The notes under the pieces: model-generated
The model's input: the letters and a program-made list of their open reading frames with translations, nothing else
What the model was told of the DNA's origin: nothing
Database searches by the model: none
Program-made: the position numbers and the translations under genes
Shown: positions 1 to 64,000 of the stretch, piece after piece
Position numbering within the stretch: position 1 is the stretch's first letter
How the letters are laid out: every line of letters starts with the position of its first letter
Assembly: GCA_944322565.1 (NCBI GenBank)
Contig: CALUPG010000002.1
Location: 1 to 64,000, forward strand
DNA from: an uncultured Bacteroidales bacterium
GTDB taxonomy: Bacteria; Bacteroidota; Bacteroidia; Bacteroidales; UBA932
DNA: 64,000 bases
Direction of reading: 5' to 3'

Positions 1-154
1 GTTTCATCTAATCTCTATATTTTACAGAATTTTAACAACTTACAGTGACTTTACCAACCGTTTTTGTCAATTATACCATCATTACCACATCTCACCCGAA
101 TACACAAAAAGAAAAGCAACCAACTGAAAACCAATTGATTGCTCTTCCTAAAAG

Positions 155-228
155 TCGGGGTACTGTGACTCGAACACAGGACCCTCTGGTCCCAAACCAG
201 ATGCGCTAGCCAACTGCGCCACACCCCG
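155..228 (-). tRNA. tRNA-Pro (UGG)
   Basis: The reverse strand folds as a 74-nt tRNA. A 7-bp acceptor stem (CGGGGTG with TACCCCG) is followed by a D-arm, an anticodon loop TTTGGGA that places UGG at positions 34-36, and a T-arm containing GTTCGAGTC. The discriminator base is A. CCA is not encoded; the next bases are CTTTT. A consensus promoter lies about 20 nt upstream. Confidence 0.95.
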
Positions 229-246
229 ATATTCTGAATTGGACTG

Positions 247-277
247 CAAAGATACATCTAATTTCTGAATATCCAAA
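247..277 (-). promoter_or_regulatory. Bacteroidota-type promoter of tRNA-Pro
   Basis: On the reverse strand TTTG (274-277) is followed after 19 bp by TATCTTTG (247-254), matching the TTTG / TAnnTTTG consensus of the Bacteroidota primary sigma factor. The predicted start is near 240, which leaves a leader of about 12 nt before the tRNA. Confidence 0.75.
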
Positions 278-314
278 ATTTTAAATACTTTCTTATAATA
301 TTTTTTAAAATATC

Positions 315-322
315 TATCTTTG
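315..322 (+). promoter_or_regulatory. Putative -7 element for lolD-trmN6
   Basis: TATCTTTG fits TAnnTTTG and sits 43 bp before the lolD ATG. No clear -33 TTTG is visible. It is divergent from the tRNA promoter. Confidence 0.45.
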
Positions 323-364
323 GGAAATGTTTGGGCAACCAATGAATAATTGAAGCAATGACAA

Positions 365-1033
365 ATGATTGAAGCACATGATATTGAAAAATCATTCGGA
401 CAGCTGAAGGTTCTCAAGGGGATTGATTTCACAGCCGGACAGTCAGAGGTTGTGTCCATCATGGGAGCGTCCGGGGCAGGGAAATCCACATTACTGCAGA
501 TTCTCGGGACCCTGATGCGCCCTGACAAGGGAACACTGATGATAGGGGGCACGAATGTGCTGAGTTTGAGCCGTGACAGGATATCAGAATTCCGAAACAG
601 ACATATCGGGTTTGTATTCCAGTTTCATCATCTCCTTCCCGAATTCACTTCTGTTGAGAATGTAATGATTCCGGCCCTGATTGGCGGCAAGCCGGAAAAA
701 GAGGCAAAGACAAAGGCAGAAATCCTTCTTGATGACCTCGGGCTGTCGCAGAGACTCAACCACAAGCCGGCAGAACTGTCCGGAGGTGAACAGCAGCGGG
801 TCGCAATAGCCAGGGCTCTTGTAAATAACCCGGCCGTGCTTTTTGCCGATGAGCCGTCAGGCAATCTTGATTCGGCGACCAAAGAAGACCTGCACAAACT
901 GTTTTTCAGGCTGAGGGACAAATACGGACAGACAATAATAATCGTCACACACGACCCGGAACTGGCCAGGATGTGCGACAGGACATTATACATGAAAGAC
1001 GGGCTTTTCCTGACGAAAGACAGAAATACATGA
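365..1033 (+). CDS. lolD: LolD-like ABC transporter ATP-binding protein
   Basis: 222-aa cytoplasmic ATPase of the MacB/LolD family. It would energise release of lipoproteins from the inner membrane through a LolCE-type permease. Walker A GASGAGKS is at residues 34-41, the LolD-typical [11 protein letters not shown] segment follows the Q-loop, and the signature LSGGEQQR and Walker [10 protein letters not shown] are intact with a switch His in IVTHD. The permease is not adjacent. The stop overlaps the next start as ATGA, so translation is probably coupled to trmN6. FtsE is the main alternative, but the Q-loop region favours LolD. Confidence 0.85.
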
Positions 1034-1896
1034 CTGGCGACACGGACATAAGAACAGATTCCTCAGATACAGACACCCGCAGCCCGGCAACAGCGAATGC
1101 AGCATCGGAAGAAACTGTATTCCGATTCAAAAGATTCTCCGTCATCAACCGACGCTCTGCGATGAAAGTGAATACCGACGGAGTACTTCTTGGCGCAGCC
1201 ATGTCCTTCAGCGGAAAAGAAAGGCGGCTGCTGGACATCGGTACCGGAACCGGAACCATAGCTTTGATGGCCGCCCAGCGGCTTTCGGATTTGGCGGACA
1301 ATCATAATCCTGACATGGCAGACTTCCGCATTACAGGGATAGACATAGACGGGGACTCTGCGACGGAAGCAGATGAGAATTTCAGAAGAAGCGACTGGAA
1401 AGACAAGCTGACAGCTGTCCACGCCTCGCTGAAAGATTTCGAGATGGCAATTGAAGGCAATCTTTCTGCCGGAGGCAATCCATCAGGAGAAGACGAAGCA
1501 AGGTTTGACATGATTTTCTCCAATCCTCCCTATTATGGAGGAGACATGAAAGCTCCGGACCCGAGACGCTGCCATGCACGGCATTCCGAATCCCTTTCCT
1601 GGGGAGACATCATCACCTTTGCCCAAAAGTATCTCAGCGAAGACGGAAGACTGGCTCTCATTCTTCCTTCAGAGGAAAGGACCGCACTGACACGCACTGC
1701 CGCCACAGACGGATTATACCTGTCCAGACTCATCAATATAAAGACTGTCCCGAGGAAAAAGCCGAAAAGGATTCTTGCGGAATTTTCCCGAAAACGGACC
1801 GGGACCATTCAGGAAGAAACCATATCCATACAAGACGCAGGAACCTGGTCCGAAGACTACAGGTCCCTGCTGTCCGATTTCCTCATAAGCCTATAA
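1030..1896 (+). CDS. trmN6: tRNA1(Val) (adenine(37)-N6)-methyltransferase
   Basis: 288-aa class I SAM-dependent N6-adenine methyltransferase of the YfiC/TrmN6 family, which methylates A37 of tRNA1(Val). The SAM-binding loop DIGTGTGTI is at residues 69-77 and the catalytic NPPY at 165-168. I chose the ATG at 1030 because it overlaps the lolD stop as ATGA; longer readings would lie inside lolD. The first 28 residues are polar and low-complexity. An insertion at about residues 140-158, rich in Gly and Glu, separates the SAM and NPPY parts. Confidence 0.85.
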
Positions 1897-1958
1897 ATTT
1901 CCTCAAGAGCTGATAAAAAGACATCATCAGCCTTTCATGGATGACTCCGCAGCCGGCA

Positions 1959-2459
1959 TCATCTGGCGCCAGGACCGCAGTCAGGCCTCCTGTCGAAGTC
2001 CGGACGAGGACCATGATGAAGCCTGTGCACCTGTTCACGACGGAATCTCTCGTCTGCCACATAATATTTTGCCAGTTCGGCATCAGAAAGGACAGACTTG
2101 AGGCTGGCTTCCGCCTTTTTGTTGACATCACGCCTTGACGCAAGGGCCTTCAGGTACTCATCCAGAGCTGCCGCCATTTCGGATTCCGGCTTCCCGGACC
2201 TGACAGCCTCCTCAAGGACGCGATATGCATCCATAACTTTCATCTGTGCATCTCTCTTCTGACTCTGGACCTCATTGTATACCGGCCAGAACTTCTCTGC
2301 CATTTCCGGAGTCATGTCCATGGCCTCCGTCAGGAAAGCAATCCTCTCTGTCCTCATGCGGTCCCTCCAGTCATTCTCACATTTTCCATGCGGGGCCTGG
2401 GCATATGCCGCCGCAGCAGAAACCAGCAGAATCACTGCCATTGAAACAAATCTTCTCAT
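1959..2459 (-). CDS. Spy/CpxP-like periplasmic protein
   Basis: 166-aa exported protein with a signal peptide (MRRFVSMAVILLVSAAAAYAQ). The mature part is charged and helical, with the LTxxM-like stretch IAFLTEAMDMTPEMAEKFWPVY seen in Spy/CpxP-type periplasmic chaperones. It is the last gene of an ECF sigma / anti-sigma / Spy cluster, 20 bp after the preceding gene. In Bacteroidota such genes are usually envelope-stress outputs or sensors of the sigma factor. The assignment rests on helical pattern and context, not on a catalytic motif. Confidence 0.65.
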   Translation of the reverse strand: MRRFVSMAVILLVSAAAAYAQAPHGKCENDWRDRMRTERIAFLTEAMDMTPEMAEKFWPVYNEVQSQKRDAQMKVMDAYRVLEEAVRSGKPESEMAAALDEYLKALASRRDVNKKAEASLKSVLSDAELAKYYVADERFRREQVHRLHHGPRPDFDRRPDCGPGAR

Positions 2460-2479
2460 AATCGTCTCCTTTTAAATCA

Positions 2480-2860
2480 TTATAAATCATCAATCATCAG
2501 CGTGTCATTCCCTGCGCCCGCCTCATCCGTCCCGTCCGGATAATATTCAGCAGACCCGTCGTAGAAAAACAAATCGGGATCAGTCTCCGGAATCAGGTCC
2601 GAATAGAGAAACTCTTCATAGACCTCATCAGCAGACAGTCCGGACACGGCAAGCCCGCCGTCACCATACAGATAATCCGCATCAGCCGCACGGTTGCCGC
2701 CCGAAAAAAGGAAACCGCAGACAACGGCTATTGCAAGACAGGCAGCCACCCCGACATACAGGAGCCTGTTCCGCACTCTCCGCTCCACGCAGACCGACAC
2801 AAGTCTCCCGGGAAGTGAATCAAAATAGCCGTCAGGCACATCGTATGGCAATTTTTTCAT
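2480..2860 (-). CDS. Probable anti-sigma / single-pass membrane protein
   Basis: 126-aa protein. A short basic N-terminal cytoplasmic part (PYDVPDGYFDSLPGRL, common in Bacteroidota proteins encoded after ECF sigma factors) precedes one membrane helix at about residues 34-51 (LLYVGVAACLAIAVVCGFLF) and an acidic C-terminal tail. Position directly after the ECF sigma gene suggests it restrains that sigma at the membrane. It has no recognisable zinc anti-sigma motif. Function is inferred from architecture and context. Confidence 0.6.
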   Translation of the reverse strand: MKKLPYDVPDGYFDSLPGRLVSVCVERRVRNRLLYVGVAACLAIAVVCGFLFSGGNRAADADYLYGDGGLAVSGLSADEVYEEFLYSDLIPETDPDLFFYDGSAEYYPDGTDEAGAGNDTLMIDDL

Positions 2861-2939
2861 AATTCAGCTTATTATTGCACAAAACACTCATTAGACACCG
2901 GCACAATGAAAAGGTTAAACGCAGGCATGAAAAATCTTA

Positions 2940-3479
2940 TCAATCTCCGGAGATTTCTTTCTTGATTTTCATATACGCATGATGATAAGATGCTTTCAGG
3001 GAACCGACAGAAGAATGCATGATTTCTGAAATATCCTTGTATTCTAGTTCTTCAAAATAACGCATGACAAAGACCATGCGCTGCTTCGGGGGAAGCTTTT
3101 CTATTGCGGAGAGAAGACGCTTCTGAGCATCATCACCATTGAAATACTGGTCAGCCTCAAGAGTTTCCAGATACGGACGCGCCTCGGAAGCAGGAGTCAG
3201 GAAATTCCTGAGCCGCTCATGACGGATATGGTTCAGCACCTGGTTGGTGGCAATGCGCCATATCCATGTAAAAAGACGCGCCTCACCACGGAATGAGGGA
3301 AGCGCGTTCCATATTTTTACAAATGTATCCTGAAGGATGTCATCAGCATCCTGATGTGAACATGAAAAGCTGCGGATATGCCAATAGAGCCTTTCGCTGT
3401 ATTTCTTTACGATTTCATTGAAAGCCTTCTCACAATCGCCGGAAACATAGAGGGCGTATATCTCGCTGTCATTCATCAT
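2940..3479 (-). CDS. ECF RNA polymerase sigma factor
   Basis: 179-aa sigma-70 family protein. Region 2 (DADDILQDTFVKIWNALPSF, then a FTWIWRIATNQVLN segment) and region 4 (LPPKQRMVFVMRYFEELEYKDISEIMHSS, with a helix-turn-helix) are intact. I used the first of two consecutive ATGs (3479 and 3476); a longer reading would run into the transketolase gene. It starts 16 bp after the transketolase stop, so it is probably co-transcribed with a central-carbon operon. The two downstream genes look like its membrane regulator and a periplasmic target. Confidence 0.85.
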   Translation of the reverse strand: MMNDSEIYALYVSGDCEKAFNEIVKKYSERLYWHIRSFSCSHQDADDILQDTFVKIWNALPSFRGEARLFTWIWRIATNQVLNHIRHERLRNFLTPASEARPYLETLEADQYFNGDDAQKRLLSAIEKLPPKQRMVFVMRYFEELEYKDISEIMHSSVGSLKASYHHAYMKIKKEISGD

Positions 3480-3495
3480 CTGTCCGCAGCGACAG

Positions 3496-4455
3496 TCATA
3501 TCCTCTTTCTTGCGATTGCTCTTCTGGCAGCAGCAGCAATATGCTCTGCATCAAGGCCGTAAGCTTTCAGAAGCTCCGCCGGGGTCCCGGACTGGCCGAA
3601 TCTGTCTCCGCCGTTGACAAACTCAAGCGGGACAGGACAGCCGCCGGAAAGGGCATATGCTATGGCTTCACCCAGTCCGCCGACAGCATTGTGCTCTTCT
3701 GCACAAACAGCTGCACCGGTCTTGCGCACAGAAGCCACGACAGCCCCGGCATCAAGAGGCTTGATTGTCGCGATATCGATGACTTCGGCAAAAATGCCTT
3801 CCGCCTCCAGCTGTCCGGCAGCCTGAAGAGCCTCCCAGACGAGATGCCCCGTGGCAAATATCGTCACATCCGTGCCTTCCGTCATCATTACGGCCTTACC
3901 GATTATGAACTCCTGGTCAACGGGAGTAAAATTAGGCATTGCCGGCCTCCCGAAACGGAGATACACCGGGCCGACATATTTTGCAGCAGCCAGTGTGGCG
4001 GCCTTCGTCTGGTTATAGTCACATGGATTGATGACCACCATGCCAGGAAGAGCGCGCATAAGGGCTATGTCCTCCATGGTCTGATGAGTAGCCCCGTCTT
4101 CCCCAAGAGTAAGTCCGGAATGCGATGCGGCAATCTTGACATTCACCTGTCCGTATGCGACCTCCTGACGGATCTGGTCATAGACTCTGCCTGTGACAAA
4201 CTCTGCAAAGGAGCCGGCGAAAGGAATCTTTCCTGAAATGGCAAGGCCCGCAGCCACGCCTATCATATTGGCTTCCGCAATACCGCACTGGATGAACCTG
4301 TCCGGAAATTCCTTGAAAAATGCATCCATCTTGACTGAACTGGCGAGATCCGCCGACAGAGCCATGATTCTCGGGTCTGCCTTGCCAGCCTCATGAAGTC
4401 CTGCACCGAAACCGCTTCTGGTATCCTTGTTGCCGGTATTTATATATTTTTTCAT
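3496..4455 (-). CDS. Transketolase, C-terminal (pyrimidine-binding) subunit
   Basis: 319-aa second half of a split transketolase, carrying the transketolase pyrimidine-binding and C-terminal domains. CGIAEANMIGVAAGLA supplies the pyrimidine-binding Glu, followed by SHSGLTLGEDGATHQTMEDI. The enzyme swaps two-carbon units between sugar phosphates in the non-oxidative pentose phosphate pathway. The start MKKYINTGN at 4455 fits homologues; a longer open frame contains nothing conserved. It follows the N-terminal subunit gene by 58 bp. Confidence 0.9.
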   Translation of the reverse strand: MKKYINTGNKDTRSGFGAGLHEAGKADPRIMALSADLASSVKMDAFFKEFPDRFIQCGIAEANMIGVAAGLAISGKIPFAGSFAEFVTGRVYDQIRQEVAYGQVNVKIAASHSGLTLGEDGATHQTMEDIALMRALPGMVVINPCDYNQTKAATLAAAKYVGPVYLRFGRPAMPNFTPVDQEFIIGKAVMMTEGTDVTIFATGHLVWEALQAAGQLEAEGIFAEVIDIATIKPLDAGAVVASVRKTGAAVCAEEHNAVGGLGEAIAYALSGGCPVPLEFVNGGDRFGQSGTPAELLKAYGLDAEHIAAAARRAIARKRI

Positions 4456-4513
4456 TTCTGAAGATTTTCTGATATGATTCCGAATATATTCCCGATTTGA
4501 TTGAGGCCTGCCG

Positions 4514-5359
4514 TCAATAGTCGCCCAGAGTCTCCTCAAGCTGAGACAGGGCCACCGCACACTGCTCCGGGTTCGGAGCCTTGCCGTGCCACTCATTGGT
4601 CCCGGCCATGAAGTCAACCCCTTCTCCCATTACCGTCTTCATGAGAATCATGACAGGACGGCCTTGTCCGCAGGCTGCCTTCGCATCTGAACATGCCTTG
4701 AGGATTGAACTGAAATCATGTCCGTCACATTCAAGCACAATCCATCCGAATGCCTCCCATTTCGGTCTCAAATCCCCCACTCCCGCAACATCATCTACAT
4801 TACCGTCTATCTGCTGCCTGTTCCAGTCTGTCACGGCTATGAGATTGTCCACCCTATGGTGGGCGGCAAACATGGCCGCCTCCCAGATCTGGCCCTCCTC
4901 GCATTCCCCGTCACCGACAAGGACATACACAAGATGCGGGTCATTGTCCATCTTCTTGCCGATTGCAACGCCCACTGCAGCAGAAAGCCCCTGCCCGAGA
5001 GACCCGGAGGTCTGCACAACACCGGGAAGATTCCTGTCAACGGAAGGATGCCCCTGCAGCCTCGTGCCAATCTTCCGGAATGTGCCCAGTTCCGAAACAG
5101 GGAAATAGCCGCATCTGGCAAGGACAGAATAATACAGAGGACTCAGATGTCCTGCGGACAGGATGAATGCGTCCTGCCCTCGGCTGTCCCTCGTCCATGA
5201 AGCAGGATCATGGTCCATCACATTGAAATACAGCGCAACAAGAAAATCAGCACTGCTCATGGACCCGCCGGGATGCCCCGACTTTGCCCCCGAGACCATT
5301 CTGATGATGTCTCTCCTCACTTGGGAGGAAATTCTCTTCAATTCATCAATACTTGCCAT
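4514..5359 (-). CDS. Transketolase, N-terminal (ThDP-binding) subunit
   Basis: 281-aa first half of the split transketolase. The thiamine diphosphate motif begins GDGECEEGQIWEA and ends at DWNRQQ. SGAKSGHPGGSMSSADFL near the N-terminus and TSGSLGQGLSAAVG match transketolase pyrophosphate and substrate loops. The partner subunit is the next gene. Two-gene transketolases occur in many Bacteroidota. The promoter lies at about 5424-5431, with a hairpin in the leader. Confidence 0.92.
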   Translation of the reverse strand: MASIDELKRISSQVRRDIIRMVSGAKSGHPGGSMSSADFLVALYFNVMDHDPASWTRDSRGQDAFILSAGHLSPLYYSVLARCGYFPVSELGTFRKIGTRLQGHPSVDRNLPGVVQTSGSLGQGLSAAVGVAIGKKMDNDPHLVYVLVGDGECEEGQIWEAAMFAAHHRVDNLIAVTDWNRQQIDGNVDDVAGVGDLRPKWEAFGWIVLECDGHDFSSILKACSDAKAACGQGRPVMILMKTVMGEGVDFMAGTNEWHGKAPNPEQCAVALSQLEETLGDY

Positions 5360-5395
5360 TGTGCGTCTTGTTAAAAATTCCCGTCAGATTGTATT

Positions 5396-5417
5396 CATGA
5401 GCATCAGATTGCTCATG
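5396..5417 (-). other. Leader hairpin upstream of the transketolase operon
   Basis: A perfect 8-bp inverted repeat (CATGAGCA and TGCTCATG) with a 6-nt loop lies between the predicted start and the transketolase ATG, 37-58 nt before the gene. It has no T-run, so it is more likely a regulatory leader structure than a terminator. Confidence 0.45.
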
Positions 5418-5423
5418 CAGGCG

Positions 5424-5431
5424 CAAAACTA
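5424..5431 (-). promoter_or_regulatory. Putative -7 element for the transketolase-ECF operon
   Basis: TAGTTTTG on the reverse strand fits TAnnTTTG. The predicted start near 5417 coincides with the outer edge of the leader hairpin. No good -33 box was found. Confidence 0.4.
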
Positions 5432-5500
5432 CTTAATTTTTTTCAGTCATAAAAATTTAACGGTAACAAAAACGGAAAAAACAGGACTTGTCCGCCAGGA

Positions 5501-5535
5501 CAAAAAGAGGACCGGGCCAAACCGGTCCGGTCCTC
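5501..5535 (-). terminator. Rho-independent terminator of mdh
   Basis: A perfect 9-bp G+C-rich stem (GAGGACCGG at 5507-5515 with CCGGTCCTC at 5527-5535) is followed on the reverse strand by TTTTTG, 24 bp beyond the mdh stop. Confidence 0.75.
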
Positions 5536-5559
5536 AGGAGATTTCATAATATCCAGCCT

Positions 5560-6555
5560 CTACAGATTCGGATTGAGAGTCTTCCATTCTGATACAGGAG
5601 GGATGATGTTCAGCGAGATAATCTCATCGCGCATCTTGCAGAGATGCTCGTAGGATGCATCAAGGGCAGCCATTTCCTCAGGAGTACCCTCAACCTGTCC
5701 GTAGTGGACGCCGGCAGCGTCAATCACCGTAGGCATCGCCATCATCACATTGTGATATTTACCGGTATTGACATAGCATCCTGCAGGCCACTCGAATTTC
5801 TTGCCGCCCATGGCCGCAGCAATCATCTCGACAGACACATACGCCGGGCTCTGGAATGAAGAGCGGCCGCGGAGCTCGATGATTCTCTTTCCGCCCTGGA
5901 TGACATTGCCCTTTATTTCTTCCCATCTGACAAGAGGAAGCTTCGTGCCGAGGAGCTCGGAGAACGGCTTGCCGTCGACTGTCACCTTTGATGCGAATAC
6001 GGCCATCTGCTCGCCGTGTCCGCCGTAAGTGTGGCAATTGGCGACTTTGCACTGCTGGACACCGAATTCCTTGGCAAGGGCACTCTGCAGACGGGTCGAG
6101 TCAAGTGCCGCAAGAGTCGTCACCTGAGAAGGCTTCAGACCTGAATGAAGGAGAGTGACAAGGCCGGTGAGATCCGCAGGGTTGAATATTATCACAACAT
6201 GCCTGACATCCGGACAATATGACTTGAGATCCTTGCCAAGCTGCTCTGCAATCTCGCAGTTGCCCTTAAGAAGATCCTCCCTTGTCATGCCCTGCTTGCG
6301 CGGAGCTCCGCCGGAAGAAATGACGTACTTGGCGCCGGTCAAAGCCTCCTTCATATCAGTTGTCCATGTGATGTTTGCACCGTCGAATGCGCAATGGTAC
6401 ATTTCCTCGGCTACTCCCTCAAGACCCGGTCCGTATGGGTCATAAAGGCAGATGTTCGGAGTAAGCTTCATCATCATGGCCGTCTGGACCATGTTTGATC
6501 CGATCATTCCGGCTGCGCCGACAATGGTCAGTTTGTCATTTGTCAGGAAACTCAT
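5560..6555 (-). CDS. mdh: Malate dehydrogenase
   Basis: 331-aa NAD-dependent malate dehydrogenase of the lactate/malate family, interconverting malate and oxaloacetate. An N-terminal Rossmann loop VGAAGMIGSNM is present. Substrate-binding segments (GGAPRKQGM, then FNPADLTGLVT) and the catalytic His in NCHTYGGHGEQMA are in order. The length fits the Bacteroidota group of about 330 residues. It is monocistronic: its own promoter lies upstream and a terminator follows the stop. Confidence 0.93.
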   Translation of the reverse strand: MSFLTNDKLTIVGAAGMIGSNMVQTAMMMKLTPNICLYDPYGPGLEGVAEEMYHCAFDGANITWTTDMKEALTGAKYVISSGGAPRKQGMTREDLLKGNCEIAEQLGKDLKSYCPDVRHVVIIFNPADLTGLVTLLHSGLKPSQVTTLAALDSTRLQSALAKEFGVQQCKVANCHTYGGHGEQMAVFASKVTVDGKPFSELLGTKLPLVRWEEIKGNVIQGGKRIIELRGRSSFQSPAYVSVEMIAAAMGGKKFEWPAGCYVNTGKYHNVMMAMPTVIDAAGVHYGQVEGTPEEMAALDASYEHLCKMRDEIISLNIIPPVSEWKTLNPNL

Positions 6556-6596
6556 AATAATATAAATTTAATTTAAATGTATTTTCATGCAGACCG

Positions 6597-6604
6597 CAAA
6601 TATA
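6597..6604 (-). promoter_or_regulatory. Putative -7 element for mdh
   Basis: TATATTTG on the reverse strand, 41 bp before the mdh ATG. The surrounding 60 bp is very A+T-rich. It is divergent from a matching element 14 bp away. Confidence 0.5.
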
Positions 6605-6617
6605 ATAAAAAAATAAC

Positions 6618-6625
6618 TATATTTG
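6618..6625 (+). promoter_or_regulatory. Putative -7 element, rightward
   Basis: TATATTTG on the forward strand. It would drive the small ORF at 6651 and/or the phosphopantetheinyl transferase gene. Confidence 0.45.
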
Positions 6626-6650
6626 CAGTCGCAATTTAATTTTAAGACAA

Positions 6651-6845
6651 GTGGAACCTCCCAGTCCAATACTGACGAATCAGTCTACGGCGGATCAGAC
6701 ATCTGAAGATCCGCTGGCGGACAGCATCTTCATGATTTTTGGAACAGGCCCCGATGACAATATGCCTGAACATCATACCGTGTACACATATTCCGTGCGC
6801 GCGGGGCTTTCGTATGTCGGCATGCCCGGAGATTTCGCGTCTTGA
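6651..6845 (+). CDS. Hypothetical small protein (uncertain)
   Basis: A 64-codon frame beginning at GTG, 26 bp after a rightward -7 element and 30 bp before the next gene. The product is soluble and polar, with no signal peptide, membrane segment or recognised motif. Third-codon-position base use resembles neighbouring genes, which is the only sign of coding. It could be a small protein, a leader ORF, or a decayed gene. Confidence 0.3.
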   Translation: MEPPSPILTNQSTADQTSEDPLADSIFMIFGTGPDDNMPEHHTVYTYSVRAGLSYVGMPGDFAS

Positions 6846-6875
6846 TGACAGAACTTTTTGCTTTTCAAATACATA

Positions 6876-7517
6876 ATGGGACTATATCTGAGAAAAACAC
6901 TTGAGAACAAGGCCGAGATATCGGTGTGGAAAATCACTGAGACGGAAGACGAACTGCTGCAGTTGAGTTCCGTGCCCTCAGATGAAATGGAAGAGATCTC
7001 GCTCATACGCAGCGAAAGCCTGCGAAAGCAGAGGCTTGCCGTCAGGGCTCTGCTGAATGAAGTCTTCGAGGACAAGGTATACCTCAGCCACCACGACAAC
7101 GGGAAGCCATTCCTTGAAAACTGCATCACGAACATAAGCATCACCCACACAGAAAAATATGTAGCCATCATCACCCATCAGGAAGAGGACCTGGGCATCG
7201 ACATGGAGTCCATTGACCGGGATTTCACCGCCGTACGCGAAAAGGCGCTGTCGGACGAAGAAAGGGATGACCTCGACGATGATGACGAAAGAATCAGCGA
7301 GCAGCTTGCCCTTTACTGGTGCGCCAAGGAGGCCATTTTCAAGAGAATGTCCCAGAACAAGGTCGACTTCGCCGAACAGATTCAGGTCAGACGCTTCAAC
7401 CCTAAGGACGAAGGAGAAATGCAGGCCACTTTCATCCACAAGGACGGCTATGAGGAAGAGTTCGACCTCGAGTACATCACCTTTGACAGACATGTGCTCG
7501 TCTGGGTTGTCGGATAA
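6876..7517 (+). CDS. 4'-phosphopantetheinyl transferase superfamily protein
   Basis: 213-aa protein of the Sfp/AcpS-type superfamily, which moves phosphopantetheine from CoA to a serine of carrier proteins. The family pattern is visible: ISITHTEKYVAIIT, the Mg-binding LGIDMESIDRDF, and WCAKEAIFKRM with the conserved WxxKEAxxK. The ATG at 6876 is preferred over a TTG six codons earlier. It is a plausible activator of the acyl carrier protein at 53.9-54.1 kb, though the two genes are unlinked. Confidence 0.8.
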   Translation: MGLYLRKTLENKAEISVWKITETEDELLQLSSVPSDEMEEISLIRSESLRKQRLAVRALLNEVFEDKVYLSHHDNGKPFLENCITNISITHTEKYVAIITHQEEDLGIDMESIDRDFTAVREKALSDEERDDLDDDDERISEQLALYWCAKEAIFKRMSQNKVDFAEQIQVRRFNPKDEGEMQATFIHKDGYEEEFDLEYITFDRHVLVWVVG

Positions 7518-7568
7518 AACATCTTTGTTATCCAAATTTGAAGAATTCAAATTTAATTTGCTATTTAA

Positions 7569-7600
7569 TACCCTGTTAACAAATGAGTTAACAGGGTATT
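7569..7600 (+). terminator. Probable terminator after the PPTase gene
   Basis: A perfect 12-bp inverted repeat (TACCCTGTTAAC and GTTAACAGGGTA, loop AAATGA) lies 51 bp after the stop. The following T-run is short (TT, or TTT counting from 7599), so termination may be inefficient. Confidence 0.6.
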
Positions 7601-7658
7601 TCCGTATATGTTGATAACTTTTGCGGAGTGATTTCAACCTCGGTATTGATATTTGGTT

Positions 7659-7666
7659 TATCTTTG
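7659..7666 (+). promoter_or_regulatory. Putative -7 element for nrdDG
   Basis: TATCTTTG, 85 bp before the nrdD ATG. No -33 TTTG at the usual distance. Two palindromes lie just downstream, within the predicted leader. Confidence 0.45.
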
Positions 7667-7684
7667 TCTTCACTTTCGCACGAG

Positions 7685-7713
7685 CAAGGGATTTCCCTTG
7701 AAAAGGAGTCCTT
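7685..7713. promoter_or_regulatory. Paired palindromes upstream of nrdD
   Basis: CAAGGGA-TT-TCCCTTG (7685-7700) is followed after 2 bp by AAGGA-G-TCCTT (7703-7713). Both are perfect dyads in the predicted leader of the anaerobic ribonucleotide reductase operon. They could be an operator or an RNA stem-loop. They do not resemble the NrdR box. Confidence 0.4.
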
Positions 7714-7751
7714 CCAATCATTAAGACCATATTGAAATTTAGTTCTGAATC

Positions 7752-9959
7752 ATGGTAAAGTATGTAATAAAACGCGACGGAAGAGTCGTTGAGTTTGACA
7801 AGAGAAAGATTGTTGATGCCATCCTGAAGGCAATGGATGTAACCGAAGCAGGCGAGGACATTGTGCTCGCCGCAGAAATCGCCGCTGTCATCTCCAAGAT
7901 TGAGACGGAAAGCATGAGCGTGGAGGATATCCAGGACAATGTCGAGATGGAGCTCATGAACAGTCCGAGAAAGGAAGTCGCCAAGAAATACATTGCATAC
8001 CGCAACCAGAGAAATCTTGCACGCAAGGCAAAATCCCGCGAAATATTCAAGGAAATCATCGAGGCACAGGCCACAGACGTGACACGCGAGAATGCCAACA
8101 TGAATGCGGACACGCCGGCGGGAATGATGATGAAATTCGCCTCCGAATCGACAAAGTCGTTCGTGGATGAATGCCTTCTCTCTGAAGATGTGAAGGAAGC
8201 CGTGCAGAACTTCTACATACACATCCATGACAAGGACTATTATCCGACCAAAAGCCTCACCTGCGTACAGCATCCGCTTGACAAGATACTGAAGAACGGA
8301 TTCTTTGCCGGCCACGGGGAATCCCGTCCTGCCAAGAGGATAGAGACTGCCAGCATCCTCGGATGCATATCCATGGAGACGGTCCAGAACGAAATGCACG
8401 GAGGCCAGGCGATACCGGCATTCGACTTCTATATGGCCCCGTTCGTGAGAAAGACATTCCATGAGGAAATCAACAACATAAGCGCGATGACCGGAGTGGA
8501 CTACAGCCACCTCAAGGACATTGCCATAGACGACTACATCAAGCGCGACCTTATCGGCATCCAGGGAGAGGAAAGAGTCATACAGCATGCCATCAACATG
8601 ACTGTAAGCAGGGTACACCAGTCCATGGAGGCATTCGTGCACAACATGAACTCCATTCATTCCCGAGGAGGCAACCAGGTGGTATTCAGCTCCATCAACT
8701 ACGGCACAGACACATCGGCCGAAGGGCGCTGCGTCATCAGGGAGATTCTCAACACCACATACGAGGGGGTCGGAAACGGCTCCACGGCCATCTTCCCTAT
8801 CCAGATATGGAAGAAGAAGCGCGGGGTAAGCTACCTGCCTGAAGACAAGAACTACGACCTCTATAAATTCGCCTGCAAGGTGTCCGCCAGAAGATTCTTC
8901 CCGAACTTCCTCAACCTTGACGCCACATTCAACCAGCATGAACTGTGGAGGGCTGATGACCCGGAGAGATACAAATACGAGGTAGCCACGATGGGCTGCC
9001 GCACAAGAGTGTTTGAAAACCGCTTCGGGCCGAAGACATCCATAGCCAGGGGAAACCTTTCGTTCACCACCATCAACCTCGTGCGGCTTGCCATCGAATG
9101 CATGGGAGAGCCCGACAAGAACGAAAGAATCAGAATGTATTTCGAGAAGCTAGACAGGGTGCTTGACATCACGGCCAAGCAGCTCTGCGAGAGGTACAAT
9201 TTCCAGAAGACCGCTCTCAAGAAGCAGTTCCCTCTCCTGATGGGGGCTCTCTGGCTAGGCAGCGAGAATCTCAAGGAAGACGACACAATTGAATCCGTCA
9301 TCAACCAGGGCACTCTCGGAATCGGCTTCATCGGGCTTGCCGAGACTCTCATAGCCCTTATCGGCAAACATCACGGGGAATCCGAGGAAGCTCAGCAGCT
9401 CGGCCTCAGGATAATCACCTACATGAGAGACAAGGTCAACGAATATTCCGAAAAATTCCAGCACAACTTCAGCGTGCTCGCCACTCCGGCAGAAGGCCTC
9501 GCAGGCAGGTTCACCAAAGCCGACAGGAAGAAATTCGGCGTCATACCGGGAGTCACAGACAAGGAATACTACACCAACTCCAACCATGTGCCGGTATATT
9601 ATCACTGTACACCGAAGCACAAGGCTGAAGTCGAGGCTCCGTACCATAGCCTGACGGGAGGCGGACACATATTCTATGTGGAAATTGATGGCGACGCCAC
9701 TCACAATCCGGAGGCGATAATGGCGATTGTAGACCTCATGGACAAATACAACATGGGATACGGCTCCGTGAACCACAACAGGAACCGCTGCATGGACTGC
9801 GGCTTTGAAAACGCCGACGAAAATCTTGAGGAATGCCCTAAATGCCACAGCCACAGGATAGACAGACTGCAGAGAATCACCGGTTACCTCGTAGGCACCA
9901 CAGACAGGTGGAACAGCGCGAAACTGGCCGAACTCAAGGACCGCGTCGTCCACAAATAG
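7752..9959 (+). CDS. nrdD: Anaerobic (class III) ribonucleoside-triphosphate reductase
   Basis: 735-aa glycyl-radical enzyme making dNTPs from NTPs without oxygen. An N-terminal ATP-cone (KRDGRVVEFDKRKIVDAILKAM, about residues 7-28) gives allosteric control. The C-terminus has a zinc-ribbon CMDCGFE...ECPKCHS and the glycyl-radical loop RITGYLVG with the radical Gly at 711. The activase nrdG begins 21 bp after the stop. The operon points to anaerobic growth. Confidence 0.96.
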   Translation: MVKYVIKRDGRVVEFDKRKIVDAILKAMDVTEAGEDIVLAAEIAAVISKIETESMSVEDIQDNVEMELMNSPRKEVAKKYIAYRNQRNLARKAKSREIFKEIIEAQATDVTRENANMNADTPAGMMMKFASESTKSFVDECLLSEDVKEAVQNFYIHIHDKDYYPTKSLTCVQHPLDKILKNGFFAGHGESRPAKRIETASILGCISMETVQNEMHGGQAIPAFDFYMAPFVRKTFHEEINNISAMTGVDYSHLKDIAIDDYIKRDLIGIQGEERVIQHAINMTVSRVHQSMEAFVHNMNSIHSRGGNQVVFSSINYGTDTSAEGRCVIREILNTTYEGVGNGSTAIFPIQIWKKKRGVSYLPEDKNYDLYKFACKVSARRFFPNFLNLDATFNQHELWRADDPERYKYEVATMGCRTRVFENRFGPKTSIARGNLSFTTINLVRLAIECMGEPDKNERIRMYFEKLDRVLDITAKQLCERYNFQKTALKKQFPLLMGALWLGSENLKEDDTIESVINQGTLGIGFIGLAETLIALIGKHHGESEEAQQLGLRIITYMRDKVNEYSEKFQHNFSVLATPAEGLAGRFTKADRKKFGVIPGVTDKEYYTNSNHVPVYYHCTPKHKAEVEAPYHSLTGGGHIFYVEIDGDATHNPEAIMAIVDLMDKYNMGYGSVNHNRNRCMDCGFENADENLEECPKCHSHRIDRLQRITGYLVGTTDRWNSAKLAELKDRVVHK

Positions 9960-9980
9960 GCCGGAGGATTTCCGGGTCAA

Positions 9981-10493
9981 ATGACCGTCATGAAGCTAAG
10001 AGTACTTGATATATTGGAGGAGACCATGGCCGACGGCCCGGGTCTCCGTACTTCAATATATTGTGCCGGATGCCTGCACCATTGCCCGGGCTGCCATAAT
10101 CCCCAGTCTTGGGATATGAACGGAGGCAATCCGATGGAAGTCGACGATATCCTGAAAGTCATCCTTGACGATGAATTCAGCAATGTGACCTTCACCGGAG
10201 GAGACCCATTGTATCAGGTTGAAGCCTTTACTGAGCTCGCAAGAAAAATCAAGGAGAACTCATCCAAGACCATCTGGTGCTACACAGGCTTCACAATTGA
10301 AGAAATCAGGGCCGACGCGAGACTGTCCATGATTCTGCCGTATGTAGATGTGATTGTGGACGGGCCGTTCATCCTGGAGCTCCGGGACACGGAACTGCTT
10401 TTCAGAGGCAGTTCCAACCAGAGGATAATATATCTCCACGGAAAAGAAGACGACATTATTCCAGGTACTGTGAAGACAGTACCTGTGAAATAA
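9981..10493 (+). CDS. nrdG: Anaerobic ribonucleotide reductase activating enzyme
   Basis: 170-aa radical-SAM enzyme that generates the glycyl radical on NrdD. The 4Fe-4S motif CLHHCPGC (C31, C35, C38; CxxxCxxC) is followed by HNPQSWD, typical of NrdG. FTGGDPL is the GGDP-type SAM-contact motif. Its 3' end overlaps the convergent epimerase gene by 38 bp, so the two transcripts are antisense to each other there. An in-frame ATG three codons later is an alternative start. Confidence 0.95.
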   Translation: MTVMKLRVLDILEETMADGPGLRTSIYCAGCLHHCPGCHNPQSWDMNGGNPMEVDDILKVILDDEFSNVTFTGGDPLYQVEAFTELARKIKENSSKTIWCYTGFTIEEIRADARLSMILPYVDVIVDGPFILELRDTELLFRGSSNQRIIYLHGKEDDIIPGTVKTVPVK

Positions 10494-11913
10494 ATCTGTT
10501 CTTTGCAGTCACTGTCCTGCGGATATTGGTCTGGTCACAGTCAAGGCACCAGCCGCCTCCGAGAAGAACATACTCCAGAGATGCACGGAAGCGGTGTCCA
10601 TGCTCACATTCCCACTCGAAGACAGTACCTGGAATTCCCACAGACTGGCCGGGGCCGAGAAAATGTCCGCCCCTGAACTGCGATGCCTTTTCAATGGCTT
10701 CAGCATCAAGGTCATATATTGACACGGATGTGTCATAGCCATGATTCAGCCGGAGGATTTCTCCTGCCGCATCTGCCTTTGCCTGATTCTTTTCCATATA
10801 AGGCGGACGCATCTGTTCCCAGCTTTTTATTGAGCGGTATTCCGCCTCTGAACCATAATATGCTTCAAGCTTTTCAGGCGAATGAGCGGCCCATGTCTGC
10901 GTGCCGAGCCCCTTTTCATAGGCGAGCGGCCTCATGAAAGCCTTTATCAGAGATGCCGGGACTATTCTTGCCAAAGAATAATACCACGGAAGCTGCGATG
11001 CCAGATGCCGGAAATATTCATCCACAGGCAGATTTGCCCTGAAATGCAGATAGTCTTCAAGCTCATCGGAATCAGTATACCACATGCCGTGGAAATTTCT
11101 TGTGGCGAACCACTGCGGCTCAAAGACTTTTTCCACCGACTTGATGCCCAGCGGCGCAAGCAGTCTCTGCTCAAACTCATAATTGGTCATTCTGTACTGC
11201 TCTCCGCTGCTTATGTTGTAGAAGCGGTTCCAGAATTCCTCAGGGACCCAGTCTTCGCATACATTCGCAAGAAGACGCCCTGAATCCTCGACCGTCGCCC
11301 ATTCCAGAACGCCTTTAATCGGAACATGAAGAGCCACCGGATTGATCTGCCGGAAAATCCCGGGATACAGAATGCCGGTCTGCCTGAGAGAAACCCAATT
11401 CTCAATGCCGGAATCAACAATTGCCTTTTCCGCCATACACTTGGAAACGGCATACGAATCATATGCGCTCGGATAGACAGGATCCCCGGAACGGCCCCAG
11501 TGAATCGGACTCAACCTGTCTCCGCACTGGGCCACAGACCCTATATATACGACCTTTATCCTGCCATGGTCCGGCTGGGCAAGAACCGCGCGGGCAATAT
11601 TTTCAGCCGCCGTGACATTGACTTTCAATGTCTTCTCCGGGAAATAATCAGCCGCAGGGGATACCATTCCACCGACATGAAGCACATAATCAGAGCCTGA
11701 GACTCCGGCAAGTACATCCTCATATACCATAAGGTCGCCCCAGATTATATCCACATCCGGGTCATTGAGATATTTTCTCAGAAGTTTCTGATTTTTCGGG
11801 CTTCTTCTTGCCAGAATCCTTATTCTGAACCTGTCCTTCTTCTTATATAATTCCTGAAAACCGGCCCAGCCCATATTTCCGGTGGCTCCGGTCAGAAAAA
11901 CTGTCTTTTTCAT
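10456..11913 (-). CDS. NAD-dependent epimerase/dehydratase (extended SDR) with metal-site-like tail
   Basis: 485-aa protein. Residues 1 to about 300 form an extended short-chain dehydrogenase fold: TGATGNMGWAGFQEL is the nucleotide-binding loop, and YDSYAVSKCMAEK carries the YxxxK catalytic pair. The substrate is unknown. The last ~55 residues hold CEHGHRF and CLDC (C436, H438, H440, C456, C459), a possible zinc-binding module not usual in this family. I chose ATG at 11913 over an upstream TTG. It is monocistronic and convergent with nrdG. Confidence 0.75.
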   Translation of the reverse strand: MKKTVFLTGATGNMGWAGFQELYKKKDRFRIRILARRSPKNQKLLRKYLNDPDVDIIWGDLMVYEDVLAGVSGSDYVLHVGGMVSPAADYFPEKTLKVNVTAAENIARAVLAQPDHGRIKVVYIGSVAQCGDRLSPIHWGRSGDPVYPSAYDSYAVSKCMAEKAIVDSGIENWVSLRQTGILYPGIFRQINPVALHVPIKGVLEWATVEDSGRLLANVCEDWVPEEFWNRFYNISSGEQYRMTNYEFEQRLLAPLGIKSVEKVFEPQWFATRNFHGMWYTDSDELEDYLHFRANLPVDEYFRHLASQLPWYYSLARIVPASLIKAFMRPLAYEKGLGTQTWAAHSPEKLEAYYGSEAEYRSIKSWEQMRPPYMEKNQAKADAAGEILRLNHGYDTSVSIYDLDAEAIEKASQFRGGHFLGPGQSVGIPGTVFEWECEHGHRFRASLEYVLLGGGWCLDCDQTNIRRTVTAKNRFISQVLSSQYLE

Positions 11914-11956
11914 TCTACGCAATCATGTTTTGTCTTAATATCTGCGGGGCATCCGG

Positions 11957-13138
11957 TCATCTTAGCCACAATGCAGGATTCTGAGGCTTCTGCCCCTGCC
12001 ATATCTGGAAATGGAGCTTGGTCTCGCCGTTGATTGTATCCACAGTCCCTATCTTCTGTCCGGTCTTGACTTTGTCTCCGGCCTTTACGGCATTGCTGCG
12101 GAGCTTGCAGTAGAAAGAAAAATAATTCCCGTGCTGGACAAGGATACAGATATTATACCCGGGCATCACCACTACCTGCTTGACAACTCCGTCAAATACC
12201 GCGTTTACGGATGTCCCGGCAGAGAGGGCAATGTCTATTCCGTTGTTGAACGGCAGTTTCAGAGAAGTGAACACCGGATGATACCGCTGTCCGAAACCGT
12301 CAACCACCGGTCCCTGTGCCGGCCACGGAAGTTTGCCCTTGTTCTTGGAAAATTCAGCTGCAAGCCTGTAATCGACTTCAGGAGAATCAGTTCCCTTGCC
12401 GGAGGCCTTCATGGCCTCAGCCACAAGCCTCTCTATCTCCTTGTTGAGAGCCTCGACCTGCTTTTTCTTCTGCGCAAGCTGCTTCTGGTATTTCCGCCTG
12501 TCCTGCTTCAGCCTGCCGGCCATGATTTCAGACTTGCTCTCGTCTTTCTGAAGAGATGCCAATTCACTCTGGCGCTGCGCCCTGACAGCTTCCGCCTCTT
12601 TCCTGAGTTTCTGAATTTCCTGCTTCTGAACCTCAAGTTCCGCCTTTGCGGCCTCTATCTTGGCGGCCTGGGACTTGATTTCCCTCGAAAGGTTCCTGAA
12701 ATAGCCGTAGCGCCGGAATGCCTGCCCGAGATTGTCGCTTGCAAGAATATACATATACCATATCCTCGCATCCCTGTTCTTGTAGGCACTCCTTACCAGC
12801 CCGGCATAGTGGACTGTCAGGGTATCGATTCTTTCCTGAAGCCGGTTGATTTTTCTCTGGGTGGCATAAATTTCGTCCGAATATACCCTGATCTGACGGT
12901 CCGCCGCCCGGACAAGCTCTTTCCTGTTTGCAATCTTCTTCCTGATCATCGTCAGTTCGGAGAGAAGATTGCTGCTTTTGGCCGCATTCGCCGATATCTG
13001 CCTGTCGAGGATGTCTATTTCCTTTTCGAGGGCAGCGACCCTGGCTTCATATGCCTTTGTATTCTGAGCATACCCGGCAAGAGAGGTTATGCAGAGGGCA
13101 AACAGGACTGCAATAAATCTGAGGGACATGGCTTTCAT
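11957..13138 (-). CDS. EnvC-like murein hydrolase activator (coiled coil + M23 domain)
   Basis: 393-aa exported protein. After a signal peptide (to about residue 24) comes a long coiled coil (about residues 30-245, rich in E/K/Q heptads) and a C-terminal LytM/M23 domain (about 275-393) with LPWPAQGPVVDGFGQRYHP. The usual zinc ligands appear changed (for example NNGIDIALSAG in place of HxGxD), as in EnvC-type activators that have no peptidase activity but switch on amidases at division. Its start overlaps the upstream TPR stop as ATGA. Confidence 0.85.
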   Translation of the reverse strand: MKAMSLRFIAVLFALCITSLAGYAQNTKAYEARVAALEKEIDILDRQISANAAKSSNLLSELTMIRKKIANRKELVRAADRQIRVYSDEIYATQRKINRLQERIDTLTVHYAGLVRSAYKNRDARIWYMYILASDNLGQAFRRYGYFRNLSREIKSQAAKIEAAKAELEVQKQEIQKLRKEAEAVRAQRQSELASLQKDESKSEIMAGRLKQDRRKYQKQLAQKKKQVEALNKEIERLVAEAMKASGKGTDSPEVDYRLAAEFSKNKGKLPWPAQGPVVDGFGQRYHPVFTSLKLPFNNGIDIALSAGTSVNAVFDGVVKQVVVMPGYNICILVQHGNYFSFYCKLRSNAVKAGDKVKTGQKIGTVDTINGETKLHFQIWQGQKPQNPALWLR

Positions 13139-14844
13139 CGTTTCATCTCCGATTTTCTCCGGCTCACCTTTTCTTCGAGGCCTTCTATCTCCCCGTTGTT
13201 CTTTGCCTGAGCCTGTGTCCAATAGACAAACGCAAGGTCATATTCCTCGAGAGCATACAGCACTTCAGCATAATGGTCAAGAACCACCGGACTTTCCTTG
13301 CCTCCGTACAGCATTGCATGCTTGAAAAAAGGCTTGGCCTCAAGAGCCTTTCCCTGCAGGAACAGAATCCACCCGAATGTATCCAGATATGTCGCATTGT
13401 CCGGCTCCGCCTCAACGGTAATCCTGCTCATGGCGTAGGCCTTCTTGAGGCGGCGGCCCTCCATACTCAGAAAATATGCATAATTGTTCAGGACCGGAAG
13501 ATATTCAGGATTGATTTTCAAAGCATTTTCGTATGCCTTGTATGCCTTCTTGCTCTCTCCCAGCTGATGATACATGTCTCCCATTGTCGTGTAAGCGGAA
13601 AGCATCCTGGTACTGTCCCCCGCAGCAATTCTTATAATCGTGTCACAGACACCCAGCACCTTCCGGTAGTCTCCCTTATGATAATCGGCGAGACTTGCCA
13701 TTTCCAGAAAGGCCGGCTCCTGCGGGAATCGCCTGAACGCCGCACGTCCCTCTGACGAAAGACTGTCCCACCTGTCCGTGTACATGAGGAACTCCACATA
13801 ATTGGCGGCGGCGGAGACACTTTCAGGGAACAGAGACATGTTTTCCCTGAAGTATTTTCCGGCAAGTGCAGGCCGCTCTGTCCCATAATAATAAATTCCG
13901 GCCGCCTCAAGCACCGAACTGTCCTTCGGATGGACTTGCACGCACACATTCACCATAGTGTCAAGTTCCGATGAAAATGTCCGCAGGAACATAGGGTCCG
14001 AGTGCTGGAAGAGACTCGTCATATAGTCGGCTTTCCCTTCGGGAGAAATCGATTCGGACCGGACAAATTCCATTATGGCAGGGAAATACCTGTCATATTT
14101 TCTGGTAATCCTAAGGACCTCCGCCTTTCCGAGCAGAGCCGGAGCATAGTCAGGAGCCATATCCAGAGCCTCGCTGTAAGACTTCAGGGCGCTGGTATCA
14201 TTATACATTGAAATGTAGTAATCCCCGAGCACCGACAGTATCCGGGGAGAAGGATATTCCTCCTCGTTGAACCGGACCAGAGACTCATACGCATCCTCCG
14301 TCTTCCCGAGCTGGCGCAGAAGGTCAAAGCGGGTGAGGGCGGTAGACTCGTTCTTTCCCGCCAATGTCTCTATCTGCCCTAAAATGTCGAGAGCCTTCCG
14401 GGTCTGGCCGGAGGAAAGGTAGAGGTCTATGAGATTGTAATATATTTCCGTCTTCTTCGGAAAATCCCTGAGCATATCCTCATACATGACCGCAGTCAGC
14501 TCCGGCTTGCCGTTCGCAGAATATACCATGGCAAGACGATACCTGTACCAGAAATTTGAGGAATCAAGGCTGACGGCCGTCCTCAATTCTGTCTCTGCCG
14601 CATCACTGTTGCCGAGACAGAAGTCGGAAAGACCCAGATAATAATGTGCCGCATCATTTTCGGGAGCCTTTGCAATTATGTCCCGGAGAATGGACGCTGC
14701 TCGGGTAAAATTTCCTGCATCATATTGTTCGACAGCCGACACCACCATATTTTCAATCAGGCGTTCCCCCCGGGTCTGGGCGGACACGGGGAATACCTGC
14801 ATCAGGAGAAGTGCCGAGACAAGATATATTCGAGCTTTCATCAT
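13135..14844 (-). CDS. Exported tetratricopeptide-repeat protein
   Basis: 569-aa protein with a signal peptide (MMKARIYLVSALLLMQVFPVSAQ), then about 14 TPR-like helical repeats along its length; clear units include NDAAHYYLGLSDFCLGNSDA and the one beginning DSTRMLSAYTTMGDMYHQLG. Probably a periplasmic or outer-membrane scaffold. It is translationally coupled (ATGA) to the EnvC-like gene, an arrangement seen in other Bacteroidales, which suggests a role in envelope assembly or division. The first of two adjacent ATGs is used. Confidence 0.75.
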   Translation of the reverse strand: MMKARIYLVSALLLMQVFPVSAQTRGERLIENMVVSAVEQYDAGNFTRAASILRDIIAKAPENDAAHYYLGLSDFCLGNSDAAETELRTAVSLDSSNFWYRYRLAMVYSANGKPELTAVMYEDMLRDFPKKTEIYYNLIDLYLSSGQTRKALDILGQIETLAGKNESTALTRFDLLRQLGKTEDAYESLVRFNEEEYPSPRILSVLGDYYISMYNDTSALKSYSEALDMAPDYAPALLGKAEVLRITRKYDRYFPAIMEFVRSESISPEGKADYMTSLFQHSDPMFLRTFSSELDTMVNVCVQVHPKDSSVLEAAGIYYYGTERPALAGKYFRENMSLFPESVSAAANYVEFLMYTDRWDSLSSEGRAAFRRFPQEPAFLEMASLADYHKGDYRKVLGVCDTIIRIAAGDSTRMLSAYTTMGDMYHQLGESKKAYKAYENALKINPEYLPVLNNYAYFLSMEGRRLKKAYAMSRITVEAEPDNATYLDTFGWILFLQGKALEAKPFFKHAMLYGGKESPVVLDHYAEVLYALEEYDLAFVYWTQAQAKNNGEIEGLEEKVSRRKSEMKR

Positions 14845-14867
14845 TTCAAAACCAGTCGCACAAATTG

Positions 14868-14875
14868 CAAAATTA
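14868..14875 (-). promoter_or_regulatory. Putative -7 element for the TPR-envC operon
   Basis: TAATTTTG on the reverse strand fits TAnnTTTG, 23 bp before the TPR gene. No -33 box visible. Confidence 0.4.
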
Positions 14876-15001
14876 GCACAAAATCTTGATATTTGCAGAA
14901 CGCGGCCACAAGTTTTGGATGCATTGCAACATTTGTCATGGCTTCTGCATCTTTATGGTCGCGGAAATGTATACGGAACCTTGTAGATTGGAGACTGTAT
15001 T

Positions 15002-15547
15002 GTGACCGCAAACCCGGAGCAAGAACTGGTTGAACTGTGCAAAAAAGGGAACAGAAAAGCCCAGAAGGCCATTTATGACCGGCTGGCGCCCAAAATGTTT
15101 CCGCTATGCATGAGATATGTCGGAGAGAGAGCCACAGCCGAAGATGTCCTGCAGGAAGGTTTCGTCACGCTTTTCTCAAGAATAGGCAGCTACAAGGGCG
15201 AAGGCTCATTTGAAGGCTGGTCAAGGAAGATCTTTGTCAACACTGCACTCATGTACCTCAGGAAAAAGGATGCGCTGAAGATGAGCGACGGACTGGAGAC
15301 CGCCCGCAATCTTGCGTCCGACATTACATCCCAGACGGCAAACATCGGATACAAGGAGCTGATGTCGCTTATAATGACTCTGCCGACAGGTTTCAGGACA
15401 GTTTTCAACATGTATGTCGTGGAGGGATACTCCCATAAGGAAATAGCACAGATGCTGGGAATCACCGAAATAACTTCCAGGACCCAGCTGAGCAGGGCAA
15501 GGACATGGCTGCAGGTCAGAATCAAAGAACTGAAAAAAGATGCATGA
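15002..15547 (+). CDS. ECF RNA polymerase sigma factor
   Basis: 181-aa sigma-70 protein. Region 2 is TAEDVLQEGFVTLFSRIGSY, with GWSRKIFVNTALMYLRKK. Region 4 spans LPTGFRTVFNMYVVEGYSHKEIAQMLGITEITSRTQLSRARTWL, with an HTH. No ATG precedes region 2 in frame, so the GTG at 15002 is taken as start. It overlaps the following gene by 8 bp, indicating translational coupling with its presumed membrane regulator. Confidence 0.87.
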   Translation: MTANPEQELVELCKKGNRKAQKAIYDRLAPKMFPLCMRYVGERATAEDVLQEGFVTLFSRIGSYKGEGSFEGWSRKIFVNTALMYLRKKDALKMSDGLETARNLASDITSQTANIGYKELMSLIMTLPTGFRTVFNMYVVEGYSHKEIAQMLGITEITSRTQLSRARTWLQVRIKELKKDA

Positions 15548-16847
15548 AGACGACAACATATTTGACAAGGAGATAAAATCCATACTGGAGAGCGGCCGGG
15601 AAGAAGTCCCTGACCGGGTCTGGAATGCCATTCAAGGCAGGATGGACACGGACAGACGGAAAGCCGCCATCAGGTGGATAACCTCCGCTGCAGTATCAGC
15701 AGCCGCTGCTGTCGCCGCTGTTGCTGTCTTCACCCGGATGCCGGACAGCGGCAGCGGGAACATCGGCATAATCCCTCCGGAGGGAGATGTCAGGATTCTT
15801 ACGGAAAGTCCCGACCCGGTCCTCAGTTCCGAAGAGACAAATGAATCCGTCATCTCCGGACAATTCATACCGCAGTCCATAGACTCATATTATACCGTCA
15901 GCGGAACAACTGCAGAACAGACCGGCAATGACGCTCCGGCAGACGGGGACAAAAACAGCCGGGCAGATGTGGAAGAACTGCAGAACAACGGGACCGGACT
16001 GCAGGACGGAACCACGCAGCAGAAAGAAACCGGACTGCAGGACGGAACAGAGAGGCAGAACGGAACAGAGAGGCAGAACGGAACAGAGAGGCAGGACACG
16101 GCAGCACAGGACAACAGCCGGGACATCATGACAGAAGGCGACGGCACCGGTGAGGAAGACGACTGGTCAGGGGCATTGCCGGCAGAGCAGACCCCGGCAC
16201 GAAAAAAGCCGGAGGTGGCATTCTCAGTCTTCGGGAACGCAATAAGCAACAATTCCGGGAACCAGGGCGTAAGAAAAAGTGATCCGATGCAGAGTTCGGG
16301 TGTCATTCCCAGAAATGAAGTCAGGGAAGACCTGGCCACTTCATACGGCATCCCTCTTTCATTCGGCGTAGGAGCCAAAATATCTTTCACCAAAAGATGG
16401 GCTCTTGGAGCCGGAGTCAACTGGTCATATCTCACGAGAAGATTTTCCGGAGCATATTATGACGGAAACGGGAAGGCATTTTCCGACTCGGACATCCGTA
16501 ACGACCAACATTACATAGGAATACCGGTGAATGTCTATTTCAGCATAGCAAGCGCGGATTTCTTCAATTTCTATGCATATGCAGGCGGCACCGTGGAAAA
16601 ATGCATCAGCGACACCTATCTCATCGACACACCGGACCGCAGCATTACATGGAGAGGGAAAAGCCCGGGAGTCCAGATGTCTGCAAATGCAGGTATCGGA
16701 GTTGAATTCATACTTGCGGACAGATTCGGGCTGTACATCGACCCGAGCGTAAGATATTACTTCAAAAGCAGGCAGCCGAAAAGCATCAGAACCGTACAGC
16801 CGCTCATGCTGAGTTTCGAGGCCGGACTGAGGATAAGGTTCAGATAA
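15540..16847 (+). CDS. Anti-sigma-like / outer-membrane beta-barrel fusion protein
   Basis: 435-aa protein. A cytoplasmic N-terminus (IFDKEIKSILESGREEVPDRVW) and one membrane helix at about residues 46-62 (AVSAAAAVAAVAVF) resemble ECF-associated anti-sigma proteins. A long low-complexity linker (about 110-215) rich in Q, T, D, E and R includes three tandem copies of an 18-bp unit (16044-16097). The C-terminal ~180 residues resemble an 8-stranded porin-like barrel (LSFGVGAKISFTKRWALGAGVNWSYL, ending LSFEAGLRIRFR). An inner-membrane helix joined to an outer-membrane barrel is topologically striking, although related proteins follow ECF genes in other Bacteroidota. Confidence 0.65.
   Translation: MHEDDNIFDKEIKSILESGREEVPDRVWNAIQGRMDTDRRKAAIRWITSAAVSAAAAVAAVAVFTRMPDSGSGNIGIIPPEGDVRILTESPDPVLSSEETNESVISGQFIPQSIDSYYTVSGTTAEQTGNDAPADGDKNSRADVEELQNNGTGLQDGTTQQKETGLQDGTERQNGTERQNGTERQDTAAQDNSRDIMTEGDGTGEEDDWSGALPAEQTPARKKPEVAFSVFGNAISNNSGNQGVRKSDPMQSSGVIPRNEVREDLATSYGIPLSFGVGAKISFTKRWALGAGVNWSYLTRRFSGAYYDGNGKAFSDSDIRNDQHYIGIPVNVYFSIASADFFNFYAYAGGTVEKCISDTYLIDTPDRSITWRGKSPGVQMSANAGIGVEFILADRFGLYIDPSVRYYFKSRQPKSIRTVQPLMLSFEAGLRIRFR
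16044..16097 (+). repeat. Three 18-bp in-frame tandem repeats
   Basis: Units at 16044-16061, 16062-16079 and 16080-16097 encode GTERQN, GTERQN and GTERQD. The first two are identical and the third differs by one base. The surrounding linker has further degenerate copies (GLQDGT). An 18-bp period keeps the frame, so copy-number change would alter linker length only. Confidence 0.9.
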
Positions 16848-17583
16848 TGTTTCTTGCCAGCACATTGGCCCCGACGAAAGTCCGGAGTTCCGAGCAGTCA
16901 GTTCCAAGAATTGAATGACGGTCCCCTTTCCACAATATCGAGCCGTTGTACAGGAATTCAATGTGGTCTCCGATCTCAAGCATTGAATTCATGTCATGGG
17001 TATTTATCACCGTAGTGATATTATATTCTTCGGTTATCCCGTGTATCAGTTTGTCAATGAGATTTGACGTATAGGGATCAAGTCCGGAATTCGGCTCGTC
17101 GCAGAAGAGGAAATCCGGATTCAGTGCAATGGCCCTCGCAATGCCGACCCGCTTCTGCATCCCTCCGCTGAGTTCGCTCGGATACCTGTCGTCCGCCCCC
17201 TTTACATTCACTCTGTCCAGACAGAATTTTGCCCGTTCAATCTTCTGCTCCCGGGACCAGTCCGTAAAGAAATTCATCGGAAACATGACATTGCCCAGGA
17301 CTGTCTCAAAGTCAAACAGGGCACTGCCCTGAAAAAGGACACCTATTTTCTGCCGAAGCGCCTTTTTCTCATCATAGTCCATTTCAGAGAGTTTCTGCCC
17401 GCCATACCATATTTCACCGGAATCGGGAGACATGAGACCTATGAGATTCTTGAGAAGAACGGTCTTGCCGGACCCGCTGGCTCCTATTATCATGTTGCAC
17501 TTCCCTGGTTCAAAATCAAGGCAGATGTCCTTCAGGACATGAAGGTCACCGAAACTTTTGTACAGATGTTCCACCTTTATCAT
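16840..17583 (-). CDS. mlaF: MlaF-like ABC transporter ATP-binding protein
   Basis: 247-aa ATPase of the MlaF/Ttg2A family, which powers phospholipid transport between membranes with the MlaE permease encoded just upstream. Walker A GASGSGKT (residues 34-41), signature ELSGGMQKR, Walker B FLFCDEPNSGLDP and switch His in VINTHD are intact. GGMQKR and PNSGLDP are typical of this family. ATG at 17583 is chosen over a TTG that would overlap mlaE. The 3' end overlaps the convergent barrel gene by 8 bp. No mlaD is adjacent. Confidence 0.85.
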   Translation of the reverse strand: MIKVEHLYKSFGDLHVLKDICLDFEPGKCNMIIGASGSGKTVLLKNLIGLMSPDSGEIWYGGQKLSEMDYDEKKALRQKIGVLFQGSALFDFETVLGNVMFPMNFFTDWSREQKIERAKFCLDRVNVKGADDRYPSELSGGMQKRVGIARAIALNPDFLFCDEPNSGLDPYTSNLIDKLIHGITEEYNITTVINTHDMNSMLEIGDHIEFLYNGSILWKGDRHSILGTDCSELRTFVGANVLARNII

Positions 17584-17594
17584 AACCGGTCTCC

Positions 17595-18341
17595 TCAATA
17601 AAGCATCAGCTGAGTGACAATAAGGTCAAACAGAAGTATCAGGATGCTGGTAATCACTATGGATTTCGTGCTTGATTCTCCCACTCCGAGGGAACCGCCG
17701 GCAGCATAATAGCCGTTGTACGCAGATATGGAAGATATCAGGAAACAGAAAAGCGCCATCTTGAAGCCGCTGTAGACCACATAAAAGCCATTATAGGCAT
17801 ACTTGATGCCCGTAATGTATTTCGATGCCGGGATAATCTCCGTCAATTCGACTACTCCCCAGCCTCCGAGCAACCCGAGGACGAAACTGAACATCATCAG
17901 AAGCGGACTGAGCAATGTGGCCGACATGACCTTCGGAAGAACGAGAAAACCTGCGGAGTTGACTCCCATCATATCCATGGCGTCAATCTGGCCGGAAATG
18001 CGCATGCTGCCGATTTCAGAGGCTATGTTCGACCCCATTTTGCCTGCCAGTATCAAGGCGACCACGGTAGAACAGAACTCCAGCACAAGAGTCTCGCGGA
18101 CCATATAGCCCACAAGCATCCTGTCAAGCATGGGATTCGACATATTTGAGGCCGTCTGTATGACCAGAACTCCGCCGATGAACAGAGAAATGACACCCAC
18201 AATGAGAATAGAAGATATTATCAGTTTGTCAGTCTCTATGACAAACTGTTTCCAGAAAATCCTCCATTTCTCCGGCTTGCGGAATACCATCCTCAGAAAA
18301 AGACAGTAACGGCCGACTGATTCCAAAAATCTCTTTAGCAT
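17595..18341 (-). CDS. mlaE: MlaE-like ABC transporter permease
   Basis: 248-aa integral membrane protein of the MlaE/TrnI permease family with five to six hydrophobic helices. The conserved core VVALILAGKMGSNIASEIGSMRISGQIDAMDMMGV contains the EIGxMxxxxQIDAL-like motif. It forms a retrograde or anterograde lipid transporter with the ATPase encoded 11 bp downstream. I start at MLKRFLESVGRY (18341); the longer reading is a basic stretch with no family similarity. A -7 element lies only 9 bp upstream. Confidence 0.85.
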   Translation of the reverse strand: MLKRFLESVGRYCLFLRMVFRKPEKWRIFWKQFVIETDKLIISSILIVGVISLFIGGVLVIQTASNMSNPMLDRMLVGYMVRETLVLEFCSTVVALILAGKMGSNIASEIGSMRISGQIDAMDMMGVNSAGFLVLPKVMSATLLSPLLMMFSFVLGLLGGWGVVELTEIIPASKYITGIKYAYNGFYVVYSGFKMALFCFLISSISAYNGYYAAGGSLGVGESSTKSIVITSILILLFDLIVTQLMLY

Positions 18342-18349
18342 ACTGTATG

Positions 18350-18357
18350 CAAATTTA
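18350..18357 (-). promoter_or_regulatory. Putative -7 element very close to mlaE
   Basis: TAAATTTG on the reverse strand fits TAnnTTTG. If it is used, transcription would start only a few bases before the mlaE ATG, giving a nearly leaderless mRNA. Confidence 0.35.
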
Positions 18358-18440
18358 GAAACACTTTCATTTATTTCGCCACATTTTTCCCTTTTTGACG
18401 ATTTTTTCTTTTTCGAGTGCGGATATTTGAGAAAAAAATC

Positions 18441-19979
18441 ATGATTACAAATGTTTTTGGAGCCAGATGCCTGGGAATAAAGGCCATACCGGTAACTGTA
18501 GAAGTGGACATGACATCTGGAATAGGCATACATCTCACCGGACTGGCAGACATGGCGGTAAAAGAAAGTCTCACAAGAACCATATCGGCCCTGCAGTTTC
18601 TCGGATACAGGATTCCCGGGAAGAAAATCGTCATCAACCTTGCCCCGGCAGACATAAAGAAGAAAGGCAGCGGCTACGATCTGGCAATAGCGGCAGGCAT
18701 CATTGCCGTCTCAGGTCAGGAATATCTTCCCGAGCTGTCTGCATATCTGATGATGGGCGAGCTGGGGCTTGACGGGTCCGTCAGAAAAGTCCCGGGGGCA
18801 CTGCCGATTGTAGAGCTGTCAGCGGGAATGGGGCTGAAGGGCTGTATCCTTCCGGCCGAATCGGCTATGGAAACAATCGGATACAATCCTCTGCCAGTCT
18901 TCGGCGTGACAACGCTTTCTGAAGTAATCCGGATTGTTTCCGGCATGGAATGCGGCCATCTGCTTGTCCGGAACATGAATCCTGCGCATACCGTGCAGGA
19001 AGAAGACAGGTGCTCGGCGGACTTTGCGGACATTTACGGACAGGAAGGGGCCAAACGGGGACTGGAAACAGCTGCTGCCGGAGGCCATAATGTCATAATG
19101 ATAGGACCTCCGGGCTCCGGAAAGAGTTCTCTTGCAAAGGCGATTCCGGGCATAATGCCGGAAATGGACAGGGAAGAGGCACTGCAGACCGGCATGATAT
19201 ATTCTGTAGCCGGCAAAAGCGGCCTCTCCGCAGGACTTATGAAGAAGAGGCCATTCCGGGCTCCGCACCACAGCACTTCCCTGACAACTCTGCTCGGAGG
19301 AGGCACAGACTACATAATGCCGGGAGAGGTATCACTTGCCCACAACGGGATTCTGTTTCTTGACGAATTCCTTGAGATGCCGAGAAAAACCATGGAGGCC
19401 CTCAGAGGCCCCTTGGAAGACAGAAAAGTAACCGTATCAAGACTTCGGGCCAAAATTGAATATCCTGCATCATTCATGCTGGTCGCCGCCACCAATCCAT
19501 GTCCCTGCGGATACTACGGAGAAGATGACAGATGCAGATGCACCCCGGGCAAAAGAGAAGCCTATCTGGCGCGACTCTCGGGTCCGCTTGCCGACAGGAT
19601 TGACATACACCTGTGGATACATCCGGCAGACAGGAGGAAACTGCTCGGGAGAGACAAAAGTGAACCCAGCAGCAGAATTGCCGAAAGAGTCGCCGCCGCC
19701 AAAGAAATCCAGAAGAAACGATTTGCCGGCGACGGGATTTTCTGCAATGCGGAAATGGACACAAAACTCACAGAAAAGTATTGCAGGCTGTCACCCGACA
19801 CCGAGAATTTTCTGTTCAAGCTGTCCGAACAATCAGGATTCTCCGCACGCGCATGTTCAAGAATATTGAAACTCGCCAGAACAATAGCCGACCTGAACAA
19901 AGATACTGACATTTCCATCAGGCATATCAGCGAGGCGGCCGGCTACAGATTTCTTGACAAAAGCCTTACGATGTTCTGA
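18441..19979 (+). CDS. comM: YifB/ComM-family Mg-chelatase-like AAA+ ATPase
   Basis: 512-aa protein. The N-terminal Lon-protease-like domain (about 1-170) and Mg-chelatase AAA+ domain are in family order. Walker A is GPPGSGKSSLAK, Walker B ILFLDEFLEM, and a four-Cys stretch NPCPCGYYGEDDRCRCTPG is diagnostic for YifB/ComM. ComM is a branch-migration helicase that helps integrate incoming DNA in transformation; the role in Bacteroidota is not established. ATG at 18441 is used rather than a GTG 24 bp earlier. Confidence 0.9.
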   Translation: MITNVFGARCLGIKAIPVTVEVDMTSGIGIHLTGLADMAVKESLTRTISALQFLGYRIPGKKIVINLAPADIKKKGSGYDLAIAAGIIAVSGQEYLPELSAYLMMGELGLDGSVRKVPGALPIVELSAGMGLKGCILPAESAMETIGYNPLPVFGVTTLSEVIRIVSGMECGHLLVRNMNPAHTVQEEDRCSADFADIYGQEGAKRGLETAAAGGHNVIMIGPPGSGKSSLAKAIPGIMPEMDREEALQTGMIYSVAGKSGLSAGLMKKRPFRAPHHSTSLTTLLGGGTDYIMPGEVSLAHNGILFLDEFLEMPRKTMEALRGPLEDRKVTVSRLRAKIEYPASFMLVAATNPCPCGYYGEDDRCRCTPGKREAYLARLSGPLADRIDIHLWIHPADRRKLLGRDKSEPSSRIAERVAAAKEIQKKRFAGDGIFCNAEMDTKLTEKYCRLSPDTENFLFKLSEQSGFSARACSRILKLARTIADLNKDTDISIRHISEAAGYRFLDKSLTMF

Positions 19980-19999
19980 CGAATACGGCGGATTTTTGC

Positions 20000-20007
20000 T
20001 ACTTTTG
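20000..20007 (+). promoter_or_regulatory. Putative -7 element for tsaE
   Basis: TACTTTTG fits TAnnTTTG and lies 51 bp before the tsaE ATG, inside the short gap after comM. Confidence 0.5.
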
Positions 20008-20058
20008 TCCCGGAAACTCCGCCCTGCCGTTCATCCGGACGGAGGCCAGGCCGAGAAA

Positions 20059-20511
20059 ATGACAATTGGAATGAAACACGAAGTCATAATCAGAGACACA
20101 TCAGACCTCAGAAGAGCCGCCGAAGAATTTCTCCGGGAAATCGGGAACAACAGAATAATTGCATTTTTCGCCCCCATGGGAGCCGGTAAAACAACTTTCA
20201 CTACGGCCATCTGCAGCTGTCTTGGCGTACAGGACCCCGTATGCTCCCCGACATTTACCATCATCAACGAGTACAGGACAGACTCTGGAGAGCCAGTATA
20301 TCACTTCGATTTCTATCGCATCACCAGATTGTCCGAAGCCATTGACATCGGGCTCTACGACTATCTGTACAGCGATGCGCTATGCCTCATCGAATGGCCG
20401 GAAAACATTGAGGAGCTTCTTCCGGAAGAAACTCTCCGCGTCTTGATAACTGTCAACCCAGACATGTCAAGGACTGTATCATGGGATGATGACAGCGCCC
20501 CGCAGAACTGA
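20059..20511 (+). CDS. tsaE: tRNA threonylcarbamoyladenosine biosynthesis ATPase TsaE
   Basis: 150-aa P-loop protein that works with TsaB and TsaD to install t6A37 in ANN-decoding tRNAs. Walker A APMGAGKTTF spans residues 38-47. SPTFTIINEY and the YHFDFYRI segment are TsaE signatures, followed by IEWPENIEELLP. ATG at 20059 gives the normal family length; an ATG four codons later is possible. TsaB and TsaD are not adjacent. Confidence 0.92.
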   Translation: MTIGMKHEVIIRDTSDLRRAAEEFLREIGNNRIIAFFAPMGAGKTTFTTAICSCLGVQDPVCSPTFTIINEYRTDSGEPVYHFDFYRITRLSEAIDIGLYDYLYSDALCLIEWPENIEELLPEETLRVLITVNPDMSRTVSWDDDSAPQN

Positions 20512-20535
20512 TTATCGGGGCGCCGTCCGGCAGAA

Positions 20536-21759
20536 TCACCACACCGACACGGAAGTAAAATAGCCGTTGAAATCATACACCTTCACCACATCATCCGACA
20601 AAAGTGCCGGATTTCGGCCTGACTGCCTCGGATGCAGGGCTACATACAGATGCCCGTCTTCAGCGCACACGCACTGTCGTCCCAGAGACATGTAATTATA
20701 CTTGATGTCCTCACCCAGTTCAACATAAATGCAGTTCTTGAAGACACTGACATAATCCCTGTCATCATTATCCTGTCCCATAAGAACATAATTCATTTTG
20801 TCTCCGTCTACGCAATATTGCATCTCCTTTTTGCCCGCATAGTTGAACACCGACATGAAATCCTTCCACAGAGTCTCATATTCGCCTATTCCCCAATAGC
20901 ATTTCTTGCCCGTGACATAAATTATTCCCCCGTCATAATGCAACCTGCAGTCCCGCGATTCATCCGCGGATTCGAGCTCCACGGCATAGACTTCATCTCC
21001 GGCATAGACAAGATGCTGCGGCATTCCTGTCACCCTTGCCGCATAATATATCTTCCCGTCATACAGAAGGATGTCGTCCACTGTCTCTATGTCTTGCGCA
21101 GTCCCTACCGGGACAGATGACCCGTTGACCGCCAGATAGCATCTCTTTCCGGCATTCTCTATCGGATCCGCATACGCAAACCAGAAATTCCCCCTGTCAT
21201 TCCCGAGCCCGGTCATGAGATAGCCGGCTGTCTTGACCATGAGAATCTTGCCGTTGACCCGGTATGTCCATCCGTCACCGTTTCGTGGTACCCCCAAAGT
21301 ATACACATCTTCCCCCTGAACCTGAAAACCGCATATCATCTCCCTGTCGGGATATCTGAACAGTTCTTCCCCGTCTTTCTTGATGATTGTCTCCGTATCC
21401 GTAGAATAGTCCGTATAAATATGACCGTCGGCGCATCTGTGCATATCATGATCCGGAGACACGAAATTTTCATCGCCTACCGGAATCTCAAGAATCCTCT
21501 CATCCCCTTTCATAAGAAAAAGTGTGCACGCCACATGCCCATAATCCCTGTCGGAATGCCAGTCATAGCCTTCCGGATACTCCACGCCCGTAACATACAG
21601 ATGCCTGACCTTTTCCCCGGCAGGCTGCTGCAGGGTATCTGACTGATGACCTTCCCCGAGCGGGATTCTTTCAATCTCCATTGTTCCGCATGAAACAGCC
21701 AGGACAGATGTCAGACAGGCACATCCGGCCGACAGAGCGAATAAGATTCCTCCCCTCAT
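20536..21759 (-). CDS. Hypothetical exported lipoprotein, beta-propeller-like
   Basis: 407-aa protein with a lipoprotein signal ending LAVSC (lipidated C24). The mature part consists of repeated short beta segments ending in aromatic/Gly motifs (for example DGHIYTDYS, GKIYYAARV, GIIYVTGKK, GHLYVALH), as in a beta-propeller; I cannot assign a family. Acidic and cysteine-containing. It is probably surface or periplasmic. It follows ispE by 174 bp and may be transcribed separately. Function unknown. Confidence 0.6.
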   Translation of the reverse strand: MRGGILFALSAGCACLTSVLAVSCGTMEIERIPLGEGHQSDTLQQPAGEKVRHLYVTGVEYPEGYDWHSDRDYGHVACTLFLMKGDERILEIPVGDENFVSPDHDMHRCADGHIYTDYSTDTETIIKKDGEELFRYPDREMICGFQVQGEDVYTLGVPRNGDGWTYRVNGKILMVKTAGYLMTGLGNDRGNFWFAYADPIENAGKRCYLAVNGSSVPVGTAQDIETVDDILLYDGKIYYAARVTGMPQHLVYAGDEVYAVELESADESRDCRLHYDGGIIYVTGKKCYWGIGEYETLWKDFMSVFNYAGKKEMQYCVDGDKMNYVLMGQDNDDRDYVSVFKNCIYVELGEDIKYNYMSLGRQCVCAEDGHLYVALHPRQSGRNPALLSDDVVKVYDFNGYFTSVSVW

Positions 21760-21933
21760 AATAAAATCTCCTCACAATATTTCCGATAATGTCCGGTCCC
21801 CATCTGCTGCCATACGGCCGCCCGTCATAATGCCGAAACAAAAGAACAATAAAAGAAAGAAGTCCCCAAATCTTTCACCCCAGATTCAGAGACTTCACCC
21901 CATTTTTCTCTTTTTTGCGATTTTTTCTTTTTT

Positions 21934-22833
21934 TTATATTGTCACTGGCCTGTTTTTTTCATATAAGGCAAACAGAGCCGAACCGCTGCCTGACATTGAT
22001 GCGTATACGGCTCCTGAATCATATAGAGACTGTTTTATTGCCGCAAGTTCAGGATGCCGGGCAAAGACAGTCTGCTCAAAATCATTGACAAGAAGAGACT
22101 TCCATTCCTGCACAGGCATAGAAAGCACTTTCCCTAGTGCGACAGCCGGCATCTTCGGACAGATGCCGCGATACGCGTCCGCTGTGGATACAGATATTCC
22201 TTCAGGAGCAATTATCTTCAAGTCAAGCGATTCAAGCACAGGCAGAGGAAAGTCTGAAAGAATCTCGCCTCTTCCCTCCCCGAACATCGGCCTTCCGTAG
22301 ATGAAAAATGCGCAGTCACTGCCGAGACGGGCTGCATATGAAGCCATTGCAGCATCGTCAAGTCCAAGTGAAAAAAGCCTGTTGAGTTCCTTTATCGTAT
22401 ATGCCGCATCGGCCGACCCGCCTCCGAGCCCGGCTCCTGTCGGAGACAATTTTTCGAGGAAAATCTTTGCTGCAGGAAGGCCGAAATCCTTGTCAAGAAG
22501 GCTATATGCCCTGGCACACAAGTCATCAAGAGGATTCCAGTCCACGCCTTCCTGCCGTGCAATTGTAATCATGAGCTTGCCGTCATCGGAAATTGCCTGT
22601 ACAAGCTGACCGGCACCCGACCCGGCGGACTCGGGACAAACTTGGGACGGAGTGCCGTATCTGGAGAAAAGCGCGGCCGAAGTCCGGCTCCAGTCATCCG
22701 CTGCGATTACTTCAAGCACATCATGATATTCCCCGGACGGGACGAACAGGGTCTCGATGTCGTGGAAGCCGTCAGAACGCTTCCGCAGGACATTGAGCCC
22801 GAGATTCACTTTTACACAAGGATATACTGTCAT
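21934..22833 (-). CDS. ispE: 4-diphosphocytidyl-2-C-methyl-D-erythritol kinase
   Basis: 299-aa GHMP-family kinase of the non-mevalonate isoprenoid pathway, phosphorylating CDP-methylerythritol. KVNLGLNVLRKRSDGFHDIET holds the substrate-binding lysine and is typical of IspE. The GHMP glycine-rich loop is PTGAGLGGGSADAAYT, and the C-terminal MSGSGSALFALY loop is present. It starts 18 bp after sufD, so it probably belongs to the suf transcript. Confidence 0.93.
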   Translation of the reverse strand: MTVYPCVKVNLGLNVLRKRSDGFHDIETLFVPSGEYHDVLEVIAADDWSRTSAALFSRYGTPSQVCPESAGSGAGQLVQAISDDGKLMITIARQEGVDWNPLDDLCARAYSLLDKDFGLPAAKIFLEKLSPTGAGLGGGSADAAYTIKELNRLFSLGLDDAAMASYAARLGSDCAFFIYGRPMFGEGRGEILSDFPLPVLESLDLKIIAPEGISVSTADAYRGICPKMPAVALGKVLSMPVQEWKSLLVNDFEQTVFARHPELAAIKQSLYDSGAVYASMSGSGSALFALYEKNRPVTI

Positions 22834-22851
22834 CTCACAGCGGCTTATATG

Positions 22852-23571
22852 TCACATCTGTCTTACGGCCTTTTCAACGGCCTCCTCAATCTCCTCGCGG
22901 ACAGCGGATTCAGGCATATCATGAAATACCGGGGAGAGAAATGAAATCATCTGGAGCACACGGGCTTCCCTGAGAGTGATGCCGCGGGAACGCATATAAA
23001 ACTGCTCCTCCCCGTTCAGTCTGCCGATGGTGGCCCCGTGGGAACATTTCACATCATCCGCATATATCTCAAGCTGAGGCCTTGTGTTGACGCAGGACTT
23101 GTCCGACAGCAGGAGACTGTGGTTTTCCTGATATGCCTCTGTCTTCTGTGCAAGAGCAGCCACTATGATTTTACCGTAGAAATCCACGGAAGAAGAGCCA
23201 CCGGCAATCCCTTTGAACAACTGACGGGAAGAACAGTGCGGCACAAGATGGTTCATGTCAACCGCAATATGCACCTTCTCATTGTCCGGACACAGATAGA
23301 TGCCCTTGACAGAGCAGCATGCATTCTCTCCGGCAATATCCACAGCAAGCCTGATGTCGCAGCTGACACCCGGCATCACGACAACTGTGACATCGGCTCG
23401 GGAACCCGCTTCAAGTACAAGATGCTCCATCGGGAGTCCGCAAGAGGAATCCCTGAGCATGAATACCCGCTCAAGAGTCTCCCCCTGTGCAACAGTGACA
23501 GTCCTGACATTCTCCCGGACAGGCTGCAGGACATTTTCCATGACAGCCTCACGTTCAATTGATGGAGTCAT
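22852..23571 (-). CDS. sufD: SufD-like Fe-S assembly scaffold subunit (short form)
   Basis: 239-aa SufBD-core protein. The C-terminal half is typical: NHSLLLSDKSCVNTRPQLEIYADDVKCSHGATIGRLNGEEQFYMRSRGI, with the conserved Cys and His. Most SufD proteins are about 420-450 aa; this one lacks the N-terminal helical region, and no alternative reading restores it. It forms the SufBC2D scaffold with the upstream products. The start at 23571 overlaps sufC by 17 bp; an ATG at 23541 would avoid most of the N-terminal extension. Confidence 0.85.
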   Translation of the reverse strand: MTPSIEREAVMENVLQPVRENVRTVTVAQGETLERVFMLRDSSCGLPMEHLVLEAGSRADVTVVVMPGVSCDIRLAVDIAGENACCSVKGIYLCPDNEKVHIAVDMNHLVPHCSSRQLFKGIAGGSSSVDFYGKIIVAALAQKTEAYQENHSLLLSDKSCVNTRPQLEIYADDVKCSHGATIGRLNGEEQFYMRSRGITLREARVLQMISFLSPVFHDMPESAVREEIEEAVEKAVRQM

Positions 23572-24304
23572 AGCCTTTCTCCTCTATTTCCGCCACAAGC
23601 TCCTTGCCTGCGGAACGGACAATCCTTCCGTCCTTGAGCACATGCACATAGTCCGGGACTATATAATCCAGAAGCCTCTGGTAATGAGTGATAACTATCA
23701 CTGCTTTCTCCGGAGTATGCAATGCATTCACTCCATTGGCCACTATCCGGAGGGCATCCACATCAAGTCCGCTGTCTGTCTCATCCAGGATAGAAAGCAC
23801 AGGGTCAAGCATGGCCATCTGAAATATCTCGTTGCGCTTCTTCTCCCCTCCGGAAAAGCCCACATTGACTTCTCTCTTTGAAAACTCCGGCTTCATCTGC
23901 ACAAACGCCATTTTTTCCTTCATCATCTTGAGAAATTCACCGGCTCGGAGAGGCTCCTGCCCCTTTGCCTCGCGATGGGCATTGACCGCAGTCTTCATAA
24001 AATTGGTTATCGACACTCCGGGAATCTCCACCGGATACTGGAAAGAGAGAAAAATACCTGCCCAAGAGCGTTCTTCAGGCGACATCTTCAGCAAGTCCTT
24101 TCCGAGAAAAGTCACACTGCCGCCGGTGACGGTAAAATTCTCCCGTCCTGCCAGCACCGCAGAAAGAGTGCTCTTTCCGGCTCCGTTCGGGCCCATGATG
24201 GCATGTACCTCGCCCCTGCGTATACTCAGGTCTACTCCCTTGAGAATCTCCTTGTCCTCAACAGAAGCCCTCAGACCCTTTATTTCCAATAATATTTCAC
24301 TCAT
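23555..24304 (-). CDS. sufC: Fe-S cluster assembly ATPase SufC
   Basis: 249-aa ABC-type ATPase that drives conformational change of the SufBD scaffold. Walker A GPNGAGKS at residues 38-45, signature GFSGGEKKRNEI (SufC-specific), Walker B PVLSILDETDSGLDVDAL, and a switch His in VITHYQRLL. It starts 68 bp after a PnuC-like gene that separates it from sufB. ATG at 24304 matches the family start MSEILLEIKGL. Confidence 0.95.
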   Translation of the reverse strand: MSEILLEIKGLRASVEDKEILKGVDLSIRRGEVHAIMGPNGAGKSTLSAVLAGRENFTVTGGSVTFLGKDLLKMSPEERSWAGIFLSFQYPVEIPGVSITNFMKTAVNAHREAKGQEPLRAGEFLKMMKEKMAFVQMKPEFSKREVNVGFSGGEKKRNEIFQMAMLDPVLSILDETDSGLDVDALRIVANGVNALHTPEKAVIVITHYQRLLDYIVPDYVHVLKDGRIVRSAGKELVAEIEEKGYDSIN

Positions 24305-24371
24305 ATCTATTGTATTTCCTCCATAAGTTTCTTCTTGCAAATAATACCGTCATGTGTCTTGCAGCTGCCTC

Positions 24372-25031
24372 TCATGCCTTTTTCTGATACAGCCTGTACC
24401 AGCTGCAGAGAGAAGCCACGCCGTTGATGAGGTAAAGCCCGGAGACAATCGGCATAAAGACATGACCCACTGATATGTGCAGAGCCATCTGTGTGACATT
24501 GACCAGCAGCCACGCAATCCAGCAGTCCCACTTCTTGAGTGCCGAGAGAAACTGTGCGACAAGAATCAGCACGGTGACGCAGGCATCCAGATACGGTATC
24601 GGGTCAGAAGGGAACAGACCGACACACCACCTGTTGCCCAACTGGCTCAAAAGCCAGCCCCAGAGCCATGCGATGATGAATACAGACACGACTGCCGCAC
24701 CCCGCTGGGGCCAGGTCAGCACCGACACCCTCAGTTCCCCGCGGTGTCCTGAACTCTCTTCGTTCTTTTTCGGATGCGTCCAGCGGTAATGCCCGAGTAT
24801 GTTTATCCCCAATGATATCGGCTGAAGGAGCAGGCTCGCATAAAGATTCTTGTTCCAGAACATCAGGAACAGGAAAAATGTATATGCATAGCCCACCCAG
24901 AAATTATATTTGCTGTTACGCCCCGCAAGGAAGACACAGGTCAGTCCGCATACCGACGTAATCAGGTCGATAAGGAGAACCGGCATATCCCCGCCGATTG
25001 TAAACAACGAATAATTCAAAAAATCTTTCAT
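24372..25031 (-). CDS. PnuC-family vitamin transporter (between sufB and sufC)
   Basis: 219-aa membrane protein with about seven hydrophobic helices. KYNFWVGYAYTFFLFLMFWNKNLYASLLLQPISLGINILGHYRW and KKWDCWIAWLLVNVTQMALHI match the PnuC pattern of facilitators for nicotinamide riboside, or for thiamine and riboflavin in sister groups. Substrate cannot be fixed from sequence alone. Its position inside the suf cluster, 61 bp after sufB and 68 bp before sufC, is unusual. A second PnuC-like gene lies at 54.3-55.0 kb. Confidence 0.8.
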   Translation of the reverse strand: MKDFLNYSLFTIGGDMPVLLIDLITSVCGLTCVFLAGRNSKYNFWVGYAYTFFLFLMFWNKNLYASLLLQPISLGINILGHYRWTHPKKNEESSGHRGELRVSVLTWPQRGAAVVSVFIIAWLWGWLLSQLGNRWCVGLFPSDPIPYLDACVTVLILVAQFLSALKKWDCWIAWLLVNVTQMALHISVGHVFMPIVSGLYLINGVASLCSWYRLYQKKA

Positions 25032-25092
25032 TTTCCTGTCCTCAACACATTTCCCGTCCGCCCGGACCGCCTGTTCTGCCCCGGCTGCCGTT

Positions 25093-26538
25093 CTATCCTA
25101 CAGACCCCTCCAGAGACACCTGCAGGAGCTTCTGGGCCTCCACAGCAAACTCCATCGGCAGCTTTGACAGCACCTCGCGGGCATACCCGTTCACTATCAG
25201 TCCGACCGCCTCCTCCGGACCGATGCCGCGCTGGTTGCAGTAGAACAGCTGGTCCTCGCTTATCTTCGAAGTTGTCGCCTCATGCTCGACGACGGCAGTC
25301 ATATTGGCATTCTGAATGTCCGGGAATGTATGCGCCCCGCACTTGTCCCCTATCAGAAGACTGTCGCACTGGGAATAGTTCCTGGCATTGTCCGCCCCAG
25401 GGAGCATCTTGACAAGCCCCCTGTAGCTGTTCTGGCTATGTCCGGCCGAAATTCCCTTGCTGATGATGCGGCTGCGGGTGTTCTTGCCTATGTGTATCAT
25501 CTTGGTGCCGGTATCCGCCTGCTGCCAGTTGTTAGTCACCGCAACAGAATAGAATTCCGAGGAAGAATTGTCCCCCTTGAGGATGGTACTCGGATATTTC
25601 CATGTGATTGCGGAACCCGTCTCGACCTGAGTCCACGAAAGATGGCTGCCGCACCCCTTGCAAATTCCCCTCTTGGTGACGAAATTGAAGATTCCTCCCC
25701 TGCCCTGCGCATCACCCGGATACCAGTTCTGGACCGTAGAATACTTGACCTCCGCATCCTTTTCCACCACTATCTCCACCACAGCGGCATGAAGCTGGTT
25801 CTCATCGCGCATCGGTGCCGTGCAGCCCTCCATATAGCTCACATACGAGCCTTCATCAGCCACAATAAGAGTCCTCTCGAACTGGCCCGTACCCCTGGCA
25901 TTTATGCGGAAATAGCTTGAAAGCTCCATCGGGCAGCGCACGCCTTTCGGGATATAGCAGAAAGAGCCGTCGCTGAACACGGCGGAATTGAGGGCTGCAT
26001 AGAAATTGTCCCCGACAGGAACGACTGATGCAAGATATTTGCGGACAAGGTCCGGATGCTCTTTCACTGCCTCGGAAAACGAACAGAAAATGATGCCCTT
26101 TTCCGACAGCGCCTGACGGAATGTAGTCGCCACCGACACGGAATCAAACACAGCATCCACAGCCACTCCGGCAAGGGCCGCCCTTTCACCGAGAGGAATC
26201 CCGAGCTTGTCAAAAGTCTTTTCGAGCTCCGGGTCTATCTCCTTGGGCCGGTCGCTGTCCTTTTTCGGAGCAGCATAGTAGATTATGTCCTGAAAGTCTA
26301 TTTCCGGTATCTTCAGATGAGCCCATGCAGGGACTTTCATCTTCTGCCAGCGCCTGAAGGCTCCGAGCCTGAACTCAAGAAGCCACTCCGGCTCCTCTTT
26401 TTTGGCAGAAATAAGCCTGATGATGTCCTCATTGAGTCCCTTGGGGATGAACTCCTGCTCCACATCCGTCACGAAGCCATGCTCGTATTCCTGTCCGGCT
26501 ATATCCTGAAGTATATTTTTTTCTGTCCTGTCATCCAT
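25093..26538 (-). CDS. sufB: Fe-S cluster assembly scaffold SufB
   Basis: 481-aa core subunit of the SufBCD complex on which Fe-S clusters are built. Conserved stretches include [48 protein letters not shown] and [26 protein letters not shown], the last carrying the catalytic Cys. Full family length. It is first in the operon sufB-pnuC-sufC-sufD-ispE. A -7 element lies about 75 bp upstream. No sufS or sufU is in this cluster. Confidence 0.96.
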
Positions 26539-26612
26539 ATTGCCTTGACTTTGTATCCGGGGACTGGGACACCGCCATGCAAATCACACGATGTCTCCGT
26601 CCCGGGAATCTG

Positions 26613-26620
26613 CAAAGATA
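26613..26620 (-). promoter_or_regulatory. Putative -7 element for the suf operon
   Basis: TATCTTTG on the reverse strand, 75 bp before the sufB ATG and immediately beyond the end of hppA. This supports separate initiation of the suf transcript. No -33 box at standard spacing. Confidence 0.5.
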
Positions 26621-26636
26621 GCAATATTTTGGTTAC

Positions 26637-28835
26637 TCAATGAATCCAGACCGTAAGGCCGGCCATGACAATCGACACCATGCTCATTAGCTTGATGAGG
26701 ATGTTCAGGGACGGGCCGGAAGTATCCTTGAACGGGTCTCCCACCGTGTCTCCGACTACCGTAGCCTTATGGCTCTCTGAATTCTTGCCTCCGAGATTGC
26801 CTTCCTCCACATACTTCTTGGCATTGTCCCACGCACCTCCGGAATTAGCCATGAAGATGGCAAGCACGAAACCCGAACCGAGTCCTCCGATGAGAAGCCC
26901 CATGACACCGGCGACACCGAGCACAAGTCCCACAACTACAGGCACTATGATAGCAATGAGCGACGGGAAGAGCATCTCATGCTGGGCTCCCTTGGTGGAA
27001 ATCTCAACGCACCTTGCATAATCAGGCACGGCCTCTTTCGTAAGTATGCCTTTGATTTCGCGGAACTGCCTGCGTACCTCAGCCACCATCTTCTGAGCGG
27101 CCCGGCCCACGGCATTCATCGTGAGTCCGCAGAACAGGAACGACATCATCGCCCCGATGAAGACGCCGACAAGTACGGTAGGATTCATGAGGTCCACATT
27201 ATAATAAGCCATCAGGTCCGGGATAGTCGCCTTTGCAGCCTCGACGGCCTCTCCTGCGGCACCGACAATATATTCCCCAGTGCGTCCGAGGGCAATCTTG
27301 ATTTCCTCCATGTATGAGGCAAGGAGAGCAAGGGCAGTCAGGGCCGCGGAACCGATTGCAAAGCCTTTTCCGGTGGCCGCCGTAGTGTTTCCGAGAGCAT
27401 CGAGAATATCTGTGCGGCGGCGGACCTCAGGGTCGAGTTCGCTCATCTGGGCATTTCCTCCGGCATTGTCGGCTATAGGCCCGTATGCGTCTGTCGCGAG
27501 AGTGATTCCGAGAGTTGAAAGCATTCCCACGGCCGCTATGCCGATTCCGTACAGACCTATGCTCAGATTCTGCGGGTCAAGCATGTTTGCCATGTCGAAA
27601 TTGATGGCGCAGAGATATGAGAGAAGAATGGCCACGGCTATTGTAATCACAGGAATGGCCGTGGATATCATTCCGAGGCCGATGCCGGAAATGATGACTG
27701 TGGCAGGGCCTGTCTTGGAGCTTTCAGCCAGCTTCTGCGTAGGCTTGTAAGAATGGGAAGTGTAATATTCGGTTGACTGGCCGATGATGACGCCCGCCAG
27801 AAGGCCGACGATTACCGAGAATGATATTCCGAGCCAGTTGTCAAGCTTGAGAAGATACAGGACACCGAATGTCGCAGCGGCAATCAGCACTGCGCTGAGG
27901 TTCGTGCCGAATCCGAGAGACTTCAGGAGCTGGCTCATCCCTGCTCCTTCCTTCGTCCTTACGGTATAGATGCCGATGATGGAAAGGGCCACACCTACTG
28001 CCGCAATAATCATAGGGGCAAACACCGCCCTCATCTGCATGTCCTCGCCGACACCATAGAAGGCAGATGCCCCGAGAGCCGCAGCCGCAAGTATCGAACC
28101 GCAGTATGACTCATAAAGGTCCGCCCCCATGCCGGCGACATCCCCCACATTGTCCCCCACATTGTCCGCAATGGTCGCAGGATTGCGCGGGTCATCCTCC
28201 GGAATCCCGGCCTCGACCTTTCCTACAAGGTCAGCGCCGACATCGGCTGCCTTGGTATAGATGCCGCCTCCCACACGGGCAAACAGAGCCTGTGTCGAAG
28301 CCCCCATTCCGAATGTAAGCATCGTCGTGGTGATTGTCACAAGTTTCTGCGGCCCCGTGGCGTCTATGAAATGGTCAAGTATGATATACCACAGCGAAAT
28401 GTCCAGAAGGCCGAGGCCCACAACAGTAAGCCCCATCACAGCCCCTGAACGGAATGCCAGCTTCAGGCCCGAATTCAGGGAACGCATCGCCGCATTTGCC
28501 GTTCTTGCGGAAGCATATGTAGCAGTCTTCATGCCCACGAATCCGGCCAGACCGGAGAAGAAGCCGCCAGTCAGGAAAGCAAACGGCACCCACGGATTCT
28601 GCACATTAAATCCATAAGCAAGCACAGCAAAAAACACAGCAAGTATCACGAAGACAATCGTGACCACCTTGTACTGCTGTTTCAGATAGGCCATTGCCCC
28701 CTTCCTCACATAGAGTGCTATTTCTTTCATGGTCGCAGAGCCTTCGCTCTCCTTCATCATCTGGCGGAAAAAGAGCCAGGCAAAGAACAGTGCCGCCACA
28801 GCCGCAGCAGGCACAAGATAAAACAGATCGGTCAT
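26637..28835 (-). CDS. hppA: K+-dependent membrane-bound (H+ or Na+ translocating) pyrophosphatase
   Basis: 732-aa integral membrane enzyme with about 16 helices that couples PPi hydrolysis to ion pumping. The PPi-binding loops [47 protein letters not shown] and the [17 protein letters not shown] segment are intact. [19 protein letters not shown] has Ala where K+-independent enzymes carry Lys, so it should be K+-dependent; whether it moves H+ or Na+ cannot be read here. The leader contains a repeat-built ORF. Confidence 0.93.
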
Positions 28836-28841
28836 AAGTTA

Positions 28842-28949
28842 TCAGTCATTAATTAAATGGTTGTCAGTCATTTGACACATGCGAACATCTGTCATTTGGC
28901 ACATGCAGTTGTCAGTCACTTGGCACATGCCCCGACATGCAGGCAACAT
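28842..28949 (-). CDS. Putative repeat-built leader ORF upstream of hppA
   Basis: A 35-codon frame (ATG at 28949, TGA ending 6 bp before the hppA ATG) encodes three octapeptide copies of the form MCQ(V/M)TD(N/V)x, then HLIND. The repeats come from three exact-period 24-bp units. The peptide is rich in Met and Cys and lies downstream of a -7 element at 29005-29012, so it would be in the hppA mRNA leader. A regulatory leader peptide is possible. Openness could also result simply from a 24-bp period. Confidence 0.35.
   Translation of the reverse strand: MLPACRGMCQVTDNCMCQMTDVRMCQMTDNHLIND
28860..28931. repeat. Three 24-bp tandem repeats in the hppA leader
   Basis: Units at 28860-28883, 28884-28907 and 28908-28931 share the core GTCATTTGGCACATGC (starts at 28867, 28891, 28915, one or two changes each). 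A more decayed partial copy (GTTATCAGTCATT) begins at 28838 beside the hppA start. Confidence 0.88.
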
Positions 28950-29004
28950 CACCCGCAAGTCCGGTCCAGTCCGCATAAAGACAGCCGTCCCTGCGTCACC
29001 GGCA

Positions 29005-29012
29005 CAAATATA
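29005..29012 (-). promoter_or_regulatory. Putative -7 element for hppA
   Basis: TATATTTG on the reverse strand. It predicts a start near 28998 and a leader of about 160 nt that includes the 24-bp repeats and leader ORF. Confidence 0.45.
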
Positions 29013-29026
29013 CGCAGAAGCCGAGA

Positions 29027-29212
29027 GAAAAGGAAATGAACTCGTTCAATTTCCTTTTCCGAGGCGCGGCCGTCGGACAGCATTTTTGACTCCACCGGGC
29101 GCGATTTTTCGGGATTTTCGCGCCCGGCGGCATTTTCAAAATGCCGTCAGCCACACTTTTGCGGGGAAATCGCGGCCGGTGGCACCCATTTTATATGTCC
29201 AACGGCCGCGAT
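29027..29212. other. Cluster of perfect inverted repeats between hppA and the Fn3 lipoprotein gene
   Basis: Four hairpins occupy 186 bp with no gene. They are: 29027-29059 (11-bp stem plus an inner GAAC/GTTC); 29095-29127 (CCGGGCGCGA with TCGCGCCCGG); 29128-29146 (CGGCATTTT-C-AAAATGCCG, a near-uninterrupted palindrome); and 29169-29212 (ATCGCGGCCG with CGGCCGCGAT). The second and fourth also share an arm (CCACCGGGCGCGATTT against AAATCGCGGCCGGTGG). It could be a structured RNA, a nucleoid-protein site or a small non-autonomous repeat. Confidence 0.7.
29080..29108 (+). repeat. Dispersed repeat, copy A
   Basis: 29 bp that match 30453-30481 at 24 positions; four of the five differences inside are A/G or C/T transitions, as is the first base. 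Core shared: CTCCAnCGGGCGCG. It lies upstream of the first Fn3 lipoprotein gene. Confidence 0.6.
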
Positions 29213-29279
29213 GCAATAATATTCAGTGACTTTATGAAAATAAAACAAAAAAATGAACCGTCGTAAAATTTATTTTTCT

Positions 29280-29287
29280 TAACTTTG
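29280..29287 (+). promoter_or_regulatory. Putative -7 element for the first Fn3 lipoprotein
   Basis: TAACTTTG fits TAnnTTTG, 31 bp before the ATG in an A+T-rich stretch. Confidence 0.5.
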
Positions 29288-29318
29288 GAGGAAATGAACC
29301 ACAATTAAACTAATTATC

Positions 29319-30374
29319 ATGAAAACATTGAACAGATTTTTCTATGCTGCCATGACAGCATTCGCATCCGTTGCCCTTCTGGCATCCTGCGAAAAAGAGC
29401 CGCAGGGGGGGGATGATCCCACACCAGACCCGGAGCCGTCAGAGCCGACACAGCTCGCCACTCCAAGCCTTTCAGTAGAAGACCAGACAAACACATCTTT
29501 CACAGTCACCTGGAAAGCAGTCACAAACGCTGACTCATATACCTATACTCTCAACGGCGGAGCAGAGGAAACCACCACATCCACTTCAGTCGAATTCACG
29601 AGCCTCACTGCAGGTGACTATACAGTCAAAGTAAAGGCCACATCTGAGGACGAGAACTACACTGACTCAGAATGGGCAAGTACGGAAGTGACACTGGAAG
29701 AGGACGGCGGAGAAGAAACGCCTACAGGATGGGCAGGCACATGGAACATAACATCAACCCATACTCAAGTCTGGGCTCCTGACCCTGACGATAACAGATA
29801 CATCGTTCCTCAAGTAAATGAAGTAGCAAAGACCGGAACACTGACAATCACTGACGAAGGAGAAGGCCTGTATTACATTTATGGATTAAGCTCATACAGG
29901 ACAGATGCCGGAGAAGAATATCCTGCAATAGGAATGCTCGATGAGTCCGGAAATCTTCAGATATGGGCAGCACAGCTTACTAATGCTGATGAGTCTGGAA
30001 AGTATCTTGCATGGACTTCTGTCGGCCATATAACCGCAGACGGATATGCACCTTACTACAGCGGGATTAACGGTAGCTATCCTGCATTTACTTTTACATT
30101 ATCTGAAAAAACAGCAACCAGCACAGCTTATTCGTCAGGAGTAAATTTAGGAAACGGAGTCACAGGGACATTTACAGTTGTATCACTTAACTTAGTCTAC
30201 ACAGACGGACAATCCAGCTCAATTCTGGGCGACGATGCGTTTGCCGGGACACTCACTCTCTCTTATGTTTCATCCGACACATCAGCTGCAGTTCTCACAA
30301 AATCCAGCACATTAAAGGTCTATTCTCCGGTAAAGGTTGAATACCCGACAACAACATCATTTTCAGCAAGATAA
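29319..30374 (+). CDS. Fibronectin-III lipoprotein with G8 tract (paralogue 1)
   Basis: 351-aa lipoprotein. The signal peptide ends LLASC (lipidated C24), followed by an acidic Pro-rich linker, one Fn3 domain (about 45-130) and a C-terminal beta-rich domain beginning GWAGTWNITSTHTQVW. Eight consecutive G (29405-29412) lie in codons just after SCEKEPQ. A gain of one G gives TGA within four codons and a loss gives TAG after about 24, so slippage would switch the protein off. It has its own promoter and terminator and precedes the amino-sugar genes. Ligand unknown; it is probably displayed on the cell surface. Confidence 0.75.
   Translation: MKTLNRFFYAAMTAFASVALLASCEKEPQGGDDPTPDPEPSEPTQLATPSLSVEDQTNTSFTVTWKAVTNADSYTYTLNGGAEETTTSTSVEFTSLTAGDYTVKVKATSEDENYTDSEWASTEVTLEEDGGEETPTGWAGTWNITSTHTQVWAPDPDDNRYIVPQVNEVAKTGTLTITDEGEGLYYIYGLSSYRTDAGEEYPAIGMLDESGNLQIWAAQLTNADESGKYLAWTSVGHITADGYAPYYSGINGSYPAFTFTLSEKTATSTAYSSGVNLGNGVTGTFTVVSLNLVYTDGQSSSILGDDAFAGTLTLSYVSSDTSAAVLTKSSTLKVYSPVKVEYPTTTSFSAR
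29405..29412 (+). repeat. Poly-G (G8) tract in lipoprotein paralogue 1
   Basis: Eight G in a row inside codons CAG GGG GGG GAT, five codons after the lipidation cysteine. Homopolymeric G tracts in this position are classical slipped-strand contingency sites. The same length and position recur in the paralogue at 35193-35200. Confidence 0.9.
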
Positions 30375-30396
30375 TCTCTGAATAACTCAAATACTG

Positions 30397-30432
30397 CGGC
30401 TCCGCTCCTTCCTTGGGAACGGGGCCGTTTTT
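30397..30432 (+). terminator. Terminator of the first Fn3 lipoprotein gene
   Basis: CGGCTCCG (30397-30404) pairs with CGGGGCCG (30420-30427), 8 bp including one G-T pair, and TTTTT follows directly. Confidence 0.7.
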
Positions 30433-30436
30433 ATTG

Positions 30437-30498
30437 CCGCGCACGGTGGAGGACATTTTCGGCTCCATCGGGCGCGGTTTTGCTGGAAAAGCAGCAAA
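30437..30498. repeat. Dispersed repeat copy B and hairpins
   Basis: 30453-30481 matches copy A at 29080-29108 (24 of 29). Copy B sits in a long hairpin: CCGCGC (30437-30442) with GCGCGG (30472-30477), and GGTGGAG (30445-30451) with CTCCATC (30463-30469). A second stem TTTGCTG/CAGCAAA follows (30479-30498). Together with copy A it flanks the first lipoprotein gene. Confidence 0.6.
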
Positions 30499-30525
30499 TT
30501 CCATCCGTATTTGAAGTAGTTTTCG

Positions 30526-30533
30526 TATATTTG
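30526..30533 (+). promoter_or_regulatory. Putative -7 element for the amino-sugar operon
   Basis: TATATTTG, 56 bp before the NagB/PIG-L fusion ATG. A TTTG at 30510-30513 is only 12 bp upstream, shorter than the usual 19 bp. Confidence 0.45.
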
Positions 30534-30588
30534 TGGGATGTGGAATGAATATATAGTCAAATTTCTGAAATATCTATACACATAATAT

Positions 30589-32505
30589 ATGAAGCACTTT
30601 TCTTTACCAAAGGACGGCGGACTGATTGAGGCAGGACTGCCGAAAGACATTCTCCACAGCTATGAGACAATTCCGACAGAAATCTACGACACTGCCGAGA
30701 ATGCCTGTTCTGATATCGCCGGAATCATAATTTCGGCAATCAAGGAAAACAACGGAAGTGTATTCCGTCTGGGGCTCAGCACCGGAACGACTCCTGTCAC
30801 TCTGTACAGGGAGCTTGTCAGCCGATATAAGAAAGGAGAGGTATCATTCGCCGGAGTTGAGATTTTCAGCATAGATGAATACTACCCGGCCGAGACAGGC
30901 GGAAGACAAAGCCGGAATTACAGGCTCTACGATGAATTTCTCAACCATGTGGATGTAAAGAGAGAGAACATCCATATCCCTGACGGGTCGGTCAGCAAAG
31001 ACCGCATTACAGAATACTGTGCAGACTATGACAGAGCTGTCTCCGGTCTTGACCTTCTGGTCGTGGGTGTCGGAGAATACGGACAGATAGGCTTCAACGA
31101 GGCCGGAGCATCGCCCAAGAGCAGGACAAGAACAGTGCTCCTGTCATACAAGACAAGAAAGGCCCAGTCCCGCAACTTCAACGGGAATATAGCCGATACC
31201 CCGAAGACGGCAATCACAATAGGCCTTGCAACAATGATGAGCGCCAAGAAAATCATCCTCATGGCATGGGGAGAAGACAAGGCGCAGGTGGTGAAGGATG
31301 TCACGGAAGAAGCCATGACGCCTTCCTGCCCGGCATCATTCCTCCAGAGACATGAGAATATACGCATGTATGCGGACGACAATTCGGCAAGCATGCTCAC
31401 AAGGGTTGTTGCCCCGTGGCTTGTCGGACCATGCGAGTGGACACCGAAATTCGTCAGAAAGGCCGTCGTATGGCTCTGCCAGACAGTTCACAAGCCAATT
31501 CTGAAGCTCACGCATCAGGACTATATCGAAAACTCCCTCGGAGAACTTCTTGAACTCAAGGGACCATACGACAAGATAAACATCGATGTTTTCAACGACC
31601 TGCAGCACACAATCAGCGGATGGCCGGGGGGAAAGCCAAATGCCGATGATTCCACAAGGCCGGTGTCATCCAAGCCGTTCCCGAAGAGGGTGGTGGTATT
31701 CTCTCCGCATCCTGACGACGATGTCATTTCCATGGGGGGAACATTCATCCGTCTCGTCGAGCAGGGACATGATGTCCATGTCGCATATGAGACCTCAGGA
31801 AATGTTGCCGTACATGACGATGTCGTGCTCCAGCATATGGACACTGCACATGAACTCGGATTCGCCGACAAATTTGCAGAGGTGAAGGCAATCGTCGACT
31901 CAAAGAAACCGGGAGAGCCGGAGCCGCGTCCGCTTCTGAACATCAAGGCGGCCATCCGCCGTGCCGAAGCCCGCGGAGCAGTAAGATCTTTCGGCCTGAA
32001 CGAGAATACAAACGTACACTTCCTCAACCTGCCTTTCTATGAGACAGGAGGCATCAAGAAAGGAGAACGCACGCAGAAAGACATTGATATCATAATTGAC
32101 CTCCTCCAGAAAGTACAGCCGCACCAGATCTATCTTGCAGGCGACCTTGCCGACCCGCATGGCACGCACCGGGTATGTACTGAGGCCGTACTTGAGGCTC
32201 TTGACCAGCTCAGGAATGAGGCATGGCTCAAGGAATGCCATGTATGGCTCTACAGGGGAGCCTGGATGGAATGGGAACTCGGCAAAGTGGATATGGCAGT
32301 TCCGCTCAGCCCGGACGAGGTCATCAAGAAACGCCACGCCATTTACAGGCATGTGTCCCAGAAGGACATCGTACCGTTCCCTGGTGATGATTCCCGCGAA
32401 TTCTGGCAGAGAGCCGAGGACAGGACGCAGAACACGGCAAGACTCTACAACGAGCTCGGGATGGCCGAATACCAGGCTATCGAGGTCTTTGTGAAACTTT
32501 TTTAA
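30589..32505 (+). CDS. NagB-like / PIG-L (LmbE) deacetylase fusion protein
   Basis: 638-aa two-domain protein. Residues about 25-290 are a glucosamine-6-phosphate isomerase/deaminase domain, with FSIDEYYP (D96) and GVGEYGQIGFNEAG. Y164 and Q166 replace the catalytic Asp and His seen in the neighbouring NagB, so deaminase activity is doubtful. Residues about 365-610 are a PIG-L/LmbE metal-dependent de-N-acetylase domain with FSPHPDDDVISMGGT (374-378) and PHGTHR (523-528), both intact. Fusions of this kind are known in Bacteroides, annotated as glucosamine-6-phosphate deaminase. It lies 35 bp before nagB. It might deacetylate an N-acetyl amino-sugar and sense or bind the phosphate. Confidence 0.85.
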   Translation: MKHFSLPKDGGLIEAGLPKDILHSYETIPTEIYDTAENACSDIAGIIISAIKENNGSVFRLGLSTGTTPVTLYRELVSRYKKGEVSFAGVEIFSIDEYYPAETGGRQSRNYRLYDEFLNHVDVKRENIHIPDGSVSKDRITEYCADYDRAVSGLDLLVVGVGEYGQIGFNEAGASPKSRTRTVLLSYKTRKAQSRNFNGNIADTPKTAITIGLATMMSAKKIILMAWGEDKAQVVKDVTEEAMTPSCPASFLQRHENIRMYADDNSASMLTRVVAPWLVGPCEWTPKFVRKAVVWLCQTVHKPILKLTHQDYIENSLGELLELKGPYDKINIDVFNDLQHTISGWPGGKPNADDSTRPVSSKPFPKRVVVFSPHPDDDVISMGGTFIRLVEQGHDVHVAYETSGNVAVHDDVVLQHMDTAHELGFADKFAEVKAIVDSKKPGEPEPRPLLNIKAAIRRAEARGAVRSFGLNENTNVHFLNLPFYETGGIKKGERTQKDIDIIIDLLQKVQPHQIYLAGDLADPHGTHRVCTEAVLEALDQLRNEAWLKECHVWLYRGAWMEWELGKVDMAVPLSPDEVIKKRHAIYRHVSQKDIVPFPGDDSREFWQRAEDRTQNTARLYNELGMAEYQAIEVFVKLF

Positions 32506-32540
32506 AAGGTCTTTGTAAAAATTTTTAACAAACCAGAAAT

Positions 32541-33332
32541 ATGAGACTTATAATCGAAAACGACAGCAAGAAAGGCTCAGTATGGGCCGCAAGATACATA
32601 GTATCAAGAATCAAAGCCAAGGCGGCAGTCACGGACAAGCCGTTCGTGCTCGGGCTTCCTACAGGCTCGACCCCGATAGGGACATATCAGGAACTCATCA
32701 GGATGTACAAGGCTGGCGAGGTATCATTCAAGAATGTCATCACATTCAACATGGATGAGTATGTGGGACTTCCTGAATCACACCCTGAAAGCTACCACTC
32801 TTTCATGGCCGCAAATTTCTTCGACCATGTGGATGTGCCGAAAGAGAACATCAATATCCTCAACGGCAATGCTCCTGACCTTGCTGCGGAATGCGCTTCA
32901 TACGAGGCCCGAATCGAGGCTGCCGGCGGCATTGACCTCTTTATGGGAGGAGTCGGAGAAGACGGACACCTTGCATTCAACGAACCGTTCTCTTCCCTCG
33001 TGTCCAGGACAAGAGTCAAGACTCTCACATACGACACCAGAGTCGTAAACTCAAGATTCTTTGACAACGACATAGACAAGGTTCCGGCACTGGCACTGAC
33101 TGTCGGCGTAGGCACAGTGATGTCCGCCCGGGAGGTGCTTGTACTTGCCTTCGGACACAAGAAGGCCCGCGCCCTCCAGCAGGCAGTGGAAGGGGCATAC
33201 TCGCAGTCCTGCACACTGTCTGCGCTCCAGGCACACCGGCACGGCATCATAGTCTGCGACGAACTTGCAGCCGGAGAGCTCAAGGTCAACACCTACCGAT
33301 ACTTCAAAGACATCGAGAAAGACAACCTCTGA
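32541..33332 (+). CDS. nagB: Glucosamine-6-phosphate deaminase
   Basis: 263-aa enzyme converting GlcN-6-P to fructose-6-P and ammonia. Catalytic residues are all visible at the E. coli numbering: D72 in [17 protein letters not shown]141, H143 and E148 in [26 protein letters not shown] is the phosphate and allosteric-site region. It follows the fusion gene and precedes a sulfatase, making an amino-sugar catabolic locus; a hairpin with T-run follows its stop. Confidence 0.95.
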
Positions 33333-33353
33333 TTGGAAATCTGACATCAGAAG

Positions 33354-33392
33354 CCGGGAAGTCCACAAGACACACTGGATTTCCCGGTTTTT
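33354..33392 (+). terminator. Terminator between nagB and the sulfatase gene
   Basis: CCGGGAA (33354-33360) pairs with TTCCCGG (33381-33387), with TCC/GGA extending the stem, followed by TTTTT. It lies 16 bp before the sulfatase ATG, so the sulfatase may be read by leakage or from a promoter I cannot see. Confidence 0.65.
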
Positions 33393-33408
33393 CGCAATAA
33401 TCCGGGAC

Positions 33409-35028
33409 ATGAGCAGAAAACAGAAATTCGTCCCGCCTGCGGAAAGAATCCTTCCGGCAGCGGGGACAGCAATAATAGGAACTGGAACCGTCATAGCAGG
33501 AACAGTCTTGGCCGGCTCAGCACTGACATCATGCCAGAATAAAGAACAGAAACAGTACAACATTGTCTACATAATGACAGATGACCACTCGTTCCAGACA
33601 ATGAGCTGCTATGACGAAAGGTACACCGAAACACCGAATCTGGACAGAATTGCTGATGAAGGAGTAAGATTCACCAACAGTTTCGTGGCAAACTCGCTGA
33701 GCGGACCCAGCAGGGCATGTATGCTCACTGGAAAGCATTCCTGCGCAAACGGCTTCTACGACAACACCAACTGCGTCTTCGACGCTTCTCAGCAGACATT
33801 CCCAAAACTGCTTCAGAAAGCAGGATACGAGACTGCAGTCATCGGCAAATGGCATCTTGAGAGTCTTCCCACAGGATTCGACCACTGGGAGATTGTTCCC
33901 GGACAGGGCGACTACTACAATCCTCTGTTCATCACCCGGCAGAACGATACGATACAGAAACACGGTTACATCACGGACATAATCACGGACGATGCGATAG
34001 ACTGGCTTGACAATGGGCGGGACAAGGACAAGCCGTTCTGCCTGCTTGTCCACCACAAGGCAATTCACCGCAACTGGATGGCCGACACGGCACATCTGGC
34101 CCTCTACGAAGACAAGACATTTCCTCTGCCTGAAACCTTCTGGGATGACTATTCCGGACGCCAGGCTGCCGCAGCCCAGGAAATGAGCATCTTCAAGGAC
34201 ATGGACCTTGCCTACGACCTCAAGACGGTCACGGAAGAAACAGGCAAGACTGGTCTGGGACAGGCATACGCAGGCATGCTGGAAAGACTTGATCCCGAGC
34301 AGAGGACGGCATGGGACAGATTCTATGCCACAGTCATTGAAGACTTCAAGAAAAAGTCCCCCAAGGGCAGAGCTTTGGCCGAATGGAAATTCCAGAGGTA
34401 CATGCGCGACTATCTCAAAGTAGTCAAGTCGCTGGATGACAATGTAGGAAGGCTGCTTGACCATCTTGAGGAAGAGGGTCTCCTTGAGAATACCCTTATT
34501 GTATATACCTCAGATCAGGGATTCTACATGGGAGAGCACGGATGGTTCGACAAAAGATTCATGTACGAGGAATCAATGCGCACACCTCTTATAATGAGAC
34601 TGCCTGACAGATTCGTCAGAGAAAACGGACTGGAAGCGCACGACATCACGGAACTGGTTCAGAACATAGACTACGCCCCGACATTTCTGGAACTCGCCGG
34701 TGCTGAAATACCTGATGACATACAAGGAGAATCTCTTGTCCCGCTTCTGAAAGGAGAGCATCCGGACAATTGGAGACAGTCCTTATATTATCATTTCTAT
34801 GAATATCCGGCCGAACATAGTGTGAAGCGGCATTACGGCATCCGTACGGACAGATACAAGCTCATACATTTCTATCATGACATAGACGCCTGGGAGCTCT
34901 ACGACCTGCATGAAGACCCGAATGAGCTGCATAACCTCTGCGGACAGCCGGGCTATGAGAATCTCTCAGACAGCCTCAAGGTGCAGCTGGAAGGACTCCG
35001 GAAACAATACGGGGACAAAATATTCTGA
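33409..35028 (+). CDS. Serine-type sulfatase (S1 family), probable amino-sugar sulfatase
   Basis: 539-aa exported type I sulfatase. The signature SGPSRACMLTG contains S98-x-P-S-R, so formylglycine would come from Ser and need a radical-SAM anSME maturase, which is not in the window. MTDDH (D58, D59), the HHKAIHRNW loop and YTSDQGFYMGEHGW supply metal and sulfate ligands. The N-terminus has a long signal with a lipobox-like ALTSC (C42). Placement beside nagB suggests action on sulfated GlcNAc or GalNAc of mucin or glycosaminoglycans; the substrate is inference. ATG at 33409 is chosen since a longer reading contains the nagB end and the terminator. Confidence 0.85.
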   Translation: MSRKQKFVPPAERILPAAGTAIIGTGTVIAGTVLAGSALTSCQNKEQKQYNIVYIMTDDHSFQTMSCYDERYTETPNLDRIADEGVRFTNSFVANSLSGPSRACMLTGKHSCANGFYDNTNCVFDASQQTFPKLLQKAGYETAVIGKWHLESLPTGFDHWEIVPGQGDYYNPLFITRQNDTIQKHGYITDIITDDAIDWLDNGRDKDKPFCLLVHHKAIHRNWMADTAHLALYEDKTFPLPETFWDDYSGRQAAAAQEMSIFKDMDLAYDLKTVTEETGKTGLGQAYAGMLERLDPEQRTAWDRFYATVIEDFKKKSPKGRALAEWKFQRYMRDYLKVVKSLDDNVGRLLDHLEEEGLLENTLIVYTSDQGFYMGEHGWFDKRFMYEESMRTPLIMRLPDRFVRENGLEAHDITELVQNIDYAPTFLELAGAEIPDDIQGESLVPLLKGEHPDNWRQSLYYHFYEYPAEHSVKRHYGIRTDRYKLIHFYHDIDAWELYDLHEDPNELHNLCGQPGYENLSDSLKVQLEGLRKQYGDKIF

Positions 35029-35097
35029 CTCCCGGCCTTCTATTTTATGAAATTATTCATAAATTTATATCGAAGTGTATTATTAACAACTTGCTTT

Positions 35098-36333
35098 ATG
35101 AAAACAACATTGAGAGAATTGCTGTCATTAGCTGCAGCAGCATTGGCAGGAACAGTTCTTCTTGCATCCTGCGAGAAAGAACCTCAGGAACCGGGGGGGG
35201 CGGCGGTGCCTCTAGCAAAACCTGAAATAATCATCGGGGACCAGACCCCTACATCCTTTACAGCAACATGGACGGCAGTTGAAAATGCAGATTCATACAC
35301 ATACATTCTGGATGACGGACAGGAAAAGTCCACAAAGGAGACATCCGTGAAATTTACCGGACTGGAATCAGGCAACTACACGATAAAGGTAAAGGCGACT
35401 TCTGCAGACAAGGAATCTTTCTCCGATTCCGAATGGGCGGAAGCGAGAGTATCGCTGCGCGAACCGGACCAGCTTGCCGCGCCTGTCCTGTCCATAACTG
35501 AACAGGACATGACATCCTTCACCGTAGCATGGGAGGCGGTTGAGAATGCCGCTTCATACAAATATGCACTCAATGACGGACAGGAGCTGACGACAGAGGA
35601 ACTCTCCGTATCATTCCCAGATCTCACACCGGGTGAATATACGGTGAGAGTCATGGCTGTAGCCACGGATCCGAACTTCAAGGATTCAGCATGGTCGGAC
35701 ATAAAAGTTGTACTGAAAGCCCCTGAGAAGCTTGACACCCCTGCCCCAACAGTGCAGGACAAGAGCGCAACTTCATTTACCGTCTCATGGGTAGCCGTGG
35801 AAAATGCCGGAGGATATGTATATATGCTTGACAACGGACAGGAAGAGGAGACGGACGGAACTTCTGTCACATTCAACGGACTCACGCCAGGAACGACTTA
35901 TACTCTGAAAGTAAAGGCAACTTCCGACAACGAGGCCTACATTGATTCAGACTGGTCCGAACCGCTTGAAGTGACCCTTGAGAATGAAATAGAAGAAAGC
36001 TTCAGCATGACACTGATCAAGGACTTATTCACAAATCAGGAAAGCCTCAGCTGGAGCGCAACAGGATCCGGCGTAACCGCTGTCAATTTCATTGCATTCG
36101 AGGCAGACCGCTATGATGACAACACCATAATAGACATGATGATCACCCAGTCACAGAGCTTTACATTCACATCCACAGATATAGCAAGGCTTGCAGAAGG
36201 AAAGGCAGTAAATTACAACAGCAGCGGGCTGACAACCGGCATTCCATACGATATCTGCTGCTATGTCAGATTTGAAAGCGGCAGCGAACAGCTGTACAAG
36301 CTGCGCGGCACTCCTGGAGAGCCTATCGATTGA
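35098..36333 (+). CDS. Fibronectin-III lipoprotein with G8 tract (paralogue 2), C-terminally truncated
   Basis: 411-aa lipoprotein with signal peptide ending LLASC (lipidated C25) and SCEKEPQ as in paralogue 1. Three Fn3 domains follow (about 38-120, 124-208, 212-296), then a further beta-rich domain (about 300-400). A G8 tract (35193-35200) follows the cysteine; one extra or missing G gives a stop within about ten codons. The gene ends at a TGA (36331-36333), but the same frame beyond encodes a domain like that of paralogue 1 (GEESGVEAWTGTWTISSTQ), interrupted by TAA. ATG at 35098 is chosen to fit the signal peptide. Confidence 0.75.
   Translation: MKTTLRELLSLAAAALAGTVLLASCEKEPQEPGGAAVPLAKPEIIIGDQTPTSFTATWTAVENADSYTYILDDGQEKSTKETSVKFTGLESGNYTIKVKATSADKESFSDSEWAEARVSLREPDQLAAPVLSITEQDMTSFTVAWEAVENAASYKYALNDGQELTTEELSVSFPDLTPGEYTVRVMAVATDPNFKDSAWSDIKVVLKAPEKLDTPAPTVQDKSATSFTVSWVAVENAGGYVYMLDNGQEEETDGTSVTFNGLTPGTTYTLKVKATSDNEAYIDSDWSEPLEVTLENEIEESFSMTLIKDLFTNQESLSWSATGSGVTAVNFIAFEADRYDDNTIIDMMITQSQSFTFTSTDIARLAEGKAVNYNSSGLTTGIPYDICCYVRFESGSEQLYKLRGTPGEPID
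35193..35200 (+). repeat. Poly-G (G8) tract in lipoprotein paralogue 2
   Basis: Eight G inside codons CCG GGG GGG GCG, seven codons after the lipidation cysteine. Same length and place as in paralogue 1. Confidence 0.9.
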
Positions 36334-36537
36334 GGAGAGGAATCAGGAGTGGAGGCATGGACAGGAACTTGGACGATTTCATCCACTCAATCATTCTCTT
36401 GGGCTAAGGATTCCGCAAATCCAGGATATGTCATATCATAACTGACTGACACTCCGAAAACCGGAGTCATCACCATAGCCGCAGACCCTGATGCCGAGAA
36501 CAGTGTAATATATCCGTCTGCTGTTTATGCAAGATAG
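36334..36537 (+). pseudogene. In-frame remnant of a C-terminal lipoprotein domain
   Basis: Read in the same frame as the preceding lipoprotein, this encodes GEESGVEAWTGTWTISSTQ, then YVIS, a TAA (36439-36441), then LTDTPKTGVITIAADPDAEN and, before TAG, SAVYAR. It aligns with paralogue 1 (GGEETPTGWAGTWNITSTHTQ, YIVPQVNEVAKTGTLTITDEGE, end FSAR). The TGA aligns with a Gly codon and the TAA with a Gln codon, each one base from sense. It is shorter than the intact domain, so there is also an internal deletion. No start codon precedes it. Confidence 0.75.
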
Positions 36538-36568
36538 GCCTGACAAACAGGATTAAGCTCAACAAACG

Positions 36569-36634
36569 GGAGACCTGCACCGTGGAATTTCAGACATGAA
36601 GCTGAAAATTCCCTTCGGGTCTCCTGTTTTTTTT
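36569..36634 (+). terminator. Nested-hairpin terminator of the lipoprotein 2 locus
   Basis: GGAGACC (36569-36575) pairs with GGTCTCC (36618-36624) around an inner stem GGAATTTCAG/CTGAAAATTCC, and T8 follows (36627-36634). Confidence 0.75.
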
Positions 36635-36646
36635 CATGTTACCCAC

Positions 36647-36683
36647 AAAAAAAAGACCGGCTCAAAATCAGAGTCGGTCCTTT
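36647..36683 (-). terminator. Terminator of the rplP-rplQ operon
   Basis: On the reverse strand GACCGACTC pairs with GAGCCGGTC (36655-36679, one G-T pair, 7-nt loop), followed by T8. It ends the long ribosomal transcript 55-90 bp after rplQ and faces the lipoprotein terminator. Confidence 0.8.
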
Positions 36684-36737
36684 TAATAAACTGCGAAGAA
36701 AATACTCCGCCATTCCCGATTACCCGGTTGCTTCTTA

Positions 36738-37313
36738 TTACTCCGCCTTCTTCTCTTCAGCCGGAGTCTCTGATGCAGGAGCTTCTGCAACCTGTGCATC
36801 AGCGGCAGGAGCAACAGTCTCGGTGGCCGGAGTTTCTTCTGCCGGCGCTGCGGATGCGGCAGGCTCTGCTGCAGAAGCAGCTGCTTTCTTTGAGCGGCTG
36901 CGGCGTGTACTGCTCTTCCTGGTCTCTTTCTTCGGAGTTGAAGCAAGAGCTGCCTCATTGAAATCAACGAGCTCAATGAGAGCCATATCTGCACCGTCTC
37001 CCTGCCTGAAACCGGTCTTGAGTATGCGGGTATATCCGCCCGGACGGTCAGCAATCTTCGGAGCTACCACGCGGAAAAGCTCTGTGACAGCATATTTGTT
37101 CTTAAGATAGCTGAACACCATGCGGCGTGAATGTGTGGTGTCCTCCTTGCTCTTGGAGATGAGAGGTTCAACATACATCCTGAGGGCCTTTGCCTTGGCT
37201 ACAGTCGTATTGATTCTCTTGTGGAGAATGAGAGAGGTAGCCATGTTGGCAAGCAAAGCCTTGCGATGACCGCTCTTGCGTCCAAGGTGATTGATAGCTT
37301 TATTGTGCCTCAT
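36738..37313 (-). CDS. rplQ: 50S ribosomal protein L17
   Basis: 191-aa protein. The first ~120 residues are canonical L17 ([29 protein letters not shown]). The last ~70 form a low-complexity Ala/Glu/Pro/Thr tail after a basic patch ([12 protein letters not shown]), an extension common in Bacteroidota. Last gene of the alpha operon, 2 bp after rpoA; a terminator follows. Confidence 0.97.
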
Positions 37314-37315
37314 AT

Positions 37316-38323
37316 TTATACAGTCTTTTTCTTGGGTTCGATATTATATTTGGTTACATCCATTCCGAATGAAAGCTTCATCTTCTCCACCAGCAGGTCG
37401 ATTTCGTTGAGAGACTTCCTTCCGAAGTTCCTGAACTTCATGAGTTCGGACCTTGAGTAGGAAACCAGATCTGCAAACGTATCAATGTCTGCGGCTTTCA
37501 GACAATTGTAGGCCCTTACGGAAAGTCCCATGTCCGAAAGCTTGGTAAGAAGGAGATGCCTCATGCGGAGTGACTCTTCATCAAGTTCCTTGGACTCGGA
37601 CTCGACTGTGCTTTCAAGAGAAAGCTTCTTCTCGTCTGTAAAGAGCTTGAAATGGTAGATGAGGATATTGGCTGCCTCCTGAAGAGCCTGCTTAGGTGAA
37701 ATGGAACCGTCAGTGACGATTTCAATTGTCAGCTTCTCGTAGTCAGTCTTCTGTTCTACTCGCCAGTTCTCCACTGTCCAGTTGACATTCTTGATAGGGG
37801 TGTAGATGGCATCCACCGGAATTGTTCCGATAGGTGTGTCCGGATCCCTGTTCTCGTCTGCCGGAACAAAGCCCCTGCCTTTGCCGATTGTGAGGGAAAT
37901 CTCAAGTTTCACCGCCGTCTCAAGAGAACAGATGTGGAGCTCAGGATTCAACACCTTGAAAGAAGACAATCCCTTTGAAATATCCTCTGCGGTAAACTCC
38001 TGCTTGCCGCTGATAACAATGTTTGCCACCTCGGAGTCTACAGTTTCTACCATTCTTTTGAACCTCACCTGTTTGAGGTTAAGAATGATGTCCTGCATAC
38101 CCTCAATCACGCCCGGGATAGTAGCGAACTCCTGGTCAACTCCGGAGATGCGGATTGAATTGATAGCAAAACCTTCCAGAGAAGACAACAATATGCGACG
38201 GAGGGCATTGCCGATTGTCTGTCCGTATCCAGGCTCAAGCGGCCTGAATTCGAAACGGCCGACAGTGTCCGTTCCTTCGAGCATTATCACCTTGTCCGGC
38301 TTCTGAAATGCTAAGATTGCCAT
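37316..38323 (-). CDS. rpoA: DNA-directed RNA polymerase subunit alpha
   Basis: 335-aa alpha subunit. The N-terminal dimerisation domain has [29 protein letters not shown], and the C-terminal domain (about 255-325, [21 protein letters not shown]) binds UP elements and activators. Full length. Placed between rpsD and rplQ as in the standard alpha operon. Confidence 0.98.
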
Positions 38324-38350
38324 GTTTGTTCTTGTTTAAGGTGTTAATTA

Positions 38351-38953
38351 TTACTTGGAGTACAACTCGACGATAAGCTGCTCGTTGATGTTTTCAGGAA
38401 TCTCCGCCCTTACAGGTATGTTGAGGTATTTTCCTACAAGAGACTTGGCATCAAACTCAAGCCATGAGTACTTTGATGCGGAAGCCACACTGTTCTGAAT
38501 GACCTCAAGGCTCTTTGAACGCTCCCTGACTGCAACGACATCACCTGGCTTTACGAGAGCCGAAGGGATGTTGCAGACTTCACCGTTGAGGGTGATATGG
38601 CAGTGTGACACAAGCTGTCTTGCGGCAGGTCTTGTAGGGGCGATGCCGAGGCGGTATACGATGTTGTCAAGGCGAGACTCAAGAAGGATGATGAGGTTCT
38701 CACCTTTCTGTCCCTTCATGCGGGATGCCTTCTCGTATGTATTGCGGAACTGTCTCTCAAGTACACCATATGTATATTTTACTTTCTGCTTCTCCTTGAG
38801 CTGAGTACCGTACTCGGAAATCTTTTTGCGCTTGCGAGCCAAACCATGCTGTCCCGGAGGATAATTTCTTTTCTCAAAGTCCTTATCTGTTCCGAAAATC
38901 GGTTCGCCGAACTTACGGGCGATTTTTGTCTTTGGTCCAGTATATCTTGCCAT
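38351..38953 (-). CDS. rpsD: 30S ribosomal protein S4
   Basis: 200-aa primary 16S-binding protein, [20 protein letters not shown] at the start and the S4 RNA-binding domain in the middle ([27 protein letters not shown]). It lacks the zinc cysteines of C+ forms. S4 usually represses the alpha operon by binding its mRNA; no such site was identified here. Confidence 0.97.
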
Positions 38954-38982
38954 AGTATTCTGTTCTTTATGAAAATCTCGAA

Positions 38983-39375
38983 TTAAACTTTACGACGGCC
39001 TTTTGGTCTACAGCCATTGTGTGGCATTGGAGTAACGTCAATGATCTCCGTAACCTCGATACCTGCACCATGGATTGTCCTGATTGCTGACTCACGTCCG
39101 GCACCAGGCCCCTTTACATACGCCTTCACCTTGCGCAGACCGAGGTCGTAAGCTGTCTTGGCAGCATCTGCGGCAGCAACCTGGGCAGCATACGGAGTAT
39201 TCTTCTTTGAACCCCTGAAGCCGCTCTTTCCGGCTGATGACCAGCTGATGACCTGACCCTGGTTGTTGGTGAGGGTAACGATGACATTGTTGAAGGTTGA
39301 TGAAATATGGGCTTCGCCGCTTGCCTCAACCTTGACAACTCTTTTCTTGTTTGTTGTAGATGTCTTCTTTGCCAT
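38983..39375 (-). CDS. rpsK: 30S ribosomal protein S11
   Basis: 130-aa platform protein of the small subunit. [23 protein letters not shown] and the C-terminal [18 protein letters not shown] are diagnostic. Ten bp downstream of rpsM in the alpha operon. Confidence 0.97.
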
Positions 39376-39385
39376 AATTCATCAA

Positions 39386-39763
39386 TTATTTGGTTGCCTT
39401 CTTCTTGTTTGCAACAGTTTTCTTCTTGCCTTTTCTTGTACGGGCATTGTTCTTTGTGCTCTGCCCGCGGACAGGAAGCCCGAGACGATGACGGATACCT
39501 CTGTAGCAGCCGATATCCATCAGACGCTTGATGTTCATCTGGACGGCGGAACGGAGCTCACCTTCAATCTTGTACTCCTGAGCAATGACGCCACGGATAC
39601 CTGCGATCTGCTCATCGTTCCAGTCGCCGACCTTTGTGTCAAAATCGATGCCCAGCTGGGAGAGGATTTTCCTTGCGGAGCTGCGGCCGATACCGAAGAT
39701 ATAGGTCAGACCTATCTCTCCCCTTTTGTTATTAGGTAAATCAACACCGGCTATTCTTGCCAT
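39386..39763 (-). CDS. rpsM: 30S ribosomal protein S13
   Basis: 125-aa head protein contacting tRNA and the large subunit. [26 protein letters not shown] and [28 protein letters not shown] are canonical. First ribosomal gene after rpmJ and infA. Confidence 0.97.
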
Positions 39764-39798
39764 AATCTATTTTTACTTTTTTGTTATACAATCAGTTA

Positions 39799-39915
39799 TT
39801 ATCCCTGGCGCATTTTGAACTTAGGGTTCTTCTTGCAGATCACATAAAGACGGCCTTTGCGCTTTACGATCTTGCAGTCTTCACTGCGCTTCTTGATGGA
39901 TGCCTTTACTTTCAT
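39799..39915 (-). CDS. rpmJ: 50S ribosomal protein L36
   Basis: A 38-aa frame, [20 protein letters not shown] through NPKFKMRQG. Typical L36 except that the first Cys and the His of the zinc site are replaced (SEDC, PKFK), so it is the zinc-free (C-) type. It fits between infA and rpsM as in other genomes, starting 11 bp after infA. Confidence 0.95.
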
Positions 39916-39926
39916 TATCGTAGTTT

Positions 39927-40145
39927 TTATTTGTATCTGAAAGAAATTCTTCCTTTTGTCAAATCATAGGGTGACATCTCGACCTTAACCCTGTCTCCAG
40001 GCAGAATCTTGATGTAGTTCATTCTCATCTTGCCGGATATGTGAGCCAATATCACATGTCCGTTTTCCAATTCGACTTTGAACATCGCGTTCGGCAGAGT
40101 CTCCACTATGACTCCTTCCTGTTCTATTGCAGACTGTTTCGGCAT
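39927..40145 (-). CDS. infA: Translation initiation factor IF-1
   Basis: 72-aa S1/OB-fold protein that blocks the ribosomal A site during initiation. [20 protein letters not shown] and [33 protein letters not shown] are canonical. ATG at 40145 gives the normal length; a GTG two codons upstream is less likely. Confidence 0.97.
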
Positions 40146-40157
40146 AGACACATCACT

Positions 40158-40934
40158 TTATAATTCAACATTTCCTTTTTCAATAAAATCAAAAGTAGAC
40201 AGCTGTTCGGCGGCGCCTTTTCTGACAACAACCGTGAGTTCGAAATGCGCTGATTTCTTCCGGTCCGCAGTGTGTACCTCCCATCCGTTGTCTGCGAGGT
40301 AGACTCCGCGTGTGCCGGCATTGATCATCGGTTCGATACAGATTGTCATCCCATCGACAAGCTTTGCTCCCCTGCCCTGGTGGCCGTAGTTCGGCACTCC
40401 CGGGTTTTCATGCATCTTCCTGCCGATTCCGTGTCCTTCAAGTTCGCGGACAACGGAGAACCCGAATGACTCTGCATACGATTGTACCGCGTGTCCTATG
40501 TCGCCGGTCCTGTTTCCGTGAACTGCCGCTGCAATCCCCCTGTAGAGGGATTCCTTGGTGACATCCAGAAGTTTACGGGTCTCAGCGTCCACCTCCCCGA
40601 CCGGGAAGGTGTAGGCTGAATCACCGTTATATCCTTTATAGAATGTCCCGCAGTCAACTGACACGATGTCGCCTTCCTTGAGCACATAGTCCGAAGGGAA
40701 TCCGTGCACCACGACATCATTGACAGAGATGCAGAGAGCAGCCGGAAAGCCGTCATATCCCAGAAAACTCGGAATAGCTCCGTTGTCACGGATAAAGGTC
40801 TCGGCCACCCTATTCAACTCGAGAGTTGTCACACCAGGGGCAACCACCTTACCGACCTCAGCCAATGTCTTTGACACGAGAATGGCATTCTCGCGCATCA
40901 GCGCTATCTCTTCTTCTGTTTTCGGCTCAACCAT
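40158..40934 (-). CDS. map: Type I methionine aminopeptidase
   Basis: 258-aa metalloenzyme that removes the initiator Met from nascent proteins. The metal ligands lie in VSVDCGTFYKGYNGDSAYTF (two Asp), ELEGHGIGRKMHENPGVPNYG (His), and ICIEPMI plus the C-terminal FELTVVV (Glu). Standard position between secY and infA. ATG at 40934 is preferred over a TTG two codons upstream. Confidence 0.96.
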   Translation of the reverse strand: MVEPKTEEEIALMRENAILVSKTLAEVGKVVAPGVTTLELNRVAETFIRDNGAIPSFLGYDGFPAALCISVNDVVVHGFPSDYVLKEGDIVSVDCGTFYKGYNGDSAYTFPVGEVDAETRKLLDVTKESLYRGIAAAVHGNRTGDIGHAVQSYAESFGFSVVRELEGHGIGRKMHENPGVPNYGHQGRGAKLVDGMTICIEPMINAGTRGVYLADNGWEVHTADRKKSAHFELTVVVRKGAAEQLSTFDFIEKGNVEL

Positions 40935-40955
40935 CTTCAAATGAATTTATCAAAA

Positions 40956-42293
40956 CTACATACCTGAACGGCCTTTCAGTCGTCCGGTCTTCATCAAACC
41001 GTCATAATGACGCATAAGCAGATGGCTCTCAATCTGCTGGAGCGTATCCAGAACCACACCCACAAGAATCAGGAGGGATGTACCTCCGTAGAAGCTTGCG
41101 AACTGGTTGTTCACCCCGCAGAGCATTGCTCCGGCAGGGAGAATCGCAATAAGTCCGAGGAAAATGGAACCCGGGAGGGTAACCCTCGACATGATGGTGT
41201 CAAGATATTCCACAGTCTTCTTGCCCGGCTTTACACCAGGGATGAAGCCACCGTTCTTCTTCATGTCTTCCGCCATCATGGTCGGGTTGACCGTAACGGC
41301 AGTATAGAAATATGTGAATGCAACCACGAATATGAAGAACACGAAGTTGTACCAGAAACCGGTATAGTTGCTCATCACGGCAGCAAAGCCTCTGGTTGCA
41401 TCAAAGTTGGAGAAAATCAGAGGGAAGAGCATGAGTGCCTGTGCAAAGATGATAGGCATCACACCCGCCGCATTGATTTTCATAGGGATATACTGTCTTG
41501 CGCCGCCGTACTGCTTGTTGCCTACTATTCTCTTGGCATACTGTACCGGGACTCTTCTTGTTGCCTGAACGAGGGCAATCGCAGCCACGAAGACAAAGAA
41601 GAGGATAATCAGTTCGACAACGAGAAGGAGAAGTCCTCCTGTCGCAGAAGAGGCCTTTTCTCCGACTTCCGCAATAAGAGCGTATGGAAGACGGGCAATG
41701 ATACCCACCATAATGATGAGGGAAATACCGTTGCCGATACCCCTGTCAGTGATTCTTTCACCAAGCCACATCACGAACATTGTTCCTCCGATGAGAATCA
41801 CGGTGGACACAAGATTGAACATGAATGAGCTCCAGCCGAGTCTGTTGATTGCAAGGAAAGCGTCATCCGGAATCTGGCTGTGGAGAGATGCCATATAGGC
41901 AGGTCCCTGGATACAGAGAATCACTATGGTAAGATAGCGGGTAAGCTGGTTCATCTTCCTGCGGCCGCTTTCCCCCTCCATCTGGAGTTTCCTGAAGTAA
42001 GGGACAAAGACACCGAGAAGCTGAATCACGATGGATGCCGAGATATAAGGCATCACACCGAGCGCAAAGATGGAAGCGTTGCCGAATGCTCCTCCGGAGA
42101 ACATGTTCAGCAGGCCGACGAGACCTGTAGAGGCCGTGTCCTTAAGCTGTGCAAGCATGGTGGAATCGATTCCCGGAAGCACGATGAATGTACCGAGACG
42201 ATAAACCAGCAGCAGGAGAATCGTATACACGATTCTCTTGCGCAACTCTTCAATCTTAAAGATGTTCTTGATTGTCTGTATAAACTTCTTCAT
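40956..42293 (-). CDS. secY: Preprotein translocase subunit SecY
   Basis: 445-aa channel subunit with 10 membrane helices. RIVYTILLLLVYRLGTFIVLPG at helix 1, GIGNGISLIIMVGI and the cytoplasmic loop RRVPVQYAKRIVG are typical. Two bp after rplO and followed by map. Confidence 0.97.
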   Translation of the reverse strand: MKKFIQTIKNIFKIEELRKRIVYTILLLLVYRLGTFIVLPGIDSTMLAQLKDTASTGLVGLLNMFSGGAFGNASIFALGVMPYISASIVIQLLGVFVPYFRKLQMEGESGRRKMNQLTRYLTIVILCIQGPAYMASLHSQIPDDAFLAINRLGWSSFMFNLVSTVILIGGTMFVMWLGERITDRGIGNGISLIIMVGIIARLPYALIAEVGEKASSATGGLLLLVVELIILFFVFVAAIALVQATRRVPVQYAKRIVGNKQYGGARQYIPMKINAAGVMPIIFAQALMLFPLIFSNFDATRGFAAVMSNYTGFWYNFVFFIFVVAFTYFYTAVTVNPTMMAEDMKKNGGFIPGVKPGKKTVEYLDTIMSRVTLPGSIFLGLIAILPAGAMLCGVNNQFASFYGGTSLLILVGVVLDTLQQIESHLLMRHYDGLMKTGRLKGRSGM

Positions 42294-42295
42294 CT

Positions 42296-42745
42296 TTATT
42301 CGATTGTTGTAGCTTTGCCGCCGGCAGCCTCAATCTTGGCAACTGCGCTCTTGGAGAATGCATGGGCAGTCACGTCAAGCTTTGCAGAAAGTTCCCCGTT
42401 GCCGAGAATCTTCACGATATGCTTGCTTGAAACGAAGCCTGCCTCAACAAGCGTGTCGAAAGTGATGACATCCGCACCAGTCTTCTCATGGAGAGCCTGA
42501 AGGGCGGATACATTGATACCCTTGTATTCAACTCTGTTCGGACTTGTGAAACCGAATTTCGGAAGTCTTCTCTGGATAGGCATCTGACCACCTTCGAAGC
42601 CGATTTTGCGGGAATATCCGGAACGAGCCTGAGCTCCCTTGTGTCCGCGGGTTGATGTACCGCCGTGACCTGATCCCTCACCACGTCCGATTCTCTTCTC
42701 CCTGCCCTTTGAACCGGCAGCAGGTTTTAGATTATGCAATTTCAT
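42296..42745 (-). CDS. rplO: 50S ribosomal protein L15
   Basis: 149-aa protein beginning MKLHNLKPAAGSKGREKRIG, with the Gly-rich RGEGSGHGGTSTRGHKGAQARSG segment typical of L15. ATG at 42745 is used; five further codons upstream are not conserved. Confidence 0.97.
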   Translation of the reverse strand: MKLHNLKPAAGSKGREKRIGRGEGSGHGGTSTRGHKGAQARSGYSRKIGFEGGQMPIQRRLPKFGFTSPNRVEYKGINVSALQALHEKTGADVITFDTLVEAGFVSSKHIVKILGNGELSAKLDVTAHAFSKSAVAKIEAAGGKATTIE

Positions 42746-42761
42746 CTGTAATTCCTCCAAA

Positions 42762-42941
42762 TTAAATTTCCTCTACTTTCACAAGGTGAAGGACTTTCTC
42801 CAGCATACCTTTGGTGACTGGAGTAAGCTCAACTTCAACTGTCTGGTGAAGCCTGTGGATACCGAGAGACTGAAGATTCGCAATCTGCCTCTTGCTGGCT
42901 CCGTTCCGGCTCTTTGTCTGGGTTATCTTTACTTTTGCCAT
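42762..42941 (-). CDS. rpmD: 50S ribosomal protein L30
   Basis: 59-aa protein, MAKVKITQTKSRNGASKRQI with LQSLGIHRLHQTVE, a canonical short L30. It lies between rpsE and rplO. The ATG at 42941 is used. Confidence 0.96.
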   Translation of the reverse strand: MAKVKITQTKSRNGASKRQIANLQSLGIHRLHQTVEVELTPVTKGMLEKVLHLVKVEEI

Positions 42942-42958
42942 TTCTTCTTCCTCCATGA

Positions 42959-43477
42959 TTAACCTTTAAACACTCTGCTCATAGGAATACCGCGGAGTCC
43001 GGCAACAGTATAGGCATCCCTCATCTGTGCGAGGGCGGCAACTGTCGCCTTCACAAGATTGTGAGGATTGGACGAACCCTTTGACTTTGCGAGCACATTG
43101 TGGATACCCACTGACTCGAACACTGCACGCATGGCACCACCGGCCTTCACTCCTGTACCGGGAGCCGCAGGCTTCATGAATACTCTTGCACCGCCGAACT
43201 TGGCTTCCTGCTCATGCGGGATTGTCCTGTTGAGCACCGGAACCTTCACGAGATTCTTCTTTGCATCCTCGATGCCCTTTGATATTGCAGTCGTGACCTC
43301 GTTTGCCTTTCCGAGACCATAACCGACTACTCCGTTCTCGTCACCGACCACAACAATGGCAGCAAAGCTGAAGTGACGGCCACCTTTTGTGACCTTGGTC
43401 ACTCTCTTGATGGCTACCAATCTGTCTTTCAACTCAAGATCAGATGTCTTTACTTTTTTAACATTTGTATTTGCCAT
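42959..43477 (-). CDS. rpsE: 30S ribosomal protein S5
   Basis: 172-aa protein with N-terminal double-stranded RNA-binding domain ([20 protein letters not shown]) and the C-terminal domain containing [21 protein letters not shown]. Important for decoding accuracy. Confidence 0.97.
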
Positions 43478-43486
43478 AGTCTCTGA

Positions 43487-43849
43487 TTAGAAAATTAGGC
43501 CACCTTCGCGGGCAGCTTCAGCCAAACTTTTAACTCTTCCATGATAGAGGTATCCGGCGCGGTCGAATGAAACCGTAGTGATACCCTTTGCGATGGCACG
43601 CTCTGCAATGGCCTTGCCTACTACGGCAGCAGCCTCCTTGCCGGCCTTGCCCTTGCATGCAGCCGCAAGCTCCTTGTCATTGGAAGCGGCAGCGACAAGC
43701 GTCATGCCCTTTGTGTCGTCCACAACCTGCACATAAATCTGCTTGTTGCTTCTGAATACGACCATTCTCGGTCTCTCAGCAGTACCGTTGATGACTTTGC
43801 GTATACGGTAGTGAATTCTTCTTCTTCTTTCAATCTTATTCAATGCCAT
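43487..43849 (-). CDS. rplR: 50S ribosomal protein L18
   Basis: 120-aa 5S-rRNA-binding protein: [40 protein letters not shown] and the final [21 protein letters not shown] are canonical. Confidence 0.97.
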
Positions 43850-43863
43850 AACTCTGTCTCCTA

Positions 43864-44424
43864 TTATTTAGCGCCTGCTGATTTACCTGCCTTGCGACGA
43901 AGCTGTTCGCCGACGAACTTGATACCCTTGCCCTTGTAAGGCTCCGGCTTGCGCAGTGAGCGGATTTTTGCCGCAACCTGTCCTACAAGCTGCTTGTCCG
44001 CGCTCTTGAGCACCAGCACAGGGTTGGCACCCTTCTTTACCGGCTCAGCCTCTGCCTTCACTTCTGCAGGAAGCATCAGATGTACATCATGTGAGAAACC
44101 GAGTGCAAACTCAAGGATCTGGCCTTTCACGTCCACACGGTAACCTACGCCGACAAGTTCCTGTCTGATGGTGTATCCCTCGGACACTCCGACAACCATG
44201 TTGTGGATGAGTGCACGGTAAAGTCCGTGGAGAGAACGGTGTCTCGGAAGATCAGTAGGACGTGTCACTTTAACTTCATTTCCCTCTACGGTCACTGTTA
44301 TATCCGGGTCAACTTTCTGACTCAGTTCGCCGAGAGGTCCTTTAACCTTTACCACATTGCCGGGGAGAACCTCAACGGTCACCTTGGCTGGCAGGTGTAC
44401 AGGCAATTTACCAATTCTTGACAT
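43864..44424 (-). CDS. rplF: 50S ribosomal protein L6
   Basis: 186-aa two-domain protein near the factor-binding site. [19 protein letters not shown] at the start and [26 protein letters not shown] at the end are typical. Confidence 0.97.
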
Positions 44425-44441
44425 TATTCGATTCTTTTAGA

Positions 44442-44837
44442 TTAATACACATAACACAATACCTCACCGCCGACATTGAGGTCCTTTGCCTCCTTGTCAG
44501 TGATGACACCCTTGGAAGTGGAGATGATTGCGATACCGAGGCCGTTGAGCACGCGCGGCATGTTTTCCACATCAGTATATTTCCTGAGACCTGGCTTTGA
44601 CACACGGACTATCTTCCTGATGGCCGCAGTCTTTGTCTGAGGATGATACTTGAGGGCAATCTTGATGGTGTTGTAAGGCTCACCTTCAACAATCTTGTAG
44701 GTGAGGATGTAGCCCTTGTCACAAAGAATCTTTGTGATGGCCACTTTCATCTTTGACGAAGGTATCTCGACAACTTTCTTTCCTGCGAGGTAAGCGTTGC
44801 GGATCCTTGTAAGATAATCTGCAATTGGATCAGTCAT
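44442..44837 (-). CDS. rpsH: 30S ribosomal protein S8
   Basis: 131-aa primary 16S-binding protein, MTDPIADYLTRIRNAYLAGK with ISTSKGVITDKEAKDLNVGGEVLCYVY at the C-terminus. In many bacteria S8 represses the spc operon through rplE mRNA; I see no clear mimic near rplE here. A 94-bp gap separates it from rpsN, larger than most in the operon. Confidence 0.97.
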   Translation of the reverse strand: MTDPIADYLTRIRNAYLAGKKVVEIPSSKMKVAITKILCDKGYILTYKIVEGEPYNTIKIALKYHPQTKTAAIRKIVRVSKPGLRKYTDVENMPRVLNGLGIAIISTSKGVITDKEAKDLNVGGEVLCYVY

Positions 44838-44931
44838 TGTTTTGTCATTTTTAACAGAACCCGGCGCACAGGGCGCCCGATATCCTAATTGTTAATAAAT
44901 TATTTTGAAAGTGTATGTTTCAGTCCTTATG

Positions 44932-45201
44932 CTACCAGCTGGCCTTCTTTACGCCAGGGATAAGGCCGTTGCTCGCCATCTCGCGGAACTGGATACGGCT
45001 GAGGCCGAACTTGCGCATATACCCTCTCGGGCGGCCTGTAAGTGAGCAGCGGTTGTGCAGCCTGCACGCAGCCGAATTCTTCGGGAGCTTGTCAAGCGCA
45101 GCCCAGTCTCCGGCTTCTTTCAGAGCCTTTCTCTTTGCGGCGTATTTGGCAACCAGTCTCTCGCGTTTGAGCTCGCGGGCTTTCATTGATTCTTTTGCCA
45201 T
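44932..45201 (-). CDS. rpsN: 30S ribosomal protein S14 (zinc-free type)
   Basis: 89-aa S14 of the long, zinc-independent class: [21 protein letters not shown] and [27 protein letters not shown]. It has no CxxC pairs. Confidence 0.97.
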
Positions 45202-45212
45202 CTTGTTCTCCT

Positions 45213-45821
45213 TTAGTTATTGTGTTTCTTGAAAGGCAGGCCGAACTCGCGGAGAAGGGCATGGGCCTCTTCATCAGTTCTGGCTGTCGTTACGAAAGTT
45301 ATCTCCATTCCGAGAATCTTGCTGATCTTGTCGATGTCGATTTCAGGGAAGATAATCTGCTCCTTGATACCGAGGGTATAGTTGCCCTTGCCGTCCATCT
45401 TCTCGGAAATACCGTTGAAATCCCTGATGCGAGGAAGAGAGATACGGATGAGTCTCTCAAGGAACTCGTACATCTTCGTTGCGCGGAGAGTGACCTTCAC
45501 TCCGATAGGCATACCCTTGCGCAGCTTGAAGTTGGAAATATCCTTTCTTGAATGAGTTGCGATTGCCTTCTGTCCGGCAATGGCAGTAAGTTCCTGCTGT
45601 GCTGTCTCAACAAGCTTCTTGTCGCCTGTAGCATCTCCGATGCCCTGATTGATGGTTATCTTCACGAGCTTCGGAACCTGCATGACAGTAGTATATGAGA
45701 ATTCCTTCATAAGCTTCGGAACAATCTCATCCTTGTAAACCTTCTTAAGAGTCGGAACATATCCAGAAGGCACGGCAGCAGTCACAGCTGCCTCGGCTGT
45801 ATTCTTCTTAGTCTTTGCCAT
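45213..45821 (-). CDS. rplE: 50S ribosomal protein L5
   Basis: 202-aa 5S-rRNA-binding protein. [43 protein letters not shown] and [13 protein letters not shown] are canonical; the N-terminus carries about 20 extra Ala/Thr-rich residues. Its ATG shares one base with the rplX stop (TAATG). Confidence 0.97.
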
Positions 45822-46138
45822 TATTTGATCTCCTCTCCAGATTTTTTAGCATAGCGGATCTTCTTCCCGTCAACGAACTTGCGTCCGATTCTTGTAGGAC
45901 CGCCCTTTACAGGGTCAACAAGCTGAAGATTCGAAACATGGATAGCCGCTTCTTGTTTAATGATGCCTCCCTGAGGATGCTTCGGATTCGGTTTTGTATG
46001 CTTGCTCACCATATTGACACCCTCGACTATGGCACGATCCTTATCAGTGATCATCTCAAGCACCCTGCCGGTCTTCCCCTTGTCGTTGCCGGCATTCACA
46101 TAAACGGTGTCGCCTTTCTTAATATGGAACTTCTTCAT
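45821..46138 (-). CDS. rplX: 50S ribosomal protein L24
   Basis: 105-aa KOW-domain protein that starts large-subunit assembly: [26 protein letters not shown] with [20 protein letters not shown]. Stop and rplE start overlap as TAATG. Confidence 0.97.
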
Positions 46139-46149
46139 GATTCTTGATT

Positions 46150-46515
46150 TTAGAGGACCTCAGGTGCCAGTGAAACAATTTTCATATAGTTCTCGCGCAA
46201 CTCTCTGGCAACAGGCCCGAAGATACGGGTACCGCGGACTTCGCCCTGGTTGTTGAGAAGGACACATGCGTTGTCATCGAAACGGATATAGGAACCGTCG
46301 GCCCTACGGATCTCTTTCTTTGTACGCACTACCACAGCCTTTGACACTGAGCCCTTCTTGGCGTCACCGCCTGGTATGGCGCTCTTCACTGCAACGACAA
46401 TCTTGTCGCCTACTCTTGCATAACGGCGGCGGGTACCACCCAGAACACGGATGCAAAGTACTTCCTTGGCTCCGCTGTTGTCTGCCACTTGTAAACGTGT
46501 TTCCTGCTGTATCAT
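46150..46515 (-). CDS. rplN: 50S ribosomal protein L14
   Basis: 121-aa protein, [20 protein letters not shown] to [22 protein letters not shown], full length and highly conserved. Confidence 0.98.
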
Positions 46516-46517
46516 TG

Positions 46518-46772
46518 CTATTTAACTTTTTCTACGATTTCTACTAATCTCCATCTCTTTGTCTTGCTCAAAGGACGGGTCTCCATGATGCGGACTGTAT
46601 CGCCTTCGCTGCACTCGTTCTTCTCATCATGAGCGACGAATTTGGTGGTCTTCTTCACGAACTTGCCGTAAACAGGATGCTTCTCCATTGTTGCAACCGC
46701 AACTACGACAGACTTGTCCATCTTGTTGCTGACCACTACTCCTATTCTTTCCTTACGAAGATTTCTTTCCAT
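46518..46772 (-). CDS. rpsQ: 30S ribosomal protein S17
   Basis: 84-aa OB-fold protein, [29 protein letters not shown] at 46772 is used; an upstream TTG would add three codons. It ends 2 bp before rplN. Confidence 0.97.
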
Positions 46773-46784
46773 CAGACTCAAATT

Positions 46785-46979
46785 TTAGTTCTGTTTTTCT
46801 TTTTCAGCAAGGATGGTCATCATGCGGGCGATGTCTTTCCTTGATTTCTTGATCTTTGACGTATCCTCTAATGGAGAGACGGCATGGTTGATCTTCATTG
46901 TGTCGAGAGCCGCCTTCTCGGCCTCGATGCGGTCACGCAGGTCTGCGATTGACATTTCACGTACTTCAGATGCTTTCAT
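46785..46979 (-). CDS. rpmC: 50S ribosomal protein L29
   Basis: 64-aa helical protein at the exit tunnel rim, MKASEVREMSIADLRDRIEA, with INHAVSPLEDTSKIKKSRKDIARM. Normal length. Confidence 0.96.
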   Translation of the reverse strand: MKASEVREMSIADLRDRIEAEKAALDTMKINHAVSPLEDTSKIKKSRKDIARMMTILAEKEKQN

Positions 46980-46996
46980 TTTCTGTCTCCATTAAA

Positions 46997-47416
46997 CTAT
47001 TCAACATAATCTCTGCGCACAACGAACTTGGTGGTCACAGGGAGCTTCTGTGCGCCAAGACGGAGAGCCTCTTTCGCTACCTCCATAGGAACGCCTTCAG
47101 CCTCAATCAGGATGCGGCCCGGAGTAACCGGACAAACGAATCCCTCGGGATTACCCTTACCCTTACCCATTCGCACTTCAGCAGGCTTCTTGGTATACGG
47201 CTTGTCCGGGAATATTCTGATCCAGATCTTTCCCTCACGCTTCATATAGCGCACTACAGCCTGACGGGCAGCCTCAATCTGCCGACCGGTAAGCCAACAA
47301 TTTTCCAAGGTCTTGATGCCGAAAGAGCCGAACACAAGCTGGTTGCCCCTCTGGGCGAGACCCTTCATGCGGCCTTTCTGCTGCCTTCTAAATTTTGTTT
47401 TCTTCGGTTGTAACAT
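46997..47416 (-). CDS. rplP: 50S ribosomal protein L16
   Basis: 139-aa protein organising the A-site region: [44 protein letters not shown]. It is normally preceded directly by rpsC. Here rpsC is 10.7 kb away and rplP heads the second ribosomal block, with its own promoter about 90 bp upstream. Confidence 0.97.
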
Positions 47417-47504
47417 CGTTCTATTACTTTAAATAATATTTTCCTATACCTTAAATCATTGAGCATCACTCAATTGGACGGATTTATCCTCAATTAAGGG
47501 ACTG

Positions 47505-47534
47505 CAAAGATAGTAAAAAATCCTTAAAACCAAA
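47505..47534 (-). promoter_or_regulatory. Promoter of the rplP-led ribosomal block
   Basis: On the reverse strand TTTG (47531-47534), 18-bp spacer, TATCTTTG (47505-47512): a good match to the Bacteroidota consensus. It predicts a start near 47498 and an 80-nt leader before rplP. Such a promoter is expected only because rplP is no longer behind rpsC. Confidence 0.7.
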
Positions 47535-47699
47535 TAATATTTTAAAAAAATCAGAATATTTTTGACCAAAATTTTTGACAGTTAAATATCATTCTATCAT
47601 ACAGTTACAAATACTTATAAAAAATATTTCCGCCGGTTTTCGACCAAAGACCGAAGATTCCATGAAAAGTCAGGCACGGGAATGTTCTGCGATTTTATG

Positions 47700-47707
47700 T
47701 ATGTTTG
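47700..47707 (+). promoter_or_regulatory. Putative -7 element for the DUF4294 gene
   Basis: TATGTTTG fits TAnnTTTG, 36 bp before the ATG. Confidence 0.45.
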
Positions 47708-47743
47708 TAAGTCCGCACACAACAGACCGGACAAATTTCCGAA

Positions 47744-48466
47744 ATGAAGATTCTTGCCCATACTGCCAGAATGCTGATTGTCTGCATCCTGATTGCCGCT
47801 GCCGGACACACGGCCGGGGGAAGGGAAATTGTTTCCGGAAGGGTGCACGCATACGGGCATGAAACCGCCGGCATTCAGGACGAACGCAAATATCTGCAAT
47901 ATGTCATTACCGACGGGGATACCGTATATGTGGACAACATACGCGCCTCCATGGTGTACGAAAAACTGCCGAAACAGAAAGGACGGGAATGGAGGAAATA
48001 TTACAGGCTTGTGCACAATTTCAGCAAGGTATACCCGTATGCCCTCGTGGCAAGAAGCCTCGTGCAGGAAGTGGACAGTACGATTGCCGCAGACAATCTG
48101 AAGCGAATCAAACGGGACAGATATATAAATGAGGTCCAGAAAGAACTTTTCGAAGTCTTTGAAACGCCTCTAAAGAATCTTACCATCTCACAGGGAGCTC
48201 TTCTGATGAGACTGATTGACAGGGAAGTCGGGAAATCATCATACAATATAATAAGAGACTACAAAAACGGCATCGCGGCCGGCTTCTGGCAAGGAGTGGC
48301 CCGAATCTTCGGCACAGACCTCAAAAGGCCGTATGACCCGGACGGGGAAGACGAGCCGATAGAAGATCTCGTTCAAAAATGGGAAAACGGGGAATTCGAA
48401 GGACTCTACTACTCGCTTTTCTGGAAATACCCGCCCGAGACAGAAATTCCGTCAAAATACAGATAA
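47744..48466 (+). CDS. DUF4294 family exported protein
   Basis: 240-aa protein with a signal peptide (hydrophobic residues 9-22, cleavage near HTAGG). The mature part has the family stretch RKYYRLVHNFSKVYPYALVAR and TISQGALLMRLIDREVGKSSYNIIRDYKNGIAAGFWQGVARIFG. Restricted to Bacteroidota; function unknown. Its 3' end overlaps the convergent lpxH-like gene by 58 bp. Confidence 0.85.
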   Translation: MKILAHTARMLIVCILIAAAGHTAGGREIVSGRVHAYGHETAGIQDERKYLQYVITDGDTVYVDNIRASMVYEKLPKQKGREWRKYYRLVHNFSKVYPYALVARSLVQEVDSTIAADNLKRIKRDRYINEVQKELFEVFETPLKNLTISQGALLMRLIDREVGKSSYNIIRDYKNGIAAGFWQGVARIFGTDLKRPYDPDGEDEPIEDLVQKWENGEFEGLYYSLFWKYPPETEIPSKYR

Positions 48467-49161
48467 GGGGAAGAATTTATCCAGTCCTTGAGAACGAACA
48501 GCCGCGCCCCTGTCGACAAAGTCATGGAGACTTCGCAATGGTAGTGTCCGAAGATGAAATAATCCACATGGTGCTGCCGTGAAAATTCTTCGGAGAACTT
48601 CACCAGAGGCTCCGACGCACCCTTAAAGACATATTCCTCGTGCCTGGCAAGGCGGTTGCCCTTCGACCAGGAATTGCCCAGGCAGAAAGCTATCCTGGGA
48701 TGCAGCATGCTGAACAGGACCTGAAGAGGCCTGCAATGGAAAACATTTCTGAGAAATCTGTAGCCCGCCGGCACAGGCCCGAGCCCGTCTCCGTGGCCGA
48801 GACAGAAATCCTTGTCTGCTATCCGCACTACGCACGGCTGGACAAGCCGCTTCATCCCGAGTTCTTCAAAATAGCGGTATGTCCACACGTCATGATTGCC
48901 CTGAAAAAAATACACCTTGACACCGGCGTCCATCAGATCCATAAGGGCAGCAAACACCCGGACATAACCTTTCGGGACTACATCCCTGTACTCGTACCAG
49001 AAATCCCATATATCTCCCAGGAGATACAGGGCTCCGGTCCGTCCGGCAGGAATGGACTTCAGGAATTCCACAAAACGGTTTTCCCGCTCCTGCGGAGAAT
49101 TGACATCCAGTCCCAGATGCACATCTGCGACAAAATATGCCAATGTCCTGCCGGTCTCCAT
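48409..49161 (-). CDS. lpxH: UDP-2,3-diacylglucosamine diphosphatase (LpxH-like)
   Basis: 250-aa calcineurin-type phosphoesterase making lipid X in lipid A synthesis. Metal motifs are in order: VADVHLG (DxH), LLGDIWDFWYEY (GD), FQGNHDVWTY (GNHD), CLGHGDG and FGHYHCE (GHxH). The DFWYEYR stretch and NSWSKGNRLARHEEYVFKG fit the Bacteroidota LpxH/LpxH2 group. ATG at 49161, 13 bp after uppP. Confidence 0.85.
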   Translation of the reverse strand: METGRTLAYFVADVHLGLDVNSPQERENRFVEFLKSIPAGRTGALYLLGDIWDFWYEYRDVVPKGYVRVFAALMDLMDAGVKVYFFQGNHDVWTYRYFEELGMKRLVQPCVVRIADKDFCLGHGDGLGPVPAGYRFLRNVFHCRPLQVLFSMLHPRIAFCLGNSWSKGNRLARHEEYVFKGASEPLVKFSEEFSRQHHVDYFIFGHYHCEVSMTLSTGARLFVLKDWINSSPYLYFDGISVSGGYFQKSE

Positions 49162-49174
49162 ATTATTCCGGACG

Positions 49175-49987
49175 CTACCCGAAGATGAATATAAGAGCGG
49201 CAGCAACCGCACAATAGAGGGCAAACCATGAAAGCCGGGCCTTCTTGACCAGAGCTATCATGACCTTGCAGGCGAAAAGCCCGGAAACGAATGCCGCAAT
49301 GAAACCGAGGACAAGAGGCAGCGCCCCTGTCACAGACTGCGACATTTCTCCTCCGACAAGCTGAAGGAAAGACTCTCCCAGAATCGGAATCATGACCATA
49401 AGGAACGAGAACTGCGCCATGACATCTCTCCTGACACCGCATAACAGACCCGTTGAAATCGTCGTTCCTGAACGCGACAGACCCGGAACAACGGCAAGAG
49501 CCTGGCCGAGCCCTACTGCAAAAGCCTGCCAATACGAGATGCCGTTGCGATAATTTTTTCTTTCAGACAAAGATGCCCGGGAGCGCGGGCCGGAAGCCAT
49601 GTCCGAAAGGAACAGCAGCACAGCAGTACACATAAGGGCGACGCCGACAACAAACAGAGACTGGAAAAGACCTTCGACAAAATCCTTGAAGAACACCCCC
49701 ACAATGAAAACAGGAATCATGGATACTCCTATTTTCAGCACATAGTCAGTCTCTTCGTTATATCTGAACTTAAAGAATCCTTTCACCAGGCTCCAGAGCT
49801 GTTTCCGGAAAACCACAATTGTGCTCAAAACGGTAGCCGCATGCACAAGCACTTCAAAGACAAGGTCATCAGCCGCCTCTATGCCAAGAAGTTCCTTGCC
49901 TATTATAAGATGGCCGCTGCTGCTTACCGGAAGAAATTCGGTCAATCCCTGAACCATACCGAGGATTATTGCCTCATACCATTCCAT
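49175..49987 (-). CDS. uppP: Undecaprenyl-diphosphatase
   Basis: 270-aa membrane enzyme recycling undecaprenyl diphosphate for cell-wall synthesis. GMVQGLTEFLPVSSSGHLIIGKELLG and VPGLSRSGTTISTGLLCGVRR are the two conserved catalytic loops; about seven to eight helices. It lies in a leftward group ftsX-DUF3098-uppP-lpxH, all envelope functions. Confidence 0.95.
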   Translation of the reverse strand: MEWYEAIILGMVQGLTEFLPVSSSGHLIIGKELLGIEAADDLVFEVLVHAATVLSTIVVFRKQLWSLVKGFFKFRYNEETDYVLKIGVSMIPVFIVGVFFKDFVEGLFQSLFVVGVALMCTAVLLFLSDMASGPRSRASLSERKNYRNGISYWQAFAVGLGQALAVVPGLSRSGTTISTGLLCGVRRDVMAQFSFLMVMIPILGESFLQLVGGEMSQSVTGALPLVLGFIAAFVSGLFACKVMIALVKKARLSWFALYCAVAAALIFIFG

Positions 49988-49994
49988 ACCACTG

Positions 49995-50270
49995 TCATTT
50001 GAAGATTTTCATTATGGCGGCAATTTCCACTATTACGCCGGCAACAATCACGACAGGCGCCGCTACCAGCCTGCGGAAATCAAACATGGCGTAATTGAAC
50101 ACGGCCGGATCATCGCTACCTCCCCCTGTCATCAGCATATATCCTGACACCATGACAATGAGACCGGCAAGAAGCAGCCTCAGCCCCTTCTTTCCCATTG
50201 CCATTCTTTCGTCATCCGGGACATTTAGCCCCTTATCTTTAGCGTATGTCGTCTTCTTGTCCATTGTCAT
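49995..50270 (-). CDS. DUF3098 family membrane protein
   Basis: 91-aa protein with two helices (LLLAGLIVMVSGYMLMTG and VAAPVVIVAGVIVEIAAIM) separated by GGGSDDPAVFNYAMFDFRRL, the DUF3098 pattern. It usually sits between ftsX and uppP in Bacteroidota, as here. The ATG directly abuts the ftsX TAA; a second ATG two codons later is possible. Function unknown. Confidence 0.88.
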   Translation of the reverse strand: MTMDKKTTYAKDKGLNVPDDERMAMGKKGLRLLLAGLIVMVSGYMLMTGGGSDDPAVFNYAMFDFRRLVAAPVVIVAGVIVEIAAIMKIFK

Positions 50271-51149
50271 TTAAAAATAAAGTTCATCTTTGTTCAGAGA
50301 CACCAGTTTATTGACCGTCAGCCATGTGCTGCCCATACATATTATTATTCCGGAAGCAGTGACTATACCCATGACAACAAGCAGCAGGTCCAGGCGGAAT
50401 ATCTCAAAGAGCTGCGCAAAGCCGTTCCTGATGAAAAACAATATCGCAAGCAGCATCAGAATGGCTATTATAGCCGAAAACAGCCCCTGGAACAGAGACT
50501 GAAGCATGAAAGGAGCCCGGATAAAGCCCCGTGTCGCGCCGACCATCTTCATGGTATGTATTGTAAACCTCTTGTCAAATACGCTGAGCCTTACCGTATT
50601 GTTTATCAGGACAAAGGAAATGAACAGCATCAGGGCGATGAATATTGCCAGGACCGAAGAAATTTTACTGAGGTTGGCATTCAGGGCCTCGACAAGCGAC
50701 GTCTGGTAGACGACTTCATCCACCAGAGGAGAAGCGGCTATCTCTTCCCGCACTACCTCGAGGCTGTCACGCGACACATAGTCGGCATCCAAAGTGACAT
50801 CGACCGAAACCGGGATGGGAGTCGACTCGAACACATCGAGAAAATCCTCGCCGAGAAGTTCTGCCATCTCTTCAGTTCCCTGCTCCCGAGACACATATTC
50901 AGTGCTTCTGATGAACCTCATTTCCTCAAGGACAGACTGGAAACCGACGGCCTCCTCGTCGGAGACATCGGGCTTCAGCATGACGGTCACCTGCATGTTC
51001 TCCTTGAAATAATCCGACACCGACCGGGCATTGACAAGCAGCAGGCTTGCCACCCCGACCAGCAGCAGCACCAGACTGATGCTTATGACCGACGAAATAT
51101 ACGCATTGACGATGCGCCTGCGGACTGTCCTTATTTCTCCCTTCGACAT
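50271..51149 (-). CDS. ftsX: Cell division protein FtsX
   Basis: 292-aa permease-like protein of the FtsEX complex that controls peptidoglycan hydrolases at the septum. A cytoplasmic N-terminus, helix 1 (VISISLVLLLVGVASLLLVN), a periplasmic domain of about 110 residues, then three helices including FSAIIAILMLLAILFFI. ftsE is not adjacent. The EnvC-like protein at 12-13 kb is a natural functional partner. ATG at 51149. Confidence 0.9.
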   Translation of the reverse strand: MSKGEIRTVRRRIVNAYISSVISISLVLLLVGVASLLLVNARSVSDYFKENMQVTVMLKPDVSDEEAVGFQSVLEEMRFIRSTEYVSREQGTEEMAELLGEDFLDVFESTPIPVSVDVTLDADYVSRDSLEVVREEIAASPLVDEVVYQTSLVEALNANLSKISSVLAIFIALMLFISFVLINNTVRLSVFDKRFTIHTMKMVGATRGFIRAPFMLQSLFQGLFSAIIAILMLLAILFFIRNGFAQLFEIFRLDLLLVVMGIVTASGIIICMGSTWLTVNKLVSLNKDELYF

Positions 51150-51170
51150 GTACAATATTCCAATTGGGGT

Positions 51171-51178
51171 CAAAGATA
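51171..51178 (-). promoter_or_regulatory. Putative -7 element for the ftsX-lpxH group
   Basis: TATCTTTG on the reverse strand, 22 bp before the ftsX ATG. Confidence 0.5.
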
Positions 51179-51200
51179 GTGAAATATCAAAAATAAATAT

Positions 51201-51208
51201 TATCTTTG
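51201..51208 (+). promoter_or_regulatory. Putative -7 element for the glycogen synthase gene
   Basis: TATCTTTG on the forward strand, 29 bp before the ATG and divergent from the identical element for ftsX 22 bp away. Confidence 0.5.
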
Positions 51209-51236
51209 TTGAGATTTTGTCTTTAAAAAATTGAAT

Positions 51237-52055
51237 ATGGGAGATTCTGTTAAGAGAGTTCTTTTTGTCAACTCGGAAATATTCCCGTATCTGCCGGAAT
51301 CAGACATATCCCGCATAGGACGATACCTCCCGCAGGGAATCCAGGAACGGAAAAAGGAGATCCGGTCTTTCATGCCAAGATACGGATGCATAAACGAAAG
51401 GAAGAATCAGCTTCATGAGGTGATCAGACTTTCCGGGATGAACATTATCATCAATGATGTGGACAGGCCGCTTGTCATCAAGGTGGCATCGATATCCGCA
51501 GCCAGGATTCAGGTATATTTCATTGACAACGAGGACTATTTCCACAGAAAACAGATATACAGGGACGAAAACGGAGTGTTCTTTGAAGACAACGGGGAAA
51601 GGGCGGCTTTCTTTGCAAGAGGCGTACTCGAGACCGTCAAGAAGCTCAGGTGGGCCCCGGACATCATACATTGCCACGGATGGATTTCCCATATCCTCCC
51701 GGTATACCTCAAGAAAGTGTATCGTGAAGACCCTATATTCTCAGAAAGCAAAGTGGTGCTCTCCCTGTACAACGACATACCGGAAGAAAAATTCTCTCCG
51801 GACCTTCAGGACAAAATCATCATGGGAAGCCTGACCGCAGATGACCTCGGGCTCCCGGCAGACCCCGACGGCACAGATGTTGCAAAAATGGCCGCCCGAT
51901 ACTCTGACGGCATCATTTTCGGCTCCGACGGCATAAGCGCAGGACTGAAAGAATATTGCAGCAGCCTCAATGTCCCGAGGCTTGAATACGACGCAAAGTC
52001 ATTAGAGGAAGGCTCATACATAGACGAATATGACAGATTCTACAGTCAGGTCTGA
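51237..52055 (+). CDS. Glycogen/starch synthase (short GT5 form)
   Basis: 272-aa protein matching the N-terminal starch-synthase catalytic domain only: VLFVNSEIFPYLPESDISRIGRYLPQGIQ, FMPRYGCINERKNQLHEVI, and IHCHGWISHILPVYLKK. Bacteroidota commonly encode this form of about 270 residues, which lacks the C-terminal GT1 domain. How it functions, or with what partner, is not clear from sequence. ATG at 51237; 63 bp before the DUF4270 gene. Confidence 0.85.
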   Translation: MGDSVKRVLFVNSEIFPYLPESDISRIGRYLPQGIQERKKEIRSFMPRYGCINERKNQLHEVIRLSGMNIIINDVDRPLVIKVASISAARIQVYFIDNEDYFHRKQIYRDENGVFFEDNGERAAFFARGVLETVKKLRWAPDIIHCHGWISHILPVYLKKVYREDPIFSESKVVLSLYNDIPEEKFSPDLQDKIIMGSLTADDLGLPADPDGTDVAKMAARYSDGIIFGSDGISAGLKEYCSSLNVPRLEYDAKSLEEGSYIDEYDRFYSQV

Positions 52056-52118
52056 GTGGCAGAGAAGACTACGGAATCTGAAAGACAACTGAAAATGAAT
52101 TTGGGACAGATTACGAAA

Positions 52119-53819
52119 ATGAAAAATACGGGACGCGCACTGAAGAAATGCCTGTTTGCCGGATTGTCTGCCGCCTTCGGCTTGTCATCCTGCGTATACA
52201 TAGATGAGGGGCTGGGAGAAAATTTCATTCCCACAGACCAGATGTATGACCTGTACATTTATGAATTTCCGCTTACAGACATAAAGACAGAATATTGTGA
52301 CAGCCTTTCCGGATTCAGTTCCAGCCGAATCACGGTGGGGGCCGTCAGGGATGCTGTCAACGGGCTCTCGACCAGAAGCAGTTCGTTCACTCTGATTCCT
52401 CTGGCAGAAGAGATGGACTTCGGAACGGATCCTGAAATCATCCAGTTCCACCTCTCTGCGGCAAAGGACACCCTGTCGTTCCCGAATGAGTCGGACGAAA
52501 ACATTCTGCAGAATCTCTATGTCTACGAAATCACCGAAGACCTCGGCTCAAAATACATTTATGCCAGCTCAGGCTACAGGATGCAGGAAGACGGAGTCAT
52601 CGGGGACAAGATTATCGCAAAGACCGTATACAACGGCGGCGACTCGCTTTCCTTTGATTTTTCTGCGGAATTCGGACAGAAGTACATTGATGTGCTCAAA
52701 GAGAAATTCGCGGACATGGACTCCCTTGACAAGTATACGGCGGAACTCCCGGGAATATACATCTGCGCAGATGAGCCTGTCGGCAATTCCGGCCGCATCA
52801 ACATGTTCGACCTGCCGATAAGTGTCTCTGACAACTATCTTGTCAACGGCAATTATGCCCAGCTGAAATTCTCGGCGGAATATGAGGGAGAACGGAAAGA
52901 CACATCATTCCTTTTCTACTTCGGAGCCCAGAGTCTCACATACAGCAGCACGGTCTCGCAGTATGCCCTCAACCTGTGTTCACACGAAAAATTCAATCCC
53001 AATGACCATCAGGCCAATATTGCCGAGGCGACGGAATTCATAAATATAGAAGGCGGATACGGGCCGAAGCCGGTGATTTCGGCCAAAGAAATCAGAGATT
53101 CGCTCTGCAGGCATTTCCGTCTCAATGGGGTAGATTCTGCAAAGGTGATAATCAACAAGGCGTCACTGATATTGCCGTTCGATGACCCGGACTTCAGCCT
53201 CAAAGGCATATTCCCGACAATGCTGAGTCCGACATGCAAGCTGGACTCCGAAATCACATCATCCGACGGGGAGGAAGAGACGACACATTCAGTATATTAC
53301 GCAGGTCTCACTGATGCCAGCGTAGAGTCGGAGAACCAGGGGGATGTCAACTGGTCCATTTTAAACTATGCTCCGGATATCACACACCATGTGCAGGAAA
53401 TAATAAAGATGTCCCCCGACGCGGATTTCAGGAACAGGGACATGTGGATGCTGATACTGGCGACAGAGACGGTCACCCAGAAGAATGACAACTCTGACAT
53501 GAACGACTACCTCCAGAATCTGGCATACGCCAACTATTACAACAATATGTACGGGTACGGCAACTATGGCTATGGCTACGGCTACGGTTACGGCGGATAC
53601 TATGACTACAACAACTACTACAATTACTACTACCTTGCGGCAATGATGAGCAATGCCTCAAGCGAGTCAACGAGCAGCGCAGCCCAGCTTGACAAGGACA
53701 GATATTATGTATGTTCTCTGCATGGGCCGAAGTGGCCGGGATACGATGACATGACCATTCCGCTTTCAGAAAGGAAAATTCCTATGATGAAAGTGACATA
53801 CTCTGTCCCGAAAAGATGA
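52119..53819 (+). CDS. DUF4270 family lipoprotein
   Basis: 566-aa lipoprotein; starting at MKNTGRALKKCLFAGLSAAFGLSSC gives a standard signal with lipidated C25 (an ATG at 52095 is also possible). Beta-rich DUF4270 body of unknown function, found in Bacteroidota after glycogen synthase as here. Near residues 470-505 is a Tyr/Gly/Asn-rich run (for example YGYGNYGYGYGYGYGGYYDY), an unusual aromatic low-complexity insert. A bidirectional terminator follows. Confidence 0.8.
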   Translation: MKNTGRALKKCLFAGLSAAFGLSSCVYIDEGLGENFIPTDQMYDLYIYEFPLTDIKTEYCDSLSGFSSSRITVGAVRDAVNGLSTRSSSFTLIPLAEEMDFGTDPEIIQFHLSAAKDTLSFPNESDENILQNLYVYEITEDLGSKYIYASSGYRMQEDGVIGDKIIAKTVYNGGDSLSFDFSAEFGQKYIDVLKEKFADMDSLDKYTAELPGIYICADEPVGNSGRINMFDLPISVSDNYLVNGNYAQLKFSAEYEGERKDTSFLFYFGAQSLTYSSTVSQYALNLCSHEKFNPNDHQANIAEATEFINIEGGYGPKPVISAKEIRDSLCRHFRLNGVDSAKVIINKASLILPFDDPDFSLKGIFPTMLSPTCKLDSEITSSDGEEETTHSVYYAGLTDASVESENQGDVNWSILNYAPDITHHVQEIIKMSPDADFRNRDMWMLILATETVTQKNDNSDMNDYLQNLAYANYYNNMYGYGNYGYGYGYGYGGYYDYNNYYNYYYLAAMMSNASSESTSSAAQLDKDRYYVCSLHGPKWPGYDDMTIPLSERKIPMMKVTYSVPKR

Positions 53820-53843
53820 CGGACAGACATTATGGAAACAAAG

Positions 53844-53877
53844 AAAGAGAGCGGCTTCAATGAAACCGCTCTCTTTT
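53844..53877. terminator. Bidirectional terminator between the DUF4270 gene and acpP
   Basis: AAAGAGAGCGG (53844-53854) pairs perfectly with CCGCTCTCTTT (53866-53876), flanked by A and T runs on either side, between two convergent genes. Confidence 0.8.
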
Positions 53878-53897
53878 ATTATCAATAAGTACAGAAA

Positions 53898-54137
53898 TTA
53901 TTTCAGCTTGTTCTCAATGTATGCGATGGCATCACCTACAGTTGAAATCTTGTCTCCTGCATCCTCATCAGGAATATTGATGCCGAACTCCTTCTCAAAT
54001 TCCATGATAAGCTCTACTGTATCAAGAGAATCTGCTCCGAGGTCATTCTGAAAACTTGCTGTCTCTGTAACTTCTGATTCATCAACGCCCAATTTCTCAA
54101 CGATGATTTTCTTTACTTTTGCTGCAACTTCTGACAT
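53898..54137 (-). CDS. acpP: Acyl carrier protein
   Basis: 79-aa acidic four-helix protein carrying acyl chains in fatty-acid synthesis. Phosphopantetheine attaches to S37 in [12 protein letters not shown]. Usually followed by fabF; here the downstream DNA is a convergent terminator and the DUF4270 gene, so acpP stands alone. Confidence 0.97.
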
Positions 54138-54190
54138 GATTGTAAAATTTAAGAATTAATAGTTTATGTTTGAATACACTTGATTAATCG

Positions 54191-54198
54191 CAAATATA
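54191..54198 (-). promoter_or_regulatory. Putative -7 element for acpP
   Basis: TATATTTG on the reverse strand, 54 bp before the acpP ATG. Confidence 0.5.
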
Positions 54199-54263
54199 TA
54201 CCCATAGGTTTTGAACTGGGGTGCAAAATAAGTAAAAAAATACGAAAAATGAAAGATTTTTTG

Positions 54264-55010
54264 CTATTTCCTCTGTCCACAGGGCTCAGATTCAGCTTCG
54301 GAGGGGCATTTGCTGAGCTTGAGCCAGACCCGGAAACCGTTGATTGAGTTGAGCAGATAGAATGACCACATTATTGCCATCACCTCAGCGTGCGGCTGCC
54401 CCTGCCGTATGCAGACGGCCCACATCACTATACTGATGACATTGGTCAGAATCCAAAGTACCCACTGCTCCATAAAGGCCATTGCCATCAACGCCTGGGC
54501 AATGACACTCAGGACTGTTGTCGCGGAATCCTTATACGGCTGAGGATCTCCTGCCTTGTCGAGCAGAAAGCCGACAGAGGCGACAAGCAAGGCGCATCCG
54601 GCAAAAAGCGCCGCACGCTGCCCCCATGTCATGCGGCGGGCGCTGACTCTGACATCATGACCAGGGCCGCCGGCCTTGGATTCAGACACAGCCGCGCCCC
54701 GCTTTCTCCACTGCAGCCAGCCCACAAGCTGCATCGGAAGATAATACAATGCATTGAGGGCAGCATCCCCATACAGAGAGGCTTTCCAGGAAATGACTGC
54801 ATACAGAGTCACATTGACAAGACCGAAAACATAGTTCCAGATGCTGCCCTTCGCCACAAGTACCACACACACCACTCCGGCTATGCCCGCTGCGGAGCCG
54901 AGAAGGTCGAATGTATCCGTCATGAATGAATAGACGGCATTGCTTGCAATGACGCCTGCTATCAGAAACAAATCATAGGCATTGAGTACCTTATTCGCAG
55001 AATTTCCCAT
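54264..55010 (-). CDS. PnuC-family vitamin transporter (second copy)
   Basis: 248-aa membrane protein with about seven helices. GSIWNYVFGLVNVTLYAVISWKASLYGDAALNALYYLPMQLVGWLQWRKR and MEQWVLWILTNVISIVMWAV match PnuC nicotinamide-riboside facilitators closely, more so than the copy in the suf cluster. It starts 5 bp after uvrC, so it is in the TlpA-uvrC-pnuC operon. No NadR-like kinase is adjacent. Confidence 0.88.
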   Translation of the reverse strand: MGNSANKVLNAYDLFLIAGVIASNAVYSFMTDTFDLLGSAAGIAGVVCVVLVAKGSIWNYVFGLVNVTLYAVISWKASLYGDAALNALYYLPMQLVGWLQWRKRGAAVSESKAGGPGHDVRVSARRMTWGQRAALFAGCALLVASVGFLLDKAGDPQPYKDSATTVLSVIAQALMAMAFMEQWVLWILTNVISIVMWAVCIRQGQPHAEVMAIMWSFYLLNSINGFRVWLKLSKCPSEAESEPCGQRK

Positions 55011-55015
55011 TTATA

Positions 55016-56809
55016 TCACTTTTTCTGCAGAGCTTCGTGAATCCTGGCCGCAAGGTCATGTCCGACGAGGTGAGCAATGTCTTCTACCGGGGCTGCAGCA
55101 ATCCTTGCCACACTCCCGAAATGCAGGATGAGGCGCTGCTCGGTTTTCTCTCCGACACCTTTGATATCCCGCAACGCAGACTCAATCTGCGCCTTGCTGC
55201 GCCTGTTGCGGTGATGCGTGATACCAAACCGGTGAGCTTCGTCCCGAATGCGCTGAAGGACTTTAAGTGCCTGTGAATTCCGGTCTATGAAAAGCGGATA
55301 CGGGTCACCGACCCTGATGACTTCTTCAAGCCGCTTTGCCAGACCGATGACAGTCAGTCTCTCTGTCAGACCCAGCTCCGACAGGGCCTCGAATGCAAAA
55401 GCCAGCTGTCCTCTGCCTCCGTCTATCACGACCAGCTGGGGAAGATCATCCGGAGCCTCCGCCAGCATCCTGGAATAACGCCTGTTGACAACCTCTTTCA
55501 TGGACGCATAGTCATTGGCGCCTACCACTGTCTTGATGTTGAAATGCCTGTAATCCCTCTTGGAGGGGACTCCGCCGCGGAAAACAACGCATGAAGCCAC
55601 AGGGTTGGTTCCCTGAATATTGGAGTTGTCAAAACACTCGATATGTTCCGGAAGGACCTTCATGCCAAGTGCATCCCGGAGCTCTTCCAGAACTTTTCTC
55701 TTGAATTCATCGGGATCTGTATGCTCTTTTTGTTTCAAGGCATTGAATCTCATCTCCTTGGCATTCTTGGCGCTGAGTTCGAGCAAGGCAAGCTTGTCTC
55801 CGCGGACAGGTATCCTGAACTGCACTCCATCAATCTCCACGTCCGGATAGAACGGCACTATGACTTCCCGGGACAGTGAGCCGAACTTTGACTGGATTTC
55901 AGCGATGAACATGCCCAGGACCTCCGCATGGTCTTCTTCTATGTTCATCCTGAATCCGAGATTCAGAGACTGGACGACAGCGCCCTGGCGCAGACGCATG
56001 AAATTGCCGTAAGCATCGCTTGAGTCGAAGACAAGGGAGAATACATCCGCATCTGCAGTCCCTGTCCCGGTGATAATCGACTTGCTGTAATGCTTCTCCA
56101 GGGACTGCATCTTTCCCTTGTAGATTTCGGCAGCCTCAAAGTCCAGCTCTGCCGCCGCCCTGGACATAAGGGAACGGTAGTGCTGTATCATTTCACGTCC
56201 GCCGCCTTTCAAAAGCCTTACTATTTCTTCAATATATCCGTTGTATTCCCTGGCGGAAATGCCCCCGATGCAGCAGCCCCGGCATTTTCCGATGTGATAA
56301 TCAAGACACGGACGGAACTTGCGGCGGAGGATGGAGTCAGATGTGATTCTATTGTTGCATGTCCGCAGAGGATAGAGCTCAGAGAACAGTTCCAGAAGAT
56401 TGCGGGCATGCATTACAGAACTGTACGGGCCGAAAAACCTTGAGCCGTCCTTGGTTATGCGCCGCGTCAGATAAACCTTCGGAAATTCATCGGCACTGAC
56501 ACAAATCCACGGATAAGTCTTGGAATCTTTCAGCAGTATGTTGTATTTCGGCTTGTACTGCTTGATGAGATTGTTCTCCAGCAGGAGGGCATCGGCCTCT
56601 GTATCCACCACCGAATACTGTGCATCGGCAATCTTCGATACCATTATGGCCGTTTTTCTTGTCAGCCTCTCAGGGGGGACGAAATACTGGGCCACCCGCT
56701 TGTGAAGATCCTTCGCCTTTCCCACATAAATGACATTTCCCTCAGCGTCATAGTATCTGTAGACTCCGGGGGAATGCGGGAACAATGCTATTTTTTCTCT
56801 GAGTGTCAA
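55016..56809 (-). CDS. uvrC: Excinuclease ABC subunit C
   Basis: 597-aa nuclease making both incisions in nucleotide-excision repair. GIY-YIG domain at the N-terminus (SPGVYRYYDAEGNVIYVGKAKDLHKRV), UVR domain (about 200-235), C-terminal RNase-H-like domain (ECFDNSNIQGTNPVASCVVF, VVIDGGRGQLAFA) and a helix-hairpin-helix end (LRDIKGVGEKTEQRLILHFGS). Complete. Confidence 0.96.
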   Translation of the reverse strand: MTLREKIALFPHSPGVYRYYDAEGNVIYVGKAKDLHKRVAQYFVPPERLTRKTAIMVSKIADAQYSVVDTEADALLLENNLIKQYKPKYNILLKDSKTYPWICVSADEFPKVYLTRRITKDGSRFFGPYSSVMHARNLLELFSELYPLRTCNNRITSDSILRRKFRPCLDYHIGKCRGCCIGGISAREYNGYIEEIVRLLKGGGREMIQHYRSLMSRAAAELDFEAAEIYKGKMQSLEKHYSKSIITGTGTADADVFSLVFDSSDAYGNFMRLRQGAVVQSLNLGFRMNIEEDHAEVLGMFIAEIQSKFGSLSREVIVPFYPDVEIDGVQFRIPVRGDKLALLELSAKNAKEMRFNALKQKEHTDPDEFKRKVLEELRDALGMKVLPEHIECFDNSNIQGTNPVASCVVFRGGVPSKRDYRHFNIKTVVGANDYASMKEVVNRRYSRMLAEAPDDLPQLVVIDGGRGQLAFAFEALSELGLTERLTVIGLAKRLEEVIRVGDPYPLFIDRNSQALKVLQRIRDEAHRFGITHHRNRRSKAQIESALRDIKGVGEKTEQRLILHFGSVARIAAAPVEDIAHLVGHDLAARIHEALQKK

Positions 56810-56848
56810 AATATGCCGTCAAATTATCACCGGACACAAGGCCACAGG

Positions 56849-57928
56849 TCAGTCAAGATATTTCGCCACTTCTTCGGCTATCTGCTCTCCGCGGAGATTC
56901 CTTTTGAGAATAGTCCCGTCCGGGCCGAAAAGAATGACATGAGGAATGCCCTCGATGCCATAAAGGTCAGTAGGCACAGACTGAGCGTTTACAATCTGTT
57001 TCCAATTCACCCCATATACCCTGGCTGTATCTTTGGTCGCCTGCGGATTGTCCCAGACAGCCACGCTCAGCACATCAAGCCCCTTTGAGCGGTATTTGTT
57101 CCAGACAGCCTTGATATTCGGAATCTCTGCCTTGCATGGGCCGCACCATGAGGCCCAGAAGTCCACAAGGACATACCTGCCTTTGCCCACATAATCCGAG
57201 AGACTTGCGGTTTTGCCTCCCGGCTGCTTGACGGAAAAGTCTGTGAACATTTTTCCTTCTGCCGTATTTTCCCTGATGCTGATGCTCCTGCGAAGCTCCT
57301 GGACAAACTCATTTTTCTGAAGTCTGTCGGACAATGTGCTCAGGAGAGAATCCAGGGCCGGGTCTTCCATATCCATCGCGAGATTCTGTACCGCAAACAG
57401 TGCAAGAACATTGTCCTTGTTGGACTCAAGCATTGTCCTGTTGTATTCCATATATTCGCCCAGGATTGAATCTGAGCTTTCCTGAAGCTTTGCAATCTTT
57501 TCTTCGTCGGAAAGAGTCTGGTCGGCAGATACCTGCTCCATGATAGCCTGCATGTCATTGCGGAGAGCGAGCGAGCGGGTCTTGAACTCATTGTATCTCT
57601 CCTGTACTGACTGGCCGGCACCAAGCCGTGAAGTCACTGTCGGCTCATATGACAGGGAGACAGACAGCCTCGTGCCGTCCGGAATAAATTCCACCCCATA
57701 ATTTGCAGCCTGGATACTTCCGAGAACTGCGGCATCAGACGGTATCTCAAGCGAGAATTTGCCGTCCGACACCGGGACAAGAGTATCAATCTGAAGTTCA
57801 GGAACAATCACATTGACTTCATTGATTCCCTCAGCGTCAATCTTACCAGAAATTTTCGTCACATCGGATACTCTTGCGCATCCGGCCAGAACAGCTGCAG
57901 CGCATGCTGCCCAAATGATTTTTTTCAT
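56849..57928 (-). CDS. TlpA-like thiol-disulfide oxidoreductase lipoprotein
   Basis: 359-aa lipoprotein (signal ends VLAGC, lipidated C17). An N-terminal DUF4369-like beta domain, a helical middle (about 100-225) and a thioredoxin domain with WASWCGPCKAEIPN (C262, C265) follow. It probably reduces or oxidises periplasmic or surface thiols. First gene of the group leading into uvrC, 39 bp upstream. I found no clear TAnnTTTG element in front of it. Confidence 0.85.
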   Translation of the reverse strand: MKKIIWAACAAAVLAGCARVSDVTKISGKIDAEGINEVNVIVPELQIDTLVPVSDGKFSLEIPSDAAVLGSIQAANYGVEFIPDGTRLSVSLSYEPTVTSRLGAGQSVQERYNEFKTRSLALRNDMQAIMEQVSADQTLSDEEKIAKLQESSDSILGEYMEYNRTMLESNKDNVLALFAVQNLAMDMEDPALDSLLSTLSDRLQKNEFVQELRRSISIRENTAEGKMFTDFSVKQPGGKTASLSDYVGKGRYVLVDFWASWCGPCKAEIPNIKAVWNKYRSKGLDVLSVAVWDNPQATKDTARVYGVNWKQIVNAQSVPTDLYGIEGIPHVILFGPDGTILKRNLRGEQIAEEVAKYLD

Positions 57929-57990
57929 CTGTAATGTCAATTGAATCTAATATTGCTGATTGTCTGCGACATCCGGACACCTGACAAAAC

Positions 57991-58056
57991 AAAGAGAGTG
58001 ACAGACCTCCGGCATGACCTGCTGTCATGGTCCAGGGTATGGGTCACTCTCTTTTT
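57991..58056. terminator. Nested bidirectional terminator after rpsC
   Basis: A 12-bp perfect stem (AAAGAGAGTGAC at 57991-58002 with GTCACTCTCTTT at 58043-58054) encloses an inner perfect hairpin CATGAC-CTGCT-GTCATG. On the reverse strand TTTGTTTTG follows, and on the forward strand TTTTTC. A third hairpin (GACGGC/GCCGTC, 58066-58086) lies between it and rpsC. It would close the upstream ribosomal block. Confidence 0.75.
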
Positions 58057-58092
58057 CTATCGCAGACGGCGTCCAAAAGCCGTCTTTGTCAA

Positions 58093-58842
58093 TTATTTGC
58101 TTTCCTTGCGGTCTGAACGGCGGCGGTCACCGCGACGACGGTCACCTCTTCCTCCACGGTTCTGTCCGCCATGCTGCTGTGCATTGGCTGCAACACCGGC
58201 ATTAGGAGAAAGATCCCTCTTGCCATAGACCTCGCCATTGCAGATCCATACCTTGATGCCAAGGACACCCACTTTGGTATGAGCCTCTGCAAGCGCATAG
58301 TCAATGTCGGCGCGGAATGTATGGAGAGGAGTACGTCCTTCCTTGAACATTTCGCTCCTTGCCATTTCAGCTCCGCCGAGACGGCCGCTGATCTGAACCT
58401 TGATGCCCTCTGCGCCTACCCTCATGGTAGTGGCGACAGCCATCTTGATGGCTCTTCTGTAAGATACACGGCCTTCAATCTGACGGGCTATGTTGTCTGC
58501 CACGATGTGAGCGTCAACCTCAGGCTTCTTGACCTCAAAGATATTGATCTGAACATCTTTCTCAGTCACTTTCTTGAGCTCTTCCTTGAGCTTGTCGACC
58601 TCTGTGCCGCCCTTTCCGATGATTACACCCGGTCTTGCGGCATGAATAGTCACAGTGATGAGCTTGAGAGTCCTCTCGATGACAATCTTTGAAAGGCTTG
58701 CCTTTGCAAGACGGTTCATGAGATATTTGCGGATCTTGTAGTCTTCAGCTATTTTCTCCGCATAGCTACCACCACACCAGTTAGAGTCCCAACCACGGGT
58801 GATACCGATTCTGTTGCTGATAGGATTTGTTTTCTGTCCCAT
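58093..58842 (-). CDS. rpsC: 30S ribosomal protein S3
   Basis: 249-aa protein with N-terminal KH domain and C-terminal S3 domain ([54 protein letters not shown]). The last ~30 residues are a Gly/Arg/Asp-rich tail ([15 protein letters not shown]). Last gene of the first ribosomal block. rplP, normally next, is 10.7 kb further on. Confidence 0.97.
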
Positions 58843-58845
58843 AAT

Positions 58846-59268
58846 TTATTCCTCCACTGTTGCAGTTGGTTTCTTTACATCGAGGATGACGGTGACATGG
58901 TTGGAACGCTTGCGGATTCTTCCGGCCCTTCCCTGCGGACATGGACGGATTCTCTTGAGCGTGCGGCCTTCATTTACCATGATGGTCTGCACATATACAT
59001 TGCCGTTATCCAATTCATGAGAATTGTCCTGATTCTTGGCTTCCCAGTTGGCTATGGCGCTGCGGAGAAGCTTCTCAAGACTGATTGAAGCTGACTTCTT
59101 TGAGAATTTCAGGATATCAAGGGCACGGTTCACCTCCACTCCCCTTACCAGGTCTGCTACCAGACGCATCTTGCGGGGTGAAGTAGGAACATCATTCAGC
59201 TTAGCAATAGCAGTATGCTTTTTTATTTCTTTAAGCCTCTCGGCCATTTTTCTTTTGCGAGCTCCCAT
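58846..59268 (-). CDS. rplV: 50S ribosomal protein L22
   Basis: 140-aa exit-tunnel protein: [38 protein letters not shown] and [29 protein letters not shown] are canonical. Three bp before rpsC. Confidence 0.97.
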
Positions 59269-59288
59269 AATTACAATTTCATTTTAAA

Positions 59289-59558
59289 TTATTTACGATT
59301 GCCCGAATGGCCTCTGAATGTTCTTGTCGGAGCGAACTCACCGAGCTTGTGGCCCACCATGTTTTCTGTAACATAAACCGGAATAAACTTGTTTCCATTA
59401 TGAACAGCGATAGTGTGACCCACGAAGTCAGGAGAGATCATACTTGCGCGTGACCAAGTCTTGACAACCTCTTTCTTCATGCTACCTTCATTCATAGCAA
59501 GAATTTTCTTTTCCAGACTCTCCTGGATATAAGGACCTTTTCTTAATGAACGACTCAT
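59289..59558 (-). CDS. rpsS: 30S ribosomal protein S19
   Basis: 89-aa protein [20 protein letters not shown] to [19 protein letters not shown], full length and highly conserved. Confidence 0.98.
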
Positions 59559-59579
59559 AATCTCTTAAGTTTTATTCCG

Positions 59580-60404
59580 TTATTTTTTCCTTCTTTCAAT
59601 GATGAACCTGTTTGAAGTGCTCTTAGGATTACGTGTCTTATAGCCCTTGGCCGGCATGCCCTTGCGTGAACGAGGGTGTCCTCCGGATGCACGACCTTCA
59701 CCACCACCCATCGGGTGATCAACCGGGTTCATTACGACACCGCGGTTGCGAGGACGGCGTCCGAGCCATCTTCTGCGACCGGCTTTTCCATGAGACTCCA
59801 GATTGTGGTCCGGATTGGATACAGTGCCCACTGTGGCGCGGCAAGTGACAAGCACCATCCTTGTCTCGCCTGAAGGGAGACGGAGGATTGCGTAGTTGCC
59901 TTCACGCGCTGCAAGCTGAGCGAATGCTCCGGCGCTGCGTGCCATTGCGGCACCCTGTCCGGGGCGAAGCTCGATGTTGTGGACGAGAGTACCGAGCGGA
60001 ATTTCACCGAGAGGGAGAGTGTTGCCGAGTTCAGGAGCGACTCCCGGACCTGATGCAATCACCTGTCCTACCTTGAGTCCGTTTGGCGCAATGATATATC
60101 TCTTTTCGCCATCTTCATACTGCACCAGGGCAATGCGCGCGCTGCGGTTCGGGTCGTACTCGATTGTAAGGACAGTTGCCTTGCAGTCGTCTTTTGCACG
60201 ACGGAAGTCGATGACACGATACATTCTCTTGTGACCGCCGCCTATATAGCGCATGGTCATCTTACCCTGATTGTTGCGTCCGCCTGATTTCTTGAGAGGC
60301 TCAAGAAGCGGCTTATAAGGAGTCTTGCAGGTAATGTCATCAAAAGCACTGATTACCTTGTTCCTCTGACCCGGGGTCACCGGTTTGAATTTTCTTACTG
60401 CCAT
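59580..60404 (-). CDS. rplB: 50S ribosomal protein L2
   Basis: 274-aa core protein of the peptidyl-transferase region. [26 protein letters not shown] and the C-terminal [34 protein letters not shown] are diagnostic. Confidence 0.98.
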
Positions 60405-60418
60405 TTCCTGATTCCTCC

Positions 60419-60709
60419 TTAAATATTACTGTAGAAATCGATCTTGTCGTCACCGGCAAGAGTCACATATGCTTTCTTGTAATGATTCTCACGCCCCCTG
60501 AGCATTCCTGCCTTGGTATAGCGTGATTTCTTCTTGCCATGATAGTTAAGGGTGTTCACATCGGCAACTGTAACATTGTACATCTGCTCGACGGCAGCCT
60601 TGATTTCTATCTTGTTGGCATTGCGGTCCACTATGAAACCGTAGCGGTTCAACTTCTCGCCTTGAACCGTCATCTTTTCTGTTATAATTGGCTTAATTAT
60701 GATTCCCAT
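60419..60709 (-). CDS. rplW: 50S ribosomal protein L23
   Basis: 96-aa exit-tunnel protein and docking site for trigger factor and [25 protein letters not shown] and [29 protein letters not shown]. Confidence 0.97.
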
Positions 60710-60721
60710 CGCTCAATCTTT

Positions 60722-61348
60722 TTATTTGATTCTTGATGAAAGGATGTCCTGGACTCCGTCAACCATGACCATAGAATATGCATTCATGATGGTATAAGTG
60801 TTGATTTCGTCAACAGATATCACCTTTACTTCAGGAAGGTTGCGTGACGAAAGGAAAATGTTCTTCGAATTCTCAGGGAGAACGAAGAGGACCTTTCTGT
60901 CTCCGGCCTTGATGTTCTTAAGAATCTGGATGAATTCCTTGGTCTTAGGAGCATCCATTGCGAACGGCTCAACCATTATGATTGCATTCTCCTGTGCCTT
61001 GTATGAAAGAGCAGAGAATCTTGCAAGCTGCTTTACCTTCTTGTTCAGCTTGGAGCGGTAGTCGCGCGGCTTAGGGCCGAATACGCGTCCGCCACCAGTG
61101 TAGATGCCTGCCTTGCGGCTACCGTGGCGTGCACCGCCGGAGCCTTTCTGACGGATGAGCTTCTTGGTGCTGTAGGCGACCTCGCTTCTGTCCTTGGTCT
61201 TGTGAGTACCCTGCCTCTGGTTGCCGAGATACTGCTTTACATCAAGATAAATGGCATGGTCATTCGGTTCGATGCCGAAAATGTTCTCGTCAAGAACAAC
61301 CTTCTTCCCGGACTCTGATCCGTCAATTTTATAAACTGACAATTCCAT
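60722..61348 (-). CDS. rplD: 50S ribosomal protein L4
   Basis: 208-aa protein; the extended RNA-binding loop has [30 protein letters not shown]. In gamma-proteobacteria L4 represses the S10 operon; that control is not established in Bacteroidota. Twelve bp before rplW. Confidence 0.97.
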
Positions 61349-61352
61349 AACC

Positions 61353-61976
61353 TTAATCCTCCAAAATTACATAAGAACCTTTGGCCCCCGGAACAGAGCC
61401 TTTTACTACGAGAAGATTGTTCTCAGGCATAACCTTGATGACCTCAAGATTGAAGATCTTCACACGCTCGTTACCTGTGTGTCCGGCCATTCTCATGCCC
61501 TTGAAGACGCGTGAAGGCCAAGATGATGCACCGAGAGAACCAGGGTGACGGAGTCTGTTGTGCTGGCCGTGTGTCTGGCCGCCGACTCCCGCAAAGCCGT
61601 GACGCTTCACGACTCCCTGGAATCCTTTACCTTTGGAAGTACCGACGACATCCACATAAGCAGTGTTCGCGAAAACATCTGCTACAGTAAGGACATCGCC
61701 TAACTTAAGCTCCTGAGCGAAGTCTGCCTTGAACTCGACAAGCTTGCGCTTAGGTGTGGTTCCTGCCTTTTTGAAATGCCCCATAAGCGGAGCGCTGGCA
61801 TGCTTCTCACTCATTTCGTCATAGGCAAGCTGTACAGCGGCATAACCATCTTTCTCTACTGTACGGATTTGCGTGACTACGCATGGACCAGCCTCAATGA
61901 CGGTGCATGGAATATTCTTTCCATCGGCACCGAAAACGGAAGTCATTCCGATTTTCTTTCCAATTAATCCAGGCAT
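61353..61976 (-). CDS. rplC: 50S ribosomal protein L3
   Basis: 207-aa protein near the peptidyl-transferase centre: [59 protein letters not shown]. First gene of this block. rpsJ, which normally precedes it, is absent and a promoter lies directly upstream. Confidence 0.97.
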
Positions 61977-62013
61977 TGGTTTGTTAATTAATTGTTTATT
62001 AATAACTTATCTT

Positions 62014-62044
62014 CCGCAACACATTTTTGCGGGCTGCAAATATA
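62014..62044 (-). promoter_or_regulatory. Promoter and 5' hairpin of the rplC-led block
   Basis: TATATTTG on the reverse strand (62037-62044) predicts a start near 62030. A 6-bp stem CCGCAA/TTGCGG (62014-62032) would sit at the extreme 5' end of the mRNA, with about 35 nt of A+T-rich leader before rplC. Confidence 0.5.
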
Positions 62045-62088
62045 CGATTAATTTTTTAATATTCAATATTTTGTGAAAACATTTTTCT

Positions 62089-62961
62089 TCACTTCGGAAT
62101 TACCCTCATTTCGGCATCTGCACCATAGCCGCACCAGATGCCGAGCCCTCCGGAGATATTGCTGCGGATATTTGAACTTGACGGAAAAAGGATTCCCGTG
62201 CCGATTGTGACGGCATTCTCATAGTCGCTCCAGAAATTGAAACCTTCCTCCGGAAGCTGCGTCAGTTTCACATAGACGGAGTCCCCTCTGTTGAAAAACG
62301 GGGAGTAATCTCCTGCATCAAGCTGCCGGAACGGCCGGCTTACGGTTATCGTCCCTATATTGTCCCCGGAGAAGACCTCATCGCTGACAGTGCCCAGAAA
62401 TGAAGAACCATACCTGCTGCCGCCCGGCGTCACCCGAGAGAACACCTTATAGAAATTTTTCTCGGACGGATTGTCTCTGAAAGAAATACGTATCGCATAC
62501 AGAGTGTCGCTTTCCTCGCTCTGTTCAACAACAATGTCATCTATAGGGACAGATTCCGGAATCCATGTTTCCGCAGACAATGTCCGCCCGGAATATTCAA
62601 CTTTCAAAGTATAATGTTTCCCCGCTTCGCCGCGGATTTCAGAGCCGGTGTAAATGAAAGGAGGAAAATACTTGGCGTCAACTCTTCCGACAAGAATCTC
62701 TTCATGCTCGCCGTCACTCACTGTAACTTTTGCCCAGCGGACGGGAATATCTGTTGCATTCCCCGTCCCGACGCCAATCCCCATCGTCTGCGTAAGAATC
62801 ACATTGGCAAAAAAGCCTTCTTCTATCCACCCTTCCACGGCTATCTGCGGCTCATACCCGCTGCCGATATTTTTCCATTCCGGCTCACAGGAAAAAAGTG
62901 CCACAAGCGCAAGAACGGCAGCAGAAAATGCATATCCATTATTATTCAGACCTAACTTCAT
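62089..62961 (-). CDS. DUF4249 family lipoprotein
   Basis: 290-aa lipoprotein (signal ends ALFSC, lipidated C25). The mature part begins EPEWKNIGSGYEPQIAVEGWIEEGFFANVILTQT, the DUF4249 pattern, a beta-rich surface protein in Bacteroidota encoded after a TonB-dependent receptor. It follows the receptor by 14 bp and probably forms an outer-membrane uptake pair with it. Substrate unknown. Confidence 0.87.
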   Translation of the reverse strand: MKLGLNNNGYAFSAAVLALVALFSCEPEWKNIGSGYEPQIAVEGWIEEGFFANVILTQTMGIGVGTGNATDIPVRWAKVTVSDGEHEEILVGRVDAKYFPPFIYTGSEIRGEAGKHYTLKVEYSGRTLSAETWIPESVPIDDIVVEQSEESDTLYAIRISFRDNPSEKNFYKVFSRVTPGGSRYGSSFLGTVSDEVFSGDNIGTITVSRPFRQLDAGDYSPFFNRGDSVYVKLTQLPEEGFNFWSDYENAVTIGTGILFPSSSNIRSNISGGLGIWCGYGADAEMRVIPK

Positions 62962-62975
62962 TGCATCTCAAGATT

Positions 62976-64000
62976 TCAGAATTTGAAGACATAGCCCAGG
63001 GACGGCAGAAGACGATAGAACGAGATTCCCTCCTGAGAAATCTCCACTGTATTGTCATGCTCGTCATAATTCACTTTCACATCCATAAATATCGGATTGC
63101 TCCTGGCATAGACATTATACAGGGAAAGATTGAAAGAATGCCTGCAACGGCCTTTCTGCCGGAGATGCCAGGTTGCCGAGAGATCCAGCCTGTGATAATC
63201 AGGCATACGGCTCCCGTTCCTGTCCCCGTATTCAGACAGCACATTCTCCCCGACAATATACACTGATACCGGCATAGTAAAAGGCTGGCCTGAAGCATAT
63301 ACGAACACCGCCGAAAGCTCCAGCCGGCTGACAGGGCTGTATGTGGCGACAACAGACAGATTATGTCTCCTGTCGTGTTTCGAGGGAAATGGCCTGCCGC
63401 CTGCTATCTCAGGAAAACTTCTTGTCGCCCAGCCCAAAGTATAGCTCACCCAGCCTGTCACCCGCCCGTAGTTCTTTTTGAACATAAATTCCGCACCGTA
63501 ATTCTGTCCTGTTCCAGCCAGAAGATGGTCCCCGACAATATACTCACGGTTGACCATATCAAAGAAATTCCCGTCAAACTCAAGCTGCCCGGACAATTTC
63601 TTGTAATAAAGTTCCGCACTGTACTCAAACATTCCGTCTCCGGGCGCATGGAAAATCCCTGCAGTCACCGAATGCGCTGTCTGCGGCCGGACTTGTGACG
63701 ATGCCGGCATCCAAAAATCAACCGGAAGTCCGATTCCGGAGACAGCCACCTGATTGACATATTGACTCTGAAGAGAATAGGAAGTGATGACCCGCAGGTT
63801 GGGGGCGGCATCCCAGCTCAGGGACACTCTCGGTTCAGGACAAGAATAGAAAACAGGCGCACCTGAGGCCGGCGGCTGCAGGCAGAAACTGTATCTCAGT
63901 CCTATGTCGGCTGATACCGCACCGGGTACAATATCAGCCGAATATCCGGCAAATGCCCCGAATTCATGAGTCCTGTATTCCGGCACTTCCGGGGCGTCTC
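62976..64000 (-). CDS. TonB-dependent receptor, C-terminal part (cut by the window edge)
   Basis: The frame stays open to the last base, so the true start lies beyond 64000. The 341 visible residues are outer-membrane barrel strands of a TonB-dependent receptor: GLRYSFCLQPP, NFFDMVNREYIVGDHLLAGTGQNYGAEFMFKKNYGRVTGWVSYTL, RHNLSVVATYSPVSRLELSAVFVYASGQPFT, and a final strand LPSLGYVFKF with terminal aromatic. The plug domain is outside. It is paired with the DUF4249 lipoprotein. Confidence 0.85.
   Translation of the reverse strand, partial: DAPEVPEYRTHEFGAFAGYSADIVPGAVSADIGLRYSFCLQPPASGAPVFYSCPEPRVSLSWDAAPNLRVITSYSLQSQYVNQVAVSGIGLPVDFWMPASSQVRPQTAHSVTAGIFHAPGDGMFEYSAELYYKKLSGQLEFDGNFFDMVNREYIVGDHLLAGTGQNYGAEFMFKKNYGRVTGWVSYTLGWATRSFPEIAGGRPFPSKHDRRHNLSVVATYSPVSRLELSAVFVYASGQPFTMPVSVYIVGENVLSEYGDRNGSRMPDYHRLDLSATWHLRQKGRCRHSFNLSLYNVYARSNPIFMDVKVNYDEHDNTVEISQEGISFYRLLPSLGYVFKF

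Follow-up and report, generated by a model that had tools for sequence, protein, structure and literature searches.

The question raised by this locus is whether two runs of eight guanines (G8), each placed near the start of a lipoprotein gene, are sites of a reversible on/off switch or an accident of codon choice. The window, i.e., the whole stretch of 64 kb that was analysed, belongs to a Bacteroidales genome (G000) of 2.18 Mb in 19 contigs, with an estimated completeness of 99%. Among the named genomes of our collection it is closest to another uncultured Bacteroidales MAG (G061), and the DNA identity between the two at tract loci is about 92–98%. The first-pass annotation had reported two G8 runs at matching places in paralogous lipoprotein genes, which the sequence confirms; neither strand of the window has any other run of seven or more G. 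The features considered are the following:

29319–30374, plus strand: first paralogue, an intact lipoprotein of 351 aa with one fn3/Y_Y_Y repeat and a C-terminal domain
29319–29390, plus strand: signal peptide and lipobox LLAS-C24 of the first paralogue, read from the sequence, the lipobox being predicted from its pattern
29405–29412, plus strand: G8 tract of the first paralogue, codons 29–32 (Q-G-G-D), same length in G061
35098–36333, plus strand: second paralogue, a lipoprotein of 411 aa with three fn3/Y_Y_Y repeats (translation; Pfam fn3 and Y_Y_Y above cut-off; orthologue L057:4001-5935 in G061)
35098–35172, plus strand: signal peptide and lipobox LLAS-C25 of the second paralogue, read from the sequence, the lipobox being predicted from its pattern
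35193–35200, plus strand: G8 tract of the second paralogue, codons 32–35 (P-G-G-A), same length in G061
36331–36333, plus strand: premature stop TGA of the second paralogue, where G061 has GGA (Gly 412) in the alignment
36334–36570, plus strand: remnant of a decayed C-terminal domain, identified in alignments with G061, end approximate

Both paralogues carry a signal peptide, a lipobox and acidic residues past the cysteine (LLASCEKE; LLASCEKEPQ), the pattern of Bacteroidales surface lipoproteins, and are thus predicted to be exposed at the cell surface. The second starts with MKTTLRELLSLAAAALAGTVLLASC25EKEPQEPGG, and its tract opens with the last base of codon 32, seven codons past C25, as had been noted. 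The fn3 model scored 64 bits for P0001 (cut-off 25), while in P0002 Y_Y_Y alone passed its cut-off and fn3, at 21.3, stayed under it. A change of the tract by one G would be drastic in both genes. In the second paralogue, seven G lead to TAG four codons past the tract and nine G to TGA seven codons past it, in agreement with the early stops first described; in the first paralogue, seven G lead to TAG 21 codons on and nine G to TGA immediately. The same shift to an early stop upon a change of one unit was seen at other tract genes examined.

The two paralogues are 54–55% identical in their N-terminal part and 35% in the C-terminal domain (using the intact G061 orthologue for the latter). At aligned identical residues the codons agree in only 28 of 70 cases (10 of 31 for fourfold residues), so that synonymous positions are near saturation. 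Both nevertheless hold G8 within a few codons of the same spot, in a different residue context, and its presence in two such diverged genes would fit retention or repeated gain under selection. The state of the second paralogue is less favourable to this idea. The gene span proposed for it, 35098–36333, is not a natural one, since 36333 closes a premature stop; the G061 orthologue is intact (645 aa), and the remnant downstream contains further stops and, compared to G061, lacks approximately 0.5 kb near 36512. The domain lost is the one that is present in the first paralogue. The second paralogue is decaying in G000, so that the tract in it may have been left behind. For the window lipoprotein, the genus gave no near orthologue other than that of G061, with only repeat-domain matches elsewhere, and G000 itself contains one other, weak family match (G000:C4:156657). 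The genes between the paralogues (30589–35028) encode a fused glucosamine-isomerase/PIG-L protein, a second glucosamine-6-phosphate isomerase and a sulfatase, which suggests an amino-sugar or sulfated-glycan locus.

That two G8 runs in 64 kb are hard to explain by chance, as first proposed, holds for their placement (see below) and not for their number. At the genomic rate of 22 runs of at least eight G per 2.18 Mb, the probability of two in 64 kb is 0.14. Besides, dinucleotide shuffles of the window are expected to yield 7.7 G7 windows, more than the 4 observed, and we therefore dropped the window count as evidence against chance.

The run-length spectrum of the genome is a different matter. 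Exact pattern searches of the whole of G000 counted 7 runs of G7, 20 of G8 and 2 of G9 or longer, i.e., G8 far over the expectation based on G7, as in contingency loci. In a 1.26-Mb sample of G000, which provided the background statistics and was partly picked around known tracts, coding strands contained 413 G5, 52 G6, 2 G7, 13 G8 and 1 G9, while synonymous-codon shuffles within each gene are expected to give 586, 133, 31, 8.6 and 1.9, respectively; the sampled G8 figure is inflated by the inclusion of stretches near known tracts, and the same G7 gap is seen in the whole-genome counts. The spectrum is thus bimodal, with G6 and G7 strongly avoided in the coding strand before G8 returns. Ratios of G7:G8:G9+ were similar in other members of the genus (G032 1:21:6; G029 4:18:16; G010 4:13:5), whereas two genomes of other families gave 64:6:2 (G042) and 106:26:10 (G043). 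The tracts also crowd at the 5′ end of genes: of the 15 G000 genes with in-frame G8, 9 have it within their first 50 codons, compared to 245 of 2070 Gly-Gly pairs (11.8%; Fisher P about 1e-5) and 10.7% of G5 runs, and in G029 the figure is 10 of 15. In the 18 residues past the cysteine of 90 sampled lipoproteins, GGGGGG encodes 3 of 13 Gly-Gly sites, all three being G8, while among all Gly-Gly pairs it occurs in 21 of 2070 (approximately 1%).

The 15 genes of G000 with an in-frame tract on the sense strand code mostly for surface functions, which, together with the 5′ placement, is what is seen in contingency loci:

SusC/TonB- or Oar-like receptors (four): L006, L015, L019, L020
SusD (one): L014
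Lipoproteins (five): L004, L005, L016, L023, L024
Putative surface-polysaccharide enzymes (three): L002 (sugar transferase), L007 (acyltransferase), L010 (glycosyltransferase 4)
Remaining: one AraC regulator and one O-methyltransferase

A search of G000 for the SCEKE lipobox followed by a G run, as suggested by the first-pass annotation, returned just the two window loci; searching for any lipoprotein with a G run behind the lipobox gave a third, L016 (SCSEKDDPNKGGDE). In several other species of the genus, at least seven lipoproteins in all carry the tract behind the cysteine, in frame in L196, L197, L268, L273 and L274, with L184 and L192 in G029. L277 (G167), a fimbrillin-like (Mfa_like_1) lipoprotein, has G8 ten codons past the cysteine; it is out of frame, and a long reading frame stays open downstream. 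Genus-wide, the lipobox-to-G8 spacing pattern was matched 91 times compared to 49 for a reversed-pattern control (a modest enrichment of approximately 1.9-fold), hand-summed counts in which G9 runs enter twice and most raw matches are not lipoproteins. The tracts are not confined to lipoprotein tethers, as they also occur in signal peptides and in the N-termini of TonB receptors, of which G029 has at least 11 with a tract. Two ECF sigma factor genes, L320 (G093) and L132 (G032), and a FecR-like anti-sigma gene, L291 (G093, out of frame), have N-terminal tracts, in all three cases G8 or G9 inside the first 20 codons.

Some G8 and G9 runs are intergenic and often followed by TA (GGGGGGGGGTAAA, GGGGGGGGGTATAA), as in L189/L299, L194/L327, L301, L322 and L003; these are possible promoter-spacing tracts. 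Two of them stay G9 between G029 and G093, with differing flanks at one. In G061, a similar short sequence with G8 occurs at three places (L084, L098, L105), perhaps a repeat element.

Comparison of G000 and G061 showed 13 of 14 matched tracts, including both window tracts, to be G8 in both genomes; length variation at the window loci, whose absence the first-pass annotation had named as part of what would refute it, was thus not seen in this one comparison. The exception is a SusC-like gene with near-identical flanks, whose G000 copy (L015) is in frame with G8 and whose G061 copy (L102) is shifted out of frame by G9, a natural pair of the two states. Three further tracts differ through substitution, at approximately the background rate, and we therefore do not take conservation between these two genomes as proof of selection. 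At larger distances (65–88% DNA identity, G029 vs G093 or G078), the position of the tract is shared by orthologues (L174/L311, G9; L191/L293, G8; L148/L197, G8), this comparison being limited to pairs in which both members have one. The signature recurs in some species of the genus with G9 and G10 tracts, of which G029 and G093 have many, and with genes both in frame and frameshifted. In G029, G093 and G167, out-of-frame G8–G10 tracts precede recognisable TonB-receptor, BACON-lipoprotein, FecR and fimbrillin-like domains. The frameshifted tract genes are:

SusC-type genes: L133 and L188 (G10), L154, L294
Other genes: the BACON lipoprotein L305, the fimbrillin-like lipoprotein L277 and the FecR gene L291

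These frameshifts come from metagenome-assembled genomes and could also be pseudogenes or assembly errors; the out-of-frame calls for L018 and L021 (which differ little between frames) and for L099 (in frame in its lipoprotein frame) are unreliable. The majority of coding tracts are in frame, and there is no even mix of the two states.

Several explanations can be considered for these observations. The tracts behind the lipobox could simply be glycine-rich flexible tethers, in which GGG-GGG arises by chance codon choice; the region looks disordered, both window tracts encode Gly-Gly and the window count shows no excess. On the other hand, GGG accounts for 17% of glycine codons (464-kb sample), and the enrichment of GGGGGG in tethers, the occurrence of tracts outside tethers and above all the near absence of G7 next to a peak at G8 disfavour this reading, which we consider improbable. 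A somewhat better, though still unlikely, candidate is a slow, one-way inactivation hotspot, i.e., loss of function and not a reversible switch. This would agree with the presence of MutS1, with a length of only eight and with only one change of length among 14 tracts in genomes a few percent apart, and a review sets such loci apart from true phase variation (PMC11868660). A plain hotspot, however, would be counter-selected like G6 and G7, while G8 and G9 tracts survive across diverged orthologues and the out-of-frame genes still have a long open frame downstream and domains that can be recognised. In several species the peak is sharp and lies at exactly eight; this, and the intergenic tracts followed by TA-rich sequence, could also point to transcriptional slippage or to an RNA or DNA element that requires exactly eight G, but codon phase, flanks and gene position all vary and relatives have G9 and G10, making an action via transcript or polymerase very improbable.

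We thus favour the reading that the window G8 runs belong to a genome-wide set of poly-G contingency tracts subject to slipped-strand phase variation, with a probability of roughly two in three. Slipped-strand mispairing at replication would add or remove one G; with eight G the frame would be kept and the lipoprotein made, whereas with seven or nine translation would halt just past the lipid-anchor cysteine and leave no surface domain. The set would act on the outer surface, i.e., on SusC/TonB receptors, SusD, surface lipoproteins and capsule enzymes, and in related species also on ECF sigma/FecR regulators. Our observations cover the tracts, their excess at eight, their 5′ placement, gene classes and frame effects, one natural change of length and the frameshifted genes of relatives; slippage as the mechanism, reversibility, population mixtures, the switching rate and the switching of both window lipoproteins are inferred. 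Evidence from the genome and the genus partly supports the selection for the tract first proposed, namely the G7 gap and G8 peak, the 5′ crowding, the recurrence behind lipoboxes, the two frame states and the preservation of tracts in diverged orthologues. For the second paralogue itself it is at most a possibility, considering that both window tracts are G8 in G061, the only other close genome, that MutS1 is present and that this paralogue has lost its C-terminal domain.

The MutS1 gene of G000 is intact and full length, which rules out loss of mismatch repair as the cause in this genome. It is also present in G029, while in G032 (91% complete; 21 exact G8, one G7) the MutS1 model returned only a MutS2-like match. 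MutS1 should slow slippage and may explain why eight is the common length. Given MutS1 and a usual tract length of eight, switching probably proceeds more slowly than in Campylobacter. In C. jejuni, experiments have shown phase variation at poly-G tracts of at least eight (PhasomeIt, PMC6321876); this species is without functional mismatch repair and has poly-G lengths peaking at 9–10 (PMC6321876; review PMC8355987). As in C. jejuni, the tracts described here are coding-strand poly-G, lie mostly inside ORFs of surface and glycan genes and occur in in-frame and out-of-frame states; they differ in their peak at eight, in the MutS1 of G000 and in their targets, SusC/SusD, surface lipoproteins and ECF/FecR regulators. 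The haemoglobin receptors HmbR/HpuAB of Neisseria meningitidis (PMC3786947) are likewise outer-membrane uptake receptors with poly-G within the reading frame, but in an unrelated lineage, whereas tracts here lie in SusC-type signal peptides and N-terminal extensions. In prokaryotic genes, 5′-placed homopolymeric tracts of A/T are over-represented and those of G/C generally under-represented (PMC2831843); the 5′ bias was taken there, as here, as selection for frameshift control, but here the signal is G8.

The route of phase variation described for gut Bacteroidales is DNA inversion (PMC11868660). In Bacteroides fragilis, a member of the same order, phase variation of the same outer-membrane target class, SusC/SusD, is invertase-driven according to Nakayama-Imaohji 2009, as cited in that review, in contrast to the homopolymer slippage proposed here. 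We found no report of homopolymer phase variation of SusC, SusD or lipoproteins in Bacteroidales in the open-licence literature. Poly-G contingency loci as such are already known; their control of SusC/SusD and lipoproteins in Bacteroidales would be new, pending read-level proof.

Overall, the sequence patterns suggest that roughly twenty slippage-prone tracts in G000 could turn receptors, lipoproteins and capsule genes on or off, and G000 would offer a natural case of G8 tracts maintained beside an intact MutS gene. It also seems somewhat more likely than not that a large genus of uncultured gut-type Bacteroidales has a poly-G phase-variable repertoire, which in some species would comprise about 20–40 tracts in each genome. 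Its targets would be SusC/SusD, surface lipoproteins, capsule enzymes and ECF/FecR regulators, and the tracts would sit either in the signal peptide or right after the cysteine of the lipobox. Slippage, and not DNA inversion, would then switch nutrient uptake, phage receptors and antigens, in cells with intact mismatch repair and with tracts that, at eight G, are unusually short. Pipelines that search short reads for inversions would overlook such a homopolymer system. If real, it comprises dozens of loci in each genome that are predicted to turn on and off, that could be read from metagenome data already available and that lie in receptors which determine diet use, sensitivity to phages and visibility to the immune system.
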